A stretch of 64,000 bases of DNA from the NCBI GenBank assembly GCA_012837425.1, contig DURE01000004.1, positions 1 to 64,000 of the forward strand, written 5' to 3'. Position 1 is the stretch's first letter. Each line of letters starts with the position of its first letter. The notes beneath the pieces are model-generated. The model was given only the letters and a program-made list of their open reading frames with translations, was not told the DNA's origin and did no database searches. The translations under genes were made by a program, and so were the position numbers. Shown here in pieces: positions 1 through 64,000 of this stretch. The stretch comes from Clostridiales bacterium. GTDB taxonomy: Bacteria > Bacillota > Clostridia > Oscillospirales > CAG-272.

Positions 1-462
1 ATTTCAGATGAAGCGATTAAGGCCGCCGGGGAGACACAGAAGCTAAGCGGAATAGAGGGCTTTACCTTTACCGCAGGCGGGGCGGAAGAGCTGCAGGCCA
101 TAGCCGACAGCGCCTTTGACGGAGTTATACTGTCTAATATAATTGACAATCTGCTCCCTGAGGATGCGATTGTAGTTCTGGCAGAAACACGGCGCATTCT
201 TAAGTCAGGCGGAAAAGTATTGGTAAAATTAAATCCTTTCCTTACGGACAATCAGATTAAGGAATGGAATATAAAAATCATTGAGAAGAATTTTCTTGAC
301 GACGGATTGTATTTATGGAATCAGTCTACCGAAGAATGGACCGAACTGTTGGAAAATTATTTTAGTATTCTGGAATATAAAGAAATTTATTTTCCCGGAC
401 ATGACCAATATAACAGACTGTTTTTAATGCAAAAAAGCAACACGACAACTAATACCAAATAG
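1..462 (+). CDS. Class I SAM-dependent methyltransferase, C-terminal part (5' truncated by window)
   Basis: Frame 1 is open from the first base to a TAG at 460-462, so this is the last ~153 residues of a longer protein; the ORF-track start at 220 (TTG) is internal. The segment FDGVILSNIIDNLLPEDAI followed by a RRILKSGGKVLVKL strand is the post-motif region of Methyltransf_11-type enzymes, where a 'promoter-like' acidic/hydrophobic strand precedes the GG turn. The SAM-binding glycine motif lies outside the window, so substrate cannot be judged. The 3' half (from about 230) is clearly more AT-rich than its own 5' part and than the following genes. Family call is likely; specificity is unknown. 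Confidence 0.7.
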   Translation: MSDEAIKAAGETQKLSGIEGFTFTAGGAEELQAIADSAFDGVILSNIIDNLLPEDAIVVLAETRRILKSGGKVLVKLNPFLTDNQIKEWNIKIIEKNFLDDGLYLWNQSTEEWTELLENYFSILEYKEIYFPGHDQYNRLFLMQKSNTTTNTK

Positions 463-470
463 CATTTTCC

Positions 471-1517
471 ATGAGGCAAGATTTGAAAACCGAAATTATA
501 AAAATAAACAACCCCGCCGAATCATATCGCGACATCGAGCGCGCGGCCGGGATAATCAGAGCCGGCGGGCTGGTGGTTTTCCCCACCGAGACTGTCTACG
601 GACTCGGTGGCAACGGCACCGACCCGGCTGCCGCCTCAAAAATCTACGCAGCCAAGAGCCGGCCGTCCGACAACCCCTTAATACTGCACATAGCGAAGCC
701 CTCGGGCGCCGAGCGCTACGCTGTTACAAACGAACATTACTATAAGCTTGCCGAGGCCTTTATGCCCGGGCCGCTGACTATCATACTTTCGAAAAAGCCT
801 GTTGTCCCCGACCGGGTGACCGGCGGCCTTCCGACGGTGGCGCTGCGCTGCCCGTCTCACCCGGTTGCCCACGCCTTAATTGAGGCCGCAGGGCTGCCTA
901 TCGCCGCGCCCTCGGCCAATATCTCGGGGCGCCCCTCGCCCACCAGCGCAAGATACGCCATTGAGGATATGGACGGCAGGGTTGACATGATAATCGACGG
1001 CGGCGACTGCGAGATAGGCCTTGAGTCGACCATCATTGCGCTTGACGGCGACGGCGCGCTCCTGCTCCGCCCGGGGGCCGTGACATACGACGCGCTCTGC
1101 TGCGTTCTTGAGAAGGTTGAAATCTCGGCGGCCGCCATGGGGGAGATGACAGCCGACGACAGGCCGCTTGCCCCCGGCATGAAATACCGGCATTACGCCC
1201 CCTCCTCCCCGCTGGTGCTGCTCGAGGGCTCAGACGAGGATTTTATAAACTATATAAAGCAAAAACGCTCAATCGAGAACTGTGCGGTTATCTGTTCGCC
1301 AGTGGAGGCCAAAGCTCTGGGCGGGGAGAACCTCGTGCTCACAGGCGAGGCCGGCGACTACCCCACGCAGGCAAGGCGGCTCTTCTCGGCCCTGCGCGAA
1401 GCCGACAAGCTGGGCTGCGGGGTAATCTATGCCCGAAAGCCCCCTGCCGACGGCCTCGGGCTTGCGCTTTATAACCGACTGGTCCGCGCCGCCTCGCACA
1501 TGGTGATAAAGATTTAG
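471..1517 (+). CDS. sua5: L-threonylcarbamoyladenylate synthase, Sua5 type
   Basis: Makes threonylcarbamoyl-AMP from threonine, bicarbonate and ATP, the first step of the t6A37 modification of ANN-decoding tRNAs in the cytoplasm. The N-terminal YrdC domain (about residues 20-205) shows VVFPTETVYGLG and KSRPSDNPLILHI, the nucleotide and threonine-binding segments, and SANISGRPSPT. A C-terminal Sua5 domain (about 215-345), with its PGMKYRHYAP linker, makes this the long two-domain form (348 aa) rather than the short TsaC form. The start ATG lies 8 bases after the previous stop and has no clear Shine-Dalgarno, so translation may be coupled or the start slightly different. First gene of a + strand run that continues to the GH3 gene. 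Confidence 0.93.
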   Translation: MRQDLKTEIIKINNPAESYRDIERAAGIIRAGGLVVFPTETVYGLGGNGTDPAAASKIYAAKSRPSDNPLILHIAKPSGAERYAVTNEHYYKLAEAFMPGPLTIILSKKPVVPDRVTGGLPTVALRCPSHPVAHALIEAAGLPIAAPSANISGRPSPTSARYAIEDMDGRVDMIIDGGDCEIGLESTIIALDGDGALLLRPGAVTYDALCCVLEKVEISAAAMGEMTADDRPLAPGMKYRHYAPSSPLVLLEGSDEDFINYIKQKRSIENCAVICSPVEAKALGGENLVLTGEAGDYPTQARRLFSALREADKLGCGVIYARKPPADGLGLALYNRLVRAASHMVIKI

Positions 1518-1566
1518 CACCCGAAAGCCGAAAACCTAAACTAAATTTACCGCAGGAGATGACCCT

Positions 1567-3816
1567 ATGGCGAAAAAAAGCAAAAACCAAATAACACAGG
1601 ACGCGCCTGCTCCGGCTCCGGTAACGCCGCAGCCGATAACCGATACAATAGAAAAGAACTTTATGCCCTATGCGATGAGCGTCATTGTCTCGCGCGCTAT
1701 CCCCGAGATAGACGGCCTCAAGCCCGCGCACCGCAAGCTGCTCTACACCATGTACAGGATGGGGCTTCTGACCGGGAACCGCACCAAGAGCGCAAACGTG
1801 GTGGGGCAGACCATGAAGCTCAGCCCCCACGGCGACCTGTCGATATACGAGACGCTGGTGCGCCTGACCCGCGGCAACGAGACGCTCCTGCACCCCCTTG
1901 TTGACTCAAAGGGCAGCTTCGGCAAGCAGTATTCCTCGGACATGAAATACGCGGCGGCGCGCTATACCGAGGTCAAGCTCGATCCCTTCTGCGCCGAGCT
2001 CTTCCGCGGCATCGACAAAAACGCGGTTGATTTTGTCGACAACTACGACAACACCATGAAGGAGCCGGTCCTGCTCCCGACCACCTTCCCGAATATTCTG
2101 GTCATGCCGAACACCGGGATTGCGGTAGGCGTGGCTTCAAATATATGCTCTTTTAATCTCGCCGAGATTTGCGACGCCACAATTGCGCTGCTGAAGAACC
2201 CCGGCACCACATTAAATAAAATTCTTGAGATAATCAAGGCGCCGGACTTTCCATCGGGCGGACTGATAATATACGACCGGGAGCAGATGCGCGGGATATA
2301 CAGAACCGGCCAGGGCTCGCTTAAAATCCGCTCGCGCTACGTCTACGACAAAAAGAACAACTGCATAGAAATCATTCAGATTCCCTACTCGACCACCATC
2401 GAGCAGATAATGAAGAAAATTACCGAACTTGTCAAGGAGGGCAAGCTCAAGGAAATCACCGACTTCCGCGACGAGATTGACCTCTCGGGTTTCAAGCTTA
2501 CCTTAGACATCCGCCGTGGCACCGACCCCGACAAGCTGATGGACAAACTCTTCAGGCTTACCCCGCTTGAGGACAGCTTCAAATGCAACTTTACCGTGCT
2601 TGTAGACTCGGTCCCGCGCCAGCTCGGCATTATTGAAATCCTTAGCGAATGGATAAAATTCAGGATGAATTGCCTCAGCCGCGAGCTGACCTTTGACCTT
2701 GACAAAAAGAAGGAAAAACTGCACCTTTTGCTCGGCCTTGCCAAAATCCTGCTTGACATCGACAAGGCCATAAGCATCATCCGGCAGACCGAACGCGAGG
2801 ACGAAGTTGTCCCCCACCTGATGGCAGGCTTCGACATCGACGAGGTTCAGGCCGAGTATATCGCCGAGATAAAGCTGCGGCACCTCAACCGCGAGTATAT
2901 TCTAAACCGCGTCGGCGAAATTGAAGACCTCAAGCGCGAGATAGCCGAACTTGAGGAACTGCTCGGCGACGAGCTGAAAATCAAGGCATATATAGCCGGG
3001 CAGCTGCTTGAGATAAAGAAAAAATACGGCCGGCCGCGCAAGTCTCAGATAATCGGGGCCGAGGCGATTACCGAGTACAGCAAGGAGGACCATATCGAAA
3101 ACTTTAATGTCCACCTCGTGCTGACCCGGGAGGGCTATTTCAAGAAAATTACGCTGCTCTCGCTGCGGGCAAGCGACAACCACACCCTAAAGGAGGGTGA
3201 CGGGATAATCCAGGAGCTTGATTCGGAAAACCGGAGCGACATAGTTTTCTTCACCGACCGCGCGCAGGTCTACCGTGCCAGGCTCTCGGATTTTGACTGC
3301 GTCAAGGCCTCGGTCATGGGCGACTACCTTCCGACCAAGCTTGAAATGGACCTTGGAGAAAAACCTATTTTGATGCTAGCCTCCCCCGAGTGCGATTTTC
3401 CCGAGGGCGACCATATGGTCTTTATATTCGAGAACGGCCGCGGGGTGCGAGTGCCGGTTTCGGTTTACCAGACCAAGAGCAACCGGCGCAAGCTGACCGG
3501 GGCATATTCAACAGCCTCACCAATTGTCGCGGCCTTCTACGAGCACAAAGACAGACCTTTTGACATCATGACTGTCACCGACGCCGACCGCGCTATCATC
3601 ATAAAATCCTCGCTGATAGCACAGAAGACCACGCGCACCTCAAACGGCAATCTGGTAATAAACCTGAAAAAGGGGCAGAAGGTGGTCTCGGCCATTTCTA
3701 ACCCGACCGAGGTGTTCGGCGACCTCAAGGGTTACCGCAAGCTAAAACTCCCCGCGACCGGAGTGCTGCTTGCCGAAAAGGACATTCAGGCAATGCAGCT
3801 TAAAATCGACGAATGA
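1567..3816 (+). CDS. Type II DNA topoisomerase subunit A (ParC/GyrA family, divergent)
   Basis: Breakage-reunion subunit of a bacterial type IIA topoisomerase. The winged-helix/tower region starts ITDTIEKNFMPYAMSVI and continues with GLKPAHRKLLYTMY. The DNA-linking tyrosine is in AAARYTEVKL (about Tyr133). At 749 aa it has the core plus a shortened C-terminal beta-pinwheel; I do not see a GyrA-box of the QRRGGKG type, which argues against a classical GyrA. It differs from typical ParC in the quinolone-pocket stretch (KLSPHGDLSIYETLVRL). An AGGAGAT Shine-Dalgarno sits before the ATG. The matching ATPase subunit, normally the adjacent upstream gene, is not here; Sua5 precedes it. Could be labelled parC by some pipelines; I leave the symbol empty. 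Confidence 0.88.
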   Translation: MAKKSKNQITQDAPAPAPVTPQPITDTIEKNFMPYAMSVIVSRAIPEIDGLKPAHRKLLYTMYRMGLLTGNRTKSANVVGQTMKLSPHGDLSIYETLVRLTRGNETLLHPLVDSKGSFGKQYSSDMKYAAARYTEVKLDPFCAELFRGIDKNAVDFVDNYDNTMKEPVLLPTTFPNILVMPNTGIAVGVASNICSFNLAEICDATIALLKNPGTTLNKILEIIKAPDFPSGGLIIYDREQMRGIYRTGQGSLKIRSRYVYDKKNNCIEIIQIPYSTTIEQIMKKITELVKEGKLKEITDFRDEIDLSGFKLTLDIRRGTDPDKLMDKLFRLTPLEDSFKCNFTVLVDSVPRQLGIIEILSEWIKFRMNCLSRELTFDLDKKKEKLHLLLGLAKILLDIDKAISIIRQTEREDEVVPHLMAGFDIDEVQAEYIAEIKLRHLNREYILNRVGEIEDLKREIAELEELLGDELKIKAYIAGQLLEIKKKYGRPRKSQIIGAEAITEYSKEDHIENFNVHLVLTREGYFKKITLLSLRASDNHTLKEGDGIIQELDSENRSDIVFFTDRAQVYRARLSDFDCVKASVMGDYLPTKLEMDLGEKPILMLASPECDFPEGDHMVFIFENGRGVRVPVSVYQTKSNRRKLTGAYSTASPIVAAFYEHKDRPFDIMTVTDADRAIIIKSSLIAQKTTRTSNGNLVINLKKGQKVVSAISNPTEVFGDLKGYRKLKLPATGVLLAEKDIQAMQLKIDE

Positions 3817-3850
3817 TTTTGCGCTAAACATTTACACGGAGGATATCTTC

Positions 3851-3976
3851 ATGCGCGAGACGAAAAAACATGAATCAAAAAAAATGCTGATAACCCGCAT
3901 TATCTGCGCCATACTCGCCCTGCTCATGCTGGGCAGCATCGCCACATACGCAATAATATTTCTTTTGGGCAGATAA
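3851..3976 (+). CDS. Small single-pass membrane protein (41 aa), unknown function
   Basis: The ORF track starts this at 3770 inside the topoisomerase gene, but the ATG at 3851 follows a strong Shine-Dalgarno (GGAGGAT) and gives a sensible protein. It has a charged N-terminus (MRETKKHESKK) followed by one hydrophobic helix of about 25 residues ending in FLLGR. The layout (basic head, helix, nearly no tail) predicts one membrane span with the N-terminus inside. It lies 34 bases after the topoisomerase and 12 before deoC, so it is probably co-transcribed. No recognisable domain; function not assignable. Confidence 0.62.
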   Translation: MRETKKHESKKMLITRIICAILALLMLGSIATYAIIFLLGR

Positions 3977-3988
3977 GGAGAGCAGGCC

Positions 3989-4654
3989 ATGACCAGACAA
4001 GAAATACTTAAATATGTCGACCACACGCTGCTCAAGCCGACCGCCACCGAGGAAGAGATTAAGACGGTCTGCGACGACGCGATAAAATACGGCTGCGCCG
4101 CAGTTTGCATACCCAACACACACATCACCTTTGCCGTTGATTATGTCAAAGGCAGGGTCAGGGTGGGGGCTACCGTCGGCTTTCCCTTCGGCTACAATGT
4201 CACCGAGGTAAAGTGCGCCGAGGCAAGGCGGGCGCTGGCCGACGGCGCTACCGAATTTGACATGGTCGCAAATATCTGCCGCATCAAAGAGGGGAAATAC
4301 GACAAAGTGCTTGACGACATACGGGCGGTAAGGGAGGCTGTCGGCGGCCATATACTCAAGGTAATAATTGAAACCTGCCTGCTCACAGAAGAAGAAAAAA
4401 TCAGGATGTGCGAGGTTGTGTCGCGCTCGGGCGCCGACTACATCAAGACCTCAACCGGGTTCTCAACCGGGGGTGCTACCCGGGAGGATATAGCTCTCTT
4501 TGCCGCGCATGTCTCGGGGGGACTTAAAATCAAGGCGGCGGGAGGAATCCGCAGTTTTGCCGACGCCGAAGAGTTCATACGGCTGGGGGCAACCCGCCTC
4601 GGCACCAGCGCGTTGGTAATAATTATGAAAAACGAAGAACCCGGAGCCTACTGA
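3989..4654 (+). CDS. deoC: Deoxyribose-phosphate aldolase
   Basis: Cleaves 2-deoxyribose-5-phosphate to acetaldehyde and glyceraldehyde-3-phosphate, moving deoxynucleoside sugar into glycolysis. The 221-residue length is normal. Visible active-site parts of the DeoC TIM barrel are VDHTLLKP near the N-terminus, the acidic EFDMV strand (Asp91), the Schiff-base lysine in YIKTSTGF (Lys153) and the proton-relay lysine in KAAGGIRS (Lys182). The ATG has an AGGAGAG Shine-Dalgarno. It overlaps nothing and is followed after 5 bases by an amidohydrolase gene, so the two are likely one transcript. No nucleoside phosphorylase gene is adjacent. Confidence 0.95.
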   Translation: MTRQEILKYVDHTLLKPTATEEEIKTVCDDAIKYGCAAVCIPNTHITFAVDYVKGRVRVGATVGFPFGYNVTEVKCAEARRALADGATEFDMVANICRIKEGKYDKVLDDIRAVREAVGGHILKVIIETCLLTEEEKIRMCEVVSRSGADYIKTSTGFSTGGATREDIALFAAHVSGGLKIKAAGGIRSFADAEEFIRLGATRLGTSALVIIMKNEEPGAY

Positions 4655-4659
4655 GCGGT

Positions 4660-5469
4660 ATGGTTGTTGATTTTCATGTCCACTGCTTCCCCGACGCACT
4701 CGCCCCCCGCGCCCTTGCCGTGCTGAGCGACCATGCGCAGCTCAAGGAATTGGGGCTTCCCTGCACCGACGGGACGCAGGCCGGGACCGAGGCGCATATC
4801 GCCTCCCAGGGCGTCGACTATGCCGTGGTCTGCAACATAGCGACCAACGGCCGGCAGCAGCACAACGTAAACAGCTTTGCCATAAGTATCGCTAAGACCA
4901 GCAAAACCCTCTGTTCGCTCGGCTCGCTGCACCCCGGCGGCGAGGACAAGTACGGCGAGCTGCTCCGGCTCAGGGAAGCCGGCATACGCGGGATTAAAAT
5001 ACACCCCGACTATATCGGAGCAGATATTACAGACCCAGCATATGACGAGATATTTGAGCTCTGCTCGGAGCTCGGATTCTTTGTCCTCACGCATGCCGGT
5101 CTTGACCCGGTGTCGCCCGGGCATATGCACGCAAGCCCTGAGATGATTGCCACTGTCGCAAAACGCTATCCGGACCTTAAAATCATCGCCGCGCACATGG
5201 GCGGGTTTCTCTGCTCGGCGGAGGTCATCGAGCACCTGCTCGGGCGGGACATCTGGTTTGACACCTCGGTGTCCTCTCAGCGCCCCGACGAATATGAAAA
5301 CCTCGTATATATACTTAAAAACCATTCGCCCGACCGGCTGCTTTTCGCCTCGGATACCCCATGGGCATACGCGGCGGATGAGCTGAGATTTATCTATTCG
5401 GCAGGGCTTGGCGATGAGCTGACAGAGAAAATCCTCTGCAAAAACGCGCTTGGCCTGCTCAAAGACTGA
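4660..5469 (+). CDS. Amidohydrolase-2 family metal-dependent hydrolase
   Basis: A 269-residue TIM-barrel hydrolase of the amidohydrolase superfamily, probably cytoplasmic. Metal ligands are visible in order: the HxH of DFHVH (His6, His8), a histidine after strand 5 (LTHAGLD), IIAAHMGG, and the aspartate of LLFASDTPWA. KIHPDY supplies another conserved histidine. This pattern is shared by ACMSD-type decarboxylases and many uncharacterised hydrolases, so the substrate is unknown. The start is 5 bases after deoC with only a weak ribosome site, which suggests translational coupling. Being next to deoC and xylB points loosely to sugar or nucleoside catabolism, but that is inference from position only. 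Confidence 0.83.
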   Translation: MVVDFHVHCFPDALAPRALAVLSDHAQLKELGLPCTDGTQAGTEAHIASQGVDYAVVCNIATNGRQQHNVNSFAISIAKTSKTLCSLGSLHPGGEDKYGELLRLREAGIRGIKIHPDYIGADITDPAYDEIFELCSELGFFVLTHAGLDPVSPGHMHASPEMIATVAKRYPDLKIIAAHMGGFLCSAEVIEHLLGRDIWFDTSVSSQRPDEYENLVYILKNHSPDRLLFASDTPWAYAADELRFIYSAGLGDELTEKILCKNALGLLKD

Positions 5470-5528
5470 AGCCGCCATGGCATATATCAGCCGGGAGGCT
5501 CATAAAAAACACGCGGAGGGAGAGCCCT

Positions 5529-7043
5529 ATGAAATACCTTGTCGGCATTGATATCGGCACCTCGGGCACAAAGGTGGCGCTCTTCGACTTTTCGGGCAAC
5601 CCGCTCTGCTCCCACACCGCCGGATACCGGCTCTACCAGCCGCACAACGGCTGGGCCGAGCAGGACCCCGAGGACTGGTGGCAGGCGGTCTGCGAGGGAC
5701 TGCGGGCGGTCTGCCATACGGCAGACCCGGCCGAGATTGCCGGAGTCGGCTTCTCGGGTCAGATGCACGGGCTGGTCATGCTCGGCTCTGACATGCGGGC
5801 GCTGAGAAAATCAATCATCTGGTGCGACCAGCGCAGCGGCCGGGAATGCGGCGAAATCACCGCCGCCGTCGGGGCCGAGCAGCTCATGCGGATAACCAAA
5901 AGCCCGGCGCTCACCGGCTTTACCGCCTCAAAGCTCCTCTGGGTCAGGAACAACGAGCCCGACACATACGAGCGCTGCCACAAGGTTCTTCTGCCGAAGG
6001 ACTATATCCGCTTCAGGCTCACCGGCGAGCTATACATGGACGTCTCGGACGCCTCGGGCACCCAGATGCTCGACATAGAAAAGCGCGCATGGTCGGACTA
6101 TGTACTCACAAAGCTTGAAATCGACCCCTCATGGCTCCCCCCGACCTGCGAGTCATTTGAGCTTGCCGGGAAGGTCACACCCGGGGCGGCGGCCGAAACC
6201 GGGCTCAGGTCCGGGACACTCGTCGCGGCAGGCGCAGGAGACAACGCGGCTACCGCCGTTGGCTGCGGGGTCATATACCGGGGGCGGGCTTTTACCTCTC
6301 TCGGTACCAGCGGCGTGGTTTTCGCACATACCGACGGCCCGGTCTGGGATACAAAAGGCCGGATTCACAACTTCTGCGCGGCGACCGGCGGCTGGCATGT
6401 GCTGGGGTCGGTACAGGCGACAGGGCTGTCCTACACCTGGTTTTGCGACAACTTCTGCCAGCCTGAAGCCGAGCTTGCCAAGGCAACCGGCAGGTCGGTC
6501 TGGAGTATACTCGACGAGCTGGCGACAACCTCGCCGAAAGGGGCCAACCGCCTCATTTACCTGCCCTATCTCATGGGCGAGCGCACCCCCCACCTCGACC
6601 CCGACCTGCGCGGGGCCTTCCTCGGCCTCTCGGCAATACACACCAAGGCCGACCTTTTGCGCGCGCTGGCCGAAGGTGTCACCTATGGTCTGGCCGACTG
6701 CCGCTCGGTCCTGCGCGAGCTAAAAATTACGACCGAGAGCATGATTGCCTGCGGCGGCGGTGCGGCAAGCCCCTTCCGCCGGCAGATGCTGGCAGACGTT
6801 TTCGGCATCCCGGTCTCAACAATAAAGTCCGAGCAAGGCGCAGTGCTCGGGGCGGCGCTGCTCGCCGGGGTGGCCTCGGGGGTATACGGCAGCGTAGAGG
6901 AGGCCTGCAGTATAATTCAAATCGAATCTCAAAACCTCCCCGACCCGGCGGCGCATGCCGAATACATGAAATACTACGAGATATACCGCGCGGCTTACCC
7001 CGCACTGAAGGAACTGTATAAAAGGCTGACACATATAAGCTGA
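5529..7043 (+). CDS. xylB: Xylulokinase
   Basis: Phosphorylates D-xylulose to xylulose-5-phosphate with ATP, the step after xylose isomerase. It is a full-length FGGY-family kinase (504 aa): the phosphate-1 loop is GIDIGTSGTK (residues 7-16), the substrate loop is GFSGQMHGLV, the catalytic aspartate is in GAGDNAA (Asp238), and the second phosphate motif is FTSLGTSGVV. IACGGGAASPFRRQMLAD near the C-terminus is the adenosine-binding signature; QMHGLV favours xylulose over glycerol. A GGAGGGAG Shine-Dalgarno precedes the ATG. It is followed 18 bases later by a GH3 glycosidase, and xylA lies convergent downstream, so this is a local xylose-use cluster. Confidence 0.92.
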   Translation: MKYLVGIDIGTSGTKVALFDFSGNPLCSHTAGYRLYQPHNGWAEQDPEDWWQAVCEGLRAVCHTADPAEIAGVGFSGQMHGLVMLGSDMRALRKSIIWCDQRSGRECGEITAAVGAEQLMRITKSPALTGFTASKLLWVRNNEPDTYERCHKVLLPKDYIRFRLTGELYMDVSDASGTQMLDIEKRAWSDYVLTKLEIDPSWLPPTCESFELAGKVTPGAAAETGLRSGTLVAAGAGDNAATAVGCGVIYRGRAFTSLGTSGVVFAHTDGPVWDTKGRIHNFCAATGGWHVLGSVQATGLSYTWFCDNFCQPEAELAKATGRSVWSILDELATTSPKGANRLIYLPYLMGERTPHLDPDLRGAFLGLSAIHTKADLLRALAEGVTYGLADCRSVLRELKITTESMIACGGGAASPFRRQMLADVFGIPVSTIKSEQGAVLGAALLAGVASGVYGSVEEACSIIQIESQNLPDPAAHAEYMKYYEIYRAAYPALKELYKRLTHIS

Positions 7044-7061
7044 AAAAAGGATGGGTATGAC

Positions 7062-8945
7062 ATGAACAAAAACGACTTCAAAGCCCGTGCAAAGGCGCTG
7101 GTCGCCCGGATGACGACAGAGGAAAAAATCAGCCAGATGATCTATGACGCGCCGGCGATAAAGCGGCTCGGAATTTCGGCCTACAACTGGTGGAATGAGG
7201 GACTTCACGGCGTGGCGCGCAGCGGGGTTGCAACCGTCTTCCCGCAGGCAATAGGGATGGCGGCGAGCTTCAATCCCGAGCTCATGCGCCGGGTGGGCGA
7301 GGTTATCTCGGATGAGGCCAGAGCCAAGTACAACGAATACAAGAAATTCGGCAACACCGAAATTTATCAGGGGCTGACATACTGGTCGCCTAATATCAAT
7401 ATTTTCCGCGACCCGCGCTGGGGCCGCGGACAGGAGACCTTCGGCGAGGACCCGTATCTAACCGGCGTCATGGCCACCGAATATGTCAAGGGTATGCAGG
7501 GCGAGGGCAAATACCGCAAGGTTGACGCGACGCTTAAACACTACGCGGTCCACAGCGGCCCCGAAGCCGAGCGGCACCGCTACAACGCTGAAGTAAGTGA
7601 ATTTGACCTTTACGACACATACCTGCGCGCCTTCAAATACTGCATAGAGCACGCCGACCCCTCGGCGGTAATGGGGGCCTACAACCGCGTGGGCGGGGAG
7701 CCCTGCTGTGCAAGTGAAACGCTGCTCCGGAAAATCCTTTTCGGTGAGTTCGGGTTTGACGGATACGTGGTCTCGGACTGCGGCGCTATCCGCGATATCT
7801 GGAAATATCACAAATATGTCGATAACCCGGCCGACGCCGCGGCGCTGGCCGTGAAAAACGGCTGCCATCTCAACTGCGGCAAGACCTATGAAGCGCTCAA
7901 TATGGCGGTTGAGCTCGGCAAGCTTGATATGAAATACATCGACGACGCGGCAGAGCGGCTTATGGCCGCCAGGTTCCGGCTCGGAATGTTTGACAACGAC
8001 TGCGAATACGATAACATACCCTATGATGTGGTGGCCTGCGACAAACACGCTGAAATTAATCTTGAAATGGCCCGGCAGAGCATTGTGCTCCTGAAAAACG
8101 ACGGCATCCTGCCGCTTCGCCCCGGGACCAACGTCGCGATAATAGGGCCGAATGCCGACAGCCTAAAGGTGCTGCTCGGCAACTACAACGGCACCCCGGA
8201 CAAATACTATACCTTTCTGCGTGGTATTCAAGAAACCTGCCGCGGCAGGGTAATTTACGCCAAGGGCTCTCCGCTCTACGGCGAGGGGTACAACGTCCAC
8301 CACGACGAGCCGCTGCGCGAGGCCCTGATTGCCGCCCGCAGGAGCGACGTTGTCATTATGTGTTGCGGGATTACATCCGAGCTCGAGGGCGAGCAGGGCG
8401 ACCTCAAACTAAACGGGCACATGGGAGACCGCAAGGACATTGAACTGCCCGAGCTCCAGAAGCAGCTTTACCGTGCGGTGCTTGCAGTCGGCAAGCCTGT
8501 CGTGTTCGTCAACGCCAGCGGGAGCTGTGTCTCGCTTGTCGAGCAGAACCGCGACTGCAGCGCAGTCCTGCAGTGCTTCTACCCCGGCGCCATGGGCGGC
8601 AGGGCGCTTGCCGACATACTCTTCGGCAGAGTAAGCCCCTCGGGCCGGCTGCCGGTGACCTTTTACCGCTCGGTTGACGACCTGCCGCCGCTTGACGACT
8701 ACTCGATGAAAAACCGCACCTACAGATACTACGAGGGCAGGCCGCTCTACCCCTTCGGACACGGGCTCACCTATTCGGATATTGAAGAAAAGTGGGTTAG
8801 CGATGATACCGCCATAATTACGAACAACGGGCCGTACCATACAAGATACAGTGTGCTCCGCTATGTCACAAAACCGGCAAAAACGCTGGTCGGGCTGAAA
8901 AACATATTCATTCGTGCCGGAGAAAGTAAAACTCTGGAGTTTTAA
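7062..8945 (+). CDS. GH3 glycoside hydrolase (beta-xylosidase/beta-glucosidase type), short C-terminus
   Basis: Releases terminal beta-linked sugars. The GH3 N-terminal barrel contains YNWWNEGLHGVAR, typical of xylosidase-like GH3 members, and the nucleophile aspartate in GYVVSDCGAI (Asp239). KHYAVHSGPEAERH is the substrate-binding KH segment. The second alpha/beta domain runs to PFGHGLTYSD. No signal peptide is seen, so it should act on imported xylo-oligosaccharides in the cytoplasm. At 627 aa it is shorter than the usual ~700: the FnIII-like C-terminal domain is reduced to about 60 residues ending GESKTLEF. Either a natural short form or a slightly truncated gene. Position after xylB supports xyloside use. 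Confidence 0.88.
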   Translation: MNKNDFKARAKALVARMTTEEKISQMIYDAPAIKRLGISAYNWWNEGLHGVARSGVATVFPQAIGMAASFNPELMRRVGEVISDEARAKYNEYKKFGNTEIYQGLTYWSPNINIFRDPRWGRGQETFGEDPYLTGVMATEYVKGMQGEGKYRKVDATLKHYAVHSGPEAERHRYNAEVSEFDLYDTYLRAFKYCIEHADPSAVMGAYNRVGGEPCCASETLLRKILFGEFGFDGYVVSDCGAIRDIWKYHKYVDNPADAAALAVKNGCHLNCGKTYEALNMAVELGKLDMKYIDDAAERLMAARFRLGMFDNDCEYDNIPYDVVACDKHAEINLEMARQSIVLLKNDGILPLRPGTNVAIIGPNADSLKVLLGNYNGTPDKYYTFLRGIQETCRGRVIYAKGSPLYGEGYNVHHDEPLREALIAARRSDVVIMCCGITSELEGEQGDLKLNGHMGDRKDIELPELQKQLYRAVLAVGKPVVFVNASGSCVSLVEQNRDCSAVLQCFYPGAMGGRALADILFGRVSPSGRLPVTFYRSVDDLPPLDDYSMKNRTYRYYEGRPLYPFGHGLTYSDIEEKWVSDDTAIITNNGPYHTRYSVLRYVTKPAKTLVGLKNIFIRAGESKTLEF

Positions 8946-8990
8946 TAAATCATCCCCGCATTTAGTTTTATAAGTTTTTTGAGAATTTGC

Positions 8991-9043
8991 AAGGGACTTT
9001 TTTCAAAAAAGTCCCTTGAGCGGGGTGCGGGGCAGCGCCCCGC
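8991..9043. repeat. Composite hairpin repeat: AT-type and GC-type inverted repeats
   Basis: Two adjacent hairpins lie in the gap between the convergent GH3 gene and xylA. The first is a 13-bp perfect inverted repeat (AAGGGACTTTTTT, one-base loop, 8991-9017). The second is GC-rich, GCGGGG...CCCCGC around GTGCGGGGCAGC (9020-9043). Related GC units occur near 14971, 21037, 58335 and 61244, each beside a gene end or leader, so this looks like a dispersed genomic repeat. Confidence 0.7.
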
Positions 9044-9051
9044 ATATAAGT

Positions 9052-9086
9052 GCCCCGTTCCGGACCGGAACGGGGCTGTGTTTTTT
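9052..9086 (+). terminator. Intrinsic terminator between convergent GH3 gene and xylA
   Basis: GCCCCGTTCCG/CGGAACGGGGC stem (9052-9076), then TGTG and six T on the + strand. It would end the sua5-to-GH3 transcript and, as a hairpin, can also act on xylA coming from the other side. The T run overlaps the xylA stop codon. Confidence 0.75.
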
Positions 9087-10407
9087 ATATTCCCGAGAAC
9101 ATTAAACTGTTTATCACAGATTCAAGATACTCCTGCCCGCCGCTGTTTTTTTCCTCGACCCGCCCCAGTCTCAGCGCATAGTCGGCAAGGCTCTCGAGGG
9201 TTGCGCTGCCCGAGACTATCTCGGCCCCGATACCGGTTCTGAATGAGGCATAGCGGTCGGCGACAAATTGGTCTACTCTGCCGTCGCGAATAATCCGGTC
9301 GGCAATTCTGAGCCCGAGCGCAAAGGCGTCCATTCCGGCAATATATGCGACAAAAAGGTCGCGGGGGTTCATGGAAGCACGTCGGATCTTAGCGTCAAAA
9401 TTCAGCCCGCCGTTCCTAAAGCCGCCGGCGCGGAGCACCTCGAGCATACAGTGTGTGGTGTTGTAGACATCAGTCGGGAACTGGTCGGTGTCCCAGCCGA
9501 GCAGCATGTCGCCCTGATTTGCGTCAATAGAACCGAAAACACCGTTTATGCGGGCGACGCGGAGCTCGTGCTGAAAGCTGTGCTGCGCGAGGGTCGCGTG
9601 GTTGGCCTCAATATTGAGCCTGAACTCGTCTACCAGGTCGTATTTTCTCAGGAAGGCCAGCACCGTCGCGGCGTCGTAGTCATACTGGTGCTTGGTAGGC
9701 TCCTTTGGCTTGGGCTCGATGTAAAAATCGCCGCGGTACCCCTTCCCCCTCGCGTAGTCCACCGCCATGTGCAAAAGCCTTGCCAGATTGTCAAGCTCAA
9801 AGCCCATATCGGTGTTGAGCAGGGTTTCGTAGCCCTCGCGTCCGCCCCAGAAGACATAGCCGCTGCCGCCGAGCTCAATGGTGATGTCAAGCGCCTTTTT
9901 TATCTGCGCGGCAGCATAGGCAAACACGTCGGCCGACGCGGCGGTGCCCGCGCCGTGAACATACCTTGGGTGGCTGAACAGGTTGGCCGTGCCCCACAGG
10001 AGCTTTACGCCGGTCTTTTTCATTTGTTCCTTGATGAGCGGCACAACCTCATCAAGATTGGCCCAGAATTCGGCGAGGCTTTCCCCTTCAGGCGCTATAT
10101 CGCGGTCGTGAAAACAAAAATACTCAATGCCCAGCTTGCTCATGAACTCAAAGGCGGCATAGATTCGGTTTTTTGCCACTTCCATCGGGGTCTTGCCGCC
10201 AAAGCTGACATCGCGGGTCCCGTCGCCGAACATATCTCCGCCCTCGCTGCAAAAGGTGTGCCAGAAGCTTGCGGCAAATCTGAGCTGCTCGCGCATGGTC
10301 CTGCCGGCGACGACTGCCTCGGGGTTATAGAACTTGAATGCCAGCGGATTTTTCGACTGCGGTCCCTCGTACCTGATTTTACCGACACCACTGAAATATC
10401 CGGCCAT
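9085..10407 (-). CDS. xylA: Xylose isomerase (class II)
   Basis: Interconverts D-xylose and D-xylulose. At 440 residues with the long N-terminal extension it is a class II enzyme. The catalytic pair is in [11 protein letters not shown] (His100, Asp103). The metal-binding glutamate and lysine are in [15 protein letters not shown] (Glu231), and DANQGD supplies further metal ligands. The ATG is preceded by GGGGAGGAAAACG, a strong ribosome site. It begins only 24 bases after the end of the activase-like gene, with no promoter visible between, so it is probably read from the same - strand transcript, whereas xylB and the GH3 gene are on the opposite strand and convergent. That split of xylA from xylB is unusual. 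Confidence 0.96.
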
Positions 10408-10431
10408 ATCGTTTTCCTCCCCGGCTATATA

Positions 10432-13350
10432 TTAATTTTTCTCCTCAATTCCCGCCGCTGCAAACAGGCTGCGCAGCCGGATTTTCGCCGCACCGATGTT
10501 GGTTATGTCGTCGATTTTTATCTGGGTGTAAATCTTGCCCGCCGACTCGAGGATTGAGCGCACCTCGTCCGAGGTGACTGCGTCCACCCCGCAGCCGAAG
10601 GACACAAGCTGCACCAGGTGTATGTTCTCCCGGCTTCGGGCGACGAATTTTGCCGCCGCGTAAAGCCGGGCGTGATAGGTCCACTGGTTGAGCACGCCGG
10701 TCTTGAATTTCCTTACCCGCGCGCTTACCCCGTCCTCGGAGAGTACCACCGCGCCGAGCTCGCAGGCCAGCCGGTCAATGCCGTGGCTTATTTCGGGGTC
10801 TATGTGATAGGGCCGGCCGGCCAGCACTATAACCGGCAGCCCCTGCTCCCCGGCAATCTTTAGATATTCGTCGGCCTTCTCTCTTATAGAACGCATATGC
10901 GACTCGTAAGCCTCATATGCCGCCCTTGAAGCCGACATCACCTGCCGCCGGGTAAATCCCCCGAAATGCCGGTTGAGCACCCTATAAAGCTTGTCTGGGA
11001 AAGCCCGCCGGTTGTGGGGACCGAGAAAATCGCCGATGTACTTTACCTGCCCGAGCGCCTTTACGTTGAATTTTATCACCTGTGGATAGTAGGCTACCAC
11101 CGGGCAGTTGTAGTGGTTGTGGCCTAGCCCCTCATCAAAGTTGTAGCTCATATTAGGGTAAAAAACCGCATCCACGCCGGCGCCCAGCAGCGCCTCGACA
11201 TGTCCGTGCATAAGCTTTGCCGGAAAACAGACGGTATCCGAGGGTATGGTGTGCTGCCCGGATATGTATAGCTCCCGGTCGGTAACCGGCGAGACCACCA
11301 CATTAAATCCCAACTCGGAAAACAGCGTACTCCAGAAGGGAAGCAGCTCATACATGTTAAGCCCCATCGGAATGCCTATGGTAGGCCTGCCCGGGATAAT
11401 ATCATTTTTTCGGTAAGCAGCAAGTAGTTCGTTCTTATACTCGTACAGGTTATAGCGCTGGCTGTCCCGGATTTTCAGCGGCCGGCCGCAGCGGTTGCCG
11501 GCAATATAGCGCTCACCCTCCCTGAAGCTGTTGATGGTGAGCTGGCAGCAGTTGCTGCAGCCGGTGCAGCTTGTCATCCTTACCGTGTGCTCAAATCTGG
11601 CAAGCTGCTCCGGACCTAGTATGCTGCTCCTGCCCTGCCCGCCCGACAGCTCGGCCGCGCGGAGCGCGGCGCCGTATGCCCCCATAAGTCCGGCTATTGA
11701 GGGGCGGATGACATTCCTCCCTACCTCCTGCTCGAAAGCCCGGAGCACGGCGTCACTGAGAAATGTGCCGCCCTGCACCACGATGTTTTGCCCTAATGAG
11801 TCGGGCGTGGCACATCGGATGACCTTGTAGAGCGCATTCTTAACAATGCTAATCGACAACCCGGCCGAGATATTTTCAATCGACGCCCCGTCCTTCTGCG
11901 CCTGTTTTACCGCGCTGTTCATAAAGACCGTGCAGCGCGAGCCGAGGTTCACCGGCATATCGGCATAAATCCCGAGCCTTGAAAACTCCCCTACCTCATA
12001 TCCCAGCGCCCCGGCAAAGGTCTGAAGGAAGGAGCCGCAGCCCGAGGAGCAGGCCTCGTTCAGAAATATATTGTCAATAGCACCATTGTGAATTTTGAAG
12101 CACTTTATGTCCTGCCCGCCTATGTCGATGATAAAATCGACGTTCGGCATAAATTTTTTTGCCGCAGTGAAGTGGGCTATGGTTTCAACAACGCCGAAGT
12201 CGACATTGAAGGCGTGGCGTATCAGCTCCTCGCCGTAGCCGGTTGCTGCCGAGCAGACAATATTTATATCCGGATATTTGCTGTATATCGCCTCAAGGTA
12301 TTCCCTGACAAGCTCAACCGGGTGGGCGTCATTCGGCCTGTACATCCAGTCGAGTATATTCCCCGCCCCGTCGCAGAGTGCCGCTTTGACCGTCGTTGAG
12401 CCAGCGTCTATACCAAGATACATGGCGTCGGCAGGGGTATCAATCTTTCTGATGCCCCCCGAGTCCTGCTCATGGCGCTCTCTGAAGGCTTTGTATTCCT
12501 CAGACGAGCTGAAGAGCGGCCGGCAGGCGTTATATCCCGACATTGAGGAGTAGTTGCGTATTCGGTGCGAGAGCGCCGCAATATCGTAAACCTCATATGC
12601 CGCCGAGTATGCCGCGCCGAGCGCCACATAAAAAAGCGAGTGTTCGGGGCAAGTGCCCGAGAGCCCCAGCGTCTTGTCAAAGCAGCGGCGCAGCTCCGGA
12701 AAAAATGTCAGCGGCCCGCCCAGATACAGCACGCGCCCGCCAATCTCGCGCCCCTGCGCCAGCCCGCAGACCGTTTGGTTTACCACGGCGTAAAAAATGC
12801 TTGCCGCAATGTCCGGGAGCTTTGCCCCCTGATTTATCAGCGGCTGTATGTCTGATTTGGCAAACACACCGCACCTTGAGGCCACCGTGTAGACCTTCTC
12901 ATGCGCCGCCGCCAACCGGTCGAGCTCCTCAACCGGCACATTCATCAGATATGCCATCTGGTCGATAAATGCCCCGGTGCCGCCGGCACAGTTTCCGTTC
13001 ATCCGGACCTCCAGCCCGTTGGTGAGGAACAGGATTTTTGCATCCTCGCCCCCGAGCTCGATAATCGTGTCGGTCCCGGGGGAAAGCCGCCCGGCGGCAA
13101 TCTTGGTCGCGTATACCTCCTGCACGAAGGGGATCCCGAGGTCATGTGCCATGCCAACTCCGGCCGAGCCCGAGAGGGTCAGCGCCATTCTCTCCCCGGG
13201 GAAGCGTGCAGATACCCGTTCGAGCATATCGGCGGTCATCTGCGAAACCCTTGAGAGATGCCGCGCGTATTCTGAATATAATATTTCGCCGCCCTCTATG
13301 ATCACGCATTTCAGGGTCGTCGAACCTATATCAAGTCCAACTCTTTTCAT
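10432..13350 (-). CDS. 2-hydroxyacyl-CoA dehydratase activase-like protein, N-terminal part (two BcrAD/BadF domains + DUF2229)
   Basis: 972 residues from the ATG at 13350; the longer ORF start (13392) is rejected because this ATG overlaps the upstream stop as ATGA. Two ASKHA ATPase domains are in tandem. Domain one (about 1-280) has GLDIGSTTLK, IELGGEDAK and NGNCAGGTGAF, whose Cys121 matches the cluster-binding cysteine of HgdC activators. Domain two (about 310-570) has GIDAGSTTVK, IDIGGQDIK and NEACSSGCGSF. A CTGCSNCC cysteine group (595-602) follows, then DUF2229 (about 657-870). In known activases the ATPase drives electron transfer to a dehydratase; here the redox partner is unknown. The rest of the usual ~1,400-residue protein is encoded by the gene upstream. 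Confidence 0.85.
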   Translation of the reverse strand: MKRVGLDIGSTTLKCVIIEGGEILYSEYARHLSRVSQMTADMLERVSARFPGERMALTLSGSAGVGMAHDLGIPFVQEVYATKIAAGRLSPGTDTIIELGGEDAKILFLTNGLEVRMNGNCAGGTGAFIDQMAYLMNVPVEELDRLAAAHEKVYTVASRCGVFAKSDIQPLINQGAKLPDIAASIFYAVVNQTVCGLAQGREIGGRVLYLGGPLTFFPELRRCFDKTLGLSGTCPEHSLFYVALGAAYSAAYEVYDIAALSHRIRNYSSMSGYNACRPLFSSSEEYKAFRERHEQDSGGIRKIDTPADAMYLGIDAGSTTVKAALCDGAGNILDWMYRPNDAHPVELVREYLEAIYSKYPDINIVCSAATGYGEELIRHAFNVDFGVVETIAHFTAAKKFMPNVDFIIDIGGQDIKCFKIHNGAIDNIFLNEACSSGCGSFLQTFAGALGYEVGEFSRLGIYADMPVNLGSRCTVFMNSAVKQAQKDGASIENISAGLSISIVKNALYKVIRCATPDSLGQNIVVQGGTFLSDAVLRAFEQEVGRNVIRPSIAGLMGAYGAALRAAELSGGQGRSSILGPEQLARFEHTVRMTSCTGCSNCCQLTINSFREGERYIAGNRCGRPLKIRDSQRYNLYEYKNELLAAYRKNDIIPGRPTIGIPMGLNMYELLPFWSTLFSELGFNVVVSPVTDRELYISGQHTIPSDTVCFPAKLMHGHVEALLGAGVDAVFYPNMSYNFDEGLGHNHYNCPVVAYYPQVIKFNVKALGQVKYIGDFLGPHNRRAFPDKLYRVLNRHFGGFTRRQVMSASRAAYEAYESHMRSIREKADEYLKIAGEQGLPVIVLAGRPYHIDPEISHGIDRLACELGAVVLSEDGVSARVRKFKTGVLNQWTYHARLYAAAKFVARSRENIHLVQLVSFGCGVDAVTSDEVRSILESAGKIYTQIKIDDITNIGAAKIRLRSLFAAAGIEEKN

Positions 13351-14660
13351 ACCGAAACTACCCTGCGCGCCTCTTCGGGCTGCGGCGTGCACACCTCACC
13401 TGCGGCGCCGTCCTGCCCGAGGTTTTCGCTTGCTACCGCCAGCATGAGCTTTATGCGGTTCTCCTGATTTACTTGCGAGGCGCCGGTGTCGTAATCAACC
13501 TGACATATGTTGGCATCCGGATATTCTTCCCTGATATGCCGCACCACGCCCTTGCCCACGATGTGGTTGGGGAGGCAGCCGAAGGGCTGCGCGCAGATTA
13601 TGTTGGAGTATCCCAACTCTATTAGCTCGGCCATCTCAGCCGGCAGCAGCCAGCCCTCGCCCATCTTAATCCCCCGGCTGATAAGCTTGTCGGCCTTTTT
13701 TCTGAGATTCTCAAAGGGAGAGGGCGCGGAAAACTGCGGGTAGACAGAGAGGGTGTCAAGCATTTTTCGCTCCATGCCCCGCAGCGCACGAAGGCAGACT
13801 CTGCCAAAAAGCGCGCGGATCAGTCCGCCGCCGTAGAGCTCCCTGTCTGTTTCGGGGTTTGAAAAGCTGTACTGAAAAAAGCCGAGCACACCCGGGACCA
13901 TATATTCGCAGTCCTCGGACTCAAGAAAGGCCTCGAGCCCGTTGTTGCCGAGCGGGGCGTATTTGACATATATCTCGCCGACAATTCCGACCTTGACCTT
14001 TTGGTCACGTACAACTTCAATTTTACTGAAATCGGCAGCGATCCTTTCAAGATTCTGTTTAAGCCGCCGGCCTCGGAGCCCGCGGTTATGCTCAAACTGA
14101 CGGCTCAGCTCGTCCACCCAATAATCGACAACCCGTTGTGTATCACCTTTATGTATCTCATATGGCTGAACCTGATTTTTCAGCAGCATCAGCATGTCGC
14201 CGTAGAGCAGCGACACCATGCCCTTGAGCACCATCATCGGAGTGATTCTAAACCCGCTGTGCCGCTCAATACCCTTGAAATTAATTGAGATGACCGGGAC
14301 ATGCTCCATCCCCATGTTGCGCAACGATTTGCGCAAAAGCTTCAGGTAATTCGAGGCGCGGCAGCCGCCCCCGGTCTGAAAGTGCATGAGCGCGGTCTTT
14401 TTAGGGTCGTAATCCCCGCAGGTGATGCCGTACAGAAGCTGCCCCAGCGTGCAGATTGCCGGGTAGCACATGTCGTTGTGCACGTATTTGAGCCCGGTGT
14501 CGAGCACCTTTTTCCCGGTGTACCTGAGTATGTGAACGCGGTACCCGTACTGGGTAAAAATCCCGGACAAAAGGCGCATGTGTATCGGCAGCATGTCGGG
14601 CGCCAGTATGGTGTATTCCTTTTTCATTTTCTTGGTGAACTCAACGTAATCCCGGTGCAT
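13347..14660 (-). CDS. 2-hydroxyacyl-CoA dehydratase-like protein, C-terminal part of the split activase (HgdB/DUF2229-associated)
   Basis: 437 residues from the ATG at 14660, which has a GGGGAG ribosome site; the ORF-track start at 14693 lacks one. The protein has paired CoA-dehydratase-like features: HNDMCYPAICTLGQL and QTGGGCRASNY, with cysteines placed as in HgdB-family iron-sulfur proteins, and CAQPFGCLPNHIVGKG. In many Clostridia this sequence is the C-terminal part of one ~1,400-residue activase-related protein. Here it is a separate gene located before, not after, the ATPase part, joined by a 4-base ATGA overlap, so the two products are probably made in equal amounts and form one complex. 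Substrate unknown. Confidence 0.8.
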   Translation of the reverse strand: MHRDYVEFTKKMKKEYTILAPDMLPIHMRLLSGIFTQYGYRVHILRYTGKKVLDTGLKYVHNDMCYPAICTLGQLLYGITCGDYDPKKTALMHFQTGGGCRASNYLKLLRKSLRNMGMEHVPVISINFKGIERHSGFRITPMMVLKGMVSLLYGDMLMLLKNQVQPYEIHKGDTQRVVDYWVDELSRQFEHNRGLRGRRLKQNLERIAADFSKIEVVRDQKVKVGIVGEIYVKYAPLGNNGLEAFLESEDCEYMVPGVLGFFQYSFSNPETDRELYGGGLIRALFGRVCLRALRGMERKMLDTLSVYPQFSAPSPFENLRKKADKLISRGIKMGEGWLLPAEMAELIELGYSNIICAQPFGCLPNHIVGKGVVRHIREEYPDANICQVDYDTGASQVNQENRIKLMLAVASENLGQDGAAGEVCTPQPEEARRVVSV

Positions 14661-14711
14661 GCAGCAATCTCCCCGCCTGTTTTCGGCCGGCATAACACGG
14701 CTCAGATAAAG

Positions 14712-14740
14712 ATTATACCATATTATAAAGGATAAATCAA
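14712..14740 (-). promoter_or_regulatory. Sigma-A type promoter for the activase-xylA transcript
   Basis: On the - strand TTGATT, 17 bases, TATAAT. The predicted RNA start near 14705 gives a leader of about 45 bases before the ATG at 14660. Confidence 0.72.
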
Positions 14741-14793
14741 CGTTTATTTTCCCGCGGCGGCAGGTGCCCTTGTAAGGATTAAAACAGAAATAG

Positions 14794-14820
14794 TGTTAAA
14801 ACAAAAGAGCGGAAACGCTC
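14794..14820 (-). terminator. Small intrinsic terminator
   Basis: Read on the - strand: GAGCG, TTTC loop, CGCTC (14807-14820), followed by CTTTTGTTTTAA-like U-rich RNA. A back-up stop for the solute-binding-protein transcript before the next promoter. Confidence 0.55.
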
Positions 14821-14970
14821 CGGATGTGTCAGAACACTAAAGGAGCGTATATACGGGTAATCCATTCAAATCTGCACTTCCAAAATGGTTTAGAGCTATA
14901 TACACAGTACCATAATATATAATTATGTCAACATTTAAATGCTAATAATTCTGCTAATAAAGTATCTTTA

Positions 14971-14994
14971 TCGGGGTGCGGGAGCAAACCCCGA
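14971..14994. repeat. GC-rich hairpin repeat unit (CGGGGTGCGGG family)
   Basis: TCGGGG...CCCCGA stem around TGCGGGAGCAAA. It shares CGGGGTGCGGG with the units at 9020 and 21037 and again sits just beyond a terminator hairpin of a - strand gene. Confidence 0.6.
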
Positions 14995-14997
14995 TAA

Positions 14998-15043
14998 GTC
15001 ACACACCGCCCCGCCGGAGGTTTCCGGCGGGGCGGTGTGTGAC
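14998..15043 (-). terminator. Long perfect hairpin at end of solute-binding protein gene
   Basis: 21-bp perfect inverted repeat (GTCACACACCGCCCCGCC...) with a 4-base loop, starting 12 bases after the stop codon of the gene at 15055. The U tract is weak on both sides, so it may serve as RNA 3'-end protection as well as termination. Confidence 0.65.
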
Positions 15044-15054
15044 TGATTTTATTG

Positions 15055-16575
15055 TCAATTTGTCTGGTTCGCGAAGGAACCGTTGATTTTCTTCATCATT
15101 GTATCCAGCGCTTTTTTATATGTCTTGCTAAGGGTCGCCCAGGAGCCTCCGGTGGTCATCGCCTTGCTCGGCATCTCGCTTATCCTGTTCAAATCCTCCG
15201 AGAATATCCTGCCCAAATCAAAGACTATAGAGCCGCGCACCACATCAAACATTGCCGACTCGGTCTCTGTCGCCGAATACTTGAGCTTCATGCAGATCTC
15301 AAATACCGCCGGGGTGGTAAGCCGATATGCCTCGCTGCCCCAGCACTCGAGCACGGCCGTGCACATCGACTTGGTGTCGTCGTCGGCATCCTTCATAATG
15401 CCAAAGAGCGTGAAGGGGTTGCCTATTATTGTGGCGTAGTTTTCCTGATTATCGTCGAATTTCGGGTTGGGCACAATACCGAATTCCCAATCGACATTGG
15501 TTAGGCTGCAGGGGCCTGCCGGGTCAATCATAAAGGTGCGGAGCTGGCAGGCCAGCGCGGTTCCGTTGGCAAAGGGCGTGTAATAGTCGAGCGCCGCGCC
15601 GTGCCGGCTCACATAGCAGGTATCGGTTGTCAGCCACCTGCCCAGCTTGTCGACAAGGTTTATAGCCCGCTCGCTCACAAAATCGTCGGAAATTTTGAGC
15701 AGCCCGTCGGGGTCGCGCTCGACCAGCCACATGGCCGAGCCGGTATAAAAGGCGTCTGCGTTGTAGTATATCGTGGTAAACCCGTAGAAGTCGCCGTCCG
15801 ACTGCTTGTTGTTGCCGTCAAGGTCCTGATAATGATTTGAGGTAATTTCAACCAGGCGGTCAAGCGTCCAGGTGTCGTTCTGCACGTCGGTTGAGGGATA
15901 CTGAATCCCGTAGTCGTCGAGCAGCTTTTTGTTGTAGAATATTGCCGTCATGTAGTGCAGCACGCTGGTCGCCGCGTCGCCGGTTATAAAGAAAACCGAA
16001 TCTCCGACGGTAACGGTATCAAGCATATTGTCGGGCCACCAGGGCTTTGTGAAGTCAAGATATGAGTCATCGATAGTGTTGATGTCGGCAAGAAAGCCGT
16101 CTACAGACAAAAGCCCGGCTGTGCGGCTGTAGGTCGCAATTAAATCATAGGCCCGCTCGCCGGCTGTGTAGCTTTTCTGAACGACGTTTACAAAGTTCGC
16201 CGTGTTGCTTACATCTCCCGGCTGACCGTACCAGACCAGCTTGACCCCCAGCCGCTCCTCAATATTGAGGTTGCGGATAAAAACCGCGTCGTTTGCCACA
16301 TCGCCGGTCTCCTTTTCGGCAAAAAACTCAACCCGTTTGACCTCGGTCCAGTGAAGGATGTTTACATCCGAGTCGAAGTTGAGCCCCTCGGGCAGGTTAT
16401 CCTTCTCATAGCCCTTTTCGTCAACGTTAGGGTCGGTGGTCTCGGAGTTGCTGTCAGAGTCGCCAGAAACCGTGGTGGTTTCGGTATCGCCCTCCCCGGT
16501 CTTTGCGCAGGACAGGGCCGCCACGCAAATCAGCAGCACAATAAAAAACGCCAAGAACCTCAAGCTTTTTTTCAT
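15055..16575 (-). CDS. Extracellular solute-binding lipoprotein (ABC family 1 type), orphan
   Basis: 506 residues. A lipoprotein signal peptide is clear: MKKSLRF, a hydrophobic stretch, then the lipobox AALSC with Cys23 as the lipid-attached residue, followed by a Thr/Ser/Asp-rich linker. The mature part resembles large family-1 sugar-binding proteins: VFIRNLNIEERLGV near the start, YDLIATYSRTAGLL, and GNPFTLFGIMKDA near the end. These bind sugars or oligosaccharides outside the cell and pass them to a two-permease ABC importer. No permease or ATPase is next to it, so it must share a transporter coded elsewhere or act as a sensor. A GGGAGAGGG ribosome site and its own strong promoter precede it. 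Confidence 0.85.
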   Translation of the reverse strand: MKKSLRFLAFFIVLLICVAALSCAKTGEGDTETTTVSGDSDSNSETTDPNVDEKGYEKDNLPEGLNFDSDVNILHWTEVKRVEFFAEKETGDVANDAVFIRNLNIEERLGVKLVWYGQPGDVSNTANFVNVVQKSYTAGERAYDLIATYSRTAGLLSVDGFLADINTIDDSYLDFTKPWWPDNMLDTVTVGDSVFFITGDAATSVLHYMTAIFYNKKLLDDYGIQYPSTDVQNDTWTLDRLVEITSNHYQDLDGNNKQSDGDFYGFTTIYYNADAFYTGSAMWLVERDPDGLLKISDDFVSERAINLVDKLGRWLTTDTCYVSRHGAALDYYTPFANGTALACQLRTFMIDPAGPCSLTNVDWEFGIVPNPKFDDNQENYATIIGNPFTLFGIMKDADDDTKSMCTAVLECWGSEAYRLTTPAVFEICMKLKYSATETESAMFDVVRGSIVFDLGRIFSEDLNRISEMPSKAMTTGGSWATLSKTYKKALDTMMKKINGSFANQTN

Positions 16576-16607
16576 AACTAACCCTCTCCCTTTTTTATTG
16601 TAGCAAC

Positions 16608-16636
16608 ATTATAACATTTTTTCTTAAATTGTGCAA
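16608..16636 (-). promoter_or_regulatory. Promoter of the solute-binding lipoprotein gene
   Basis: On the - strand TTGCAC, 17 bases, TATAAT; predicted start near 16601, about 26 bases upstream of the ATG. Confidence 0.75.
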
Positions 16637-16764
16637 TACTTTTTTTTGGATTAGTGCCGACCCCCGTAAGACAAAAGTCTCCGCTCAGCCAGGGCAGGTA
16701 GCAATTCTGAGCCAAAAAAGGAGAAAACCGGTCGGATACTTGCATGAACTGCCTGCAAATGCGC

Positions 16765-16793
16765 TTGATTTTTTGCAGATATTAGTATATAAT
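16765..16793 (+). promoter_or_regulatory. Promoter of the ABC-2 exporter operon
   Basis: TTGATT, 17 bases, TATAAT, about 48 bases upstream of the ATG at 16841. It is back-to-back with the lipoprotein promoter; the ~128 bases between the two -35 boxes have no obvious operator. Confidence 0.72.
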
Positions 16794-16840
16794 AAGTAAA
16801 ATTTTGCCGATTGGATTCCCGAGTAAAAAAAGGAGGATAT

Positions 16841-17755
16841 ATGAACCACATCATTGAGGTTGAGGACCTGCGAAAATCCTACGGCAGTGTTGTGGCGGTC
16901 GCGGACATCAGCTTTTATGTCGAGGCCGGGGGGCTGTTTGCCTTTCTCGGGCCTAACGGCGCGGGGAAGACAACTACGATTAATGTCATCTGCACCTTTC
17001 TCAAACCCGACGCCGGCAGAGTAAGCGTAAACGGTTATCTGCTGGGCAGAGACGACAATGCCATCCGCAAATCTATAGGCGTCGTATTTCAGGACAACCT
17101 GCTCGACAATCTGCTCACGGTGGAAGAAAACCTGCGCTGCCGCGGCGCGCTCTACGGCCTCTCGGGCAAAGCGCTCACCGAGGCGGTAAAGCGCGCGATG
17201 GCCGAGGTCGAGATAACCGACCTTGCAAAGCGCCCTTACGGCAAGCTGTCGGGCGGTCAGCGCCGCCGCTGCGACATCGCCCGCGCCCTTGTCAACACCC
17301 CCGAAATTCTCTTCCTTGACGAACCTACCACCGGCCTTGACCCCCAGACCCGAAAGCTGGTGTGGGAAATAATCCGTAAACTTCAGCGCGAGGCGGGGGT
17401 TACGGTCTTTCTCACCACGCACTACATGGAGGAGGCGGCCGACGCCGATTATGTAATAGTAATCGACAACGGCAAAATTGCCGCCAAGGGCAGGCCTACC
17501 GATCTGCGCGAGAGGTACGCAAAAGACAAACTGAGTCTTGTGTACAGCAACCCCGAAGCCGTGCTCGCCGGGCTTTCAGCCCTGAATATCCCGCACACAA
17601 AGCTTGCCGGACGCATAATCATTCCCATAAAAAACACGCTTGACGCCCTGCCGCTTATCGAGCGGTTCAGGCCGAATATCAGCGGCTTTGAGGTTATGCT
17701 CGGCACAATGGACGACGCTTTTATAGGAATCACCGGAAAGGAGCTGCGGCAATGA
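16841..17755 (+). CDS. ABC-2 type exporter ATPase (DrrA/CcmA-like)
   Basis: 304 residues from the ATG at 16841 (AAGGAGG ribosome site); the earlier TTG in the ORF track is rejected. All ABC motifs are present: Walker A GPNGAGKTTT, Q-loop VFQDNL, signature LSGGQRRRCDIARAL, Walker B ILFLDEPTTGLD and the H-loop TTHYMEEA. The C-terminal ~70 residues form the small DrrA-type regulatory tail. It pairs with the next gene, overlapping it by ATGA. Such two-gene systems export drugs, lipids or polymers; the cargo cannot be told from sequence. Confidence 0.92.
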   Translation: MNHIIEVEDLRKSYGSVVAVADISFYVEAGGLFAFLGPNGAGKTTTINVICTFLKPDAGRVSVNGYLLGRDDNAIRKSIGVVFQDNLLDNLLTVEENLRCRGALYGLSGKALTEAVKRAMAEVEITDLAKRPYGKLSGGQRRRCDIARALVNTPEILFLDEPTTGLDPQTRKLVWEIIRKLQREAGVTVFLTTHYMEEAADADYVIVIDNGKIAAKGRPTDLRERYAKDKLSLVYSNPEAVLAGLSALNIPHTKLAGRIIIPIKNTLDALPLIERFRPNISGFEVMLGTMDDAFIGITGKELRQ

Positions 17756-18612
17756 GAGCATTTTTAAGACGCAACCTTTTAGTATTCTTCAAAGACAGGG
17801 CCGCGGTTTTCTTCTCGCTGCTCTCGTCGCTGATAATCCTCGGGCTTTACATTCTGTTTTTGGGCAACGTCATCATATCCGACTTTGAAGACAAGATCCC
17901 CAACGCCCACGAGATTATGACCAACTGGATTATGGCGGGGCTGCTTGCCGCCAGCACCGCAACCACCACTCTAGGCGGCCTGGGGGTCATGATAGGCGAC
18001 AAGGCAAAGAAGATAGACCGGGACCTGTACGTCTCGCCGATAAGCCGCAGAAAGCTTGCCCTGGGCTATGTACTCAACGCAATGATTATCGGATACATCC
18101 TGACCTTCATCACCTTTGTATTTGTCGAAATTTATATTGTCCTCTCGGGTGGGTCTCTTATCAGCCTTACAAAACTGCTTGAGGTGATGGCGCTGATATT
18201 GCTCGCCACTGTCTCAAATACCGCAATGGTTTTCTTTATCACCTCGTTTTTCAGCAGCGAAAATGCCTTTGCCACCGTCTCGACGGTAATCGGAACGCTT
18301 ATCGGCTTTCTCACCGGGATTTATATCCCGATAGGCCAGCTCCCCGAGTCGATACAGTGGATAGTCAGGCTTTTCCCGCCCTCATATGCCGCCGTGCTGC
18401 TGCGTCAGGCCTTGATGGCCGACCCGATGGCGGCAGGTATGGCCGACCTGCCGGCCGAGTATGTCGAGGGCTTTAAGGAAGCACTCGGGATTGTGCTGAA
18501 ATTCGGGGAAACCGAAGCCAGTAAAATATTCAGCATCGCCGTCCTGCTTGTCTCGGCGGCAGTCTTCTTCCTTTTGGCGGTGCTCGTGCTTTCAAGAAAG
18601 AAAAAGGAGTAA
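17752..18612 (+). CDS. ABC-2 type exporter permease
   Basis: 286 residues, about six membrane spans, typical of ABC2_membrane (DrrB-like) permeases: first span after MRAFLRRNLLVFFKDRAAVF, then a soluble loop, GLLAASTATTTLGGLGVM, LTFITFVFVEIY, a fifth hydrophobic block with IGTLIGFLTGIYIPIGQLPE, and a last span ending in basic residues. The IYIPIGQLP motif before the final loop is characteristic. It forms the membrane half of the transporter with the ATPase gene it overlaps. Followed by a hairpin terminator shared with the convergent lipoprotein gene. Confidence 0.88.
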   Translation: MRAFLRRNLLVFFKDRAAVFFSLLSSLIILGLYILFLGNVIISDFEDKIPNAHEIMTNWIMAGLLAASTATTTLGGLGVMIGDKAKKIDRDLYVSPISRRKLALGYVLNAMIIGYILTFITFVFVEIYIVLSGGSLISLTKLLEVMALILLATVSNTAMVFFITSFFSSENAFATVSTVIGTLIGFLTGIYIPIGQLPESIQWIVRLFPPSYAAVLLRQALMADPMAAGMADLPAEYVEGFKEALGIVLKFGETEASKIFSIAVLLVSAAVFFLLAVLVLSRKKKE

Positions 18613-18617
18613 GCACG

Positions 18618-18648
18618 AAAAGAGCCGGGCAGGTCTGCCCGGCTCTTT
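18618..18648. terminator. Bidirectional terminator between exporter and MBL-fold lipoprotein gene
   Basis: AAAGAGCCGGGCA, GGTC loop, TGCCCGGCTCTTT. A-rich and T-rich flanks on each side make it active in both directions; it overlaps the stop codon of the - strand gene. Confidence 0.8.
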
Positions 18649-20014
18649 ACTTGGGATTAATCGTCAGGGTAACCGTACCCTCGTCGAAATAATGTGTTCT
18701 GACATTTTTTATAAGATACTGGTTGAAGTCGCTGCCCTTGTACTCCTCAAACCGCGAGGGCGGCACGCACCACAGGCATACCGATGGTGAGGCGTAGGCA
18801 TAAAGGCTTTGGTTGCCGCCGGTCGTGCCGTGATGGGTGGGCTGCAGGTAGTCGCACTTTAGCCACTTGCCGTAGCGGTCGGCCAGCTTCTTGGTGACTG
18901 TCGCTGTGCTGTCCCCGAGGAAGAGTATGCGGTTGCCGACTGTCTCCATCACAAATGACATCGAACTGGCGTTCATGTATTCGAGTTTGTCCATGGACGG
19001 GTAAACATCCTCATGTGTGCCCGTGATGGTAATGCTCACCCCGTCAAAGGTCAGGGTCTGCCCGGTGTGCGGCTTCACCTGCTCGGCGCTACCCCAGACC
19101 GACGGCGAGGCCAGCGCTCGGCGCAGGATGTTGTAATAGCTGTAGTAGTCACTTGTCATTTTCTTGGAGTCGGACGCTGCCATTATTTTGTCGTTTACAA
19201 AGTTGTAGATAACCCTCTTAAGCTCAATCTGGTCATGATACTTCCCGGCAAACTCGGATATAGCGCCGATGTGGTCGGAATGCGGGTGGGTTAGTATCCA
19301 GGCCGCGACCTCGGGCTTCCCGTCGCCGGCCTGCTGCTCCTTGAGAAGCCCGAGTATCTTCTCGGCCTCGCCCTGTCCTCCCCAGCCGCCGTCGATTACT
19401 ATAAAACTGCCGGTGGGCGTGCGGAGTATGTAGGACATCCCGTTTACCTTCGATTCGTAGTTTATGCCTACCTGCGTCAGCAGCACCTCTCCCATGCCGG
19501 TGTTATTATTGTTTATCCGCGGGTCTGCCGTGCTGTCATAGGGCGAGATAATAACGCGCGCGGCCGCCTCTTTCGTGCAGTAGTATGCGTAAATCCGGAC
19601 GGTGTCCTTGACGTAGGTCCAGAAATAGTTTTTGCCAATCTCGGCATAGGACAGCCTAGTATAGCCCTCGACCTCGAGCACCCCGAGGTATTCCGAGAAG
19701 CCGCTCTGGAGCAGCCCCTCTATATACCTCATATAGACACCGTCTCCGCAGTCATAGTCAGATGTCCCGGAGCCGCGGTCAAATTTCGGCAGCATGTCGG
19801 GCGACACCGGCGGTATCTCACGGGGAGCCTCTGTGGTCTCGGCTTCACCGGTCTCTGTGGTCCCGGCCGGCGTGGTTTCTGTGGGATTTGTCCCGGCAGT
19901 CGTCACGGCGGGTGTGGTCTGCTGCATATCCCCGGCGCTATTGCAGCAGACCAGCAAAAGCAGCAGAATCGGCGCTGTGAGCAACAAAAATATAATCTTA
20001 ATCCTGGTTCTCAT
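18647..20014 (-). CDS. Lipoprotein with ComEC/Rec2-like metallo-beta-lactamase domain
   Basis: 455 residues. The N-terminus has a signal with several Leu and a lipobox-like VCC (Cys23 or Cys24), then a Thr/Glu-rich linker of about 50 residues, so the enzyme domain is outside the membrane. The domain has WILTHPHSDHIGAI (metal ligands HxHxDH), an aspartate in FLGDSTATV and a histidine in LQPTHHGTTGG, the order seen in the hydrolase domain of ComEC and its stand-alone relatives. No ComEC membrane part is present, so competence is not implied. It lies 28 bases downstream of a second MBL-fold gene. Substrate may be extracellular phosphodiesters; not certain. Confidence 0.82.
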   Translation of the reverse strand: MRTRIKIIFLLLTAPILLLLLVCCNSAGDMQQTTPAVTTAGTNPTETTPAGTTETGEAETTEAPREIPPVSPDMLPKFDRGSGTSDYDCGDGVYMRYIEGLLQSGFSEYLGVLEVEGYTRLSYAEIGKNYFWTYVKDTVRIYAYYCTKEAAARVIISPYDSTADPRINNNNTGMGEVLLTQVGINYESKVNGMSYILRTPTGSFIVIDGGWGGQGEAEKILGLLKEQQAGDGKPEVAAWILTHPHSDHIGAISEFAGKYHDQIELKRVIYNFVNDKIMAASDSKKMTSDYYSYYNILRRALASPSVWGSAEQVKPHTGQTLTFDGVSITITGTHEDVYPSMDKLEYMNASSMSFVMETVGNRILFLGDSTATVTKKLADRYGKWLKCDYLQPTHHGTTGGNQSLYAYASPSVCLWCVPPSRFEEYKGSDFNQYLIKNVRTHYFDEGTVTLTINPK

Positions 20015-20041
20015 ATCTTGACCTGTTTTCGTTATATTCCG

Positions 20042-20893
20042 TTATATTTGAATTGTCATGCCATCGTATGCGGTGATAAAACCAAGCTCTGCGGCCTCGG
20101 CCTCAAGCTCGGCGTGCGTGCGCCCAAGCAGGTGCCCGATATGGCTTATCACGGCTTTTGTCCCGCTGTCGGCAAGGCCGCACCCGCGCAGCCAGTTGAG
20201 CGTGTCAAGGCAGCGCTCAAGGTCCATGTGACCGGCTGTAATGCAGTTCCCGCGCTCAAGCGTGCAGTCAAGCGACACAAAATCAAGCCGGCCGCCCTTC
20301 TCTGCGAGATACTCCATGGTGTCCTTCGGGAGCAGCCCTGTGTCGTGCGCCCAGAGCAGCCGCCTGCCCCCCTCGGTATCCTCTATGAGGTATATGGCCG
20401 ACTCTACATTTGCGGCGTGGTGCGCGCGCAACGGGGTAACCCGGTACCCGAGCAGACAAAAGGGCTCAAAGTACCTGACAATATGTATCCTTATCTCCAT
20501 CTCGTCGGTGCGGATTCTCTTGCCGGTGGCAAAGGCCTGCTCGCGCGCTTCCTTAACCTGCTTTACCTGTTTTGCCGAGCCCTCGGTGACATAGATATTC
20601 AGCGGTATGTCGGCGCCCTTCGCCCGGCTGAAGAGGTCCTGGTGCAGGAAGTGGTCGAAGTGGCTGTGGGTTATCAGAACATGATGGTATTTCCGCATAT
20701 CCAGCCCGCCATGTAGTGTGTGCAGGAAGGTGTCTACCGGAAAGTCTATAATGAGGTCGTCGTTTATCGCGGCCTGCGAGCGGGTGCGGATGTCCCTGCC
20801 GCGCCTCTGCCTTGCTACCTCACAAACCCGGCAGGAGCAGAATATCTCGGGTACTCCGGCTCCGCCGCCGGTGCCGAAATAGGTGATTTTCAT
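20042..20893 (-). CDS. PhnP-like metallo-beta-lactamase-fold phosphodiesterase
   Basis: 283 residues starting at the ATG at 20893 (MKITYFGTGGGAG); the ORF track starts 32 residues too early. The HxHxDH metal site is HSHFDHFLHQD, with AHDTG supplying an Asp/His and SHIGHLLGRTHAEL the last ligands. Cysteines in CSCRVCEVARQR near residues 17-22 match the extra zinc site of PhnP-type enzymes, which hydrolyse cyclic phosphodiesters such as 5-phosphoribosyl 1,2-cyclic phosphate. No phn genes are nearby, so that substrate is only a suggestion. Co-transcribed with the lipoprotein MBL gene behind a clear promoter. Confidence 0.85.
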   Translation of the reverse strand: MKITYFGTGGGAGVPEIFCSCRVCEVARQRRGRDIRTRSQAAINDDLIIDFPVDTFLHTLHGGLDMRKYHHVLITHSHFDHFLHQDLFSRAKGADIPLNIYVTEGSAKQVKQVKEAREQAFATGKRIRTDEMEIRIHIVRYFEPFCLLGYRVTPLRAHHAANVESAIYLIEDTEGGRRLLWAHDTGLLPKDTMEYLAEKGGRLDFVSLDCTLERGNCITAGHMDLERCLDTLNWLRGCGLADSGTKAVISHIGHLLGRTHAELEAEAAELGFITAYDGMTIQI

Positions 20894-20960
20894 TTTTGGC
20901 CTCTTTTCTTTATGCTGATTTTCGGCCGCTGTCGCGCCTTTTTGCCGAATATTCTGAATA

Positions 20961-20989
20961 ATAATATCACACCAAGGGGCATAAGTCAA
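20961..20989 (-). promoter_or_regulatory. Promoter of the two MBL-fold genes
   Basis: On the - strand TTGACT, 17 bases, TATTAT; start near 20954, about 60 bases before the ATG. Confidence 0.7.
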
Positions 20990-21036
20990 CCGGCATTTGT
21001 CCTATGTTTGAAATCGCGCCGCCATAAAAAGTTACT

Positions 21037-21058
21037 CGGGGTGCGGGGGCAGCGCCCG
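21037..21058. repeat. GC-rich hairpin repeat unit (CGGGGTGCGGGG family)
   Basis: CGGGGTGCGGGGGCAGCGCCCG, the closest relative of the unit at 9020, preceded by a similar AAAAAGT stretch and followed by a terminator hairpin of a - strand gene. Confidence 0.65.
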
Positions 21059-21072
21059 CTGCGCTTCCCATA

Positions 21073-21111
21073 AACCCAAAGCGGTCTGCCGCCGGCAGAC
21101 CGCTTTGGGTT
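21073..21111 (-). terminator. Perfect 19-bp hairpin after rubredoxin gene
   Basis: AACCCAAAGCGGTCTGCCG mirrored exactly around a single base, beginning 26 bases beyond the rubredoxin stop. Weak U tract. Confidence 0.65.
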
Positions 21112-21136
21112 CTTATATTCCTGTCAGACCTGACCC

Positions 21137-21319
21137 TCAGGACTCTTCTTCATCCTCGTCGGAATCCACGGGTTCAAAGTCCTCCTTCGACGCGCCGCAG
21201 AGCGGACAGACCCAGTCGGCCGGCAGCTCGTCGAACTCGGTTCCCTCGGCAATGCCGCTGTCGGGGTCACCGTATTTGGGGTCGTATTCATAACCGCATA
21301 AAACACATACGTATATCAT
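21137..21319 (-). CDS. Rubredoxin
   Basis: Small iron protein (60 aa) that carries single electrons in the cytoplasm, in anaerobes often to rubrerythrin or superoxide reductase. The iron is held by two CxxC-G pairs: [10 protein letters not shown] (Cys5, Cys8) and [11 protein letters not shown] (Cys38, Cys41). The true start is the ATG at 21319 (GGGAGG ribosome site), far inside the 141-residue ORF in the track. It ends in an acidic tail (DSDEDEEES) longer than usual. It has its own promoter and terminator, so it is a one-gene unit; no redox partner gene is adjacent. Confidence 0.95.
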
Positions 21320-21349
21320 ACCGATAGCCTCCCGGAGACTTTTTTTAAT

Positions 21350-21378
21350 ATAATAGTCTGACTTTTTGATTTTGTCAA
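21350..21378 (-). promoter_or_regulatory. Rubredoxin promoter
   Basis: On the - strand TTGACA, 17 bases, TATTAT; start near 21343, a leader of about 24 bases. Confidence 0.75.
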
Positions 21379-21441
21379 CCCGGTTGTTGCAGCTGCTGAA
21401 ACATTCGTGTGACATAGAGAGGCATTTTTTTATTTTCTTCG

Positions 21442-22560
21442 TCAGTACAAAAGATATTCCGACGCGCGAACCCAGAATTTTTTGGCCTGCGACCTGCTCA
21501 TGGCGCGATATAATCCGACATCGCACCCGCCGAGCAGAAAATCGGTGCCGAACCTCTTGCACAGTCCCTCCTCCCGACAGGTAAATTCGGGGTACCGCCT
21601 CATGTGCCGGAAAACAGAGAGCGCGGCCAGCACCGGGTCGTAGGCATCCCGGTCGGTGATGTGCAGTTCCACCCCACCGCAGACCTGCCCTGTGTGCTTG
21701 CCGAACTGCGGGGTAAAGTGCACCCGGCGGAAGACTACACCATCAAGCTCATATGAGCGCAGCTCATCAAGCAGCAGCGACGGGTTGACAAAGGGGGCGC
21801 CGACCATATCAAACGGCCGGGTGGTTCCGCGCCCCTCGGAGATATTGGTCGCCTCGAAAATGCAAGTGCCGGTATAGTTTATCGCCGCGTTTACCGACGG
21901 AATGTTGGGGGAGGGATTAACCCAGAGCAGGTCGGTCAGGTCGGCATACAGCTCTCTTTGCCAGCCCTCGCAGGGGATAACATGCAGCTCGCAGCCTACC
22001 TTTTTCTCCCCGTTTATATACCGGGCAAACTCGCCGACCGTCAGCCCGTAGCGGGTGGGAATCGAATACCGGCCTATCGACGAGGAGTATTTTTCCTCGT
22101 CGAGTAAAAGTCCCTGCACCATGCCGCCCGAGATGGGGTTTATCCGGTCGAGGACAATCAGCGGTATGCCGAGCCCGGCACAGCGGTGCATGAGGTCGGT
22201 CAGGTTGTATAGATATGTATAAAACCGGGCGCCGACGTCCTGTATGTCGTACACCGCGATATCGGCGCCGGAGAGCGCCGTTTCGAGCGCCTCACCCCCA
22301 CCGGCACGCAGGTTGTACACCGGTGTACCGGTGTACATGTCACGGGTCTCGCTCCCCCAGCCGCCGTCCTGAAGGTTTGAAGAGATTCCGTGCTCGGGGG
22401 CCATTAGCGCCACAAGGTTGTATTTTTGCCAAATTTTTATATAGGTCGGCACCCCGGATTTGTCAACTCCCGAGGCGCTTGTCAGCATTGCTATCCGGCG
22501 GCCGCGAAGAAGCCGGTCTGCCGTCCCGAGCCTGTCGGCTCCGTTCAGTACCCTAACCAT
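21442..22560 (-). CDS. DUF1343 / NamZ-like exo-beta-N-acetylmuramidase (GH171 type)
   Basis: 372 residues from the ATG at 22560 (AGGAGGT ribosome site); the ORF-track start 26 residues earlier is rejected. Typical DUF1343 segments are present: [76 protein letters not shown] and [19 protein letters not shown]. NamZ of Bacillus removes terminal N-acetylmuramic acid from peptidoglycan fragments for recycling. No signal peptide is seen, so this copy is predicted cytoplasmic or released another way. It is divergent from the SpoVB-like flippase, which also concerns the cell envelope. Confidence 0.86.
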
Positions 22561-22672
22561 CAGTACCTCCTGCCATATCCTGAATTCATGTCCGCCAGCG
22601 TCGCCGCCCGGCCGGTCTAACTTGCCCCGCGCGAGCATAAAATTTCATATCAGACAAACGTCGCGGGGAAAA

Positions 22673-24211
22673 ATGAGAAAATCAAAAGCCTTTTTATATA
22701 ACGCCCTCTTGCTGGTCGCCGTCTCGCTTATTATGCGGACGGTCGGCATTTATTTCAATGTCTATATTTCAAATAAAATCGGCGCGGTGGCAATGGGGGT
22801 GTTTTCGCTTGTCAGCGGGATATACGGATTCGGAATAACACTTGCCACCTCGGGGGTGAACCTTGCGGTCACAAGACTGGTCTCCGAGGCGCTCGGCCGC
22901 GAGCAGCCAGGCGAAATAAGGCGCATTATGACAAGGTGCGTCCTTTATGCGGCAGGCTTTGGCCTGCTTGCTGCGGTGCTGCTGCTCTCGCTCGCCGAGA
23001 CAATAGCCTTCAGGTGGCTTGACGACCTGCGCACAACCCGCCCGCTAAGGCTGCTGGCCTTGGCACTGCCGCTGATTTCGGTCACATCGGCGCTAAACGG
23101 CTATTTCACGGCGATAAGGAAGGTATACAAAAACGCGATAACAGTCTTTGTCGAGCAGTGCATACGCATATTCTGCACTGTTCTTCTCCTCGGCTCGCTG
23201 CTGCCCTCGGGCGTGGAATACTCCTGCATAGCGCTTGCCGGCGGAGCGGTTTTGGCAGAGCTCTCGTCGCTTATCATTATGTCGGTGCTCTATCTGCTCG
23301 ACCCCGGCAGAAAGAGACGGGAGAGGCCAAGCGAAAAGAGGTATATCGGGAAAATTCTCGGCATCACCCTTCCGGTTGCCTTCAGCTCATATGTCAGGTC
23401 GGGACTGCTCTCGGTCGAGCACTCGCTCATACCCTCGGGGCTGAAGAAATACGGCGCCTCCTCCGAGACCTCGCTTGCCATATACGGCACCCTCTCGAGC
23501 ATGGTCTTCCCTGTAGTGCTCTTCCCGGCGGTTTTTATGACCTCGTTTTCGGGGCTGCTGGTACCCGAGCTTGCCGAGTCGCGCGCGCGGGGCAACAAGG
23601 CGCGCATTGGCCGGATAGTGTCGCGGATTATGCGGCTGACCCTGCTGTTTTCTGTCGGGGTCGGCGGAATAATGCTCTGCTATGCCCGGGAGCTTGGCGC
23701 CGTGCTCTACAAAAATTCGGCCTATGCCGGCACCTATATCAGCCTTCTGGCGCCGCTTGTCCCGGTCATGTATCTTGACAGCATGACCGACGTTATGCTC
23801 AAAGGGCTCGGGCAGCAGTTTTATTCGATGACGGTAAATATCGCCGACGCGCTGCTCTCTGTGCTCCTGGTCTGGCTCTGGCTGCCGGTTCGGGGAATCA
23901 ACGCATACATCGCAATAATATATATCGCCGAGCTGGTAAACACCTCGCTGAGCATCGCCCGGCTGCTTGCAATCAGCCATGTCAGGCCAGATTTCATCAA
24001 CTGGATAATCAAACCCACGGCGGCGGTGATAGGCGCGGTAAGCCTCGCCCGGCTGATTTTCAGGCCTCAGGCTCTATACACAAAGGCGGCGCTGGCCTAT
24101 GCCGTAGTTGTCACCGGACTGCTCTATATCCTTTTGCTCTCGGGCCTTTTCGTGCTCGGGAAGGAGGATCTCAACACCCTGCGGCGGCTTTTCGGCAAGC
24201 CGGGAGCCTGA
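22673..24211 (+). CDS. SpoVB/MurJ-like oligosaccharide flippase (MOP superfamily)
   Basis: 512 residues, about 14 membrane spans, from the ATG at 22673 (GGGG ribosome site); the 583-residue ORF in the track has a false N-terminus. The start RKSKAFLYNALLLVAVSLIMRTVGIYFNVYISNKIGA and GVFSLVSGIYGFGITLATSGVN are characteristic of stage V sporulation protein B-like lipid-linked oligosaccharide flippases. These move lipid-attached cell wall or polysaccharide precursors across the membrane. Not in a polysaccharide cluster here, so a role in sporulation cortex or wall precursor flipping is possible but unproven. Followed by a clear terminator. Confidence 0.85.
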   Translation: MRKSKAFLYNALLLVAVSLIMRTVGIYFNVYISNKIGAVAMGVFSLVSGIYGFGITLATSGVNLAVTRLVSEALGREQPGEIRRIMTRCVLYAAGFGLLAAVLLLSLAETIAFRWLDDLRTTRPLRLLALALPLISVTSALNGYFTAIRKVYKNAITVFVEQCIRIFCTVLLLGSLLPSGVEYSCIALAGGAVLAELSSLIIMSVLYLLDPGRKRRERPSEKRYIGKILGITLPVAFSSYVRSGLLSVEHSLIPSGLKKYGASSETSLAIYGTLSSMVFPVVLFPAVFMTSFSGLLVPELAESRARGNKARIGRIVSRIMRLTLLFSVGVGGIMLCYARELGAVLYKNSAYAGTYISLLAPLVPVMYLDSMTDVMLKGLGQQFYSMTVNIADALLSVLLVWLWLPVRGINAYIAIIYIAELVNTSLSIARLLAISHVRPDFINWIIKPTAAVIGAVSLARLIFRPQALYTKAALAYAVVVTGLLYILLLSGLFVLGKEDLNTLRRLFGKPGA

Positions 24212-24245
24212 AAAGCGGGAGGCCTTAGCCGCCCGCTTTTTTTGT
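24212..24245 (+). terminator. Terminator after SpoVB-like gene
   Basis: AAAGCGGG ... CCCGCTTT stem, starting right at the stop codon, followed by TTTTTTTG. Also faces the convergent ABC gene. Confidence 0.82.
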
Positions 24246-24256
24246 TCTTCCGGCAC

Positions 24257-24964
24257 TTATCTGTCCTCGGGCAGGACCCTCCATGGGGCGATAATCCCGT
24301 TGTCCATTCTGAAAACCCTATCGGCCATCCTGGCTATTGCCATGTCGTGGGTCACCACAATAAGCGTCTGGCCGAGCAGTTCCTTGGTCTCAAGCAAAAG
24401 GCGGAGCACCTCGTCGGCGTTCTTTTGGTCAAGGTTGCCGGTGGGCTCGTCGGCAAAAACTATGAGCGGCAGGTTTATCAGTGCGCGGGCTATCGCCACC
24501 CGCTGCTGCTGGCCGCCCGACAGCTCGCTCGGCAGGTGGTGCAGCCGGTCTGCAATATCGAGCGCGGCTATGAGCTTTCTTAAGTTCTGCTCATACGAAT
24601 ACTCGGGCTTGTTGCACATCAGGGTGGGCAAAAGGATGTTTTCAAGCGCCGTGAACTGGGGGATCAGGTTGTGGTTCTGAAAAATCATGCCTATGTACTT
24701 GCCCCTGAATTCTCCGAGCTCGTCGGGTGACATTCTAGTTATCTCGTTGCCCCGGATTTTAATAGTACCCGAGTTGGGCCGGTCAAGCCCGGCGCAGAGG
24801 TGGAGCAGGGTGCTCTTACCCGAGCCCGACGGCCCGATTATGGCGACAAACTCGCCCTCAAACACCCGCAAGGTCGCCCGGTTGACCGCCGTCACCACCA
24901 GGTCGTACTGGCGATACTGGCGAATCAGGTTTTCTGTTTCAAGTATTACTCTTCTCTCTTCCAT
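24257..24964 (-). CDS. MacB/LolD-type ABC transporter ATPase
   Basis: 235 residues from the ATG at 24964, which shares one base with the stop of the FtsX-type permease gene (TAATG); ribosome site AAGGAGCGG. Motifs: Walker A GPSGSGKSTLL, Q-loop IFQNHNL, signature LSGGQQQRVAIARAL, Walker B IVFADEPTGNLD with the D-loop, and VVTHD. The ADEPTGNLD form is typical of the MacB/LolD/FtsE class that works with FtsX-fold permeases. Together with the upstream gene it forms a mechanotransmission-type ABC system rather than an ordinary importer. Cargo unknown. Confidence 0.93.
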   Translation of the reverse strand: MEERRVILETENLIRQYRQYDLVVTAVNRATLRVFEGEFVAIIGPSGSGKSTLLHLCAGLDRPNSGTIKIRGNEITRMSPDELGEFRGKYIGMIFQNHNLIPQFTALENILLPTLMCNKPEYSYEQNLRKLIAALDIADRLHHLPSELSGGQQQRVAIARALINLPLIVFADEPTGNLDQKNADEVLRLLLETKELLGQTLIVVTHDMAIARMADRVFRMDNGIIAPWRVLPEDR

Positions 24965-27342
24965 TACCGCTCCTTGAGTCCCGACAAAATTCCTAAGTCC
25001 CCGTCTGCCCGGCGCCCCCTGCCGGCCCTGTAGGGAATATACGACGACAAAAACCCGCATGCGGCCGACACCGCAAGGCTGACAAGCAGCGCCGGCACCG
25101 ACAGGTAAAACACATATCTCACCCCGCCGGCAAAGCCGAGCGAGGGCAACCACTCGCTCATGAGCTTAAACACGATAAAGCTTGCGATATAGCTCAGTAT
25201 GACGGTCACAACCATGGCAAGCGCCGATATTGCCAGCCCCGCGAATATATGCAGCCTCTCAAGCTGCCGCTCGCCGGCGCCGAACATTCGCAAGAGATTC
25301 ATTTCCTTTCCCCGCTTCTGGTAGAAAAGTATCTGGGAGAAGAACCAGACCACCGGCGAGAGCAGGAGCAGCAGCACCGAAATTAAAAGAATCACGGTGT
25401 ATGACTGCCGCTGATTCATCAGTTCGGAATGGAGCGCCGCATAATTCTCGCCGACCTCAAAATCAATGCTGTAGAACCCCAACTCCTTAATGAGGTTGCC
25501 CTTTATTTGGTTGATTATGTCGCCGGCCTCGCGCGGGCTTGTTCCGGCATCAAGAAAGACACTTATTGTCTTGTTCATTTCGATAAACCCGGTGAATCTG
25601 TAATACTCGTCGTAGTTCATTCCGACAACAAATCTGCCGGAGGCCTCGCCGCCGTGTATTACCGCAGCCACCTCGTATTCGAGATAGTCAAAACCGTAAT
25701 AGAGAAGCTGGTCTCGCAGGGCTTCGACCTCGCTTACGTAGGTTTTGTCAAGCTTCTCTTTTTTGTACAAAAGCTGCGCGGCATAAATTTTGTCCCCGGG
25801 CCTAAACTCAAACCGCTTTGTGTTGTATATCGAATCGCTGATTATTATCTTCCTGCTGTCATGGAGCACAGCGTAGGGGTCGCCCTCTACCTCGTAGAGA
25901 GAGCAGACCGTGTCAATATAATGCCGGTCAAATGCCCGGTATTCAAAGCTATTGGTGGCATAAGGGTAGCCCTCGACATTGCTGCAGTTCACCGTGTATC
26001 CCGACCCGCCGTCAAGGTTTTCGCGGCGCATGAGAATGTGCGATATAACGCCGGTCGCCGGGATTGTATTGAGCCAGATTGAGTGGCTGACCCCCGGCAC
26101 CGACTCAATGCAGTCAAGTGCCACCTCGTCCATCAAGTCAACCACGTCGGCAATGCCGAAGCTCGGGTCGGGGCCGTAAAACTCGACGTCCCAGAAATCG
26201 ACGGTTATATCAGCCTCCGGCCCCGAGGTCATCACGGCGGTTTTGTTCATACGGCCGATGTACACCCCGCAGATAAAGAGGGTGGTAAATATTATCGCGG
26301 TGACAAGGGTTGCGGCAAAATACCTGCGGAAGCGCCATATCCCGTACAACTCGTAATGATATGGAAAGGTCTTGTTGAAAATCCTGAAGGAGCGGCGGGG
26401 CGAGCTGACCAGGTTTGAGTTGTCCTGCGCCGCAACCAGCGACACCGGCGTCATTCCGGAGAGCCGCTTCATGGGGGCGCGAACCGCGATATAAACCGTG
26501 ATAAAGTTGAGTAGTATCATCGCCAGAACAATCCGCACCGACATGTGTACCCTCTGCCCGACCCTTGCATACATAAGCGAGACCGTCAGCCAGGACGCCC
26601 CGAGCGAGGCCAGGGCGGTGGTCGCCGAGATGACCATCATCTCCCACTTGGCACTTGAAAACAGCTTTTTAAACCCGGCCCCGCAGGTCATGTAAATTCC
26701 GTAAAGAAACTTGAAATGGTTGATCCTGATGTTGTAGAGCGACATCAAAAGAACGACCGACAGCACGGTAAGCAGCACTCCCAAAAGGATTGCCCACCTG
26801 ATGTCGGTATGGAGGAAATCTTGCCTGTATGTATATAGCGGCGTGGTTTGAATCAGCACATTCCCGCTGCCGACGCCGGCATTATCGATATAATAATCGG
26901 CGAAATCCTTCGGTGTCGCCCCGTCCTTGAGCGTTACCTTGAGCCGGTAATACTTGTTGAATTCGTCGGGCGGCTCAAAGCGGTATTCCTCAAAATTGCG
27001 CCCGTCAAGAAAGGAATTCAGGTAAAGCCGGTTTTCGATAACCGCCCGCTCCGAGGCATCTATTCCGTCTATGACTATGTGGTAATCATAAAGCGACTTA
27101 ATGGTATTCGTTTCGTTTACAATGTTCGTGTAGGTTGTAAAACAGAGAATCCAGAAGAGCGACTGGATGACAAAGAGCGCCACAAAAAAGCTCAGGTACT
27201 CGGTGAAGTTAAAGAAGACTGTTTTAATTGAGTTGCGCGCGCTTCGCCTGCCCAGGCCCTTGCCCCACTCGTTTTTGGGGTTTACCCTGTATAGCGACGC
27301 ATCCGGACTCTTTTCCGGAACTGTGGCCCTCTCTTTTCCCAA
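24964..27342 (-). CDS. FtsX-family ABC permease (792 aa)
   Basis: Starts with TTG at 27342, supported by AAGGAG eight bases before it. First span near residues 50-75 (SFFVALFVIQSLFWILCF), then a ~100-residue extracellular domain and three spans (about 175-290), the first FtsX repeat. A fourth region begins FAATLVTAIIFTTLFICGVYIGRM, followed by a large extracellular domain of ~270 residues, and a last FtsX repeat (TVILLISVLLLLLSP, then LAISALAMVVTVILSYIA and a final span). This two-repeat layout resembles the BceB/antimicrobial-peptide and lipoprotein-type permeases. Partner of the ATPase gene it overlaps. No two-component system is adjacent, so a Bce-type resistance role is only one option. 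Confidence 0.86.
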   Translation of the reverse strand: MGKERATVPEKSPDASLYRVNPKNEWGKGLGRRSARNSIKTVFFNFTEYLSFFVALFVIQSLFWILCFTTYTNIVNETNTIKSLYDYHIVIDGIDASERAVIENRLYLNSFLDGRNFEEYRFEPPDEFNKYYRLKVTLKDGATPKDFADYYIDNAGVGSGNVLIQTTPLYTYRQDFLHTDIRWAILLGVLLTVLSVVLLMSLYNIRINHFKFLYGIYMTCGAGFKKLFSSAKWEMMVISATTALASLGASWLTVSLMYARVGQRVHMSVRIVLAMILLNFITVYIAVRAPMKRLSGMTPVSLVAAQDNSNLVSSPRRSFRIFNKTFPYHYELYGIWRFRRYFAATLVTAIIFTTLFICGVYIGRMNKTAVMTSGPEADITVDFWDVEFYGPDPSFGIADVVDLMDEVALDCIESVPGVSHSIWLNTIPATGVISHILMRRENLDGGSGYTVNCSNVEGYPYATNSFEYRAFDRHYIDTVCSLYEVEGDPYAVLHDSRKIIISDSIYNTKRFEFRPGDKIYAAQLLYKKEKLDKTYVSEVEALRDQLLYYGFDYLEYEVAAVIHGGEASGRFVVGMNYDEYYRFTGFIEMNKTISVFLDAGTSPREAGDIINQIKGNLIKELGFYSIDFEVGENYAALHSELMNQRQSYTVILLISVLLLLLSPVVWFFSQILFYQKRGKEMNLLRMFGAGERQLERLHIFAGLAISALAMVVTVILSYIASFIVFKLMSEWLPSLGFAGGVRYVFYLSVPALLVSLAVSAACGFLSSYIPYRAGRGRRADGDLGILSGLKER

Positions 27343-27380
27343 AGACGAAAACTCCTTTACACAGAATTAAGCAAGCAAAC

Positions 27381-27400
27381 GGCGGACCGAACCATCCGCC
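27381..27400 (-). terminator. Weak hairpin after the lexA-family gene
   Basis: GGCGGA ... TCCGCC stem followed on the - strand by GTTTGCTTGCTT. Short and with a broken U tract, so read-through into the FtsX operon is possible. Confidence 0.45.
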
Positions 27401-27408
27401 GCCCGACC

Positions 27409-28008
27409 TCAATATATTCTCATGCAGGCAACCACCTTGCCGAGTATCGACAATTCCTCTGCATATATCGGGGACATCAGGCGGTTCTCGGGCTGAAGGC
27501 GGACCCTCCCGGTCTCGCGGTAAAAGGTCCGTACCATCACCTCGTCCCCGAGCATTGCGACAACTATGTCGCCGTCCTCAGCCCAGTCGCGCCGATCGAC
27601 AATAACCACATCGCCGTCCATAATCCCGACCTCAATCATGCTCGGCCCGCTCACCTTCAGCGCAAATAAATTGCTCTGGTCGCAGCCTATGCTGTCGGCC
27701 ACAAAGTTGACATAGCCCTCGTAATTCTCAACATCGAGTATGGGTACCACCGCCGTAACCTTTCCAATAATGGGGACCTTCGTCTTGGTCCAGTCCGACA
27801 TTTTGAGCACCCGGATTGTGCGGCTTTTGCCGTCCTCCTTGTGGATATAGCCCTCGGTGTCAAGCCTTTGAAGACAGTGATATACCGTTGAGGTACTCTT
27901 AAACCCAAGTGCCCTCTGAATATCGCGGACGCTGGGCGGGTATCCCTGTTGGTCTATGGTTTCGATTATGTAATCAAGTGTGCTCTGTTCAAGCGCGGAC
28001 AGTTTCAT
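27409..28008 (-). CDS. lexA: LexA-family SOS repressor with altered self-cleavage residues
   Basis: 199 residues from the ATG at 28008. An N-terminal winged helix (about 1-65; SVRDIQRALGFKSTSTVYHC) and a C-terminal S24 peptidase-fold domain are both complete. LexA normally represses SOS genes until RecA makes it cut itself. Three key spots can be read: the cut site, usually Ala-Gly, is Ala86-Val87 in IGKVTAVVPIL; the serine is kept in VSGPSMIEVGI (Ser123); the catalytic lysine position is Arg160 in GDEVMVRTFYRE. Cut-site and lysine changes together suggest a repressor that cannot self-cleave, or does so poorly. The ribosome site is weak (AAAGAA) and sits beside a 10-bp inverted repeat. It could be a paralogue beside a normal LexA elsewhere. 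Confidence 0.85.
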   Translation of the reverse strand: MKLSALEQSTLDYIIETIDQQGYPPSVRDIQRALGFKSTSTVYHCLQRLDTEGYIHKEDGKSRTIRVLKMSDWTKTKVPIIGKVTAVVPILDVENYEGYVNFVADSIGCDQSNLFALKVSGPSMIEVGIMDGDVVIVDRRDWAEDGDIVVAMLGDEVMVRTFYRETGRVRLQPENRLMSPIYAEELSILGKVVACMRIY

Positions 28009-28021
28009 CGGTTCTTTTTTT

Positions 28022-28045
28022 GTTTGAAAGATTGCTCTTTCAAAC
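28022..28045. promoter_or_regulatory. 10-bp perfect inverted repeat before lexA start
   Basis: GTTTGAAAGA, TTGC, TCTTTCAAAC. It ends 14 bases before the ATG, so it could be an operator or an RNA hairpin that covers the ribosome site. No other copy was noticed in the window. Confidence 0.55.
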
Positions 28046-28232
28046 CCAAGCCCTCCGTTAATTCTTACTAAAAATATGTTTTTCATTCTGTGGTGTTTTA
28101 TCAAGCTAAAGGGATGCCGGGGGTCATATTACATAATCGTCTTTGTATTGTGGTCAAAAAGTCAATAAACAAAAGGATTCTTTGACAAGCCGCCATATCC
28201 AATTGCAGCCATAATTAGCATAACATGCGTAT

Positions 28233-28262
28233 ATTATACACGAATCCGCTTCCCCTTGTCAA
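28233..28262 (-). promoter_or_regulatory. Strong promoter reading into lexA
   Basis: On the - strand TTGACA, 18 bases, TATAAT: perfect boxes. Start near 28226. Confidence 0.75.
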
Positions 28263-28271
28263 ACATATGTC

Positions 28272-28299
28272 AATTTTTCGTAGAATATACCGAAAAATT
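28272..28299. promoter_or_regulatory. 9-bp inverted repeat upstream of the lexA promoter
   Basis: AATTTTTCG, ten bases, CGAAAAATT, ten bases upstream of the -35 box. Could be an activator/repressor site or a hairpin ending the glycogen transcript (stop at 28348). Confidence 0.4.
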
Positions 28300-28347
28300 C
28301 ATCCGTATGCTGCACATTTTGTTGCAATTTGGCAAATCTCGGTTCTT

Positions 28348-28692
28348 TTATTTCCTATAATAAACATAATGGGCAATAATAGTCCGCATTGCACCGCCCT
28401 TCTCAAGGTCGGGCGCGGTTATCACCACCCCGTCATTTGACAAGAGTTCCCAGGCCTGCATATGGTCTATTTTGCAGCGCAGGATTATTTTATGCGAGGC
28501 GTAAACTATAAATTCGTCGCCGCGGATATTGAGCCCGCCCTCCTTGCCGATGACATCCTCGACCCCGTCCTCCCGCCGCTCGGTGACATATTTGATATGC
28601 TGTCCGCTTATCCGCTCGGCCATCTCGCGCCGGTAGCGCGGGGTGTTGGGATTTTTGCTCTTTGTCCAGTGCTTTATTACCTTTTTCAGCAT
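28348..28692 (-). CDS. Conserved clostridial protein of unknown function (114 aa)
   Basis: Soluble 114-residue protein with a basic N-terminus (MLKKVIKHWTKSKNP). The core, GKEGGLNIRGDEFIVYAS then KIILRCKIDHMQAWELLSNDGVVITAPD, looks like a small all-beta domain and ends in an IIAHYVYYRK strand. I recall similar sequences as hypothetical proteins in Clostridia, but cannot name a characterised family. GGAG ribosome site before the ATG. It is 22 bases downstream of the GH13 gene, so it is the last gene of the glycogen operon; a link to glycogen is positional inference only. Confidence 0.75.
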   Translation of the reverse strand: MLKKVIKHWTKSKNPNTPRYRREMAERISGQHIKYVTERREDGVEDVIGKEGGLNIRGDEFIVYASHKIILRCKIDHMQAWELLSNDGVVITAPDLEKGGAMRTIIAHYVYYRK

Positions 28693-28714
28693 ATATGTCT
28701 CCGAAAATCAAAGG

Positions 28715-30637
28715 TTAAATGTCCTTTAGTATCACAGCGCTTATCGGCCCGAGCGCCACCCGGCCGCAAAACTCCCGGCCAGCCAGCAGGTCAACCTGCC
28801 TGCCGGGCAGCCTGAAAGACAGCCCGGCGTCTCCGCTGTTTGCGGCCACCACAACCCGCTCGCCGCCACGCCTGCGCTCGTATGCGATAAAACCCTCACC
28901 ATAACCGAGAATTTCAAAGTCCCCGCCATGAAAAACCTGCTCACCGGCGCGTACCTCACCCAGCCGGCGGTAGTGAGCGAGCAATTCGGCGTCCTCCCTG
29001 CCCCAGGGGTAGGGCATCCGGCAGAAGGGGTCGCGCCCGCCCTCTATTCCGACCTCGTCGCCGTAAAAGAGAGACGGCGTGCCGTACACGGTATACTGCA
29101 GCGTCGAGGCCAGTTTCAGCCGCCGCACCGCCAGGGTGTATTTTTGTAGGTCCAGCCTGAAGGTGGCAAGCTTTTCGTTTTTCATCGAATCGGTACCTGA
29201 GTCGCCCAGAACGGTCAGTATCCGCTCGGTGTCGTGGGTTCCGAGCAGGTTCATCAGGATGTTGCAGACACAGCGCGGATATGACGAGTAGATATCTGTA
29301 AGTATATTATACAGCATTTTCCCGTCTCTGTAAAGCACGAAGTCAATTATTGCGTTTCTCAGAGGATAGTTCATCACGCTGTCAAGCTGCGCGCCCCGAA
29401 GATACTTCCGCCGCCGGCCGTAGGATACCTTGTCGGAGGCCCTCTCCCAGACCTCACCTATAATAACCGCCTCCTGCGAGGCATTCCTGACGCTCTGCCT
29501 GAAGTCCTCAAGAAACCTGTCCGAGAGCTCGTCGACAACGTCGAGCCGCCAGCCGCCGACACCCCGCCTTACATATTTTGCGCCTATCCCGCCGGGCCCG
29601 GCAAAATAAGCCCGGCATTCGTCGTTTTCGTGATTGAGCTTGGGCAGCCGCACAATATCCCACCAACACAGATAGCTGTCGGGGTAGTCCTTGAAAAAGT
29701 ACCAGTCGTAGTAGGGCGAGTTTTTTGACTGATAGGCGCCGGGGCCGGGGTATCTACCGTATTTGTTGAAGTATTTGCTGTCATCCCCGGTATGGTTGAA
29801 AACCCCGTCAAGAATTATTTTTATGCCGCGCCCTTTTGCCTCTTCAATCAGCCTGTCGAGCGCCTCGTCTCCGCCGAACAGGCCATCGACCGTCTCATAA
29901 TCCCCGGTGTCGTACTTGTGGTTTGAGTAGGCCTCAAATATCGGGCTGAGATATATTGCCCCTGCCCCGAGCGAGGCGATATAGTCGAGCTTTTCTATTA
30001 TCCCCCAGAGGTTTCCCCCGAAAAACACGTTGTTCTCAACCTCGTCGCCCGGCCGCTCGCCGTACTGCGGCACGCCAGACTCCCAGTCCTCGTCAATCAC
30101 CGTCCCGGGGCGCAGTGAAACTCTCCCCGCGCCCCGGCGGAATCTGTCAACGTATATGTGATATATTATTTTTGAACCCAGCCACTCCGGGGTCTTGAAA
30201 TCATCGCGGTAACAAATCAGTCTGAAGCGGTTTTTGCTGCAAGACACAAGCCTTAAATCCACGTTGTTGGGGGTGTCCGACCAGAGAATCTCCTTCTCGC
30301 GGAAGAATAAAAACTCATAGAAAAAAAGCCCGTCCTCCTCGCCGCCGCAGAGTCGGCGAAGCGATATTGGGGCAGAGTAAGTATCAAGCCCGAAAAAGCT
30401 GCCACAAAACTCAAGTTCGATGTCCTTGCGCTTAAAGCTGCCGTCCTTTTGTATTCTGATCAGGGCGCGCACAATTCCCAGCCGGCGGGGTATTCTGACC
30501 GAAAAGACAAGCCTGCCCGACACTCGATATGCCCCGAGGTGGGAGACATCCACCCCCTCGGGGCAGTCGGGCAAATAGAGTGTCTTTTCAACAACCGGGG
30601 TGCCGGGGCAGATTTGCTGGTCAATTTTTATCAGCAT
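28715..30637 (-). CDS. GH13 alpha-glucan hydrolase (neopullulanase/cyclomaltodextrinase-like)
   Basis: 640 residues from the ATG at 30637; this overlaps the end of glgP by 17 bases, and the track's 685-residue version runs further back into glgP. An N-terminal beta domain (about 1-150) precedes the barrel, which opens with KIIYHIYVDRFRRG. The four GH13 regions are visible: ILDGVFNHTG, GWRLDVVDEL (nucleophile Asp), VIIGEVWE (acid Glu) and NLLGTHDTERIL. No signal peptide, so it acts inside the cell, probably debranching or trimming glycogen/maltodextrins released with GlgP. Exact bond choice (alpha-1,4 versus 1,6) cannot be read from sequence. Confidence 0.9.
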   Translation of the reverse strand: MLIKIDQQICPGTPVVEKTLYLPDCPEGVDVSHLGAYRVSGRLVFSVRIPRRLGIVRALIRIQKDGSFKRKDIELEFCGSFFGLDTYSAPISLRRLCGGEEDGLFFYEFLFFREKEILWSDTPNNVDLRLVSCSKNRFRLICYRDDFKTPEWLGSKIIYHIYVDRFRRGAGRVSLRPGTVIDEDWESGVPQYGERPGDEVENNVFFGGNLWGIIEKLDYIASLGAGAIYLSPIFEAYSNHKYDTGDYETVDGLFGGDEALDRLIEEAKGRGIKIILDGVFNHTGDDSKYFNKYGRYPGPGAYQSKNSPYYDWYFFKDYPDSYLCWWDIVRLPKLNHENDECRAYFAGPGGIGAKYVRRGVGGWRLDVVDELSDRFLEDFRQSVRNASQEAVIIGEVWERASDKVSYGRRRKYLRGAQLDSVMNYPLRNAIIDFVLYRDGKMLYNILTDIYSSYPRCVCNILMNLLGTHDTERILTVLGDSGTDSMKNEKLATFRLDLQKYTLAVRRLKLASTLQYTVYGTPSLFYGDEVGIEGGRDPFCRMPYPWGREDAELLAHYRRLGEVRAGEQVFHGGDFEILGYGEGFIAYERRRGGERVVVAANSGDAGLSFRLPGRQVDLLAGREFCGRVALGPISAVILKDI

Positions 30638-33071
30638 ATGCAGCTTTTGTGCTGACCTCCTCAATTCCCCAGATTTCGCGGGCATAATCCCTAATTGACC
30701 GGTCGGCCGCAAAGTAGCCTGATGAGGCGATGTTGCAGAGCGACATGCGGTTCCATTTTTCCCGGTCGGCATAGGCGCATATCATGCTCTCACGCGTGAG
30801 ACGGTAGGACTCAAAGTCGGCAAGGCACATATACGGGTCGGATACCCCGTGGCTTGCGATAAGGTATGAGGCGATGTCGGCAAAGGATTCCCCGGCAAAG
30901 CCCTTTTGCAGCTGTCCTATAATTTTCGTCAGCTTTTCGTTTTGCGCGTAGTACTCAACTGAATTGTAGCCCCGCAGCCAGAGCTCGTCGACCTCGCGGC
31001 TGCTAAGCCCGAAGATATACATATTTTCCTTGCCCACGGCCTCAAGAATCTCGACATTGGCGCCGTCAAGCGTGCCTATGGTAATGGCGCCGTTCATCAT
31101 AAGCTTCATGCAGCCGGTTCCGCTCGCCTCCTTGCCGGCAAGCGATATTTGCTCGCTTATCTCGGCGGCGGGCATCAGGATTTCGGCCTCGCTGACATCG
31201 TAGTTCTCAAGGAATATTACCCGCAGCCTCTCGCAGACCTGCGGGTCGGAGTCAATCTCCCGGCTCAGCATGCAAATAAGGCTGATAATCCGGCGCGCCA
31301 TATGATAGCCCGGCGCCGCCTTGCCCCCGAATATGAAGGTCTGGGGCTGCATATCAAGTCCGGGATTGTCCTTCAGCTCAAGATAAAGCCCTATGATGTT
31401 CAGGGCGTTTAGCAGCTGCCGCTTGTACTCGTGCATGCGCTTTATCTGCATGTCATAAACCGAGTGGTTGTCTATCTTCTGCCCGGTTTTGGCGTATGCG
31501 TATTTGGCGAATCTTACCTTGTTCTCGTGCTTTATAGCCCTGAGCTGCCGGAGCACCCCGGGGTCGTCGGCAAATTTCAGAAAATCCATGAGACGTTCGG
31601 GGTGTGTCCTGTAGTCGGGACCTATGCACTCGTCAAGCAGGGCGGCCAGCCCGGGGTTGACATAGCAGAGCCAGCGCCGGTGGGCTATTCCGTTTGTGAC
31701 ATTTGTGAATTTGTGCGGCCAGAGGCGATAGAATTCCCTGAAGGTTGACTCCTTGAGTATCTCGCTGTGAAGCTTTGAGACGCCGTTTACATGGTGCGAG
31801 CCGACTATCGAGAGGTTGGCCATTCTAATCTGGCCGTAGCCGAGGATGCTCATGTCCGAAATGCGCTTCCACGCTCCCGGGAAAACATTCCAGGCCTGCT
31901 GGCAGAACCTTTCGTTGATTTCTTTTATTATCGCATAAATGCGCGGGAGCCTGAGTTTGAAGAGCGCCTCATTCCAGCACTCGAGCGCCTCGGGCATCAC
32001 GGTGTGGTTGGTATAGGATACGCACCGGGTCACGCAGTCCCAGGCACGCTCCCAGTCAAAGTAATACTCGTCGATGAGAATCCTTATCAGCTCGGGTATG
32101 CAGAGCGCCGGGTGGGTGTCGTTTATATGAATCGCTACCTTCTCGGGGAAGTTATCGAGCGTTTTATAAACCGCCATGTGGTCGTGAATCATGCTCTGCA
32201 CCGAGGCCGAGGCCAGAAAATACTGCTGGGAAAGCCTCAGCAGCTTGCCCTCGGTGTGGTTGTCCGAGGGGTATAGCACCTTTGAGATTATCTCGGCGTT
32301 GTTGCTCTCCTCAAGCGCTCGGGTGTACTGCCCCTGAGTAAAGAGCCCCATGTTGAACCTATGCAGGTCGCGCGCCCGCCAGAGCCGCAGCGGCGAGACC
32401 GCCTCGCAGTCGGCCCCCGATATCATCATGTCATAGGCCACCGCCTCTACCTCCTCGCAGTCCTCGTAGTGTACCTGAAGCCGGCCTTCCTTCCAGACCT
32501 CCTTCACCCGGCCCCCGAAACGCACAACAAAGGCCCGATCGGTGCGCGGGATAAGCCAGACCTCGCCGCGCGGCAGCCAGATGTCTGGGAGCTCTATTTG
32601 AATCCCGTCGATTATTTTTTGCCTGAAAAGCCCGTATTCGTAGCAGATTGAAAAGCCGGTCGCCGGGTAGTTCAGCGAGGAAAGCGAGTCCATAAAGCAG
32701 GCGGCCAGCCGCCCGAGCCCACCGCTGCCAAGCCCAGCGTCGGGCTCGATGTCGTATATCTCCTCAATGTCAAACCCAAGTTTGCCTAGCACCTCGCTGT
32801 ATATTCCGGAGAGCCCCAAGTTGCAGAGGTTTGTCCGCAGCGAGCGGCCGAGCATAAACTCCATGCACAGATAATACACCCGCTTTGCCCCGTTGAGGTT
32901 GGCCACGTGCTTGAATTCCCCGCGTTTTCTGGTGAGTATGTCTCTGACGGTCATCGCAACCGCCTTGAAAACCTGCTCCTTTGTGGCAGTGCCCGGGAGC
33001 GCACCGAAATGCCGCAGCAGCTTTTCCTCAATATTTGTTTTAACCATATCGGCGTCAAGCTGAAAATTCAT
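30621..33071 (-). CDS. glgP: Glycogen/alpha-glucan phosphorylase
   Basis: Releases glucose-1-phosphate from glycogen ends using phosphate and PLP. Full length at 816 residues. Visible signatures: YYLCMEFMLGRSLRTNL, PDAGLGSGGLGRLAACF, HINDTHPALCIPELIRIL, and the PLP-lysine region EASGTGCMKLMMNGA. KRMHEYKRQLLN is also conserved. Its ATG overlaps the glgA stop by four bases (ATGA), so synthesis and breakdown genes are translationally linked. The start has a GGGGGC-type ribosome site inside glgA. Being in the same transcript as the synthesis genes is common in Firmicutes. Confidence 0.97.
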   Translation of the reverse strand: MNFQLDADMVKTNIEEKLLRHFGALPGTATKEQVFKAVAMTVRDILTRKRGEFKHVANLNGAKRVYYLCMEFMLGRSLRTNLCNLGLSGIYSEVLGKLGFDIEEIYDIEPDAGLGSGGLGRLAACFMDSLSSLNYPATGFSICYEYGLFRQKIIDGIQIELPDIWLPRGEVWLIPRTDRAFVVRFGGRVKEVWKEGRLQVHYEDCEEVEAVAYDMMISGADCEAVSPLRLWRARDLHRFNMGLFTQGQYTRALEESNNAEIISKVLYPSDNHTEGKLLRLSQQYFLASASVQSMIHDHMAVYKTLDNFPEKVAIHINDTHPALCIPELIRILIDEYYFDWERAWDCVTRCVSYTNHTVMPEALECWNEALFKLRLPRIYAIIKEINERFCQQAWNVFPGAWKRISDMSILGYGQIRMANLSIVGSHHVNGVSKLHSEILKESTFREFYRLWPHKFTNVTNGIAHRRWLCYVNPGLAALLDECIGPDYRTHPERLMDFLKFADDPGVLRQLRAIKHENKVRFAKYAYAKTGQKIDNHSVYDMQIKRMHEYKRQLLNALNIIGLYLELKDNPGLDMQPQTFIFGGKAAPGYHMARRIISLICMLSREIDSDPQVCERLRVIFLENYDVSEAEILMPAAEISEQISLAGKEASGTGCMKLMMNGAITIGTLDGANVEILEAVGKENMYIFGLSSREVDELWLRGYNSVEYYAQNEKLTKIIGQLQKGFAGESFADIASYLIASHGVSDPYMCLADFESYRLTRESMICAYADREKWNRMSLCNIASSGYFAADRSIRDYAREIWGIEEVSTKAAYADKN

Positions 33072-34579
33072 CGCCGCCCGCCCCCTTCATTCCGGAATAA
33101 GCCTTCGTATACCTCCATGTATTTTTTGGCCGAGGCATCCCAGGAAAAGTCAACCTGCATAATTTTCTTGATAAAGGCACGCCTTTTTTTTTCGTCCTGC
33201 CAGAGCGACAGCGCCGCCATGATGCACTCGAGCAGCCCGCCCGGGGAATATTCGGCAAAGGTAAATCCGTTGCCCTGCAGCTCGCCGTCAACCTCCCGGA
33301 AGCCCTTTATTGATTCGGCCAGACCGCCGGTCTCGCGCACGACCGGTATCGCACCGTAGCGCGAGGCTATCATCTGTGACAGTCCGCAGGGCTCGCTTTT
33401 TGAGGGCATGAGAAATATGTCGGCGGCGGCGTAGATTTGGCGCGAGAGCTCACGGTTGTAGTCGATAATCGTTTTGACCTTGGCAAAATGGCGCTGCTCA
33501 AGGCTTGTGAAAAACTCCTCAAAGCGCGCCTCGCCCCGCCCGAGCACCACAAGCTGCAGGTCGTTTTCCGAGACAAGCCTGCATGCAATTTCGCAAACCA
33601 GATCAAGTCCCTTGTGAGAGGCCAGCCTCGAGATTATCGCCAGCAGCGGCACTTCGCGCACCGGAAGCCCGAGCTCCTTCTGCAGGGCTGACTTGTTTTT
33701 GTATTTCCCGTCAATTTTCTTCCATGAGTAGTTGACCGGGAGCGCCGGGTCGGTTTCGGGGTTGTAGTAGTCATAGTCAATTCCGTTGAGTATCCCGCAG
33801 AGCTTTCCGGGGTTTTCATTCAGGATATATTCCAGCCCCCGGCCGAACTCCGGGGTCCTTATCTCCTCAGCGTATCGGGGGCTGACAGTGGTCACCCTGT
33901 CGGCGCAGCAAACTCCCGCCTTCATCAGATTGAGCTTGCCGTGATAGTCGAGCAGCTCATGGTATTCGTCGCCGAGTGCAAAGACGTCGCCGAGTATGTC
34001 GTGCTCAAACTGCCCCTGATACTCGATGTTGTGGATAGTGTAGACGGTCCTAATCCGGTCATAGCCTTCGATGCCCCGACACAAAAGGTTTTTGTATACT
34101 ATACTAAGCCCGCCCTGCCAGTCGTGGGCGTGGATTATATCCGGCCAGAACTCAAGGTGCCTTATCAGCTCCATTGTCGCCATGCAGAAAAAGGCGAACC
34201 TCTCGCCGTCGTCATAATGGCCGTAGAGGCTGTCGCGACCGAAATAATACTCGCTCTCGACAAAGTAATATATTACATTGCCGCGTCTTAGCGATTTTAT
34301 GCCGCAGTACTGCCTTCGCCATGCAAGACTGAGGTTAAAGGCCGCCTCATCCTTCATCTTCTGCTGCCATTCCTCGCCTATTGCCGAGTAAAGCGGCATG
34401 ACCACGCGAATGTCACACTTCGGGTAGCGCCCGGCAAGGGCTGCCGGCAGCGAGCCCAGCACGTCGCCCAGCCCGCCGGTGGCGGCATAGGGCATCACCT
34501 CGGAGCCGACAAACAGGATTTTATAGCCGCTCTGTCCGGTCTTTTGCCGGTCACTCCATAATAATTCCTCAAGCTTCAT
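33068..34579 (-). CDS. glgA: Glycogen synthase (GT5)
   Basis: Adds glucose from ADP-glucose (possibly UDP-glucose) to growing alpha-1,4 chains. 503 residues from the ATG at 34579, which overlaps the glgD stop as ATGA; the track start 32 residues earlier lies in glgD. The N-terminal GT5 domain begins KILFVGSEVMPYAATGGLGDV. In E. coli GlgA the matching motif is KTGGL with an ADP-glucose-binding Lys15; here the lysine is alanine. The C-terminal nucleotide-binding half has ISRLASHKGLDLV and PSKSEPCGLSQMIASRYG, with the E-x7-E type acidic site. Length is normal (about 480-500). Confidence 0.95.
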   Translation of the reverse strand: MKLEELLWSDRQKTGQSGYKILFVGSEVMPYAATGGLGDVLGSLPAALAGRYPKCDIRVVMPLYSAIGEEWQQKMKDEAAFNLSLAWRRQYCGIKSLRRGNVIYYFVESEYYFGRDSLYGHYDDGERFAFFCMATMELIRHLEFWPDIIHAHDWQGGLSIVYKNLLCRGIEGYDRIRTVYTIHNIEYQGQFEHDILGDVFALGDEYHELLDYHGKLNLMKAGVCCADRVTTVSPRYAEEIRTPEFGRGLEYILNENPGKLCGILNGIDYDYYNPETDPALPVNYSWKKIDGKYKNKSALQKELGLPVREVPLLAIISRLASHKGLDLVCEIACRLVSENDLQLVVLGRGEARFEEFFTSLEQRHFAKVKTIIDYNRELSRQIYAAADIFLMPSKSEPCGLSQMIASRYGAIPVVRETGGLAESIKGFREVDGELQGNGFTFAEYSPGGLLECIMAALSLWQDEKKRRAFIKKIMQVDFSWDASAKKYMEVYEGLFRNEGGGRR

Positions 34580-35718
34580 ACGCTGACCCCCTTCCCGATA
34601 AAAAACGGCAGAGTCTCGTGCCCCGACAGCCGCCGCCCGTCTTTGATAAGCACATCCCGGTCGGTAACCACACAATACAGCTCGGCGCCCTCGCCGACAT
34701 ATGTGTCGTCCAGCAGCACGCAGTTTCTCACCGTGGCCCCGCGGCCGACTCTGACCCCGCGGAAGACAATCGAATTTTCGACCATACCCTCAATCACGCA
34801 ACCGTCGGCGACAAGCGAGTTGGCCACCCTTGCACCGGTCATGTATTTTGTCGGCGGCAGGTTGAGCATCCGCGTCATCACCGGCCGGTCGGGAATACCG
34901 AAAAGCCGGCGGCGCACCTCGGGGTCGAGCAACTCGAGCGAGCACCTGTAATAGCTCTCAAGGCGGTTGACAAGCGCATAATATCCCCCGTGACCGAAGG
35001 CAAAGAACCTGTCCTCCCCAAGCCTCTGCCCGATTAGCTGGTGCTCAAAGCTGGTATACCCGTGAGCGACCGCGTCCTCTATGAGCTTGATCAGATAATA
35101 TTTCTTTGCTATCATGATGTTCATGCTGACTTCTATTTCATTTTTCCGGCCGTCCTCCGACGTGTATTCGGCAAAGTCGCATATCCGCCCGTCCCCGTCT
35201 GCTCTGACCACGGTGACGCGGGGCGTCAGGTGCAGCTTTTTGGGGGAAATGCGCTTGGTCACAATGGTGATGTCGGCGCCCCGTTCGGCGTGCTTTTCTA
35301 TGACCTCGGCCAAATCAATGTTGCATATGACATCGCAGTCCGAGAGCACCATATGTTCCTCGCTGCACTCGGATATAAAGCTCATCACGGCTATAAGCGC
35401 CTCAAGCCGCGAGGAGTAGACCCGGTCGGAGGAGGCGTTTTCATATGAGGTGATAAAGGGCGGCAGGATTTTTATGCCTCCAACCTCACGCTCAAGGTCC
35501 CAGTCCCGCCCGCTGCCCAGGTGCTCAAGCAGCGACTTGTAATTGTTGTGTGTGATTATGCCGACCTTTGTGATACCCGCATTAACAAGATTCGAGAGGG
35601 CAAAATCAACAAGCCTGTACCGGCAGCCGAAGGGGAGGCTTGCCATGGTCCGGGTTCTTGTCAGCTCGGGTATTGTCGTGTCGTGAATATTTGAAAATAT
35701 CAGTCCTGCGGCATTCAT
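34576..35718 (-). CDS. glgD: GlgD, regulatory paralogue of glucose-1-phosphate adenylyltransferase
   Basis: 380 residues: a nucleotidyltransferase-fold domain (about 1-250) plus a left-handed beta-helix (about 285-370, with repeats such as NSLVADGCVIEGMVENSIVFRG). It lacks the GlgC glycine-rich loop AGGQGSRL, having GLIFSNIHDTTIPEL instead, followed by PFGCRYRLVDFALSNLVNAG. In Firmicutes, GlgD is catalytically weak and forms hetero-oligomers with GlgC that raise its activity. CGGAGAAAACA ribosome site. A 90-base gap to glgC holds a CCCCGG/CCGGGG hairpin on the - strand (35753-35775) with a weak U tract, which may tune how much transcript reaches glgD. Confidence 0.95.
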   Translation of the reverse strand: MNAAGLIFSNIHDTTIPELTRTRTMASLPFGCRYRLVDFALSNLVNAGITKVGIITHNNYKSLLEHLGSGRDWDLEREVGGIKILPPFITSYENASSDRVYSSRLEALIAVMSFISECSEEHMVLSDCDVICNIDLAEVIEKHAERGADITIVTKRISPKKLHLTPRVTVVRADGDGRICDFAEYTSEDGRKNEIEVSMNIMIAKKYYLIKLIEDAVAHGYTSFEHQLIGQRLGEDRFFAFGHGGYYALVNRLESYYRCSLELLDPEVRRRLFGIPDRPVMTRMLNLPPTKYMTGARVANSLVADGCVIEGMVENSIVFRGVRVGRGATVRNCVLLDDTYVGEGAELYCVVTDRDVLIKDGRRLSGHETLPFFIGKGVSV

Positions 35719-35808
35719 TGTTTTCTCCGTTGCTTTGGTTTTTGCCTACAAACCCCGGCCGCCATACTCCCGGGGCAGAAATCTCGCTGCATTTATTTTA
35801 TCCTTGCA

Positions 35809-37011
35809 CTATACCATTATCAGCTTTTCATGCGGGGTCACCTCAACGCCCGACGGCACGAAAACACCCGCACCGATAACCGTCACCTCCACCTCGAAGG
35901 GCGGCAGGCTCTCGTCGCGCGGGGCGCCTACCCGCGCCCCGGCGCCAATTGTCGCTCCGGTGTCGACTATCGCGCAGTCTACCGACGCGCCCTCGCTTAT
36001 TAAGACATCATCCATTATCACCGAGTCACGAACACTAGCACCGCTCATGACCCTCACCCCCGAGCCGAGCACGCAGTTTATCACCGAGCCGTATATCTCG
36101 CAGCCCTCGGTCACCACCGAATTCTCGACCACCGCCAGCCTGCCGATATGCTGCGGCGGCCTGCTGTCCTGCCGCGAGTAAATGCTCCAGACCTTGTCAT
36201 TAAGATTCAGCCGGGGCTCGGGGCCAAGCATGTCCATGTTGGCCTCCCAAAGGCTTGATACCGTACCGACGTCCTTCCAGTAACCCTCAAACTCATAGGC
36301 GTAAAGATTCTCGCCGGCGGCCAGAATTGAGGGGATTACGTTTTTCCCGAAATCGTTTGAGGACTCGGCGTCGGCGTCGTCGGCCTCAAGATATGAGATT
36401 AGCTTTTCCTTGCTGAATATATAGATTCCCATCGACGCCTTGGTGCTCTCGGGGATTTTCGGCTTTTCGATGAACTTTATTATCCTGCCGTCGGGGTCTG
36501 TGCTCATGATTCCGAACCTCCCGGTCTCTGAGAGCGGCACGTCAAGGACGGCTATTGTGCAGTCCGAGTTTTTCTCTTTGTGGTACTCGAGCATTTTGCG
36601 GTAGTCCATCCGGTAGATGTGGTCGCCCGAGAGGATTATCACATAGTCAGGGGCATACCGGTTTATAAAATCAATGTTTTGGTATATCGCGTTTGCGGTG
36701 CTGCGGTACCAGTCGGCGCCGTGCTGCCGCTGGTAGGGCGGCAGGATTTTGAGTCCACCCCAAATCCGCTCAAGGTCCCAGGGTACCCCGGTACCCATGT
36801 ATTCATTGAGCAGGTGGGGCTGATACTGGGTCAGCACCCCCACGGTGTCTATCCCCGAGTTGACGCAGTTAGTCAGCGTGAAATCTATAATCCTGTACTT
36901 GCCGCCGAACTTGACCGCCGATTTGGCGATTTTCCCGGTCAGCGAGCAGAGCCTTGAGCCCTGTCCGCCGGCAAGCAGCATTGCAATCCATTCTTTTTTT
37001 TTCTTTGGCAT
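35809..37011 (-). CDS. glgC: Glucose-1-phosphate adenylyltransferase (ADP-glucose pyrophosphorylase)
   Basis: Makes ADP-glucose from ATP and glucose-1-phosphate, the committed step of glycogen synthesis. 400 residues. Substrate loop [14 protein letters not shown] (about residues 12-25), then [30 protein letters not shown] (catalytic Asp), and the sugar-phosphate lysine in FIEKPKIP. C-terminal left-handed beta-helix (about 290-390). The usual KIAKPAVPFGG reads [11 protein letters not shown], two unusual changes near the triphosphate site. GGGAGACC ribosome site. Second gene of the operon, after glgB. Confidence 0.96.
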
Positions 37012-37042
37012 AGGGTCTCCCGGTATTTATCTGGTAAATTTG

Positions 37043-38995
37043 TCAGTCGTCCTCAAACTGAAGTTTCAGCGGGTCGATAACCGTCCGCTTCCTGGTTTTT
37101 TGAGCTTTCTTCTCGCCGCCCTCCTGCCCGGCGGGGTAATCGGCACTGAAAATAACAGCCGAGAGCGGCGGCAGGGTTAATGAAATATGGAATGGCAACC
37201 AGTGCATTCCGGGCGCCTTTGGTACAAGCTGTCCCTCGTTGAGCATCCCTGTGCCTCCGTATTTTTTGTCGTCGCTGCTCATCAGCTCAAAATATGGCCT
37301 GCTCTGCGGCACACCGAGCATAAAGTCACGCCGCAAAACCGGTGTAAAGTTCAGAACCACGACTAGCTCGCGGCCGTCTTTTGCGATTCTTCTGTATGAA
37401 TATACACTCTCGTCCCGGTTGTCGGGGTCTATCCAGCGAAAGCTCTCCCAGCCCTCATCGCTCTCCCAGAGTTCGGGGTGCTCAAGGTAAAAATGGTTGA
37501 GCTCGGCGTGAAATAACTGGTAGCGGGCGTGGGCTTCGTAGTCGAGCAGAAACCATTCTATCTCGCCGGCAAAGTCCCATTCGCGAAACTGCCCTATCTC
37601 GTTGCCCATGAAGGTCAGCTTTTTCCCGGGATGAGTCATCATATAGACGGCATATGCGCGGGCGGTGGCGAATTTCTGGTTATAGTCGCCCCACATACGG
37701 TCAAGCAGCGATTTTTTTCCGTGCACCACCTCGTCATGCGATACCGGAAGCAGGAATTTTTCGGAGAATGAATATGTCAGGGCAAAGGTGAGCTTGTTGT
37801 GGTTGTACTTTCTGAAGTAAGGGTCAATGCCGATATAATCGAGCGAGTCGTGCATCCAGCCCATGTTCCACTTGAAGGAAAAGCCGAGTCCGTCATTGTC
37901 AAAGCCGGTCACATTGGGCCATGCGCTCGACTCTTCGGCTATCATCAGCACATCCGGGAACTGCCCGGCCATGTGCCCGTTGAGCTTTTTGAAAAAACTT
38001 ATCGCCTCAAGGCACCTGTTGTCGCCGTAGACATTGGGGGTCCACTCCCCCGGAGCTCTGTCGTAATCAAGATAGAGCATTGAGGCCACCGCGTCGACCC
38101 TCAGCCCGTCGATATGATATTTTGAGGCCCAGAACACGGCATTTGAGACGAGAAAACTCTCGACCTCGGGGCGGGATACGTCAAACTGTCTCGTCCCCCA
38201 GCCGTTGTGCTCCCTGCGCTTGTCCTCATATTCATAGAGATGCTGCCCGTCAAACTCATAGAGCCCGTGTGCGTCCTTGGGAAAATGCGCCGGCACCCAG
38301 TCAAGTATCACACCTATTCCGGCCTGATGCATCCGGTCAACAAACTCCATAAAGTCGCACGGGGTACCGAATCTTGAGGTAGGCGCAAAATACCCGCAGA
38401 TCTGATAGCCCCACGACGGGCTGAAGGGGTACTCCATTATCGGCAAAAGCTCGATGTGGGTGTATCCCATCTGCTTGACATAGGGAGCGAGGTCTTCTGC
38501 CAGCTCACGGTAGCTGTAGTAGCTGCCGTCGCTGCGGCGCCGCCAGGACTCGGCATGAAGCTCGTAGATGTTCAGCGGGCGGGTAAAATAGTTCTGCCGG
38601 TCCATGGTTTTTGCGCGCCAGGCCATCCAGCCCTCGTCGCCCCAGGTGTAGCTGTCAAGGTCGTATATAATCGAAGCGGTGCCCGGCGGCCGCTCGCAAT
38701 AAAAGGCATAGGGGTCGGCCTTGTCAATTGTTTTATCCCCGCAAAAAAAGCGGAACTTGTACATATCTCCGTATTTCGCCTCGGCATATGCCTCCCATAT
38801 TCCGTTTTCGGTGACCTTTTTCATGGGGCAGGAAAATCCCCAGTTATTAAAGCTGCCGATAACGTATGCGGCTTCGGCATGGGGCGCCCATACGCGGAAG
38901 ACAAACATCCCGCCCTCGCGGTGCGCCCCGAGGTAATCATACATCCAGTAGTCGGTTTCCCGGTTTATCTGAAATTGCTTCATTTGTTCTGCCAT
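37043..38995 (-). CDS. glgB: 1,4-alpha-glucan (glycogen) branching enzyme
   Basis: Transfers alpha-1,4 chains to form 1,6 branches. 650 residues: CBM48 domain (about 15-120, FRVWAPHAEAAYVIGSFNNW), GH13 catalytic barrel, and C-terminal beta domain. Catalytic parts: GVILDWVPAHFP, GLRVDAVASMLYLDY (nucleophile Asp), LMIAEESSAWP (acid Glu) and LPVSHDEVVHGK. It ends in a lysine-rich tail. First gene of the glg operon, divergent from the Gld-type ABC genes. The ATG at 38995 lacks a perfect ribosome site (GAGG lies 15 bases upstream); an ATG four codons later is an alternative. Confidence 0.96.
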   Translation of the reverse strand: MAEQMKQFQINRETDYWMYDYLGAHREGGMFVFRVWAPHAEAAYVIGSFNNWGFSCPMKKVTENGIWEAYAEAKYGDMYKFRFFCGDKTIDKADPYAFYCERPPGTASIIYDLDSYTWGDEGWMAWRAKTMDRQNYFTRPLNIYELHAESWRRRSDGSYYSYRELAEDLAPYVKQMGYTHIELLPIMEYPFSPSWGYQICGYFAPTSRFGTPCDFMEFVDRMHQAGIGVILDWVPAHFPKDAHGLYEFDGQHLYEYEDKRREHNGWGTRQFDVSRPEVESFLVSNAVFWASKYHIDGLRVDAVASMLYLDYDRAPGEWTPNVYGDNRCLEAISFFKKLNGHMAGQFPDVLMIAEESSAWPNVTGFDNDGLGFSFKWNMGWMHDSLDYIGIDPYFRKYNHNKLTFALTYSFSEKFLLPVSHDEVVHGKKSLLDRMWGDYNQKFATARAYAVYMMTHPGKKLTFMGNEIGQFREWDFAGEIEWFLLDYEAHARYQLFHAELNHFYLEHPELWESDEGWESFRWIDPDNRDESVYSYRRIAKDGRELVVVLNFTPVLRRDFMLGVPQSRPYFELMSSDDKKYGGTGMLNEGQLVPKAPGMHWLPFHISLTLPPLSAVIFSADYPAGQEGGEKKAQKTRKRTVIDPLKLQFEDD

Positions 38996-39287
38996 TTCCA
39001 GTCCACATGACCTCTTTTCGTATTTGCGCGGCCGTCATAACCCCCTGAGCGTTGGGGCCGGTTCACGAAAAACCGCATATGCAGCAAAAAATCGCAAAAC
39101 CCATCAAAATAAAACGGGACAACATTCACCCTGCAAAAATATCCTTCCGCCCGCAATAGATGTTTTCACAAGTCTTGCCCGGATTTTTTGTGACAAAAAT
39201 AATTTTGCCCGAGTTTTGCAGTTCAATACATAAAATCGGGGCGAAACTCGGTTGGCGGCAAAAACCGCTGTAAACCTTGCCGGATGC
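38996..39287. other. Divergent intergenic region upstream of glgB
   Basis: About 290 bases, AT-richer than its neighbours, upstream of glgB. I find no consensus promoter for glgB, only scattered TTGTGA/TTGCAG-like boxes with poor -10 partners, so control may need an activator. A GCCCGA...TCGGGGC-type imperfect hairpin lies at about 39207-39243. Track ORFs here (for example 39104-39343) have no ribosome site or family features. Confidence 0.5.
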
Positions 39288-39315
39288 TTGACACCGGCCG
39301 GGTTTATAGTATAAT
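39288..39315 (+). promoter_or_regulatory. Promoter of the Gld-type ABC operon
   Basis: TTGACA, 16 bases, TATAAT on the + strand. Start near 39322, about 95 bases before the TTG start codon. Confidence 0.72.
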
Positions 39316-39415
39316 AATAAATGTCCGCCGGAATAATTTTCATTATGACACATAACGGATTTCGGCGACTATTTGACTGTGATGCTGATTCATTTTAACA
39401 AAGGGGGGCAAAAAC

Positions 39416-40462
39416 TTGATTGAAGTCAGAAATCTGACCAAAAGATACGGCGACAATCTGGCACTCGACAATATAAGCTTTAGTATCAGCTCCGGTAAGG
39501 TTTACGGGCTGCTCGGCCCGAACGGCGCCGGAAAAACCACCACTATGAATATTATCACCGGCTGTCTTGCCGCCACCACCGGGTCTGTGACGGTGGGAGG
39601 ACACGACATATTCGAGGAGCCGCTGCCGGCCAAGCGCCACATCGGTTATCTTCCCGAGGTTCCTCCGCTTTACACCGACATGACGCCCTTTGAATATCTC
39701 GGCTTCGTGGCGATGGCTAAGCGGGTGGAGTACGAGGCGGTTCTGAGGCAAGTGCGCGAAGTCATGGAGGTGACACAGCTTGAAGAGGTGCGCGACCGGC
39801 TGATACGCAACCTGTCAAAGGGTTACCGGCAGCGGGTAGGCATCGCGCAGACCATGCTCGGCAACCCGGACGTTATAATACTCGACGAGCCCACTGTCGG
39901 CCTTGACCCTAAGCAGATAATTGAGATACGCGACCTTATCCGCCGGCTGGGAGAGATGAAAACCGTCATTCTAAGTAGTCATATACTCGCCGAGGTCACC
40001 GAGGTGTGCGAGCGGGTGTTAATAATCCACCGCGGTAAAATTGTCGCAGATGATTCGCTTGAGAACCTCAACTGCTTGGCAGGGGGCGCCAACCGGCTGC
40101 ACATAGCAGTAAAGGCCGGCGAGAGCGTCGTGCTCTCAGCGCTTGAGGGTGTCCCGGGTATCCTTGAGTACGAGGTCCTGAAGTCCGGCGAGGCAGGGGC
40201 CTGCGAGCTGATGCTCAGCGTGGACAAGTCTGCCGACCCTCGCGAGGCAATTTTCTTCGCCATGGCCGACCGCCGCTGCCCGATTATTACAATGGAGCTG
40301 AAAAAATCGACGCTTGAGAGCGTGTTCCTGTCGCTCACCGCCGACGCCGCGGATGAATATGCCGGGGCTGACAGCGAGGATGAAGACTATGATGACGACG
40401 ATGACGACAACGTTGACGATGACGACGACGAATTCGACATGGGGGAGGAAGAGGACGAATGA
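39416..40462 (+). CDS. ABC transporter ATPase (GldA-like) with acidic tail
   Basis: 348 residues, TTG start with AAGGGGGG ribosome site nine bases upstream. Walker A GPNGAGKTTTM, Q-loop segment YLPEVPPLYTDMT, signature LSKGYRQRVGIAQ, Walker B VIILDEPTVGLDP, and H-loop SSHILAEV, all as in GldA/NatA-type ATPases. After the usual C-terminal domain there is an extreme Asp/Glu tail (about residues 315-348, with DDDDDDNVDDDDDE). That tail is unusual for the family and may bind cations or a basic partner. It overlaps the permease gene by ATGA. Confidence 0.92.
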   Translation: MIEVRNLTKRYGDNLALDNISFSISSGKVYGLLGPNGAGKTTTMNIITGCLAATTGSVTVGGHDIFEEPLPAKRHIGYLPEVPPLYTDMTPFEYLGFVAMAKRVEYEAVLRQVREVMEVTQLEEVRDRLIRNLSKGYRQRVGIAQTMLGNPDVIILDEPTVGLDPKQIIEIRDLIRRLGEMKTVILSSHILAEVTEVCERVLIIHRGKIVADDSLENLNCLAGGANRLHIAVKAGESVVLSALEGVPGILEYEVLKSGEAGACELMLSVDKSADPREAIFFAMADRRCPIITMELKKSTLESVFLSLTADAADEYAGADSEDEDYDDDDDDNVDDDDDEFDMGEEEDE

Positions 40463-41322
40463 TAGCCGTATTCACAAGGGAACTTAAGTCATACATGAAC
40501 AACATGACCGGGCATGTCTTCATAGCCTTTCTTTTGCTGTTCTTCGGGGTCTGCGTTACGGTCTACAACCTGTTTTTAGGTATGGCCTCCTTCCGGTTTG
40601 CGGTTGAGATAACCGGAATTGCCTTTCTTGTGATAGTTCCTATTATCACCATGCGCTCGCTGGCAAAAGACCGCGCCAACCTCACCGACAACCACCTCTT
40701 TTCACTACCTTTGAAAGTCTCGGAGATAATCATAGGCAAATTTCTGGCGACCGCGCTGGTGCTCCTTATCCCGACAGGCGTAATGATGCTCTACCCGCTG
40801 ATTCTGAGCGCCTACGGCACCATGCACTACGCCTCAAGCTACAGCGCGATTCTGTCGCTCTTCCTGCTAGGTCTTGCGCTTATCTCAATCGGAATGTTTA
40901 TCTCCTCTCTCACCGAAAGCCAGGTTATCGCGGCGGTCATCAGCTTCGGCACCCTTCTGTTTCTGCTGATACTTCCCCTTTTGATTGCGCTGGTACCAAA
41001 AGATGCGCTTGTCTCCTTCCTTTGCCTTGTAGCGCTCTCCTTTATCCTCGCGGCAATTGTCTGGAAACTCACCCAAAGTATAAACGCCGGGATGATTGCC
41101 GCGGTGCTGCAGGTCGTCCCGCTCTGCGCTCTCTACTACTTTAAAAAGCCCATGTTTGAAGGTCTTTTCCATAAAATCATGACCGGACTTTCGCTCTACG
41201 ACCGCTTCTACGCCCTCAACTCGGGGGTTTTCGACATAGGCAGCGTGGTCTACCTTTTGTCTGTTACCGTATTCTTTCTTTTCATTTCGGTCCAGTCGCT
41301 TGAGACGCGCCGCTGGAGCTGA
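40459..41322 (+). CDS. ABC-2 permease (GldF-like)
   Basis: 287 residues with six predicted membrane spans: MIAVFTRELKSYMNNMTGHVF, then spans around AFLLLFFGVCVTVYN, FLVIVPIITMRSLAKD, FLATALVLLIPTGVMMLYPLI, LFLLGLALISIGMFISSLTESQ and later hydrophobic blocks. The MRSLAKDRANLTDNHLFSLPLKVSEIIIGKF stretch is the standard start of the GldF/NosY-type fold, although quoted segments vary between members. Works with the ATPase it overlaps and the GldG-like protein that follows. Confidence 0.88.
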   Translation: MIAVFTRELKSYMNNMTGHVFIAFLLLFFGVCVTVYNLFLGMASFRFAVEITGIAFLVIVPIITMRSLAKDRANLTDNHLFSLPLKVSEIIIGKFLATALVLLIPTGVMMLYPLILSAYGTMHYASSYSAILSLFLLGLALISIGMFISSLTESQVIAAVISFGTLLFLLILPLLIALVPKDALVSFLCLVALSFILAAIVWKLTQSINAGMIAAVLQVVPLCALYYFKKPMFEGLFHKIMTGLSLYDRFYALNSGVFDIGSVVYLLSVTVFFLFISVQSLETRRWS

Positions 41323-41336
41323 GAGGAGGGGCTATA

Positions 41337-42842
41337 ATGAACATGAAAAATAATAAAATAAGCCTGAAAAAGGGCCTTTCAAAATCCACTAAAATCGGGA
41401 CATATACCTTCCTTGTCAGCCTTTTCCTGCTTGTCATACTTGTGATAATAAACCTGCTTATAGCAGCACTCCCCCCCTCCCTGATCGTTTTTGACACCAC
41501 TCCGACCGGGCTGTACACCATCTCCGAGAGCACGCAGGATTTCATTGACACAATAGGCGAGCCGGTGACGATTCACTGGATTTGCCCGGGTGGCGCCAAG
41601 GACCCGACGTTTGAGACCTTTCTTGAGAGATATACAAGCCTGAGCAAACATTTTAAATACGACATTCTCGACCCTATTGCCGACCCTGACTGCCTAAGTC
41701 CTTATATCGCCGAGACCGATCCGCAGCCCTCGGCATTCAGCCTGATAATCGAGAGCGGGCGGCGGCACAGGCTGATAGACTATCAGGAGCTGTTCTACTA
41801 CTACAACGAGTACCTTGCCGAAAACTACGGCATGACAAGCCCGGTTCCCTACAGCGCCTATATGTATTACAACAGCTATCCGTATTTTATCTTCAGCTCG
41901 GCAGAGCAGCAGGGTTACCCCACCGAAACCTATTTCTACGGCGACGACATAATAACCAAGGGCGTCGAGTATGTAATTCTCGAGCGGATTCCGCATATCT
42001 ATATCACAGAGGGCCACGGCGAGTCAACATTATCTGCAATGCTCCTGCAGTATCTGGCCGACAACAATATCGGGCACGAATACCTGCGCACCGTCACCGC
42101 CGGAGAAATCCCCGCCGACGCCTCCTGTCTTGTAATCTATGCGCCGGGCTCCGACCTCTCGGCCGACGAGACGCAGATGATAAGCGCGTATCTTTCAGGC
42201 GGCGGCAATATGCTGCTCATCACCTCGCCCGACAACACCGGTATGGAAAATCTGATGAGCCTTGTTGAGCCCTACGGCGTGTCGGCAGTGCCCGGAATTG
42301 TGTACGAGGAAAACCCGGACAATTATAAAACAAACAAGTATTACCTCATTCCCGATATCGGCAGCCACACCGCCACCTCGCGCTTCAAGTCCTCGTATTT
42401 TATGTTCATGCCCCAGTCGCACGGCATCAGGCTCACCGACAATATGTCGGGCGCTGTGGTAACCGAGCTTTTCACCACCTCAGACTCGGCATACTCAAAG
42501 GTCGGGGAGGAGCAGTCCGAGCCCGGCTCGCTGGCGCTCGGCGTGGCAATTGAAAGGGGCGAGACCCAGATTATCTGGCTCTCCTCGGCAGACGCGCTCA
42601 CCGACCAGGTGGCGCAGGCGGTATCCTACGGCAATTACTACTATATTTTGGACATGCTTTCCTGGATGGAAACCTACGAATCCTCGCTTGCCGATGTTGT
42701 CGGCATTCCGACCTCGGAGCCGATACTTGACAGGCTCAGCCAGTCCTCGATATATCTGTGGACCGCAGTCTTCGTTGTCGTCCTGCCGGTTGGAGTCACG
42801 GTTTCAGGCCTTGTAGTGTGGTTTAAGCGGCGCCGGCGCTGA
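41337..42842 (+). CDS. GldG-like ABC auxiliary protein
   Basis: 501 residues: one N-terminal membrane span (TYTFLVSLFLLVILVIINLLI), a large extracellular region and one C-terminal span ending in KRRRR. The extracellular part holds the GldG/ABC_transp_aux fold, with RYTSLSKHFKYDILDP, then HIYITEGHGES and YLSGGGNMLLITSPD. In Bacteroidetes gliding bacteria GldG joins GldA and GldF; in Firmicutes the same trio occurs without gliding and its substrate is unknown. GAGGAGGGG ribosome site; 14 bases after the permease gene. Confidence 0.88.
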   Translation: MNMKNNKISLKKGLSKSTKIGTYTFLVSLFLLVILVIINLLIAALPPSLIVFDTTPTGLYTISESTQDFIDTIGEPVTIHWICPGGAKDPTFETFLERYTSLSKHFKYDILDPIADPDCLSPYIAETDPQPSAFSLIIESGRRHRLIDYQELFYYYNEYLAENYGMTSPVPYSAYMYYNSYPYFIFSSAEQQGYPTETYFYGDDIITKGVEYVILERIPHIYITEGHGESTLSAMLLQYLADNNIGHEYLRTVTAGEIPADASCLVIYAPGSDLSADETQMISAYLSGGGNMLLITSPDNTGMENLMSLVEPYGVSAVPGIVYEENPDNYKTNKYYLIPDIGSHTATSRFKSSYFMFMPQSHGIRLTDNMSGAVVTELFTTSDSAYSKVGEEQSEPGSLALGVAIERGETQIIWLSSADALTDQVAQAVSYGNYYYILDMLSWMETYESSLADVVGIPTSEPILDRLSQSSIYLWTAVFVVVLPVGVTVSGLVVWFKRRRR

Positions 42843-42863
42843 ATACCAGAGGTTATATTCGCT

Positions 42864-43910
42864 ATGAAAAGAATAAAAACTCTTCTTGTCATGTGCGGGA
42901 TGGTGGTTGTCCTTGCCGGCCTGCTTGTGCTGGTCAGGAATCTGGCCGGGGAGAAGGAGGGCTCCGATACCTCGGACACAGGGTCTGCCGACACCACCTA
43001 CACCGCCGCCCAGGTTGACATAGACAGCCTCTACCTGATCGAATACAACATAGGACAGGACAAATACCGCTTTGAGCTCAGCGACTCAAAAACAAAATGG
43101 CTCTGGGAGGCCGAACCCTCGCTACCGCTTGACAACACGTATTTCGCATCCATGGCCTCGGCACTCAGGGTGGTGACCTCATCTGTAAAGCTTGAGGCCG
43201 ACGAGTCGTCTCTCTCTGCTTGGGAGCTTGACAACCCATGGCTCAGGGTGACGGTAGCCGACGAGCTTTTCGGTGAACAGACCTTCATGTTCGGCAGCCT
43301 CAATTCCTACACAGGCAGGTATTATTTTATAACCGGCGCCGGGGATGGCTTTGCCTATATGGTAAACACTTCGGTCGCCCAGATGTTTGACCTCACCCCG
43401 TATGATATGGTAATGCACGACAAGCTTCCCGACATCCCGGCCGACAGGCTCCGCACGCTAAGCTTTAGCCGCGCGGGGGATGAGCTTAAATACACCTATT
43501 ACGAGGCCGGCAAGGACGACTCTGCCGACACCGACGACCTCTGGTATGTATCGGAAAACGGCGGGGAGGAAACCGCGCTCGACCCGGAAATCGCCGCCGA
43601 CATTGCCGACGCAATAAATCGAATCAGCTTTACAGATATAGCCGGTTATTCCGAAGCCGAAAAAGAGGTGCTCGGGCTGCTCTCGCCCACCGTCATGACT
43701 GTGGAATATGTAGCCGAGACAAGTGTGACCGACAGCAGCGGCAGCCCGGTTAAGGTAAATGTCGACAGCAGCTTTGTGCTCTATCTGGGGTATGCCGATG
43801 ACGAGGGCAATATATGCGCCTGCCTGCCCAACTCGCCGCTCTCCTACCGCATCGACGGCTCAGTACTGGCCAAGCTGTTTGATTTCCCAGTCACGCCGGT
43901 CGGTCAGTGA
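42864..43910 (+). CDS. DUF4340-family membrane-anchored protein of the Gld-type ABC cluster
   Basis: 348 residues: short basic start, one membrane span (LLVMCGMVVVLAGLLVLV), an acidic linker (KEGSDTSDTGSADTT) and a beta-rich external domain. Repeats of the pattern W-E-...-LDNTYF and WELDNPWLRVTVAD are as in DUF4340, which is regularly found after GldG-like genes. The role is unknown; it is probably an external partner of the transporter. AGAGGT ribosome site; 21 bases after the GldG-like gene. No terminator hairpin was seen between it and the ireB promoter. Confidence 0.82.
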   Translation: MKRIKTLLVMCGMVVVLAGLLVLVRNLAGEKEGSDTSDTGSADTTYTAAQVDIDSLYLIEYNIGQDKYRFELSDSKTKWLWEAEPSLPLDNTYFASMASALRVVTSSVKLEADESSLSAWELDNPWLRVTVADELFGEQTFMFGSLNSYTGRYYFITGAGDGFAYMVNTSVAQMFDLTPYDMVMHDKLPDIPADRLRTLSFSRAGDELKYTYYEAGKDDSADTDDLWYVSENGGEETALDPEIAADIADAINRISFTDIAGYSEAEKEVLGLLSPTVMTVEYVAETSVTDSSGSPVKVNVDSSFVLYLGYADDEGNICACLPNSPLSYRIDGSVLAKLFDFPVTPVGQ

Positions 43911-43943
43911 CCCCTGCCTTCAGCTCAAAATCGGTCGAGACCC

Positions 43944-43972
43944 TTGCATTATGCTTTATTTTGGTATATAAT
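43944..43972 (+). promoter_or_regulatory. Promoter of ireB-ribF
   Basis: TTGCAT, 17 bases, TATAAT; start near 43979, about 22 bases before the ireB ATG. Confidence 0.78.
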
Positions 43973-44001
43973 TAACCCAGAAACTTCATAAGGAGCGGCC
44001 T

Positions 44002-44259
44002 ATGATTGAGAATAAGGACAACTATCCCGCAAAGGAACAGCCCGAAGGCGAGCTGACCATGCACGAGATAATCCTGAAGGTGTACAAGGCGCTCGAGCAG
44101 AAGGGGTATAATCCGATAAACCAGCTTGTCGGCTATATTCTCTCCGAGGACCCGACATACATCACAAATTACAACAACGCCCGCGGGCTCATACGCCGGG
44201 TGGACCGCGACAAACTCCTATCCGAGCTTGTCAAAAACTATCTGGGGATAACCAAATAA
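44002..44259 (+). CDS. ireB: IreB family regulator (UPF0297/DUF965)
   Basis: 85 residues. The family core is plain: [33 protein letters not shown] and [14 protein letters not shown], followed by LSELVKNYL. In Enterococcus, IreB is a phosphorylation target of the IreK Ser/Thr kinase and affects cephalosporin resistance. AAGGAG ribosome site. In many Clostridia ireB is followed by ruvX-like genes; here it is followed directly by ribF, whose GTG begins on the base after the ireB stop. Confidence 0.93.
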
Positions 44260-45216
44260 GTGGAAATAATAAGACTTGATCACTCCGACCCCGCCACCCC
44301 GGCGCCCTGTCCCGTCCCCCCCGCGGTGCTCTGCCTCGGCAACTTCGACGGGGTTCACACAGGACATGCCGCTCTGCTTAGTGAGGCGCTAAAAATCAAG
44401 CGTAAGCTGACCCCGCAACAAAAAAGCATTGTCGCCGGTGCACTTACCTTCTCCCCCCCGCCATATGAAGTGCTGCTCGCAAGCCCCCCGCCGAGAATAA
44501 CCGACACAGAGGAAAAAGCCGCCCTGATTGAGGCGGCCGGCATGGACAGGCTGTATATTGTCAACTTTGAGGATGTCCGGGACATGACGCCCGGACGCTT
44601 TGTCTCGGAAATACTTAAAAATAAATGCGGCTGCCTCCACGCGGTCTGCGGATACAACTTCAGGTTCGGTATAGGCGGCTGCGGCGGTGCTGACACCCTG
44701 TGCCGGGAATTTGAAGGGTGCGTGTCGGTGCTCGACCCGGTCACGCACAACGGGATTGCCGTAAGCTCGACTGCAGTACGCCATGCGGTTATGTCGGGCG
44801 ACATGGAGAGCGCCGCCGCAATGCTTGGCCGGCCTTATTCACTGAGCGCCCCGGTCGTCCGCGGCAGTGCGGTAGGTAGCCGGCTGGGGTTCCCGACCAT
44901 AAATCAAGAGTTTACAGCCGGGCGGCTCGTACCGAAAACCGGGGTTTACATCAGCGCGTGTATCATTGACAAAACCCGCCGGCCGGCGGTGACCGATATC
45001 GGGGTGCGCCCGACCTTCGGCGGGCAGGACGAGCTGCGCTGCGAGACACACATAATCGGATATGACGGCGAGCTCTACGGGCGCACAGTCAAAACCGAGT
45101 TTTACAAATACCTGCGCCCCGAACAGAAATTCGACAGCCCCGCCGGGCTTGCCGCCGCCGTGCGGGCAGACATCGGGGCGGCGCTCGAATACTTTGAAAA
45201 AGCAGATATTTTTTAA
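44260..45216 (+). CDS. ribF: Bifunctional riboflavin kinase / FAD synthetase
   Basis: Converts riboflavin to FMN and then to FAD. 318 residues, GTG start directly adjacent to the ireB stop, with GGGGAT upstream. The N-terminal nucleotidyltransferase domain has LCLGNFDGVHTGHAAL (about residues 25-41) and CGYNFRFGIGG. The C-terminal kinase domain has RLGFPTINQ and VTDIGVRPTFG, then ETHIIGYDGELYG. The kinase GFPTANI motif is changed to GFPTINQ. Full length. Followed by the tRNA-Ser promoter; no terminator is visible between. Confidence 0.95.
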   Translation: MEIIRLDHSDPATPAPCPVPPAVLCLGNFDGVHTGHAALLSEALKIKRKLTPQQKSIVAGALTFSPPPYEVLLASPPPRITDTEEKAALIEAAGMDRLYIVNFEDVRDMTPGRFVSEILKNKCGCLHAVCGYNFRFGIGGCGGADTLCREFEGCVSVLDPVTHNGIAVSSTAVRHAVMSGDMESAAAMLGRPYSLSAPVVRGSAVGSRLGFPTINQEFTAGRLVPKTGVYISACIIDKTRRPAVTDIGVRPTFGGQDELRCETHIIGYDGELYGRTVKTEFYKYLRPEQKFDSPAGLAAAVRADIGAALEYFEKADIF

Positions 45217-45225
45217 TTTTTACTC

Positions 45226-45254
45226 TTGCACGTAAAGCATTATTGTGATATAAT
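45226..45254 (+). promoter_or_regulatory. tRNA-Ser promoter
   Basis: TTGCAC, 17 bases, TATAAT. The -10 box is the first six bases of a long palindrome that runs up to the tRNA. Confidence 0.8.
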
Positions 45255-45290
45255 ATAACATGCGCCGGCGTCGGCGCGTGTTATATTATA
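45249..45290. promoter_or_regulatory. 42-bp palindrome covering the tRNA-Ser promoter start region
   Basis: TATAATATAACATGCGCCG, GCGT, then the mirror arm with one mismatch, ending TGTTATATTATA one base before the tRNA. It carries a TATAAT on each strand. Arms of 19 bp at this place are unusual; it could be a regulator site. Confidence 0.75.
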
Positions 45291-45291
45291 C

Positions 45292-45380
45292 GGAGAGGTA
45301 TCGAAGTGGTCATAACGGGGCTGACTCGAAATCAGTTTGCGGGCAACCGCACGCGGGTTCGAATCCCGCCCTCTCCGCCA
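45292..45380 (+). tRNA. tRNA-Ser (anticodon CGA)
   Basis: 89 bases, class II tRNA with encoded CCA. The acceptor GGAGAGG pairs with CCTCTCC and G is the discriminator. The anticodon arm is GCTGA-CTCGAAA-TCAGT, giving anticodon CGA (codon TCG). A long variable arm TGCGG...CCGCA and T arm GCGGG-TTCGAAT-CCCGC confirm serine type. Confidence 0.95.
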
Positions 45381-45430
45381 AAAAATAGCTTTTCCTGTTT
45401 CTTCATCAAACAGTAAAAGCTATTTTTATA
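45381..45430 (+). terminator. Terminator after tRNA-Ser
   Basis: AAAAATAGCTTTT pairs exactly with AAAAGCTATTTTT, with an inner CTGTTT/AAACAG stem, followed by ATA. Confidence 0.8.
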
Positions 45431-45494
45431 TATTGACACTACATGGCACTATGTGACTCGTCCGGCACAACTACCGCGGACAAGGAGAATAATC

Positions 45495-45723
45495 ATGTAT
45501 CAATATAAAGAACTTTATACATTAGATTTTTTCAAATGTGAATTATCTCGGTGAAGTCCACAAAATCATCAAAGACGAACTTGATTCTCCAGATTATTAC
45601 GGGGAAAACTGGTATGCTTTTTGGGACTGTCTGACAGACATGGCATGCAATCCGATTCATATGGTTTATTATGAAAACAGCGATAACCACAGAATATGGT
45701 GGTTATCGCTGTTATTTTTGTGA
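45495..45723 (+). pseudogene. Broken barstar-like gene (frameshift and lost C-terminus)
   Basis: An ATG at 45495 with AAGGAG ribosome site starts MYQYKELYTLDFFKC, then hits a stop at 45554. The next frame, joined around 45538, continues NYLGEVHKIIKDELDSPDYY and ENWYAFWDCLTDM, the core of the barstar ribonuclease-inhibitor family, so one base was gained or two lost. After about 55 residues the similarity ends and the frame runs through a terminator hairpin (ENSDNHRIWWLSLLFL), so ~35 C-terminal residues are missing. The AT-rich composition differs from its neighbours, which suggests later arrival. No barnase-type nuclease gene is adjacent. Barstars are often immunity proteins of contact toxins. 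Confidence 0.72.
45676..45720 (+). terminator. Hairpin inside the 3' end of the barstar remnant
   Basis: AACAGCGATAACCAC, 8-base loop, perfect mirror, then ATTTTTG. A 15-bp stem with T run. Confidence 0.8.
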
Positions 45724-45788
45724 CTAGTATGTTTTGCAGAATCTGCCGGGTTTTTAACTTTAGTGTATGAGATTATAGTTTTTACGCC

Positions 45789-47465
45789 TTAAAACAACCC
45801 CGAAATTACCCCGTTTTCGTCGACGTCAATGCGCTCGGCGGCCGGTGATTTAGGCAGGCCGGGCATTGTCATAATATCGCCGGTCAGCGCCACAACAAAG
45901 CCGGCGCCGGCCGAAATCTCGACATTTCTGACCGTGACCTCAAAGCCCTCGGGCGCCCCGAGAATGGCCGGGTTATCGGTAAGGCTGTACTGTGTCTTGG
46001 CAATGCAGACCGGGTATTTTGAATAGCCGAGCGAGGTCAGAAGCTCAATCTGCTTTTTGGCCGGGGGCAGTATGTTGACCGATGCGCCGCCGTAAATCTT
46101 TGTAACTACGGCGTGGAGCTTTTCCTCAATCGGGCAGTCGTCGGGGTACGAGAACCTGAAGTTCGGCTTTCCATTATCGCACAGGCGCACCACCTCGCGG
46201 GCCAGTTCCTCCCCGCCCCGTCCGCCCTCGGCCCAAACGGTAGAGAGCACGGTATTCACGCCGAGCAAACGGCATTTTTTTATGATAAATTCAATTTCGG
46301 TCTCGGTGTCTGTCGGGAAGCGGTTGAGAGCCACCAAGCAGGGCAGACCGTACACATTCTTTATGTTTGAGACATGGCGCAACAGATTCGGAATTCCGCG
46401 TTCAAGTGCCCCCAAATCCTCCCTGTCAAGCGCGCTCTTCGGCAGGCCGCCGTGCATTTTGAGCGCGCGCACCGTCGCCACAATCACCACGGCCGAGGGG
46501 ACAAGCCCGGCCATACGGCATTTTATGTCAAGGAATTTCTCGGCTCCGAGGTCGGCACCGAATCCCGCCTCGGTAATGGTGTAATCGCCGAGCCGCAGCG
46601 CCATTTTGGTGGCTGTCACCGAGTTGCAGCCGTGCGCGATGTTGGCAAAGGGGCCGCCGTGCACAAATGCCGGGGTGCCCTCAAGCGTCTGCACGAGATT
46701 GGGTTTCAGCGCGTCGCGCAAGAGGGCGGCCATGGCCCCAGCCGCGCCGAGGTCGGCGCAGGTAACCGGGCTGCCGCTGTAGGTATACCCCACAACTATC
46801 CGGGCAAGCCGCCGCTTCAGGTCGGCAATTGAGTCGGCAAGGCAGAGCACCGCCATCACCTCGCTGGCCACGGTTATATCGTATCCGTCCTCGCGCGGCA
46901 GGCCGTCTGCCCGGCCGCCCAGCCCCCCGACAATTTTCCTTAGCTGCCGGTCGTTCATGTCGACGCAGCGTCGCCAGGTCACCCGGCGGGGGTCGATTCC
47001 AAGGCTGTTGCCCTGATGTATATGGTTGTCGAGCATTGCGGCAAGCAGGTTATTAGCAGCACCTACCGCGTGAATGTCCCCGGTAAAGTGCAGGTTGATG
47101 TCCTCCATCGGCACGACCTGCGCGTACCCGCCGCCGGCGGCACCCCCCTTGATACCGAACACCGGGCCGAGCGACGGCTCACGGATAGCCACGACCGGCC
47201 GCTTTCCGATACGCGCGAGCCCGTCGGCAAGGCCAATCGTCGTGGTGGTCTTGCCCTCTCCGGCAGGCGTCGGGGTGATGGCGGTGACCAGCACAAGCTT
47301 GCCGTCAGGCCGCTGAAGGTCCCCCAGCAGCGACAGGTCAACCTTGGCCTTATATCTCCCGTAGAGCTCGATATACTTCCCGTCGATTCCGGCAGCTTCG
47401 GCAATTTCGATAATCGGTCTCATTTTACATACCTGAGCTATCTCGATATCGGTTGGATGCGCCAT
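45789..47465 (-). CDS. fhs: Formate-tetrahydrofolate ligase
   Basis: Makes 10-formyl-THF from formate, THF and ATP, the formyl donor for the PurN and AICAR transformylase steps. 558 residues. P-loop [12 protein letters not shown] (about 65-76), [33 protein letters not shown] and [16 protein letters not shown] are all typical. AAGGAG ribosome site located in the end of purL; the ATG is two bases after the purL stop, so it is the last gene of the purine operon. It places formyl-THF supply under the same ZTP riboswitch as formyl-THF use. It can also serve a folate branch of acetogenic or glycine metabolism. Confidence 0.97.
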
Positions 47466-47467
47466 TT

Positions 47468-50400
47468 TTATATCTCCTTTTTGAAATATTTGACCGCCGA
47501 CTCAAATATTTTCATTTCATACACGCCGGGGACATTGATATAGAGCCCTTGTGCGTTCCGTTCGACATGCCCCATCTTCCCGAGTATCCGGCCGTCGGGC
47601 GAGGTGATGCCCTCAATTGCCCAGACCGAGCCGTTTGGGTTGTATTCGATGTCATAGGTCGCCCGGCCTTCAAGGTCGACATACTGCGTGGCAATCTGAC
47701 CGCCCTCAGCCAGCCCGGCTATCATGTCGTCCGGTGCATAAAACCTGCCCTCGCCGTGCGAAATAGGGACTGTAAAAATATCGCCCGGCTCGGTCGCGGC
47801 AAGCCACGGGGACTTATTTGACACCACGCGGGTGCGCACCAGCCGCGACTGGTGGCGGCCGATAATATTGCAGGTTATGGTCGGGGAGTTTTCATCCGGG
47901 TCGATTATTTTCCCAAAGGGTACAAGTCCGAGCTTGACAAGCGCCTGGAAGCCGTTGCAGATTCCGCAAATAAGCCCATAGCGCCGCTCTATCAGCTCCT
48001 CTGTTGCCTCTCTTACCGCCGCGTTTCTGAAAAAGGCGGTGATAAATTTACCCGAGCCGTCGGGCTCGTCCCCGCCCGAAAACCCGCCGGGGAGAACAAT
48101 CATCTGCGCCGCCCTCACCGCCGCCGCAAAGCGCTCGACACTCCTTGCCACACCTGCCGGGGTCAGGTTGTTGATGACAAATACTTCAATCTCAGCGCCG
48201 GCGTCGCGCAGCATTTTGGCGGTATCGTACTCGCAGTTGGTACCCGGGAATACCGGGATTACTGCGCGTGGGGCGGCTGTTGCTGTTCCGGCATATTTCA
48301 CGCGCCCGCCTCCGCGATACTCAAGCGTGCGTACCTCTCCGCCGCCCTGCGGCACTCTGCGCGGAAATACGCTCTCAAGCCGGCCCGAATATATATTTTC
48401 AAGTTCACAAAGCGATAGTTCTTGGTTTCTGTACCTGATTATCTGCTCATCTGTGACATACCCCACAGTTGTCCCGACGTCAATGCTGTTGTCGCTCAGC
48501 TCAAGCAGGAATGCCCCGTACCCGTAGCCGAAAATATCGCCTAACGTCAGGCTGTCATCGAACACAAACCCGAGCCGGTTGCCAAGGCACATCTTGACAA
48601 CACCCTCGGCCACGCCGCCGTAGGTCGGCGTCCAGGCCGAGATTGCCCGGCCGGACGAGAGCAGCTCACGCACCCGCGCAAAGACCTCAATGAGCGATTT
48701 GGCGTCGGGCAGCCGGTCGGCGTTCAGGTGGGGCTTTATCAGCACAACTCGGCTCCCCGCCTTTTTGAATTCGGGGGATCTGATGTTTTGAACTTTTTCG
48801 GTGGTCACCGCAAAGGAGACCAAGGTCGGCGGCACATTGAGGTCCTCAAACGAGCCGCTCATCGAGTCTTTGCCCCCAACCGAGGCAAGACCAAGCTCGA
48901 CCTGTGCTCTGAGCGCCCCGAGCAGGGCGGCCAGCGGCTTGCCCCAGCGCGCCGGGTCGCGCCCGAGCTTCTCATAGTATTCCTGGAAGGTAAGATATAT
49001 GTCCTTAAATTCTGCCCCGGTTGCAATCAGCTTTGAGACCGACTCCACTACCGCCAGATATGCTCCGTGGTAGGGGCTGCGCTCCGAGATAAAGGGATTG
49101 AATCCCCAGGACATCAGCGAGCAGTCGTCGGTGTGCTGTTGCTCGACCGAGATTTTGTGAACCATCGCCTGAATGGGTGTGGCCTGATAGCGCCCGCCAA
49201 AGGGCATGAGCAGGCTGCCGGCGCCTATAGTCGAGTCAAAGCGCTCGGAGAGCCCCTGCTTTGAGCAGACGTTGAGGTCTGCCACAAGCGCCCGCATTCC
49301 CGCGGCAAAGTCGTCGACCTTCGGCTTGTCATAAGGCAGCGGAGCCGCAACAGCCGCCTCGGTGTGCTTTGGCGCGCCGTTGGAATTTAGAAACCTGCGG
49401 CTGACGTCAACTATGGTCCTGCCGTTCCATCGCATGGTCAGCCTCGGCTCGGCCTTTACCTTTGCGACCACTGTCGCCTCAAGGTTCTCCTCCCCGGCAA
49501 GCTCAAGGAAGCGCGGGGCATCCCAGGGGGCTACGACGACCGCCATTCTCTCCTGCGACTCGCTGATGGCAAGCTCGGTGCCGTCAAGCCCTTCGTATTT
49601 CTTCGGCACCCTGTCAAGGTCGATGTCAAGCCCGTCGGCCAGCTCGCCGATGGCAACAGACACGCCACCCGCGCCGAAATCGTTGCATCTTTTTATCATG
49701 CGGGCGGCCTCAGGGTTTCTGAAAAGCCGCTGAAGCTTGCGCTCCTCGGGCGGGTTTCCCTTCTGCACTTCGGCGCCGCAGCTTGTCAGCGAGGCCAGAG
49801 TGTGCGACTTGGACGAGCCGGTAGCCCCCCCGCAACCGTCGCGCCCGGTCCTGCCGCCGAGAAGTATTACCACATCTCCGGGCGCCGGGCGCTCGCGCCG
49901 GACATTGGCGACCGGGGCGGCGCCTATTAACGCGCCTATCTCCATGCGCTTGGCGGCATATCCGTCATGGTATATTTCGTCAACAATTCCGGTGGCGATC
50001 CCCACCTGATTCCCATACGACGAATAGCCAGCCGCCGCAGAGGTCACAATCCTGCGCTGGGGCAGTTTGCCAGGCAGGGTCTCATTTATCGGACGGGTCG
50101 GGTCGGCCGCGCCGGTCACCCGCATTGCGGCATATACATAAGCCCGGCCCGACAAGGGGTCACGGATGGCGCCGCCGATGCAGGTCGCGGCCCCCCCGAA
50201 GGGCTCTATCTCGGTCGGGTGGTTGTGCGTTTCGTTCTTAAAGAACAGCAGCCAGGGCTCCTCTTTGCCGTCAATTCTGACATTTATTTTAACCGTGCAG
50301 GCGTTGACCTCCTCGGATTCGTCGAGCTTGTCAAGCCGGCCGGTTTTCTTCAAGTATTTTGCCGCGATTGTCGCTATGTCCATCAGACAAATCGGCTTTT

Positions 50401-51178
50401 TGCTGCCGGTAAGCTGCCTGAGTTTCATATACTCGTTGTATGTGCGCTCAATTGCCGGGTCCTCAAAGCTCACCTTGTCTATGGTGGTCAGGAAGGTGGT
50501 GTGCCGGCAATGGTCCGACCAGTAGGTGTCAATCATGCGGATTTCAGTAATCGTAGGGTCGCGGCCTTCCTCGATAAAATACTTTTGCAAAAAGGCAATA
50601 TCGTCGGAGTCCATTGCAAGCCCGTATTCGCGGATGAAACCCTCAAGCCCTGTCCTGTCGAGCTCCCGAAAGCCGTGCAGGGTGCTGACCGACTCGGGCA
50701 CTTCGTACTCGACCATAAGCGTCTCGGGCTTCTCAAGCGAGGCCTCGCGCGCCTCAACCGGGTTGATAAGGTACTTTTTTATCGCCTCAATGTCCCGGTC
50801 AAATAGACTGCCGCAGAGCACATACACCCGGGCAGAGCGCACCAAAGGTCGCTCGCCCTGCGAGATTATCTGGATGCACTGGGCGGCCGAGTCGGCCCGC
50901 TGGTCAAACTGCCCCGGCAGATATTCTACCGCAAAAACCACCGCGTCGGTTTCTGTTACATCAAGCTCCTCCGACACAATATCAAGCTGCGGCTCCGAAA
51001 AGACGGTCGCTGCTGCGTAGTCAAAAAGCTCCCTGTCAATCCCCTCGACGTCGTACCTGTTAATAATCCGCAAGTCGCGCAGGGTTTCAATCCCTAAAAG
51101 ATTGCGGAACTCATTCAGCAGCGCCGCCGCCTCGTGTGCCAGCTCCTTTTTTTTCTCGACATAAACTCGATAAACCAT
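47468..51178 (-). CDS. purL: Phosphoribosylformylglycinamidine synthase, single-chain
   Basis: Fourth step of purine synthesis: FGAR + glutamine + ATP to FGAM. 1,236 residues from the ATG at 51178 (GAGAGGG ribosome site; the track start is five residues early). Order: PurS-like N-terminal domain, two AIRS-type halves with [30 protein letters not shown] and [31 protein letters not shown] and GGKDSMSG, and a glutaminase domain with [10 protein letters not shown] and the nucleophile cysteine in [11 protein letters not shown]. This is the large clostridial type, so separate purS and purQ genes are not needed. 37 bases after purD. Confidence 0.97.
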
Positions 51179-51215
51179 ACTCTGCCCTCTCAAACAAGCC
51201 GGGTGCTAACCGGAT

Positions 51216-52496
51216 TTATTGTGATTGTTTTATTGCCGTCAGCGCGCTTTTTCCTATGTCGCCGCGGTGGTATTCATTATCAAACTTTATTTTGCCGACC
51301 TTCTCGTAGGCGCCGGCTATCGCCTCGTCGAGCGTGTCGGCCACATGTACCACGCCGAGCACCCGCCCGCCCAAGGTCAAAAGCCGCCTGCCGTCGGCTG
51401 AAAGCTTTGCGCCGGCGACATATACACTGTCGGCAACGCTCTCATCAATATATATCGGATAGCCGATCCGGTATTTCAGGGGATAACCGGCCGAGGCCAT
51501 CACCACGCAGCAGGAATAGGCTTTTTTGAATTTTACCTCGATTTCGCTAAGCCGGCCTTCTGTCGTCGCCCGCATGACGGTGAAAAGGTCGGTCTCAAGC
51601 AGCGGCAGCACCACCTGCGCCTCGGGGTCGCCGAAGCGGCAGTTGTATTCGATAACCTTCGGGCCCTGGGGGGTGAGCATCAGCCCGAAATACAGGCAGC
51701 CGCGGAACTCCCGCCCTTCCTCACGCATTGCCCTTATCGTCGGCAGGAAAATTGTCCGCATACAGACCTCGGCAATCTCGTCGGTATAGTAGGGATTCGG
51801 TGCGATTGTCCCCATACCGCCGGTGTTCGGCCCCTCGTCGTTGTCATATGCGCGCTTATGGTCCATTGAAGAAACCATAGGCACGATTGTCTTTCCGTCG
51901 GTGAAGGCCAGCACCGACACCTCGGGGCCGGTCATGACCTCCTCGATTACAATCCGGTTTCCGCTTGCTCCGAATATCTTCTCCTCCATCATGGAGCGTA
52001 TAATCGAGCGGGCTTCCTCTTTGGTCCTTGCCAGCATGGCGCCCTTGCCGAGTGCCAGCCCGTCGGCCTTGATAAACCTCGGCATACTCACACTTTCAAT
52101 ATAGCCAAGCGCCTTGGCCGAGCTGTCAAAGACCTCATAGGCTGCCGTCGGGATACCGTATTTTTTCATCAGACCCTTGGCAAAAACCTTGCTGCCCTCA
52201 ATCTCGGCCGCCTTTGCCACCGGGCCGAAGCAGTCAATACCGGCACGGCTGAGCGCGTCGACCGCCCCCAGCACCAGCGGGTCGTCGGGGGCTATCACCG
52301 CGTAGTCAATTTTGTTGTCAATTGCAAAGAGCACTATGTCCTGAATGTCCTTCGCCCCGATATTGACGCAGACCGCATCGCCTGCAATACCGCCGTTGCC
52401 GGGTAGGGCGTAAATCTGCCTGATTTTCGGGTTTTCTCTCAGCTTTTTTATGATGGCGTGCTCGCGTCCGCCGCCGCCGACTACCATTACTCTCAT
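51216..52496 (-). CDS. purD: Phosphoribosylamine-glycine ligase
   Basis: Second step: joins glycine to phosphoribosylamine using ATP. 426 residues, ATP-grasp fold. VVGGGGREHAIIKKL at the N-terminus, PDDPLVLGAVDAL, FIKADGLALGKGAM and RFGDPEAQVVLP are characteristic. GAGGAT ribosome site. 64 bases after the AICAR transformylase gene; a CGGAGCGC...CTCCGG-type hairpin with a GTATTA flank sits in that gap and may modulate expression. Confidence 0.97.
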   Translation of the reverse strand: MRVMVVGGGGREHAIIKKLRENPKIRQIYALPGNGGIAGDAVCVNIGAKDIQDIVLFAIDNKIDYAVIAPDDPLVLGAVDALSRAGIDCFGPVAKAAEIEGSKVFAKGLMKKYGIPTAAYEVFDSSAKALGYIESVSMPRFIKADGLALGKGAMLARTKEEARSIIRSMMEEKIFGASGNRIVIEEVMTGPEVSVLAFTDGKTIVPMVSSMDHKRAYDNDEGPNTGGMGTIAPNPYYTDEIAEVCMRTIFLPTIRAMREEGREFRGCLYFGLMLTPQGPKVIEYNCRFGDPEAQVVLPLLETDLFTVMRATTEGRLSEIEVKFKKAYSCCVVMASAGYPLKYRIGYPIYIDESVADSVYVAGAKLSADGRRLLTLGGRVLGVVHVADTLDEAIAGAYEKVGKIKFDNEYHRGDIGKSALTAIKQSQ

Positions 52497-52560
52497 TGCT
52501 GCAAATCCTCAGTGTTGTTTTTTCGCCGGAGCGCGCTAGAAGCACCTCCGGCTTTTTGTA

Positions 52561-53745
52561 TTAGTGATGAAAAAGCCTCATGCCGGTAAAGCACATGACC
52601 ATGTTGTACCTGTCGCAGGCCTCGATGACCAAATCGTCCCTCACCGAGCCGCCGGGCTGGGCTACATAACAGGCCCCGCTGGCCACCGCGCGCTCGATGT
52701 TGTCCGAAAACGGGAAGAAGGCGTCCGAGCCGAGCGACACGCCGGTGATTTTTTTAAGATATGCCTTCTTCTCCTCGCGGGTAAAGGGCTCGGGGCGCTC
52801 ATAAAAGAGCTCCTGCCAGACCCTGTCGGCGAGCAGCGATTCGTAGTCGTCGGAAATGTAGACATCAATTGCATTATTCCGCTCGGGGCGTCCGACATCC
52901 TCCCTGAAGGGGAGATTTAACACCTTGTCGCTCTGACGCAGGAACCAGTTGTCGGATTTCATGCCGGCAAGGCGCGTGCAGTGCACCCGCGACTGCTGCC
53001 CGGCGCCCACCCCGGTGGTCTGCCCGCCGTGGGCATAGCACACCGAATTTGACTGGGTGTATTTCAGCGTCGTGAGCGCAACGATAAGGTCAAGCGCCGC
53101 CTCCTCGGGCAGGTTTTTATTCTTGGTTACTATATTTGAAAGCAGCGCGCGGTCGATTTTAAAATTGTTCCTCCCCTGCTCGAAGGTGACACCGAAAACC
53201 TCGCGGCGCTCTATCGGGTCGGGGACGTAATTCGGGTCTATTTTGATAATATTATAGGTACCGTTGCGCTTTGACCTGAGCAGCTCAAGCGCCTTGTCGG
53301 TATATCCCGGCGCGATGATGCCGTCCGAGACCTCGCGCTTGATAATTTTCGCGGTCGTCTCGTCGCATACATCCGACAGGGCAATAAAGTCCCCGTAGGA
53401 GGACATGCGGTCTGTGCCGCGGGCGCGGGCGTAGGCCGAGGCGAGCGGCGAGTCGTCAAGCCCCTCTATGTCCTCGACAAAGCAGGCCCGCTTTTCGCGC
53501 TCGCTGAGTACCCGCCCGAGCGCCGCTCCGGCGGGGCTGACATGCTTAAACGAGGCCGCCGCAGCCATGCCGGTCGCTGCCTTGAGCTCGCTGACAAGCT
53601 GCCAGGCATTGAATGCGTCAAGAAAATTTATATACCCCGGCCGCCCCGAGAGAATTTCGATAGGCAGCTCGCCGTCGTCCTTTATATATATTTTCGCCGG
53701 CTTCTGGTTGGGGTTGCAGCCGTATTTCAGTTCATACTCTTTCAT
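52561..53745 (-). CDS. purH: AICAR transformylase, stand-alone (PurH C-terminal domain only)
   Basis: Formylates AICAR with 10-formyl-THF. At 394 residues it lacks the MGS-like IMP cyclohydrolase domain of normal PurH (about 510 aa) and starts straight with KYGCNPNQKPA. The catalytic pair of AICAR transformylase is in SFKHVSPAGAA (Lys67-His68), followed by SYGDFIALSDVCDE, GIIAPGYT, YAHGGQTTGVGAGQQSRVH and SDAFFPFSDNIE. The missing cyclohydrolase step is supplied by the PurO-like gene directly upstream, whose stop lies one base before this ATG. GAGGG ribosome site in the end of purO. Some pipelines name such proteins purH-like or PurV. Confidence 0.93.
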   Translation of the reverse strand: MKEYELKYGCNPNQKPAKIYIKDDGELPIEILSGRPGYINFLDAFNAWQLVSELKAATGMAAAASFKHVSPAGAALGRVLSEREKRACFVEDIEGLDDSPLASAYARARGTDRMSSYGDFIALSDVCDETTAKIIKREVSDGIIAPGYTDKALELLRSKRNGTYNIIKIDPNYVPDPIERREVFGVTFEQGRNNFKIDRALLSNIVTKNKNLPEEAALDLIVALTTLKYTQSNSVCYAHGGQTTGVGAGQQSRVHCTRLAGMKSDNWFLRQSDKVLNLPFREDVGRPERNNAIDVYISDDYESLLADRVWQELFYERPEPFTREEKKAYLKKITGVSLGSDAFFPFSDNIERAVASGACYVAQPGGSVRDDLVIEACDRYNMVMCFTGMRLFHH

Positions 53746-53746
53746 T

Positions 53747-54469
53747 TCATTCCCTCACATTCTTGTTGACGACTCTGGTAGTAGCCCGGCCGGAGGCCAG
53801 GGAGACATACCTGACATAAAGCGACACTTTATTCTCAGGGTTCAGGTTGTCCCAGATTTTTCTTGTAAAGGCGTCGATACTGTTTAAGATGGTGATGCGC
53901 ACGGGTTCCCCGACAAACGAGGGCAGCGGGTTCCCGTCGGATTTGTAGGTGTGTATGAAGTGGCCGACCCCGTTTTGCGGAGCATAGGAGAAGGTAAAGC
54001 GGTTGCAGCCCGAGCCACCCTCGTCCGCGCTCTTGAGTATGCTCAAATTGTAGCAAAAGCCACCCTCAAAATCAAGCAGCGCGCTGATGCGGGGTGTGTA
54101 GTTTGGCTTGTCCGGCTCAAACTCGCGGGTCTCGAGCGCCTCCTCAAAGCTCTTTCCGTCCTTCAGGTACTCGTAAATCGTGTCGGTCTGGTCGCCGTTT
54201 GTGACTATCAGCCTCCGCCCGAGTTTTCTCACCGGCGTGTATATGACCAGCGAGGGGTCGGAAAGCTTTGCGGCTTCATAAGGGAAAATAGTGACATAGT
54301 CGCCGAAATCGTCGAACACGCGGTTGCGGCTGTTCTCGCTCCGCCCCATGATGAAATAGGCGGCCACGGCGTATTTTCCGTTCTTCGACTTGCCGACGAT
54401 AATTCCGCGCCCGGGATAGCTGTTCTTCCGTAGCAGCGCCCCAATATCGCGAGTCTTGTACACGTTCAT
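53747..54469 (-). CDS. purO: IMP cyclohydrolase, archaeal PurO type
   Basis: Closes the ring of FAICAR to IMP, the last step of the pathway. 240 residues. The start YPGRGIIVGKSKNGKYAVAAYFIMGRSENSRNR is the PurO (IMP_cyclohyd) signature, with YTPRISALLDFE and later SGRATTRVV also as in that family, unrelated in fold to PurH cyclohydrolase. AAAGGAG ribosome site; overlaps purN by ATGA. Its place just before the stand-alone AICAR transformylase shows the pair replaces bifunctional PurH. Known first from Archaea and seen in some Clostridia, probably by old transfer. Confidence 0.92.
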   Translation of the reverse strand: MNVYKTRDIGALLRKNSYPGRGIIVGKSKNGKYAVAAYFIMGRSENSRNRVFDDFGDYVTIFPYEAAKLSDPSLVIYTPVRKLGRRLIVTNGDQTDTIYEYLKDGKSFEEALETREFEPDKPNYTPRISALLDFEGGFCYNLSILKSADEGGSGCNRFTFSYAPQNGVGHFIHTYKSDGNPLPSFVGEPVRITILNSIDAFTRKIWDNLNPENKVSLYVRYVSLASGRATTRVVNKNVRE

Positions 54470-55092
54470 ATCTTTTCTCCTTTATGTTTTTTTCTGAGAA
54501 TCTCAGCACAAACCAGCTCGGCTGCCGCCGGCAGGATAACCCACTCGGCCTCCTCCATCACTCGGCGCTGCAGGGTCTCGGGGGTGTCGCCCTCACGCAC
54601 CTCAACCGCGCGCTGCAGGATAATTTCCCCGCCGTCGGGCACCTCGTTGACAAAGTGTACCGTCGCGCCGGTCACCTTCACGCCGTAATCAAGCGCCGCC
54701 CGGTGCACTTTAAGGCCGTAAAATCCCCGGCCGCAGAACGACGGGATGAGCGAGGGGTGAACATTTATAATCCGCCCGGGATACCGCGAGGTAAAGTCAG
54801 CGCTGAGGATACACATGAACCCGGCGAGAATTATCAGGTCGGTGCGGTTTTTCTCAAGCAGCTCGATTATCCTACCCTCAAAAGCCTCCTGTGAGGGGTA
54901 ATCCCCCCTTACCACCGTGGCTGTCTTCACCCCGGCATTCCCGGCGCGGGTCAGAGCGTATGCTTCGGCCTTGTTTGAAATGACCAGCGTTATCTCCCCG
55001 CTCCTAAGTTCCCCGCGCCGCTCGGCGTCGAGCAGGGCTTGTAGGTTGGTCCCCCCGCCCGAAACCAGAACCGCAATTCTTGCTTTCTCCAT
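54466..55092 (-). CDS. purN: Phosphoribosylglycinamide formyltransferase (formyl-THF type)
   Basis: Third step: GAR + 10-formyl-THF to FGAR. 208 residues from the ATG at 55092 (MEKARIAVLVSGGGTNLQALL); the track uses a TTG eight residues earlier, close to the purM stop. Motifs: VLVSGGGTNLQ (phosphate site), ILAGFMCILS, the catalytic Asn-His-Asp set in INVHPSLIPSF and VTGATVHFVNEVPDGG. The ATG is 10 bases after the purM stop with GAGGCGAGG upstream. It depends on formyl-THF, so Fhs supply and ZTP sensing are directly relevant. Confidence 0.96.
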   Translation of the reverse strand: MEKARIAVLVSGGGTNLQALLDAERRGELRSGEITLVISNKAEAYALTRAGNAGVKTATVVRGDYPSQEAFEGRIIELLEKNRTDLIILAGFMCILSADFTSRYPGRIINVHPSLIPSFCGRGFYGLKVHRAALDYGVKVTGATVHFVNEVPDGGEIILQRAVEVREGDTPETLQRRVMEEAEWVILPAAAELVCAEILRKKHKGEKI

Positions 55093-55102
55093 CAGCCTCG
55101 CC

Positions 55103-56143
55103 TCAACAAATGACAATAGTCTCGTCTGATTTTATAATCTCTCCTATGATGTAGGGTTCCTCGCCGCACTCCCGCAGGACCTCAAGCGCTCTGTCGGCCT
55201 CGGCTGCCGGGACTACGACGCTCATCCCCACGCCCATGTTGAAGGTGTTGAACATATCGCGCTCGTCAATGCCTCCGGTCTTTGCAATAACCTCGAATAT
55301 CGGCGGGGCGACAATGCTTTTACGTTCAATTCTGGCGGTAAGCCCCTCGGGCAGGCTGCGCGGGATGTTCTCGTAAAGGCCGCCGCCGGTGATATGCGAC
55401 ACGCCGCGGACATTCACCTTTTCAAAGAGAGCCAGAAGCGCCTTGACATAAATCCGTGTGGGCGTGAGCAGCACCTCGCCGAGCGACCTCCCGCCAAGCT
55501 CTGCCACCGGCTTGGTTATATCCGACCTGCCGATATCGAAAACCTTTCTTACCAGCGAGAAACCGTTTGAATGGACGCCGCTCGAGGGCAGCGCGACAAT
55601 GACATCGCGCGGCCTTATGCTGTTTTTATCCGGAATTTTCGACTTTTCGACAATCCCTACCGCAAAGCCCGCTATATCATATTCGTCCTCGGGCATCATG
55701 CCCGGGTGCTCGGCGGTCTCGCCGCCGAGCAGCGCAGCACCTGCCTGAAGGCAGCCCTCGGCTACCCCGGAAACGATAGCGGCTATCTTCTCGGGATAGT
55801 TTTTGCCGCAGGCGATATAGTCGAGGAAAAAGAGTGGCTTTGCTCCGCTGCATACAATGTCGTTGACGCACATGGCAACGCAGTCAATCCCTATCGTGTC
55901 GTGCTTGTCAAGCACAAAGGCGATTTTCAGCTTGGTCCCCACGCCGTCTGTCCCGCTGACCAGCACCGGCTCCCGGTATTCCATGAGGTCGGGTATGAAC
56001 AGCCCGCCGAACCCGCCGATATCCGAGCAGGCAGGGGTGAGGGTGCGCGCCACGTGCTTTTTCATCAGCTCAACCGCGCGGTAGCCGGCGGTGATGTCCA
56101 CCCCGGCGGCGGCGTAGCTGTCCGACCTTGAGACATTTTTCAT
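55103..56143 (-). CDS. purM: Phosphoribosylformylglycinamidine cyclo-ligase (AIR synthetase)
   Basis: Fifth step: ATP-driven closure of FGAM to AIR. 346 residues from the ATG at 56143, which overlaps purF as ATGA and has AAGGAGAGC upstream; the longer track ORF is rejected. Signatures: YAAAGVDITAGYRAVELMK, VSGTDGVGTKL, CVNDIVCSGAKPLFFLDY, LLGGETAEHPGM and SHITGGGLYENIPR. Ends with GEIIKSDETIVIC, as usual for the PurM C-terminus. Confidence 0.97.
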   Translation of the reverse strand: MKNVSRSDSYAAAGVDITAGYRAVELMKKHVARTLTPACSDIGGFGGLFIPDLMEYREPVLVSGTDGVGTKLKIAFVLDKHDTIGIDCVAMCVNDIVCSGAKPLFFLDYIACGKNYPEKIAAIVSGVAEGCLQAGAALLGGETAEHPGMMPEDEYDIAGFAVGIVEKSKIPDKNSIRPRDVIVALPSSGVHSNGFSLVRKVFDIGRSDITKPVAELGGRSLGEVLLTPTRIYVKALLALFEKVNVRGVSHITGGGLYENIPRSLPEGLTARIERKSIVAPPIFEVIAKTGGIDERDMFNTFNMGVGMSVVVPAAEADRALEVLRECGEEPYIIGEIIKSDETIVIC

Positions 56144-57600
56144 CGGTTCTGCTCTCCTTTTGGGGCCTCGTCCCCGCATTCGGGTATCTTTTCCTCAAAT
56201 CTGAATTTCCGGTTCTCGGGGGGTACGGCGGTCGGGTAGCGGCCGTCAAAACAGGCGGTGCAGCAGCCGCAGCAGTCGGCCCCCGGAGCCAGCCGCTTTA
56301 CATTCTCAAGGCTTAGATAACCCAGCGAGTCTGCCCCGATAATTTTGGCAATCTCGTCGGCCGTGTGGCGGCAGGCAATCAGGTACTTGCGCGAGTCTAT
56401 GTCGGTACCGTAATAGCATGGATTGAGGTAGGGCGGTGAGGCTATCCTCATATGCACCTCCGACGCCCCGGCCTCGCACAGAAGGTTTACAATCCGGGCG
56501 CTGGTAGTGCCACGGACAATCGAGTCGTCGATCAGTACCACGCGCTTGCCGCGGACAACCTCACATATAGGGTTGAGCTTGATTCTCAACATATCCTCCC
56601 GGCTCTTCTGCCCGGGGGCGATAAATGTGCGGCCTATATATCTGTTCTTGATAAATCCTATTCCGTATGGTATGCCCGACTGCCTCGAATAGCCGAGCGC
56701 CGCGTCAAGCCCCGAGTCGGGCACGCCGACCACCACGTCGGCCCCGACCGGATGTTCCAGAGCCAAAAACCCGCCGGCGCGCACCCTTGCCTCATGCACC
56801 GAGTACCCGTCGATTACCGAGTCGGGGCGCGCGAAGTAAATGTATTCAAAAACACATAGCGACCGCGGCTGCCTGCCGCAGTGCTCCCTTATGCTGCGCA
56901 CGCCGGCCTTGTCGAATATCAGGATTTCCCCCGGTTCCACGTCCCGAACAAATTCAGCGCCCACGGCGTCGAGCGCACAGCTCTCGGAGGCCACCACATA
57001 TATCCCGTCGGGTGTTTTGCCGTAGCAGAGCGGTCTGAAACCGCGGCTGTCGCGCACTGCCATCAGCTTCTGCGGCGACATGACAAGCAGGGAATACGCC
57101 CCCTCGAGCCGGTACATTGCCCGGCTGACCGCCTCCTCAATAGAGCTCGTCTCAAGGCGCTTGTTGGTGATAATGTATGAGATGACCTCGGTGTCGCTGG
57201 TGGTGTGGAAAATCGAGCCCCGCAGCTCGAGTTCCGAACGCAGCTCATAGGAGTTGACAAGGTTGCCGTTATGGGCCAGCGCCATTGTGCCCTTTATGTG
57301 GTTGACAACCACCGGCTGCGCGTTGCTCCGGTCGTTCGTTCCTGTTGTCCCGTAGCGCACATGCCCTATTGCACAGTTGCCGAGCCCGAACTTCTCCATA
57401 CGCTCGGGCGTAAAAACCTCGTTTACCAGGCCGGTATCCTTGTATGTGTGAAATACTCCACGGTCATTTACCGCAATTCCGCAGGACTCCTGCCCCCGGT
57501 GCTGCAGTGCGTAAAGGCCGTAATAGGCCATGCGCGCCACATCGCAGCCGGCCGGGCTGAAAACACCGAAAATCCCGCATTCTTCCCTGATTTCAGACAT
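56140..57600 (-). CDS. purF: Amidophosphoribosyltransferase
   Basis: First committed step: PRPP + glutamine to phosphoribosylamine. 486 residues using the ATG at 57600, which has TGGAG six bases upstream; the ATG at 57612 lies right after the purC stop without a ribosome site. The short propeptide MSEIREE is followed by the N-terminal nucleophile Cys8 in ECGIFGVF. The glutaminase domain continues LQHRGQESCGIAV, GHVRYGTTG and TSDTEVISY. The PRTase domain has the PRPP loop VVLIDDSIVRGTTS. Cysteines near the end (DCCGCC) resemble the 4Fe-4S ligands of Bacillus-type PurF. Confidence 0.97.
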   Translation of the reverse strand: MSEIREECGIFGVFSPAGCDVARMAYYGLYALQHRGQESCGIAVNDRGVFHTYKDTGLVNEVFTPERMEKFGLGNCAIGHVRYGTTGTNDRSNAQPVVVNHIKGTMALAHNGNLVNSYELRSELELRGSIFHTTSDTEVISYIITNKRLETSSIEEAVSRAMYRLEGAYSLLVMSPQKLMAVRDSRGFRPLCYGKTPDGIYVVASESCALDAVGAEFVRDVEPGEILIFDKAGVRSIREHCGRQPRSLCVFEYIYFARPDSVIDGYSVHEARVRAGGFLALEHPVGADVVVGVPDSGLDAALGYSRQSGIPYGIGFIKNRYIGRTFIAPGQKSREDMLRIKLNPICEVVRGKRVVLIDDSIVRGTTSARIVNLLCEAGASEVHMRIASPPYLNPCYYGTDIDSRKYLIACRHTADEIAKIIGADSLGYLSLENVKRLAPGADCCGCCTACFDGRYPTAVPPENRKFRFEEKIPECGDEAPKGEQNR

Positions 57601-57613
57601 ATATTGCTCCATT

Positions 57614-58324
57614 TTATTTGCCGAAAACCCGTCTCATCATCTCGCTGTAGGCCTCCTCAACCCCCCCGAGGTCGCGCCGGAACCTGTCCTTGTCGAGCTT
57701 TTCGTTGGTTTTGGCGTCCCAGAAACGGCAGGTGTCGGGAGAAATCTCATCGGCCAGCACAATTTCCCCGTCGCTTGTGCGCCCGAACTCCAGCTTGAAG
57801 TCGACAAGCTTTATGCCGAGGCCGAGGAAATATTCCTTGAGAATGTCATTAATCTTAAATGCCATTGACTTTATCGTCTCAATTTCGTCCTCTGTTGCAA
57901 GGCCGAGGGCGAGGGCGTGGTATTCGTTTATCATCGGGTCGTGCAGCTCGTCGTTCTTGTACGAAAACTCAATCGTGGGGCGGTCAAAGACAATCCCCTC
58001 CTCCACGCCAAAGCGCTTTGCAAACGACCCGGCCGAAATGTTGCGAACAATAACCTCAAGCGGCACAATCGAGACCCGCCTGACCAGCGCCTCGCGCTCG
58101 CTTAGCTCCTCTACAAAATGTGTGGGTATGCCCGCCTTCTCGAGCAGGCTCATGAGAAAATTCGACATGCGGTTGTTGACCACACCCTTGCCCGAAATCC
58201 TGCCCTTTTTCGTGCCGTCAAAGGCGGTGGCGTCGTCCTTGTAGGACACAATTACATAATCCGCGCTGCCTGTGGCAAATACTTTCTTGGCTTTTCCCTC
58301 GTAGAGTTGTTCCCTTTTTCCCAT
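57614..58324 (-). CDS. purC: Phosphoribosylaminoimidazole-succinocarboxamide synthase
   Basis: Joins aspartate to CAIR with ATP. 236 residues starting [16 protein letters not shown] at the ATG at 58324 with AAAGGAT upstream. The track ORF begins 38 residues earlier, and that extension is just translation of the GC-rich tandem repeat in the purE-purC gap ([11 protein letters not shown] twice). Motifs: [44 protein letters not shown] and [14 protein letters not shown]. No purB (adenylosuccinate lyase) or purK is in the window. Confidence 0.97.
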
Positions 58325-58334
58325 ATTTAATCCT

Positions 58335-58402
58335 TTCTCCGGGGGCGGACCCCCCGAGCCCCCGCCGGTTTTCTCCGGGGGCGGACCCCCCGAGCCCCCG
58401 CC
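58335..58402. repeat. Two identical 32-nt GC-rich repeats upstream of purC
   Basis: TTCTCCGGGGGCGGACCCCC... occurs at 58335-58366 and 58371-58402 with GGTT between. On the - strand each unit reads GGCGGGGGCTCGGGGGGTCC..., and an AAGTTTTTTGA/AAAGAAACTTTTTTT stretch lies next to them as at 8970-9017. Same family as the units at 9020, 14971, 21037. Confidence 0.85.
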
Positions 58403-58543
58403 AAAGAAACTTTTTTTGGAATCTTCAAAAAACTTCAACTAAAATGATTTCTTAGGGCATTAAACTTTATTGAGGTGCTTCAAAACACATGCAGCGGCTT
58501 TCCGGCGCCAACGGCCTGCGGTCGCTTGCTGTACCATGCGGTT

Positions 58544-59038
58544 TTACTTGTTCAGTTCTTCCTCAACGGCCTTGTTTCTGGCAAGAACACGTTCACGCTC
58601 GGCCCGCCGGCGCTCTGCCAGCTTCTCTGCAAGTCCCTCATCAGTGAGCGAGAGTATTTCAATCGACAGCAAAGCGGCGTTGACTCCTCCGTCCACCGCA
58701 ACCGTCGCCACGGGTATTCCCGGCGGCATCTGAACCGTGGACAGCAGTGCGTCAACACCGCCTAAATTTCCGGATTTTATAGGTATCCCGACAACCGGGA
58801 TCGTTGTAAGAGCCGCAACCGCTCCCGCAAGGTGTGCGGCCATGCCGGCAGCCGCAATTATCACCCCGAACCCCCGCTCGCGCGCAGACGAGCAGAAGAC
58901 CCTCACCTCGTCAGGGGTGCGGTGGGCCGACCAGACGTGAGCTTCATACGGCACGCCGAACTCTCTTAGCACCTCTGCCGCTTTTCTCACGACCGGCAAA
59001 TCGCTGTCGCTCCCCATGATAATCGCAACCTTTTTCAT
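58544..59038 (-). CDS. purE: N5-carboxyaminoimidazole ribonucleotide mutase / AIR carboxylase
   Basis: Carboxylation step of purine synthesis. 164 residues. GSDSDLPVVRKAAEVLREF, SAHRTPDEV, and AAAGMAAHLAGAVAALTTIPVVGIP are the PurE core and active site. A GAMPAGIPVATV-like segment reads VQMPPGIPVATVAVDG. No purK partner is next to it, so this may be a class II enzyme using CO2 directly, or purK is elsewhere. AAGGAATG ribosome site. First gene of the operon, directly after the ZTP riboswitch and terminator. Confidence 0.96.
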   Translation of the reverse strand: MKKVAIIMGSDSDLPVVRKAAEVLREFGVPYEAHVWSAHRTPDEVRVFCSSARERGFGVIIAAAGMAAHLAGAVAALTTIPVVGIPIKSGNLGGVDALLSTVQMPPGIPVATVAVDGGVNAALLSIEILSLTDEGLAEKLAERRRAERERVLARNKAVEEELNK

Positions 59039-59055
59039 CTGTCAGCATTCCTTCC

Positions 59056-59104
59056 CCAAAAAAATCAAAAAGAGCGCACTTGCTCCCCTATAAAGTAAGT
59101 GCGC
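59056..59104 (-). terminator. Riboswitch-controlled terminator before purE
   Basis: GCGCACTTAC ... GCAAGTGCGC stem (59074-59104) followed by TCTTTTTGATTTTTTTG on the - strand. Its 5' arm touches the CTGGGC end of the aptamer, so ligand binding can compete with hairpin formation. Confidence 0.85.
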
Positions 59105-59179
59105 CCAGACGGTCGGCAAAAAGCTGGGTTTTCCGCTCCTTGGTGGTTCTCCACCCTTACCCGTCAGTTACGGAAACCT
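59101..59179 (-). ncRNA. ZTP (pfl) riboswitch aptamer
   Basis: Read on the - strand: GGTTTCCG-TAACTGACGG, then GGTGG-AGA-ACCACC, CAAGGAGCGGAAAACC, and the hallmark GCCGACCGTCTGGGC. The first stem pairs GGTTTCCG with CGGAAAACC, and ACGG can pair with CCGT as the pseudoknot. ZTP riboswitches turn genes on when ZMP/ZTP builds up because 10-formyl-THF is low; here they would switch on the whole pur-fhs operon. Confidence 0.9.
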
Positions 59180-59219
59180 GTCAAAGGACTGCCCTCGGGA
59201 GGCTCCTTTTTACATATGA

Positions 59220-59249
59220 ATTATATCACGCGGGGGGTGTGTCTGTCAA
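59220..59249 (-). promoter_or_regulatory. Promoter of the purine operon
   Basis: On the - strand TTGACA, 18 bases, TATAAT, both perfect. Start near 59213, just before the aptamer. Confidence 0.85.
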
Positions 59250-59356
59250 CCGTCTTGGAACAATAACTCATCCAAATCCGAGCAAAAAAGTGCTGCGGGT
59301 TTTAGTGTATTTTGTCCATTGCATAAGTAATCAATCGCTTTCGTGTCCGGGTTTGC

Positions 59357-59385
59357 TTGTTTTTTCGGGATAAATGTATTATAAT
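59357..59385 (+). promoter_or_regulatory. Promoter of the phosphopantetheinyl transferase gene
   Basis: TTGTTT, 17 bases, TATAAT. It overlaps the false ORF start at 59374, which shows that the true start is downstream at 59416. Confidence 0.75.
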
Positions 59386-59415
59386 AATCCTGTATTCCGG
59401 GAAGGAGGGCCGCAT

Positions 59416-60072
59416 ATGATACGGGTTTATTTTGCCGACATAACGCCGCTTGCGGAGCCTTGGCGCTTTGCCGCGGTGCTCAAGCGGCTCTCGACCGAGC
59501 GCCGCAGAAAGGCCGAAGCCTGCAAAACCGAGCAAGCCCGGCTGCTCTCGGCCGGAGCAGGCTACCTGCTCTCATATGCGCTCTCGCTCCTCGGAATTGA
59601 CGAGGCGACCATGGAGTACAGCTACAACCAATACGGCAAACCCAGTTTCAACCGCCGCAAATCACTTGATTTCTCGCTCTCGCATTCGGGCAGCATGGCA
59701 ATATGCGCCCTCTCGGACTGCGGGCCTGTGGGTTGCGATATCGAGTCGCCCGGCCGGCGCAGCCTCCCGGCGGCGCGGCGCTTTTTCCACCCGAATGAGT
59801 ATGAGCATATAATATGTTCGGCAGACCCCGGGCGCGAGTTTCTCAGAATATGGACGCTTAAGGAAAGCTATATAAAAGCGCTCGGCACCGGCCTTGCCAC
59901 CCGGCTCTCCTCCTTTGAGATAGTTCCTGCAAGCCCGCCTTGTCTGCGGGGCGACGACAGGTATCATTTTGCCGAATTTTTGCTTGATAACGGCTGTTTT
60001 GCGGCGGTCTGCGGCACCGAAAAAGCTCTCCTTGACCCTGTATTCGTCGACCTCGGAAGCCTGAAAAAATAA
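59416..60072 (+). CDS. 4'-phosphopantetheinyl transferase (Sfp/AcpT superfamily)
   Basis: Attaches the phosphopantetheine arm of CoA to a serine of carrier proteins. 218 residues from the ATG at 59416 (GGAGGG ribosome site); the track ORF starts inside the promoter. Motifs: SLSHSGSMAICALS, PVGCDIESPGR (magnesium Asp/Glu), FHPNEYEHI and WTLKESYIKALGTGL, the W/FxxKESxxK signature. Two-domain Sfp-type length (about 220). No polyketide, NRPS or acyl carrier gene is nearby, so its carrier is probably fatty acid ACP or lies elsewhere. Confidence 0.92.
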   Translation: MIRVYFADITPLAEPWRFAAVLKRLSTERRRKAEACKTEQARLLSAGAGYLLSYALSLLGIDEATMEYSYNQYGKPSFNRRKSLDFSLSHSGSMAICALSDCGPVGCDIESPGRRSLPAARRFFHPNEYEHIICSADPGREFLRIWTLKESYIKALGTGLATRLSSFEIVPASPPCLRGDDRYHFAEFLLDNGCFAAVCGTEKALLDPVFVDLGSLKK

Positions 60073-60089
60073 TTCCGTGCCTGTCTGTA

Positions 60090-60118
60090 TTGACAAAATA
60101 CCGCCGCGATGATACAAT
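60090..60118 (+). promoter_or_regulatory. Promoter of the AEC transporter gene
   Basis: TTGACA, 17 bases, TACAAT, only 18 bases after the transferase stop. It produces a leader of about 165 bases, long for one gene, with a GTCTGC/GCAGAC hairpin at 60196-60211 and an unused AAAGGAG at 60174; no known riboswitch is recognised. Confidence 0.7.
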
Positions 60119-60291
60119 AAGCGCGTTTGCCGGTGAGCCACAAGTATCCATAAGAACACAAAATCCCCCCAAAGGAGCGGCATAATTAAGAGGCCGTCTG
60201 CTCCGGCAGACTAATATACCCCGGCAAGCCTAAAAACCTTAATGAGCTATTTCAGAGCATACCTGCCGCATATCACGAAAGGCTTTACATA

Positions 60292-61242
60292 ATGAGTGTT
60301 TTTTACGTTGTCCTGAATAAAACCGTCATCATGATGGCGCTTATTGCCATCGGATACCTGCTCGGCAGAAAGGGGGTTGTCAGCCGACAGGCCGGGCGGG
60401 ATTTGGCGGTGCTTGAAACCCGGTTTTTCCTCCCGGCGTATCTGTTCACCGTTCTGTCTGAAAACCTCGACGCTCAAAAACTCCGCGTCAACTTAGGGCT
60501 CCTGCTCTTCGGACTGGTTTTTTTTGTGGTGCTGATAGTGCTTTCATTCCTGCTCTCGCGCACGGTACGGGGAGAGCCGCTCGAGCGGTTTATGGCCTTT
60601 TACATGCTGAACTACCCGAACTACGGTTATTTCGGATATCCGGTGGTCTTAGCCGCGTACGGCCCTGAGGTGCTCACTCAGTTTATAATCTTCGCGCTGC
60701 CGATAACTCTGTCAATCAACACCTACGGCGCCTGGCTGCTGACCACGCGGCGCAGTCAGTCCCCACATGAAAAATTCACGCCAAAAAGCCTGCTTGCCCT
60801 GCCGTTTGAGGTTTTTGCCGCTGTCATTTTTGGCGCGCTCTGCGGGCTGCTTGACCTTCCGCTGCCCGGCGTGGTCGGGGAGTTTTTCAGCTTCTCGGCC
60901 GCCTGCATGAGCCCGGTCGCCATGCTGCTTACCGGGCTTATCCTCTCAACCCTGCCGCCGGGGAAGATTTTCGGCTCGGGCAAGGCTTATTACTTCAACG
61001 CACTCAAGCTCGTCATTCTACCGGCCATTACCGGCTCGGTTTTCTATCTCGTCGGGCTGCGCGGCATCTACCTTGCATTCCCGGTTGTCATGTCGGCCAT
61101 GCCTGTCGGCATGAATGTGGTCATCTTCTCACGTCCCGAGCAGCCCGACTACCAGAGCTCCGGGGTGACCTGCTTTATCTCGTATGTAATCGCCCTTCTC
61201 ACCGTGCCTGCGGTGTTCGGATTGCTGTCGCTGGTAATTTAA
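60292..61242 (+). CDS. AEC-family (auxin efflux carrier-like) transporter
   Basis: 316 residues, about ten membrane spans in two five-helix halves. First half starts IMMALIAIGYLLGRKGVVSRQAGRDLA, then FFLPAYLFTVLSEN, the NPxx-like crossover of the first half; NYPNYGYFGYPVVLAAYG is the conserved motif between halves. The second half ends in PVVMSAMPVGMNVVIFSRP and a final pair of spans. AEC carriers export or import organic anions such as malate or malonate, or amino-acid-like compounds; substrate not assignable. AAAGG ribosome site. Confidence 0.88.
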   Translation: MSVFYVVLNKTVIMMALIAIGYLLGRKGVVSRQAGRDLAVLETRFFLPAYLFTVLSENLDAQKLRVNLGLLLFGLVFFVVLIVLSFLLSRTVRGEPLERFMAFYMLNYPNYGYFGYPVVLAAYGPEVLTQFIIFALPITLSINTYGAWLLTTRRSQSPHEKFTPKSLLALPFEVFAAVIFGALCGLLDLPLPGVVGEFFSFSAACMSPVAMLLTGLILSTLPPGKIFGSGKAYYFNALKLVILPAITGSVFYLVGLRGIYLAFPVVMSAMPVGMNVVIFSRPEQPDYQSSGVTCFISYVIALLTVPAVFGLLSLVI

Positions 61243-61243
61243 T

Positions 61244-61264
61244 GGGGCTCCGCCCCGCATCCCG
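61244..61264. repeat. GC-rich repeat unit, reversed copy
   Basis: GGGGCTCCGCCCCGCATCCCG starts right after the transporter stop; its reverse complement resembles the CGGGGTGCGGGG units elsewhere. Found next to a terminator, as in the other copies. Confidence 0.5.
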
Positions 61265-61305
61265 TGCTATGCTGCCACTCGCCCACTGGCTGAATGAAGG
61301 GTAAC

Positions 61306-61348
61306 AACACAAAGCCGCCCCGGGGGTTCCCTGCGGCGGCTTTGTGTT
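61306..61348. terminator. Bidirectional terminator between transporter and acidic membrane protein genes
   Basis: AACACAAAGCCGCC pairs exactly with GGCGGCTTTGTGTT around a 15-base loop; T/A-rich flanks on both sides. Confidence 0.75.
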
Positions 61349-61354
61349 GAATTT

Positions 61355-62755
61355 TCATTGCGCCTGGTCTTGCTCCCCGGCAGCCTGCTCCAGTACCTGC
61401 CTGAAGTTGCCGAAGGACTCCTTGGCAAACCTGATCTCGCACACCTCGCCGTCCTTTTCATAAGTCAGCACTACACACTCGGCGCCCTCCTCAAGCTTGT
61501 CAAGGCCAAGTCCGGTGACCTCCCCGAAGGGGATTACCGCCGACCTGACCCCCCGCCCTTCCATGGCTTGGCCAAGGTCATTTAAGAAGCAAATCCTGTC
61601 GCCGTCAACCCAGACATCGAACAGGTCGCCCGACATGCCGGTAACCTGAAGTGTGCTGTCGGGCTTATGGTGCGCGGCGGCAAATTTAGCGTATTTGAGC
61701 TCGACCGGGGATATGCCCGCCGATGCGGCTAATCTGGAGGACTCTTCCGAGCCTTCCCCTTCTGTGTCGCCGGCCGGCTCGTCACACTTGCCGGGCTCTG
61801 CCTCGGCAGCTTCGTCGGGCAGGGCTACACAAGAGGGCTCGTAATCATAAACTATATCGTCAAAGGGCCTGTAAACCTCCTCTTCGGGCAGCTCCTCACC
61901 CTCATCCGCCCCGGCCGGCGTGTCCCCCCGCTCTTGTGGCTCGGGCGCCGCCTCAGAGGGCTGCTCCTCCTCATAGGGAACATACATCTCTGCCCCGCCG
62001 GTATCCTCGGCCTCCGGTTCTTCCTCCGCGAGAGCCAAATTGTCGGTGACATTTTCGGCTCCGGGGTCATCAACTCCCCCATCGTCGGCATTATCGTCGG
62101 CGTCGACTATTTCATAGAACATATACTCGGCAAAGCTGAGACCGTCAAAAAGGCAGAGCAGCATCAGTATCACAAAAATCGAGGCCAGCCCGCCGAACAC
62201 CGCAGCCAGAGCCCCCAAAACGCCGGTTGCCCTGACACCGTCGAGTATCAGCATCACAAGTGAGTAGAAGATAAAATAAAGCGCGCCGCTATAAACCAGC
62301 CAGTATTTTACCGGCTTGTCGTTTACCACAAACTGGTCGAGCATCAGCGTGCCGTAAAGCGCCAGCGCGGCTAAAAGGCCGAGGACGGCAAGTATGGTGT
62401 TCAAAACGCCGTCCGCACCGGCAAGGGCCACGCCGGAAAGCACCAGCGAGAGGGCGGAATACGCAATGAGGACCAGCGATTTCCCGCGGACGACAAAAAA
62501 CTCATCACTTGCAGGTAAAAGCAGCGTCAGGAAAAGAAGCACCAGCCCGACTGTGAGCGGCCTGAGTATATCCCACACCCCGCCGGCTGCAATCCCTGTG
62601 ATTATATTGAGCACACACGATACAACCGCAAACAGCAGCGCGCAGCCGAAAATCGCCGCCTCGAGCTTTGATTCGTTTTTCATAAGCCTCTCTGCAATGC
62701 CGGAGACAATCCTCTGGATTTGAGTGCGCGCTAATTTCTTGTTTTCTTCCTTCAT
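61355..62755 (-). CDS. Membrane protein with acidic cytoplasmic-type tail domain, unknown function (466 aa)
   Basis: Starts at the ATG at 62755 (MKEENKKLARTQ) or 11 residues earlier at 62788; neither has a good ribosome site, and GAGGA lies 13 bases upstream of the former. About six spans occupy residues 35-220 (AAIFGCALLFAVVSCVLNI, LTVGLVLLFLTLLLP, SLVLIAYSALSLVLSGVAL and three more). A ~120-residue Asp/Glu/Pro-rich low-complexity linker follows, then a compact C-terminal domain (about 365-466) with GDLFDVWVDGDRICFLND and VIPFGEVTGLGLDKLEEG, a beta-rich pattern that resembles PH-like lipid- or partner-binding folds. No family recognised. Confidence 0.72.
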   Translation of the reverse strand: MKEENKKLARTQIQRIVSGIAERLMKNESKLEAAIFGCALLFAVVSCVLNIITGIAAGGVWDILRPLTVGLVLLFLTLLLPASDEFFVVRGKSLVLIAYSALSLVLSGVALAGADGVLNTILAVLGLLAALALYGTLMLDQFVVNDKPVKYWLVYSGALYFIFYSLVMLILDGVRATGVLGALAAVFGGLASIFVILMLLCLFDGLSFAEYMFYEIVDADDNADDGGVDDPGAENVTDNLALAEEEPEAEDTGGAEMYVPYEEEQPSEAAPEPQERGDTPAGADEGEELPEEEVYRPFDDIVYDYEPSCVALPDEAAEAEPGKCDEPAGDTEGEGSEESSRLAASAGISPVELKYAKFAAAHHKPDSTLQVTGMSGDLFDVWVDGDRICFLNDLGQAMEGRGVRSAVIPFGEVTGLGLDKLEEGAECVVLTYEKDGEVCEIRFAKESFGNFRQVLEQAAGEQDQAQ

Positions 62756-62816
62756 ACATATTTGCCCGTCCTCGGAAATTTTTCGCATTGAACACTTACT
62801 ATCCTGCGGCCTTATA

Positions 62817-62844
62817 CCTGAGCCGGAGTCCTTTCGGGCTCAGG
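62817..62844 (-). promoter_or_regulatory. Leader hairpin of the acidic membrane protein gene
   Basis: CCTGAGCC, 12 bases, GGCTCAGG in the 5' untranslated region, 20 bases from the predicted RNA start and about 60 bases before the ATG. No U tract, so it may be structural or regulatory. Confidence 0.5.
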
Positions 62845-62870
62845 AAGAAAAACCGCTTTACATATACATA

Positions 62871-62899
62871 ATGATAGCACACCGGCATATTGTTGTCAA
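62871..62899 (-). promoter_or_regulatory. Promoter of the acidic membrane protein gene
   Basis: On the - strand TTGACA, 17 bases, TATCAT; start near 62864, leader about 110 bases. Confidence 0.68.
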
Positions 62900-63119
62900 T
62901 GTTTTGGGGGCTTTATTATATTCATTTCTTTGCGCGCCACATGTCCGCGCGCTGCATTGTTATTGGTGTATTCTGCGGTTGCCGACTCATCGTTTTACCA
63001 CAGAGTCGACCTGCGGTCGCCGGCTGTGCCCTTGTGTGCTGCACTGCTGAGCGCGCTAAAACGGGCTTGGGAGAAACCTCTTTCAAGAGTTTCTCCCAAA
63101 CACCTGATATTGAATAATA
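62900..63119. other. Intergenic stretch between acidic membrane protein gene and rpmF
   Basis: No gene. Together with 62756-62899 this is a ~364-base gap. It contains a short element (63007-63030) like one at 58513-58535, sharing CCTGCGGTCGC, and the hairpin described next. Confidence 0.5.
63067..63099 (-). terminator. Perfect hairpin after rpmF, without U tract
   Basis: TTGGGAGAAAC ... GTTTCTCCCAA, 11 bp with further pairing inside. 21 bases past the rpmF stop. It probably ends or protects the rpmF transcript. Confidence 0.5.
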
Positions 63120-63311
63120 TCACTTTTTCTCTTTTTCGGTTTTGACAACCTCTTCGCCGTCATAGCTTCCGCAGGCCGGGCAAACACGATGAGCCGTAAT
63201 CAATTCCTTGCATTTCGGACACTGAACCAACACGGGTGCGGCGAGCTTTGAGTTGTTTGACCTTCTCTTGTCCCTGCGTGCCCCGGACACCTTTCTCTTG
63301 GGTACTGCCAT
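63120..63311 (-). CDS. rpmF: 50S ribosomal protein L32, zinc-binding form
   Basis: Part of the large ribosomal subunit. 63 residues, MAVPKRKVSGARRDKRRS at the start as in all L32 proteins. Four cysteines in CPKCKEL and CPACGSY (31, 34, 44, 47) make it the zinc-binding version. Ends in a Lys/Glu tail. AAGGAGG ribosome site. It follows the DUF177 gene by 69 bases, the usual bacterial pairing. Confidence 0.97.
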   Translation of the reverse strand: MAVPKRKVSGARRDKRRSNNSKLAAPVLVQCPKCKELITAHRVCPACGSYDGEEVVKTEKEKK

Positions 63312-63380
63312 ATCTTAACCTCCTTGCACAATGCGTTAAACCGCATATCCCTGCATAAATGTAATTGTTTATAAACTTTA

Positions 63381-63932
63381 TTACCTGCCGCCGTCATCCT
63401 TTTGGTCCTCATCCTCCTCAAGGAGCCGGGCAAGCACGGCCAGCCTCGGGTCGATATACTTGTTTGAGCACCCGCAGCCCTGCCGCTTGGGGGTCCCGCA
63501 GACCTGACAGAGCCCCTCGCAGTCTTCGGAGCAGAGGAACCTTAGCGGAAACTCAAGGATTATCGACTCTAAAACCTCCCGGTCGACGTCAAGCCTGCCG
63601 TTTTTTATTATTGCGTATTCCAATTCGTCAAAGTCTTCACCGTCATCCGGACTTTTATCGCAGCCCTCGTCGGCCTTCTGCTCAATGAGCGTCCTTTCAA
63701 AATCAAACCTGTGCAGGCCCGAAACCTCGACAAGACATCTTGCGCACTCGGTGCGATAGGGCAGCTCGACTTTGAGCGACAGCCTCATGTATCCGGCATT
63801 GTTGGTAATCAGGCCGATAACATGCGCGTCAGACGTGAACTCCACCCCGTCTGTCGGCTCGGGAGTCAGCCAAAAATCAATCGAAATGCTATCGACCTCG
63901 CCGCGTAGCAGCGGCCCCATATCGATAATCAT
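63381..63932 (-). CDS. DUF177 family protein (YceD-like)
   Basis: 183 residues, commonly encoded just upstream of rpmF and linked to 23S rRNA accumulation in plants and E. coli (YceD). Motifs: the CARCL strand around residue 75 and a cysteine cluster CSEDCEGLCQVCGTPKRQ followed by GCGC near the end, which probably holds a metal ion. A LDVDREVLESIILEFPLRFLC stretch precedes the cluster, as in the family. AAGGAT ribosome site. Acidic C-terminus. Confidence 0.9.
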   Translation of the reverse strand: MIIDMGPLLRGEVDSISIDFWLTPEPTDGVEFTSDAHVIGLITNNAGYMRLSLKVELPYRTECARCLVEVSGLHRFDFERTLIEQKADEGCDKSPDDGEDFDELEYAIIKNGRLDVDREVLESIILEFPLRFLCSEDCEGLCQVCGTPKRQGCGCSNKYIDPRLAVLARLLEEDEDQKDDGGR

Positions 63933-63991
63933 AGGCCTGTATCCTTTTTACGTCCGATAAAAACAAAGCCGGTCAGGGCGCAACAGATAAT

Positions 63992-63997
63992 ATTATA
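63992..63997 (-). promoter_or_regulatory. Possible -10 box for DUF177-rpmF
   Basis: TATAAT on the - strand at the window edge, about 60 bases before the ATG. The -35 box would lie outside the window, so this is tentative. Confidence 0.35.
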
Positions 63998-64000
63998 TCC

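Follow-up and report, generated by a model that had tools for sequence, protein, structure and literature searches.

The window (the whole stretch of 64,000 nucleotides that was analysed) carries the gene on its minus strand, at positions 27409..28008 including the stop codon, with the ATG at 28008 and the stop codon at 27411–27409. Judged by its translation and its Pfam and NCBIfam matches, it encodes a LexA orthologue of 199 amino acids that appears to lack the self-cleavage machinery, and it is the sole LexA found in the genome holding the window (G000, an assembly of 1.85 Mb that is 97% complete). The winged-helix DNA-binding domain (residues 2–64, positions 27817..28005, minus strand) is intact and matches LexA_DNA_bind (PF01726, 1e-17). 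It is followed by the S24 peptidase/dimerisation domain (residues 79–193, positions 27430..27774, minus strand), which matches Peptidase_S24 (PF00717, 2e-30), likewise over the cut-off, and which is predicted to have an intact fold. Against the lexA equivalog model TIGR00498 the protein scores 198.7 bits, for a cut-off of 111. The AlphaFold2 model contains an intact LexA fold with a mean pLDDT of 88.3, lower values being concentrated in the cut-site loop (approximately residues 70–100). When it was compared to known structures with Foldseek, LexA structures ranked first, with PDB entries 1jhf and 1jhe among the matches.

The cut-site region reads GKVTA-VVP. Ala86 (codon GCG, 27753–27751) is followed by Val87 (codon GTG, 27750–27748), so positions 27748..27753 of the minus strand specify Ala-Val where the Ala-Gly cut site is expected. 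The nucleophile, Ser123 (codon AGC, 27640..27642, minus strand), is intact and embedded in a GPSM motif, while the catalytic strand, EVMVRTFY, contains Arg160 (codon CGG, 27529..27531, minus strand) in place of the catalytic lysine. The initial annotation, which gave no strand, had named these residues with the right numbers and had described the serine and both domains as intact, all of which is confirmed. It had also considered that a nearby lysine might take over; the catalytic strand contains none, and from the cut-site region onwards there are only Lys83, Lys118 and Lys191, none of which would be an obvious substitute at residue 160. Of the features of a self-cleaving repressor the catalytic serine is thus present, but the Ala-Gly (or Cys-Gly) bond and the lysine are not, and because these two defining features were looked for and found missing, it would be wrong to class the protein among the self-cleaving SOS repressors. 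A normal second lexA, which had been proposed as a thing to look for, was not found among the S24 and LexA matches across the 97%-complete assembly: the remaining S24-like proteins proved to be a 264-residue XRE-S24 phage-type repressor and signal peptidase I. The recA gene is present.

Orthologues and the order of the lesions

The comparison drew on LexA orthologues of the genus, the family, the order and a number of named assemblies, 133 distinct proteins in all. The compared genomes are metagenome or draft assemblies (completeness is 93% for the sister species, G002, and 83% for the third species of the genus, G001), which makes the absences of a second lexA, of M78 peptidases and of LexA boxes provisional. 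In the alignment, another check that the initial annotation had suggested, 129 of the 133 proteins have Ala-Gly, Ser and Lys at the four positions and the window protein is one of four deviants, each of which has two lesions. The position-87 glycine is found in 132/133 proteins, with valine only in the window protein; the lysine is present in 129/133 and replaced by arginine in the other four. The sister species combines Arg160 with Gly123 and keeps Ala-Gly, while two genomes of another genus (G048 and G141) have Pro86 with Arg160 and keep Gly87. The LexA of G001 is fully canonical.

In a maximum-likelihood tree the four deviants form two separate clades, each with support of 100/100. The nearest outgroup of the clade formed by G000 and G002 is the canonical protein of G001, with which it groups at 100/96, and the second clade has a canonical close relative in G183 (70% identity to G048). 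The tree, which holds no cyanobacterial sequences, nests the window protein among Clostridia LexA proteins, beside its canonical relative. Downstream of lexA, all three species of the genus have the same genes for a permease and an ABC ATPase. On the combined evidence of tree, synteny and domains, the window protein is a LexA orthologue by vertical descent. As Lys160 to Arg is common to G000 and G002 and their second lesions differ, the lysine would have been lost first; the simplest history has Lys to Arg in their common ancestor, followed by Gly87 to Val in G000 and Ser123 to Gly in G002.

The changes at otherwise conserved positions lie almost only in the protease machinery, which is further support for a loss of cleavage. 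Forty alignment columns are conserved in at least 93% of the canonical proteins, and the window protein departs at five of these, all five among the 11 columns that make up the cut site, the motif around the serine and the strand with the lysine (Fisher p 7e-4); for the other deviants the shares are 5/7, 3/3 and 4/4 (p 0.011, 0.017 and 0.0036), these p-values being descriptive, since the machinery columns were picked after the data had been seen. The protein of G001 departs at none. The claim that this LexA is unable to cut itself is strengthened by the sister protein, which has lost the catalytic serine as well as the lysine, and by the lack of a second LexA among the matches; very likely, self-cleavage has been lost in the window protein.

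Draft and metagenome assemblies invite the question of an assembly or sequencing artefact, an explanation that deserves hardly any credit, as Arg160 is common to an independently assembled sister and a parallel pattern recurs in two species of a second clade. Another proposal is residual self-cleavage, in which Arg160 would serve as an inefficient general base and the SOS switch would be slow or strongly attenuated. The K156R mutant of E. coli LexA cleaves at high pH, so that the exchange of lysine for arginine may on its own leave slow cleavage under such conditions. Arginine was acquired at this position in both independent clades, Ser123 is kept in G000 and in the second clade, and in the closest solved LexA (Thermotoga maritima, PDB entry 3k2z) the lysine is likewise missing at this column, where there is an alanine, with a lysine one residue later. 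However, the second lesions make slow cleavage less likely: the P1' residue is valine in the window protein where 132/133 proteins have glycine, P1 is proline in the second clade, and the nucleophile has become glycine in G002. The serine loss in the sister argues against residual cleavage for the clade, although the G000 protein itself keeps Ser123, and overall we consider residual cleavage improbable. Aside from this, the alanine at the catalytic lysine column means that self-cleavage of the T. maritima protein is perhaps also in doubt.

Selection on lexA was estimated by domain, with canonical pairs at similar distance as reference. Between G000 and G002 dS is 0.82 and dN/dS 0.126, and within the second deviant clade dN/dS is 0.103. 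For the DNA-binding domain, dN/dS is 0.065 (G000/G002) and 0.053 (second clade), with a canonical median of 0.081; for the protease domain the values are 0.170 and 0.127, with a canonical median of 0.102 and a range of 0.047–0.177. By these estimates lexA is a gene that stayed under purifying selection in the deviant clades, with normal constraint on DNA binding and, at most, a mild relaxation of the protease half. Some of this could be read as the signature of a relic on its way to loss and without remaining function: the protease-domain value of 0.170 is at the top of the canonical range, and a strong full-length LexA match is found in only 180/395 genomes of the family (84/171 of those of good quality), a pattern of patchy loss. 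A gene without function is nevertheless very hard to reconcile with a dN/dS of 0.126 at a dS of 0.82, a DNA-binding domain below the canonical median and the lack of any frameshift, nor does it fit the conserved synteny, the strong promoter and the conserved operator elsewhere in the genome that are described below.

Promoter, operator and remaining regulon

Upstream of lexA, positions 28233..28262 of the minus strand contain a probable promoter, TTGACA-N18-TATAAT, overlapping the palindrome-like sequence GTGTATAATATACGC and located from the sequence and its alignment with the sister species. The leader (window positions 28009–28262, minus strand), of about 220 nucleotides, has a palindrome-like -10 region (GTGTATAATATACRC) and is conserved in part in G002. 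It may encode a short peptide, MAxxGYGGLS, and it gave no credible Rfam match to a riboswitch or other known RNA. A LexA box of the form RAACN4GTTY is present within 250 bp upstream of the start in 67 of 92 orthologous lexA genes, including that of G001 (GTGAACAAATGTTTGC, at -72). No such box was found in this interval in G000 or G002, which instead have the TTGACA/TATAAT-like promoter and the partly common 5' leader. In the second deviant clade, two boxes are kept upstream of lexA in G048, while both are degraded in G141.

Other SOS genes also appear to lie outside the regulon. Each of G000, G001 and G002 has one recA gene, and none of these has a LexA box, that of the canonical G001 included, so that control of recA apparently dropped out of the regulon ahead of the loss of cleavage; a box is present at recA in G012, a genome from the same family. 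No box was found at uvrB in any of five genomes. With the self-box of lexA gone and recA and uvrB boxless, the suggestion that this repressor no longer answers DNA damage is favoured among the outcomes that had been put forward. These searches used strict box patterns, which can miss degenerate operators. A strict GAACN4GTTTG pattern yielded no regulon, its total matches not exceeding those of a reversed-pattern control and the matches examined in G000 and G002 all falling inside coding sequence. A Y-family polymerase as a leftover SOS target was also rejected: the gene was found in only G000 and G048 of the five genomes, and it has no LexA box.

One operator with a perfect LexA box has been retained. 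Searching for RAACAWWTGTTY gave two sites in G000, three in G001 and nine in G002, and in all three genomes one of these is at the promoter of the same operon, where TTGACA and TATAAT are followed directly by CAGAACAAATGTTCG, placing the conserved LexA-type operator GAACAAATGTTC immediately after the -10 region. Given these numbers of sites, we estimate the probability of a chance coincidence at less than one in a million. The first gene of the operon encodes a protein of 130 residues with weak similarity, below the curated cut-offs, to sigma-70 region 4 and ArpU-type regulators; the second encodes a small membrane-type protein of 78–87 residues. The same sigma-like gene has LexA-type boxes in the canonical genomes G150 and G322, and in G020, from which it follows that its control by LexA is probably older than the genus. 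In G150 and G020 this gene also adjoins a dedicated XRE-S24 repressor.

Further sites were noted during the search. A candidate second LexA target, a protein of the 134-residue class without a Pfam match, has a box in G001 (C28:69901) and in G322 (C106:573), and none was found at its gene in G000 (L211:16545–16949). A cassette that recurs across the family combines a sigma-region-4-like protein with, in most cases, a divergent XRE-S24 repressor and its TTCGGAAATSCGAA-like repeats, and in some cases with a small cysteine-rich protein; LexA boxes are present as well in some of these cassettes (loci L200, L202, L203, L204, L206, L263 and L264). The palindrome AAACAATTGTTT lies between divergent flavoprotein-like and AraC/cupin-like genes in G000 (C50:25306) and G002 (C11:33528), was not found in G001, and may represent either a LexA-like site or an operator unrelated to LexA.

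Possible routes of release

The reading that we favour, and consider probable, is that this LexA was inherited vertically, has lost autoproteolysis and is retained as a DNA-binding repressor that cannot be induced and that governs a residual regulon. By parsimony, the sequences show that lysine was replaced by arginine in the ancestor of the two sister species; later, the P1' glycine was lost in one of them and the nucleophilic serine in the other. The LexA dimer would still bind the retained operator of the sigma-like operon, and RecA filaments would no longer trigger its cleavage. The remaining regulon would then be held down at a level set by the amount of LexA, through dilution and through synthesis from a strong, constitutive-looking promoter, and would not be switched by DNA damage. 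In the most economical model, LexA has turned into a fixed repressor whose regulon is very small. Against it counts that, if LexA never releases its target, retention of the operator and the operon would need some benefit.

The conservation of operator and operon, with lexA itself under selection, would be easier to understand if repression could be relieved in some other manner, by a housekeeping protease such as ClpXP, by modification, by a ligand or by a partner protein. There is a precedent in the non-cleavable LexA of Synechocystis, for which control by modification has been proposed, involving Ser173 (PMC7567884). Three M78 peptidase genes are present in G000, two of them beside XRE repressors. 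These two, however, adjoin repressors of their own, lexA has no linked candidate partner in the members of the genus, and no M78 peptidase was found in the 93%-complete genome of G002, which has suffered the same loss; we regard switching by another route as unlikely. The idea of inactivation by a partner protease, which had been raised at the outset, stands in part: an IrrE/ImmA-type LexA partner is rejected as a requirement, because no M78 peptidase was found in G002, while a protease of another kind could still serve. The DdrO/IrrE and ImmR/ImmA pairs resemble the present case in that the repressor is removed without self-cleavage, and such pairs occur elsewhere in G000, but no M78 partner lies beside its lexA. 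DdrO and ImmR are XRE proteins.

One M78 locus merits description on its own. On a 3.2-kb contig of G000 (C55; L130:31–2403), a Y-family polymerase gene is divergent from an XRE repressor gene, which is followed by an IrrE/ImmA-type (M78, HEIGH) peptidase gene; a perfect inverted repeat, CCCCTTGACACGAA/TTCGTGTCAAGGGG, spans both promoters. The locus resembles an ImmR/ImmA-type switch that would control an error-prone polymerase.

A bolder proposal makes the loss of cleavage a recurrent and selectively maintained step within the family, in which LexA is "locked" by the exchange of lysine for arginine plus a second lesion, and is rewired, with another mechanism of release, onto the operon of the sigma-like and small membrane proteins, independently of RecA. 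We hold this to be rather unlikely.

Relation to known repressors and meaning for SOS

A fixed repressor of this kind would have a natural counterpart in the LexA of Synechocystis sp. PCC 6803, which is non-cleavable, with Gly-Gly for Ala-Gly and Asp for Ser (PMC3091678, PMC7567884). In both cases the cut site and the catalytic dyad are broken, DNA binding is kept and the regulon no longer consists of SOS genes. The Synechocystis protein is cyanobacterial and has a large rewired regulon, whereas no large regulon is visible in G000, and the lesions here, in another phylum, are Gly to Val and Lys to Arg (with Ser to Gly in G002). By its sequence and position in the tree, the window protein is functionally like the Synechocystis LexA but convergent with it, having arisen in another lineage. 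In the open-access literature we found no report of a natural uncleavable LexA from Clostridia, the cyanobacterial case being the only one.

Compared to canonical Gram-positive LexA (the type of B. subtilis and Clostridia, with the box GAACN4GTTC), the protein is orthologous by sequence, domain order and descent and would recognise the same box, but it lacks the glycine of the cut bond, the catalytic lysine and the self-box of lexA, and recA is outside its regulon. The same two positions are altered in the E. coli lexA3 (G85D) and K156A proteins, which are uncleavable and keep the fold (PDB entries 1jhf and 1jhe); those are laboratory mutants that block SOS, while G000 represents a fixed natural state, one of a series of lesions that differ from species to species. 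Another S24 repressor uncoupled from RecA is IrvR of Streptococcus mutans (PMC7101444), but it is phage-related, keeps Ser and Lys and still cleaves itself independently of RecA.

Since the protein keeps its DNA-binding part and the genome still contains a LexA operator at another locus, the classical SOS system of this gut-type Clostridia genome seems to have degenerated to a repressor that is no longer turned off. As a strong LexA match is present in only 180/395 genomes of the family, the loss of cleavage may be one stage within a wider loss of SOS. LexA is usually taken to indicate that SOS is inducible, yet in two clades of Clostridia a strong LexA family score coexists with what appears to be a dead protease, beside canonical sister species, so that a lexA annotation in gut and related anaerobes is no safe sign of SOS. 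Together, these genomes offer a natural series in which the decay of SOS may be followed, from the canonical protein, through loss of the lysine and of a second residue, to the absence of lexA.
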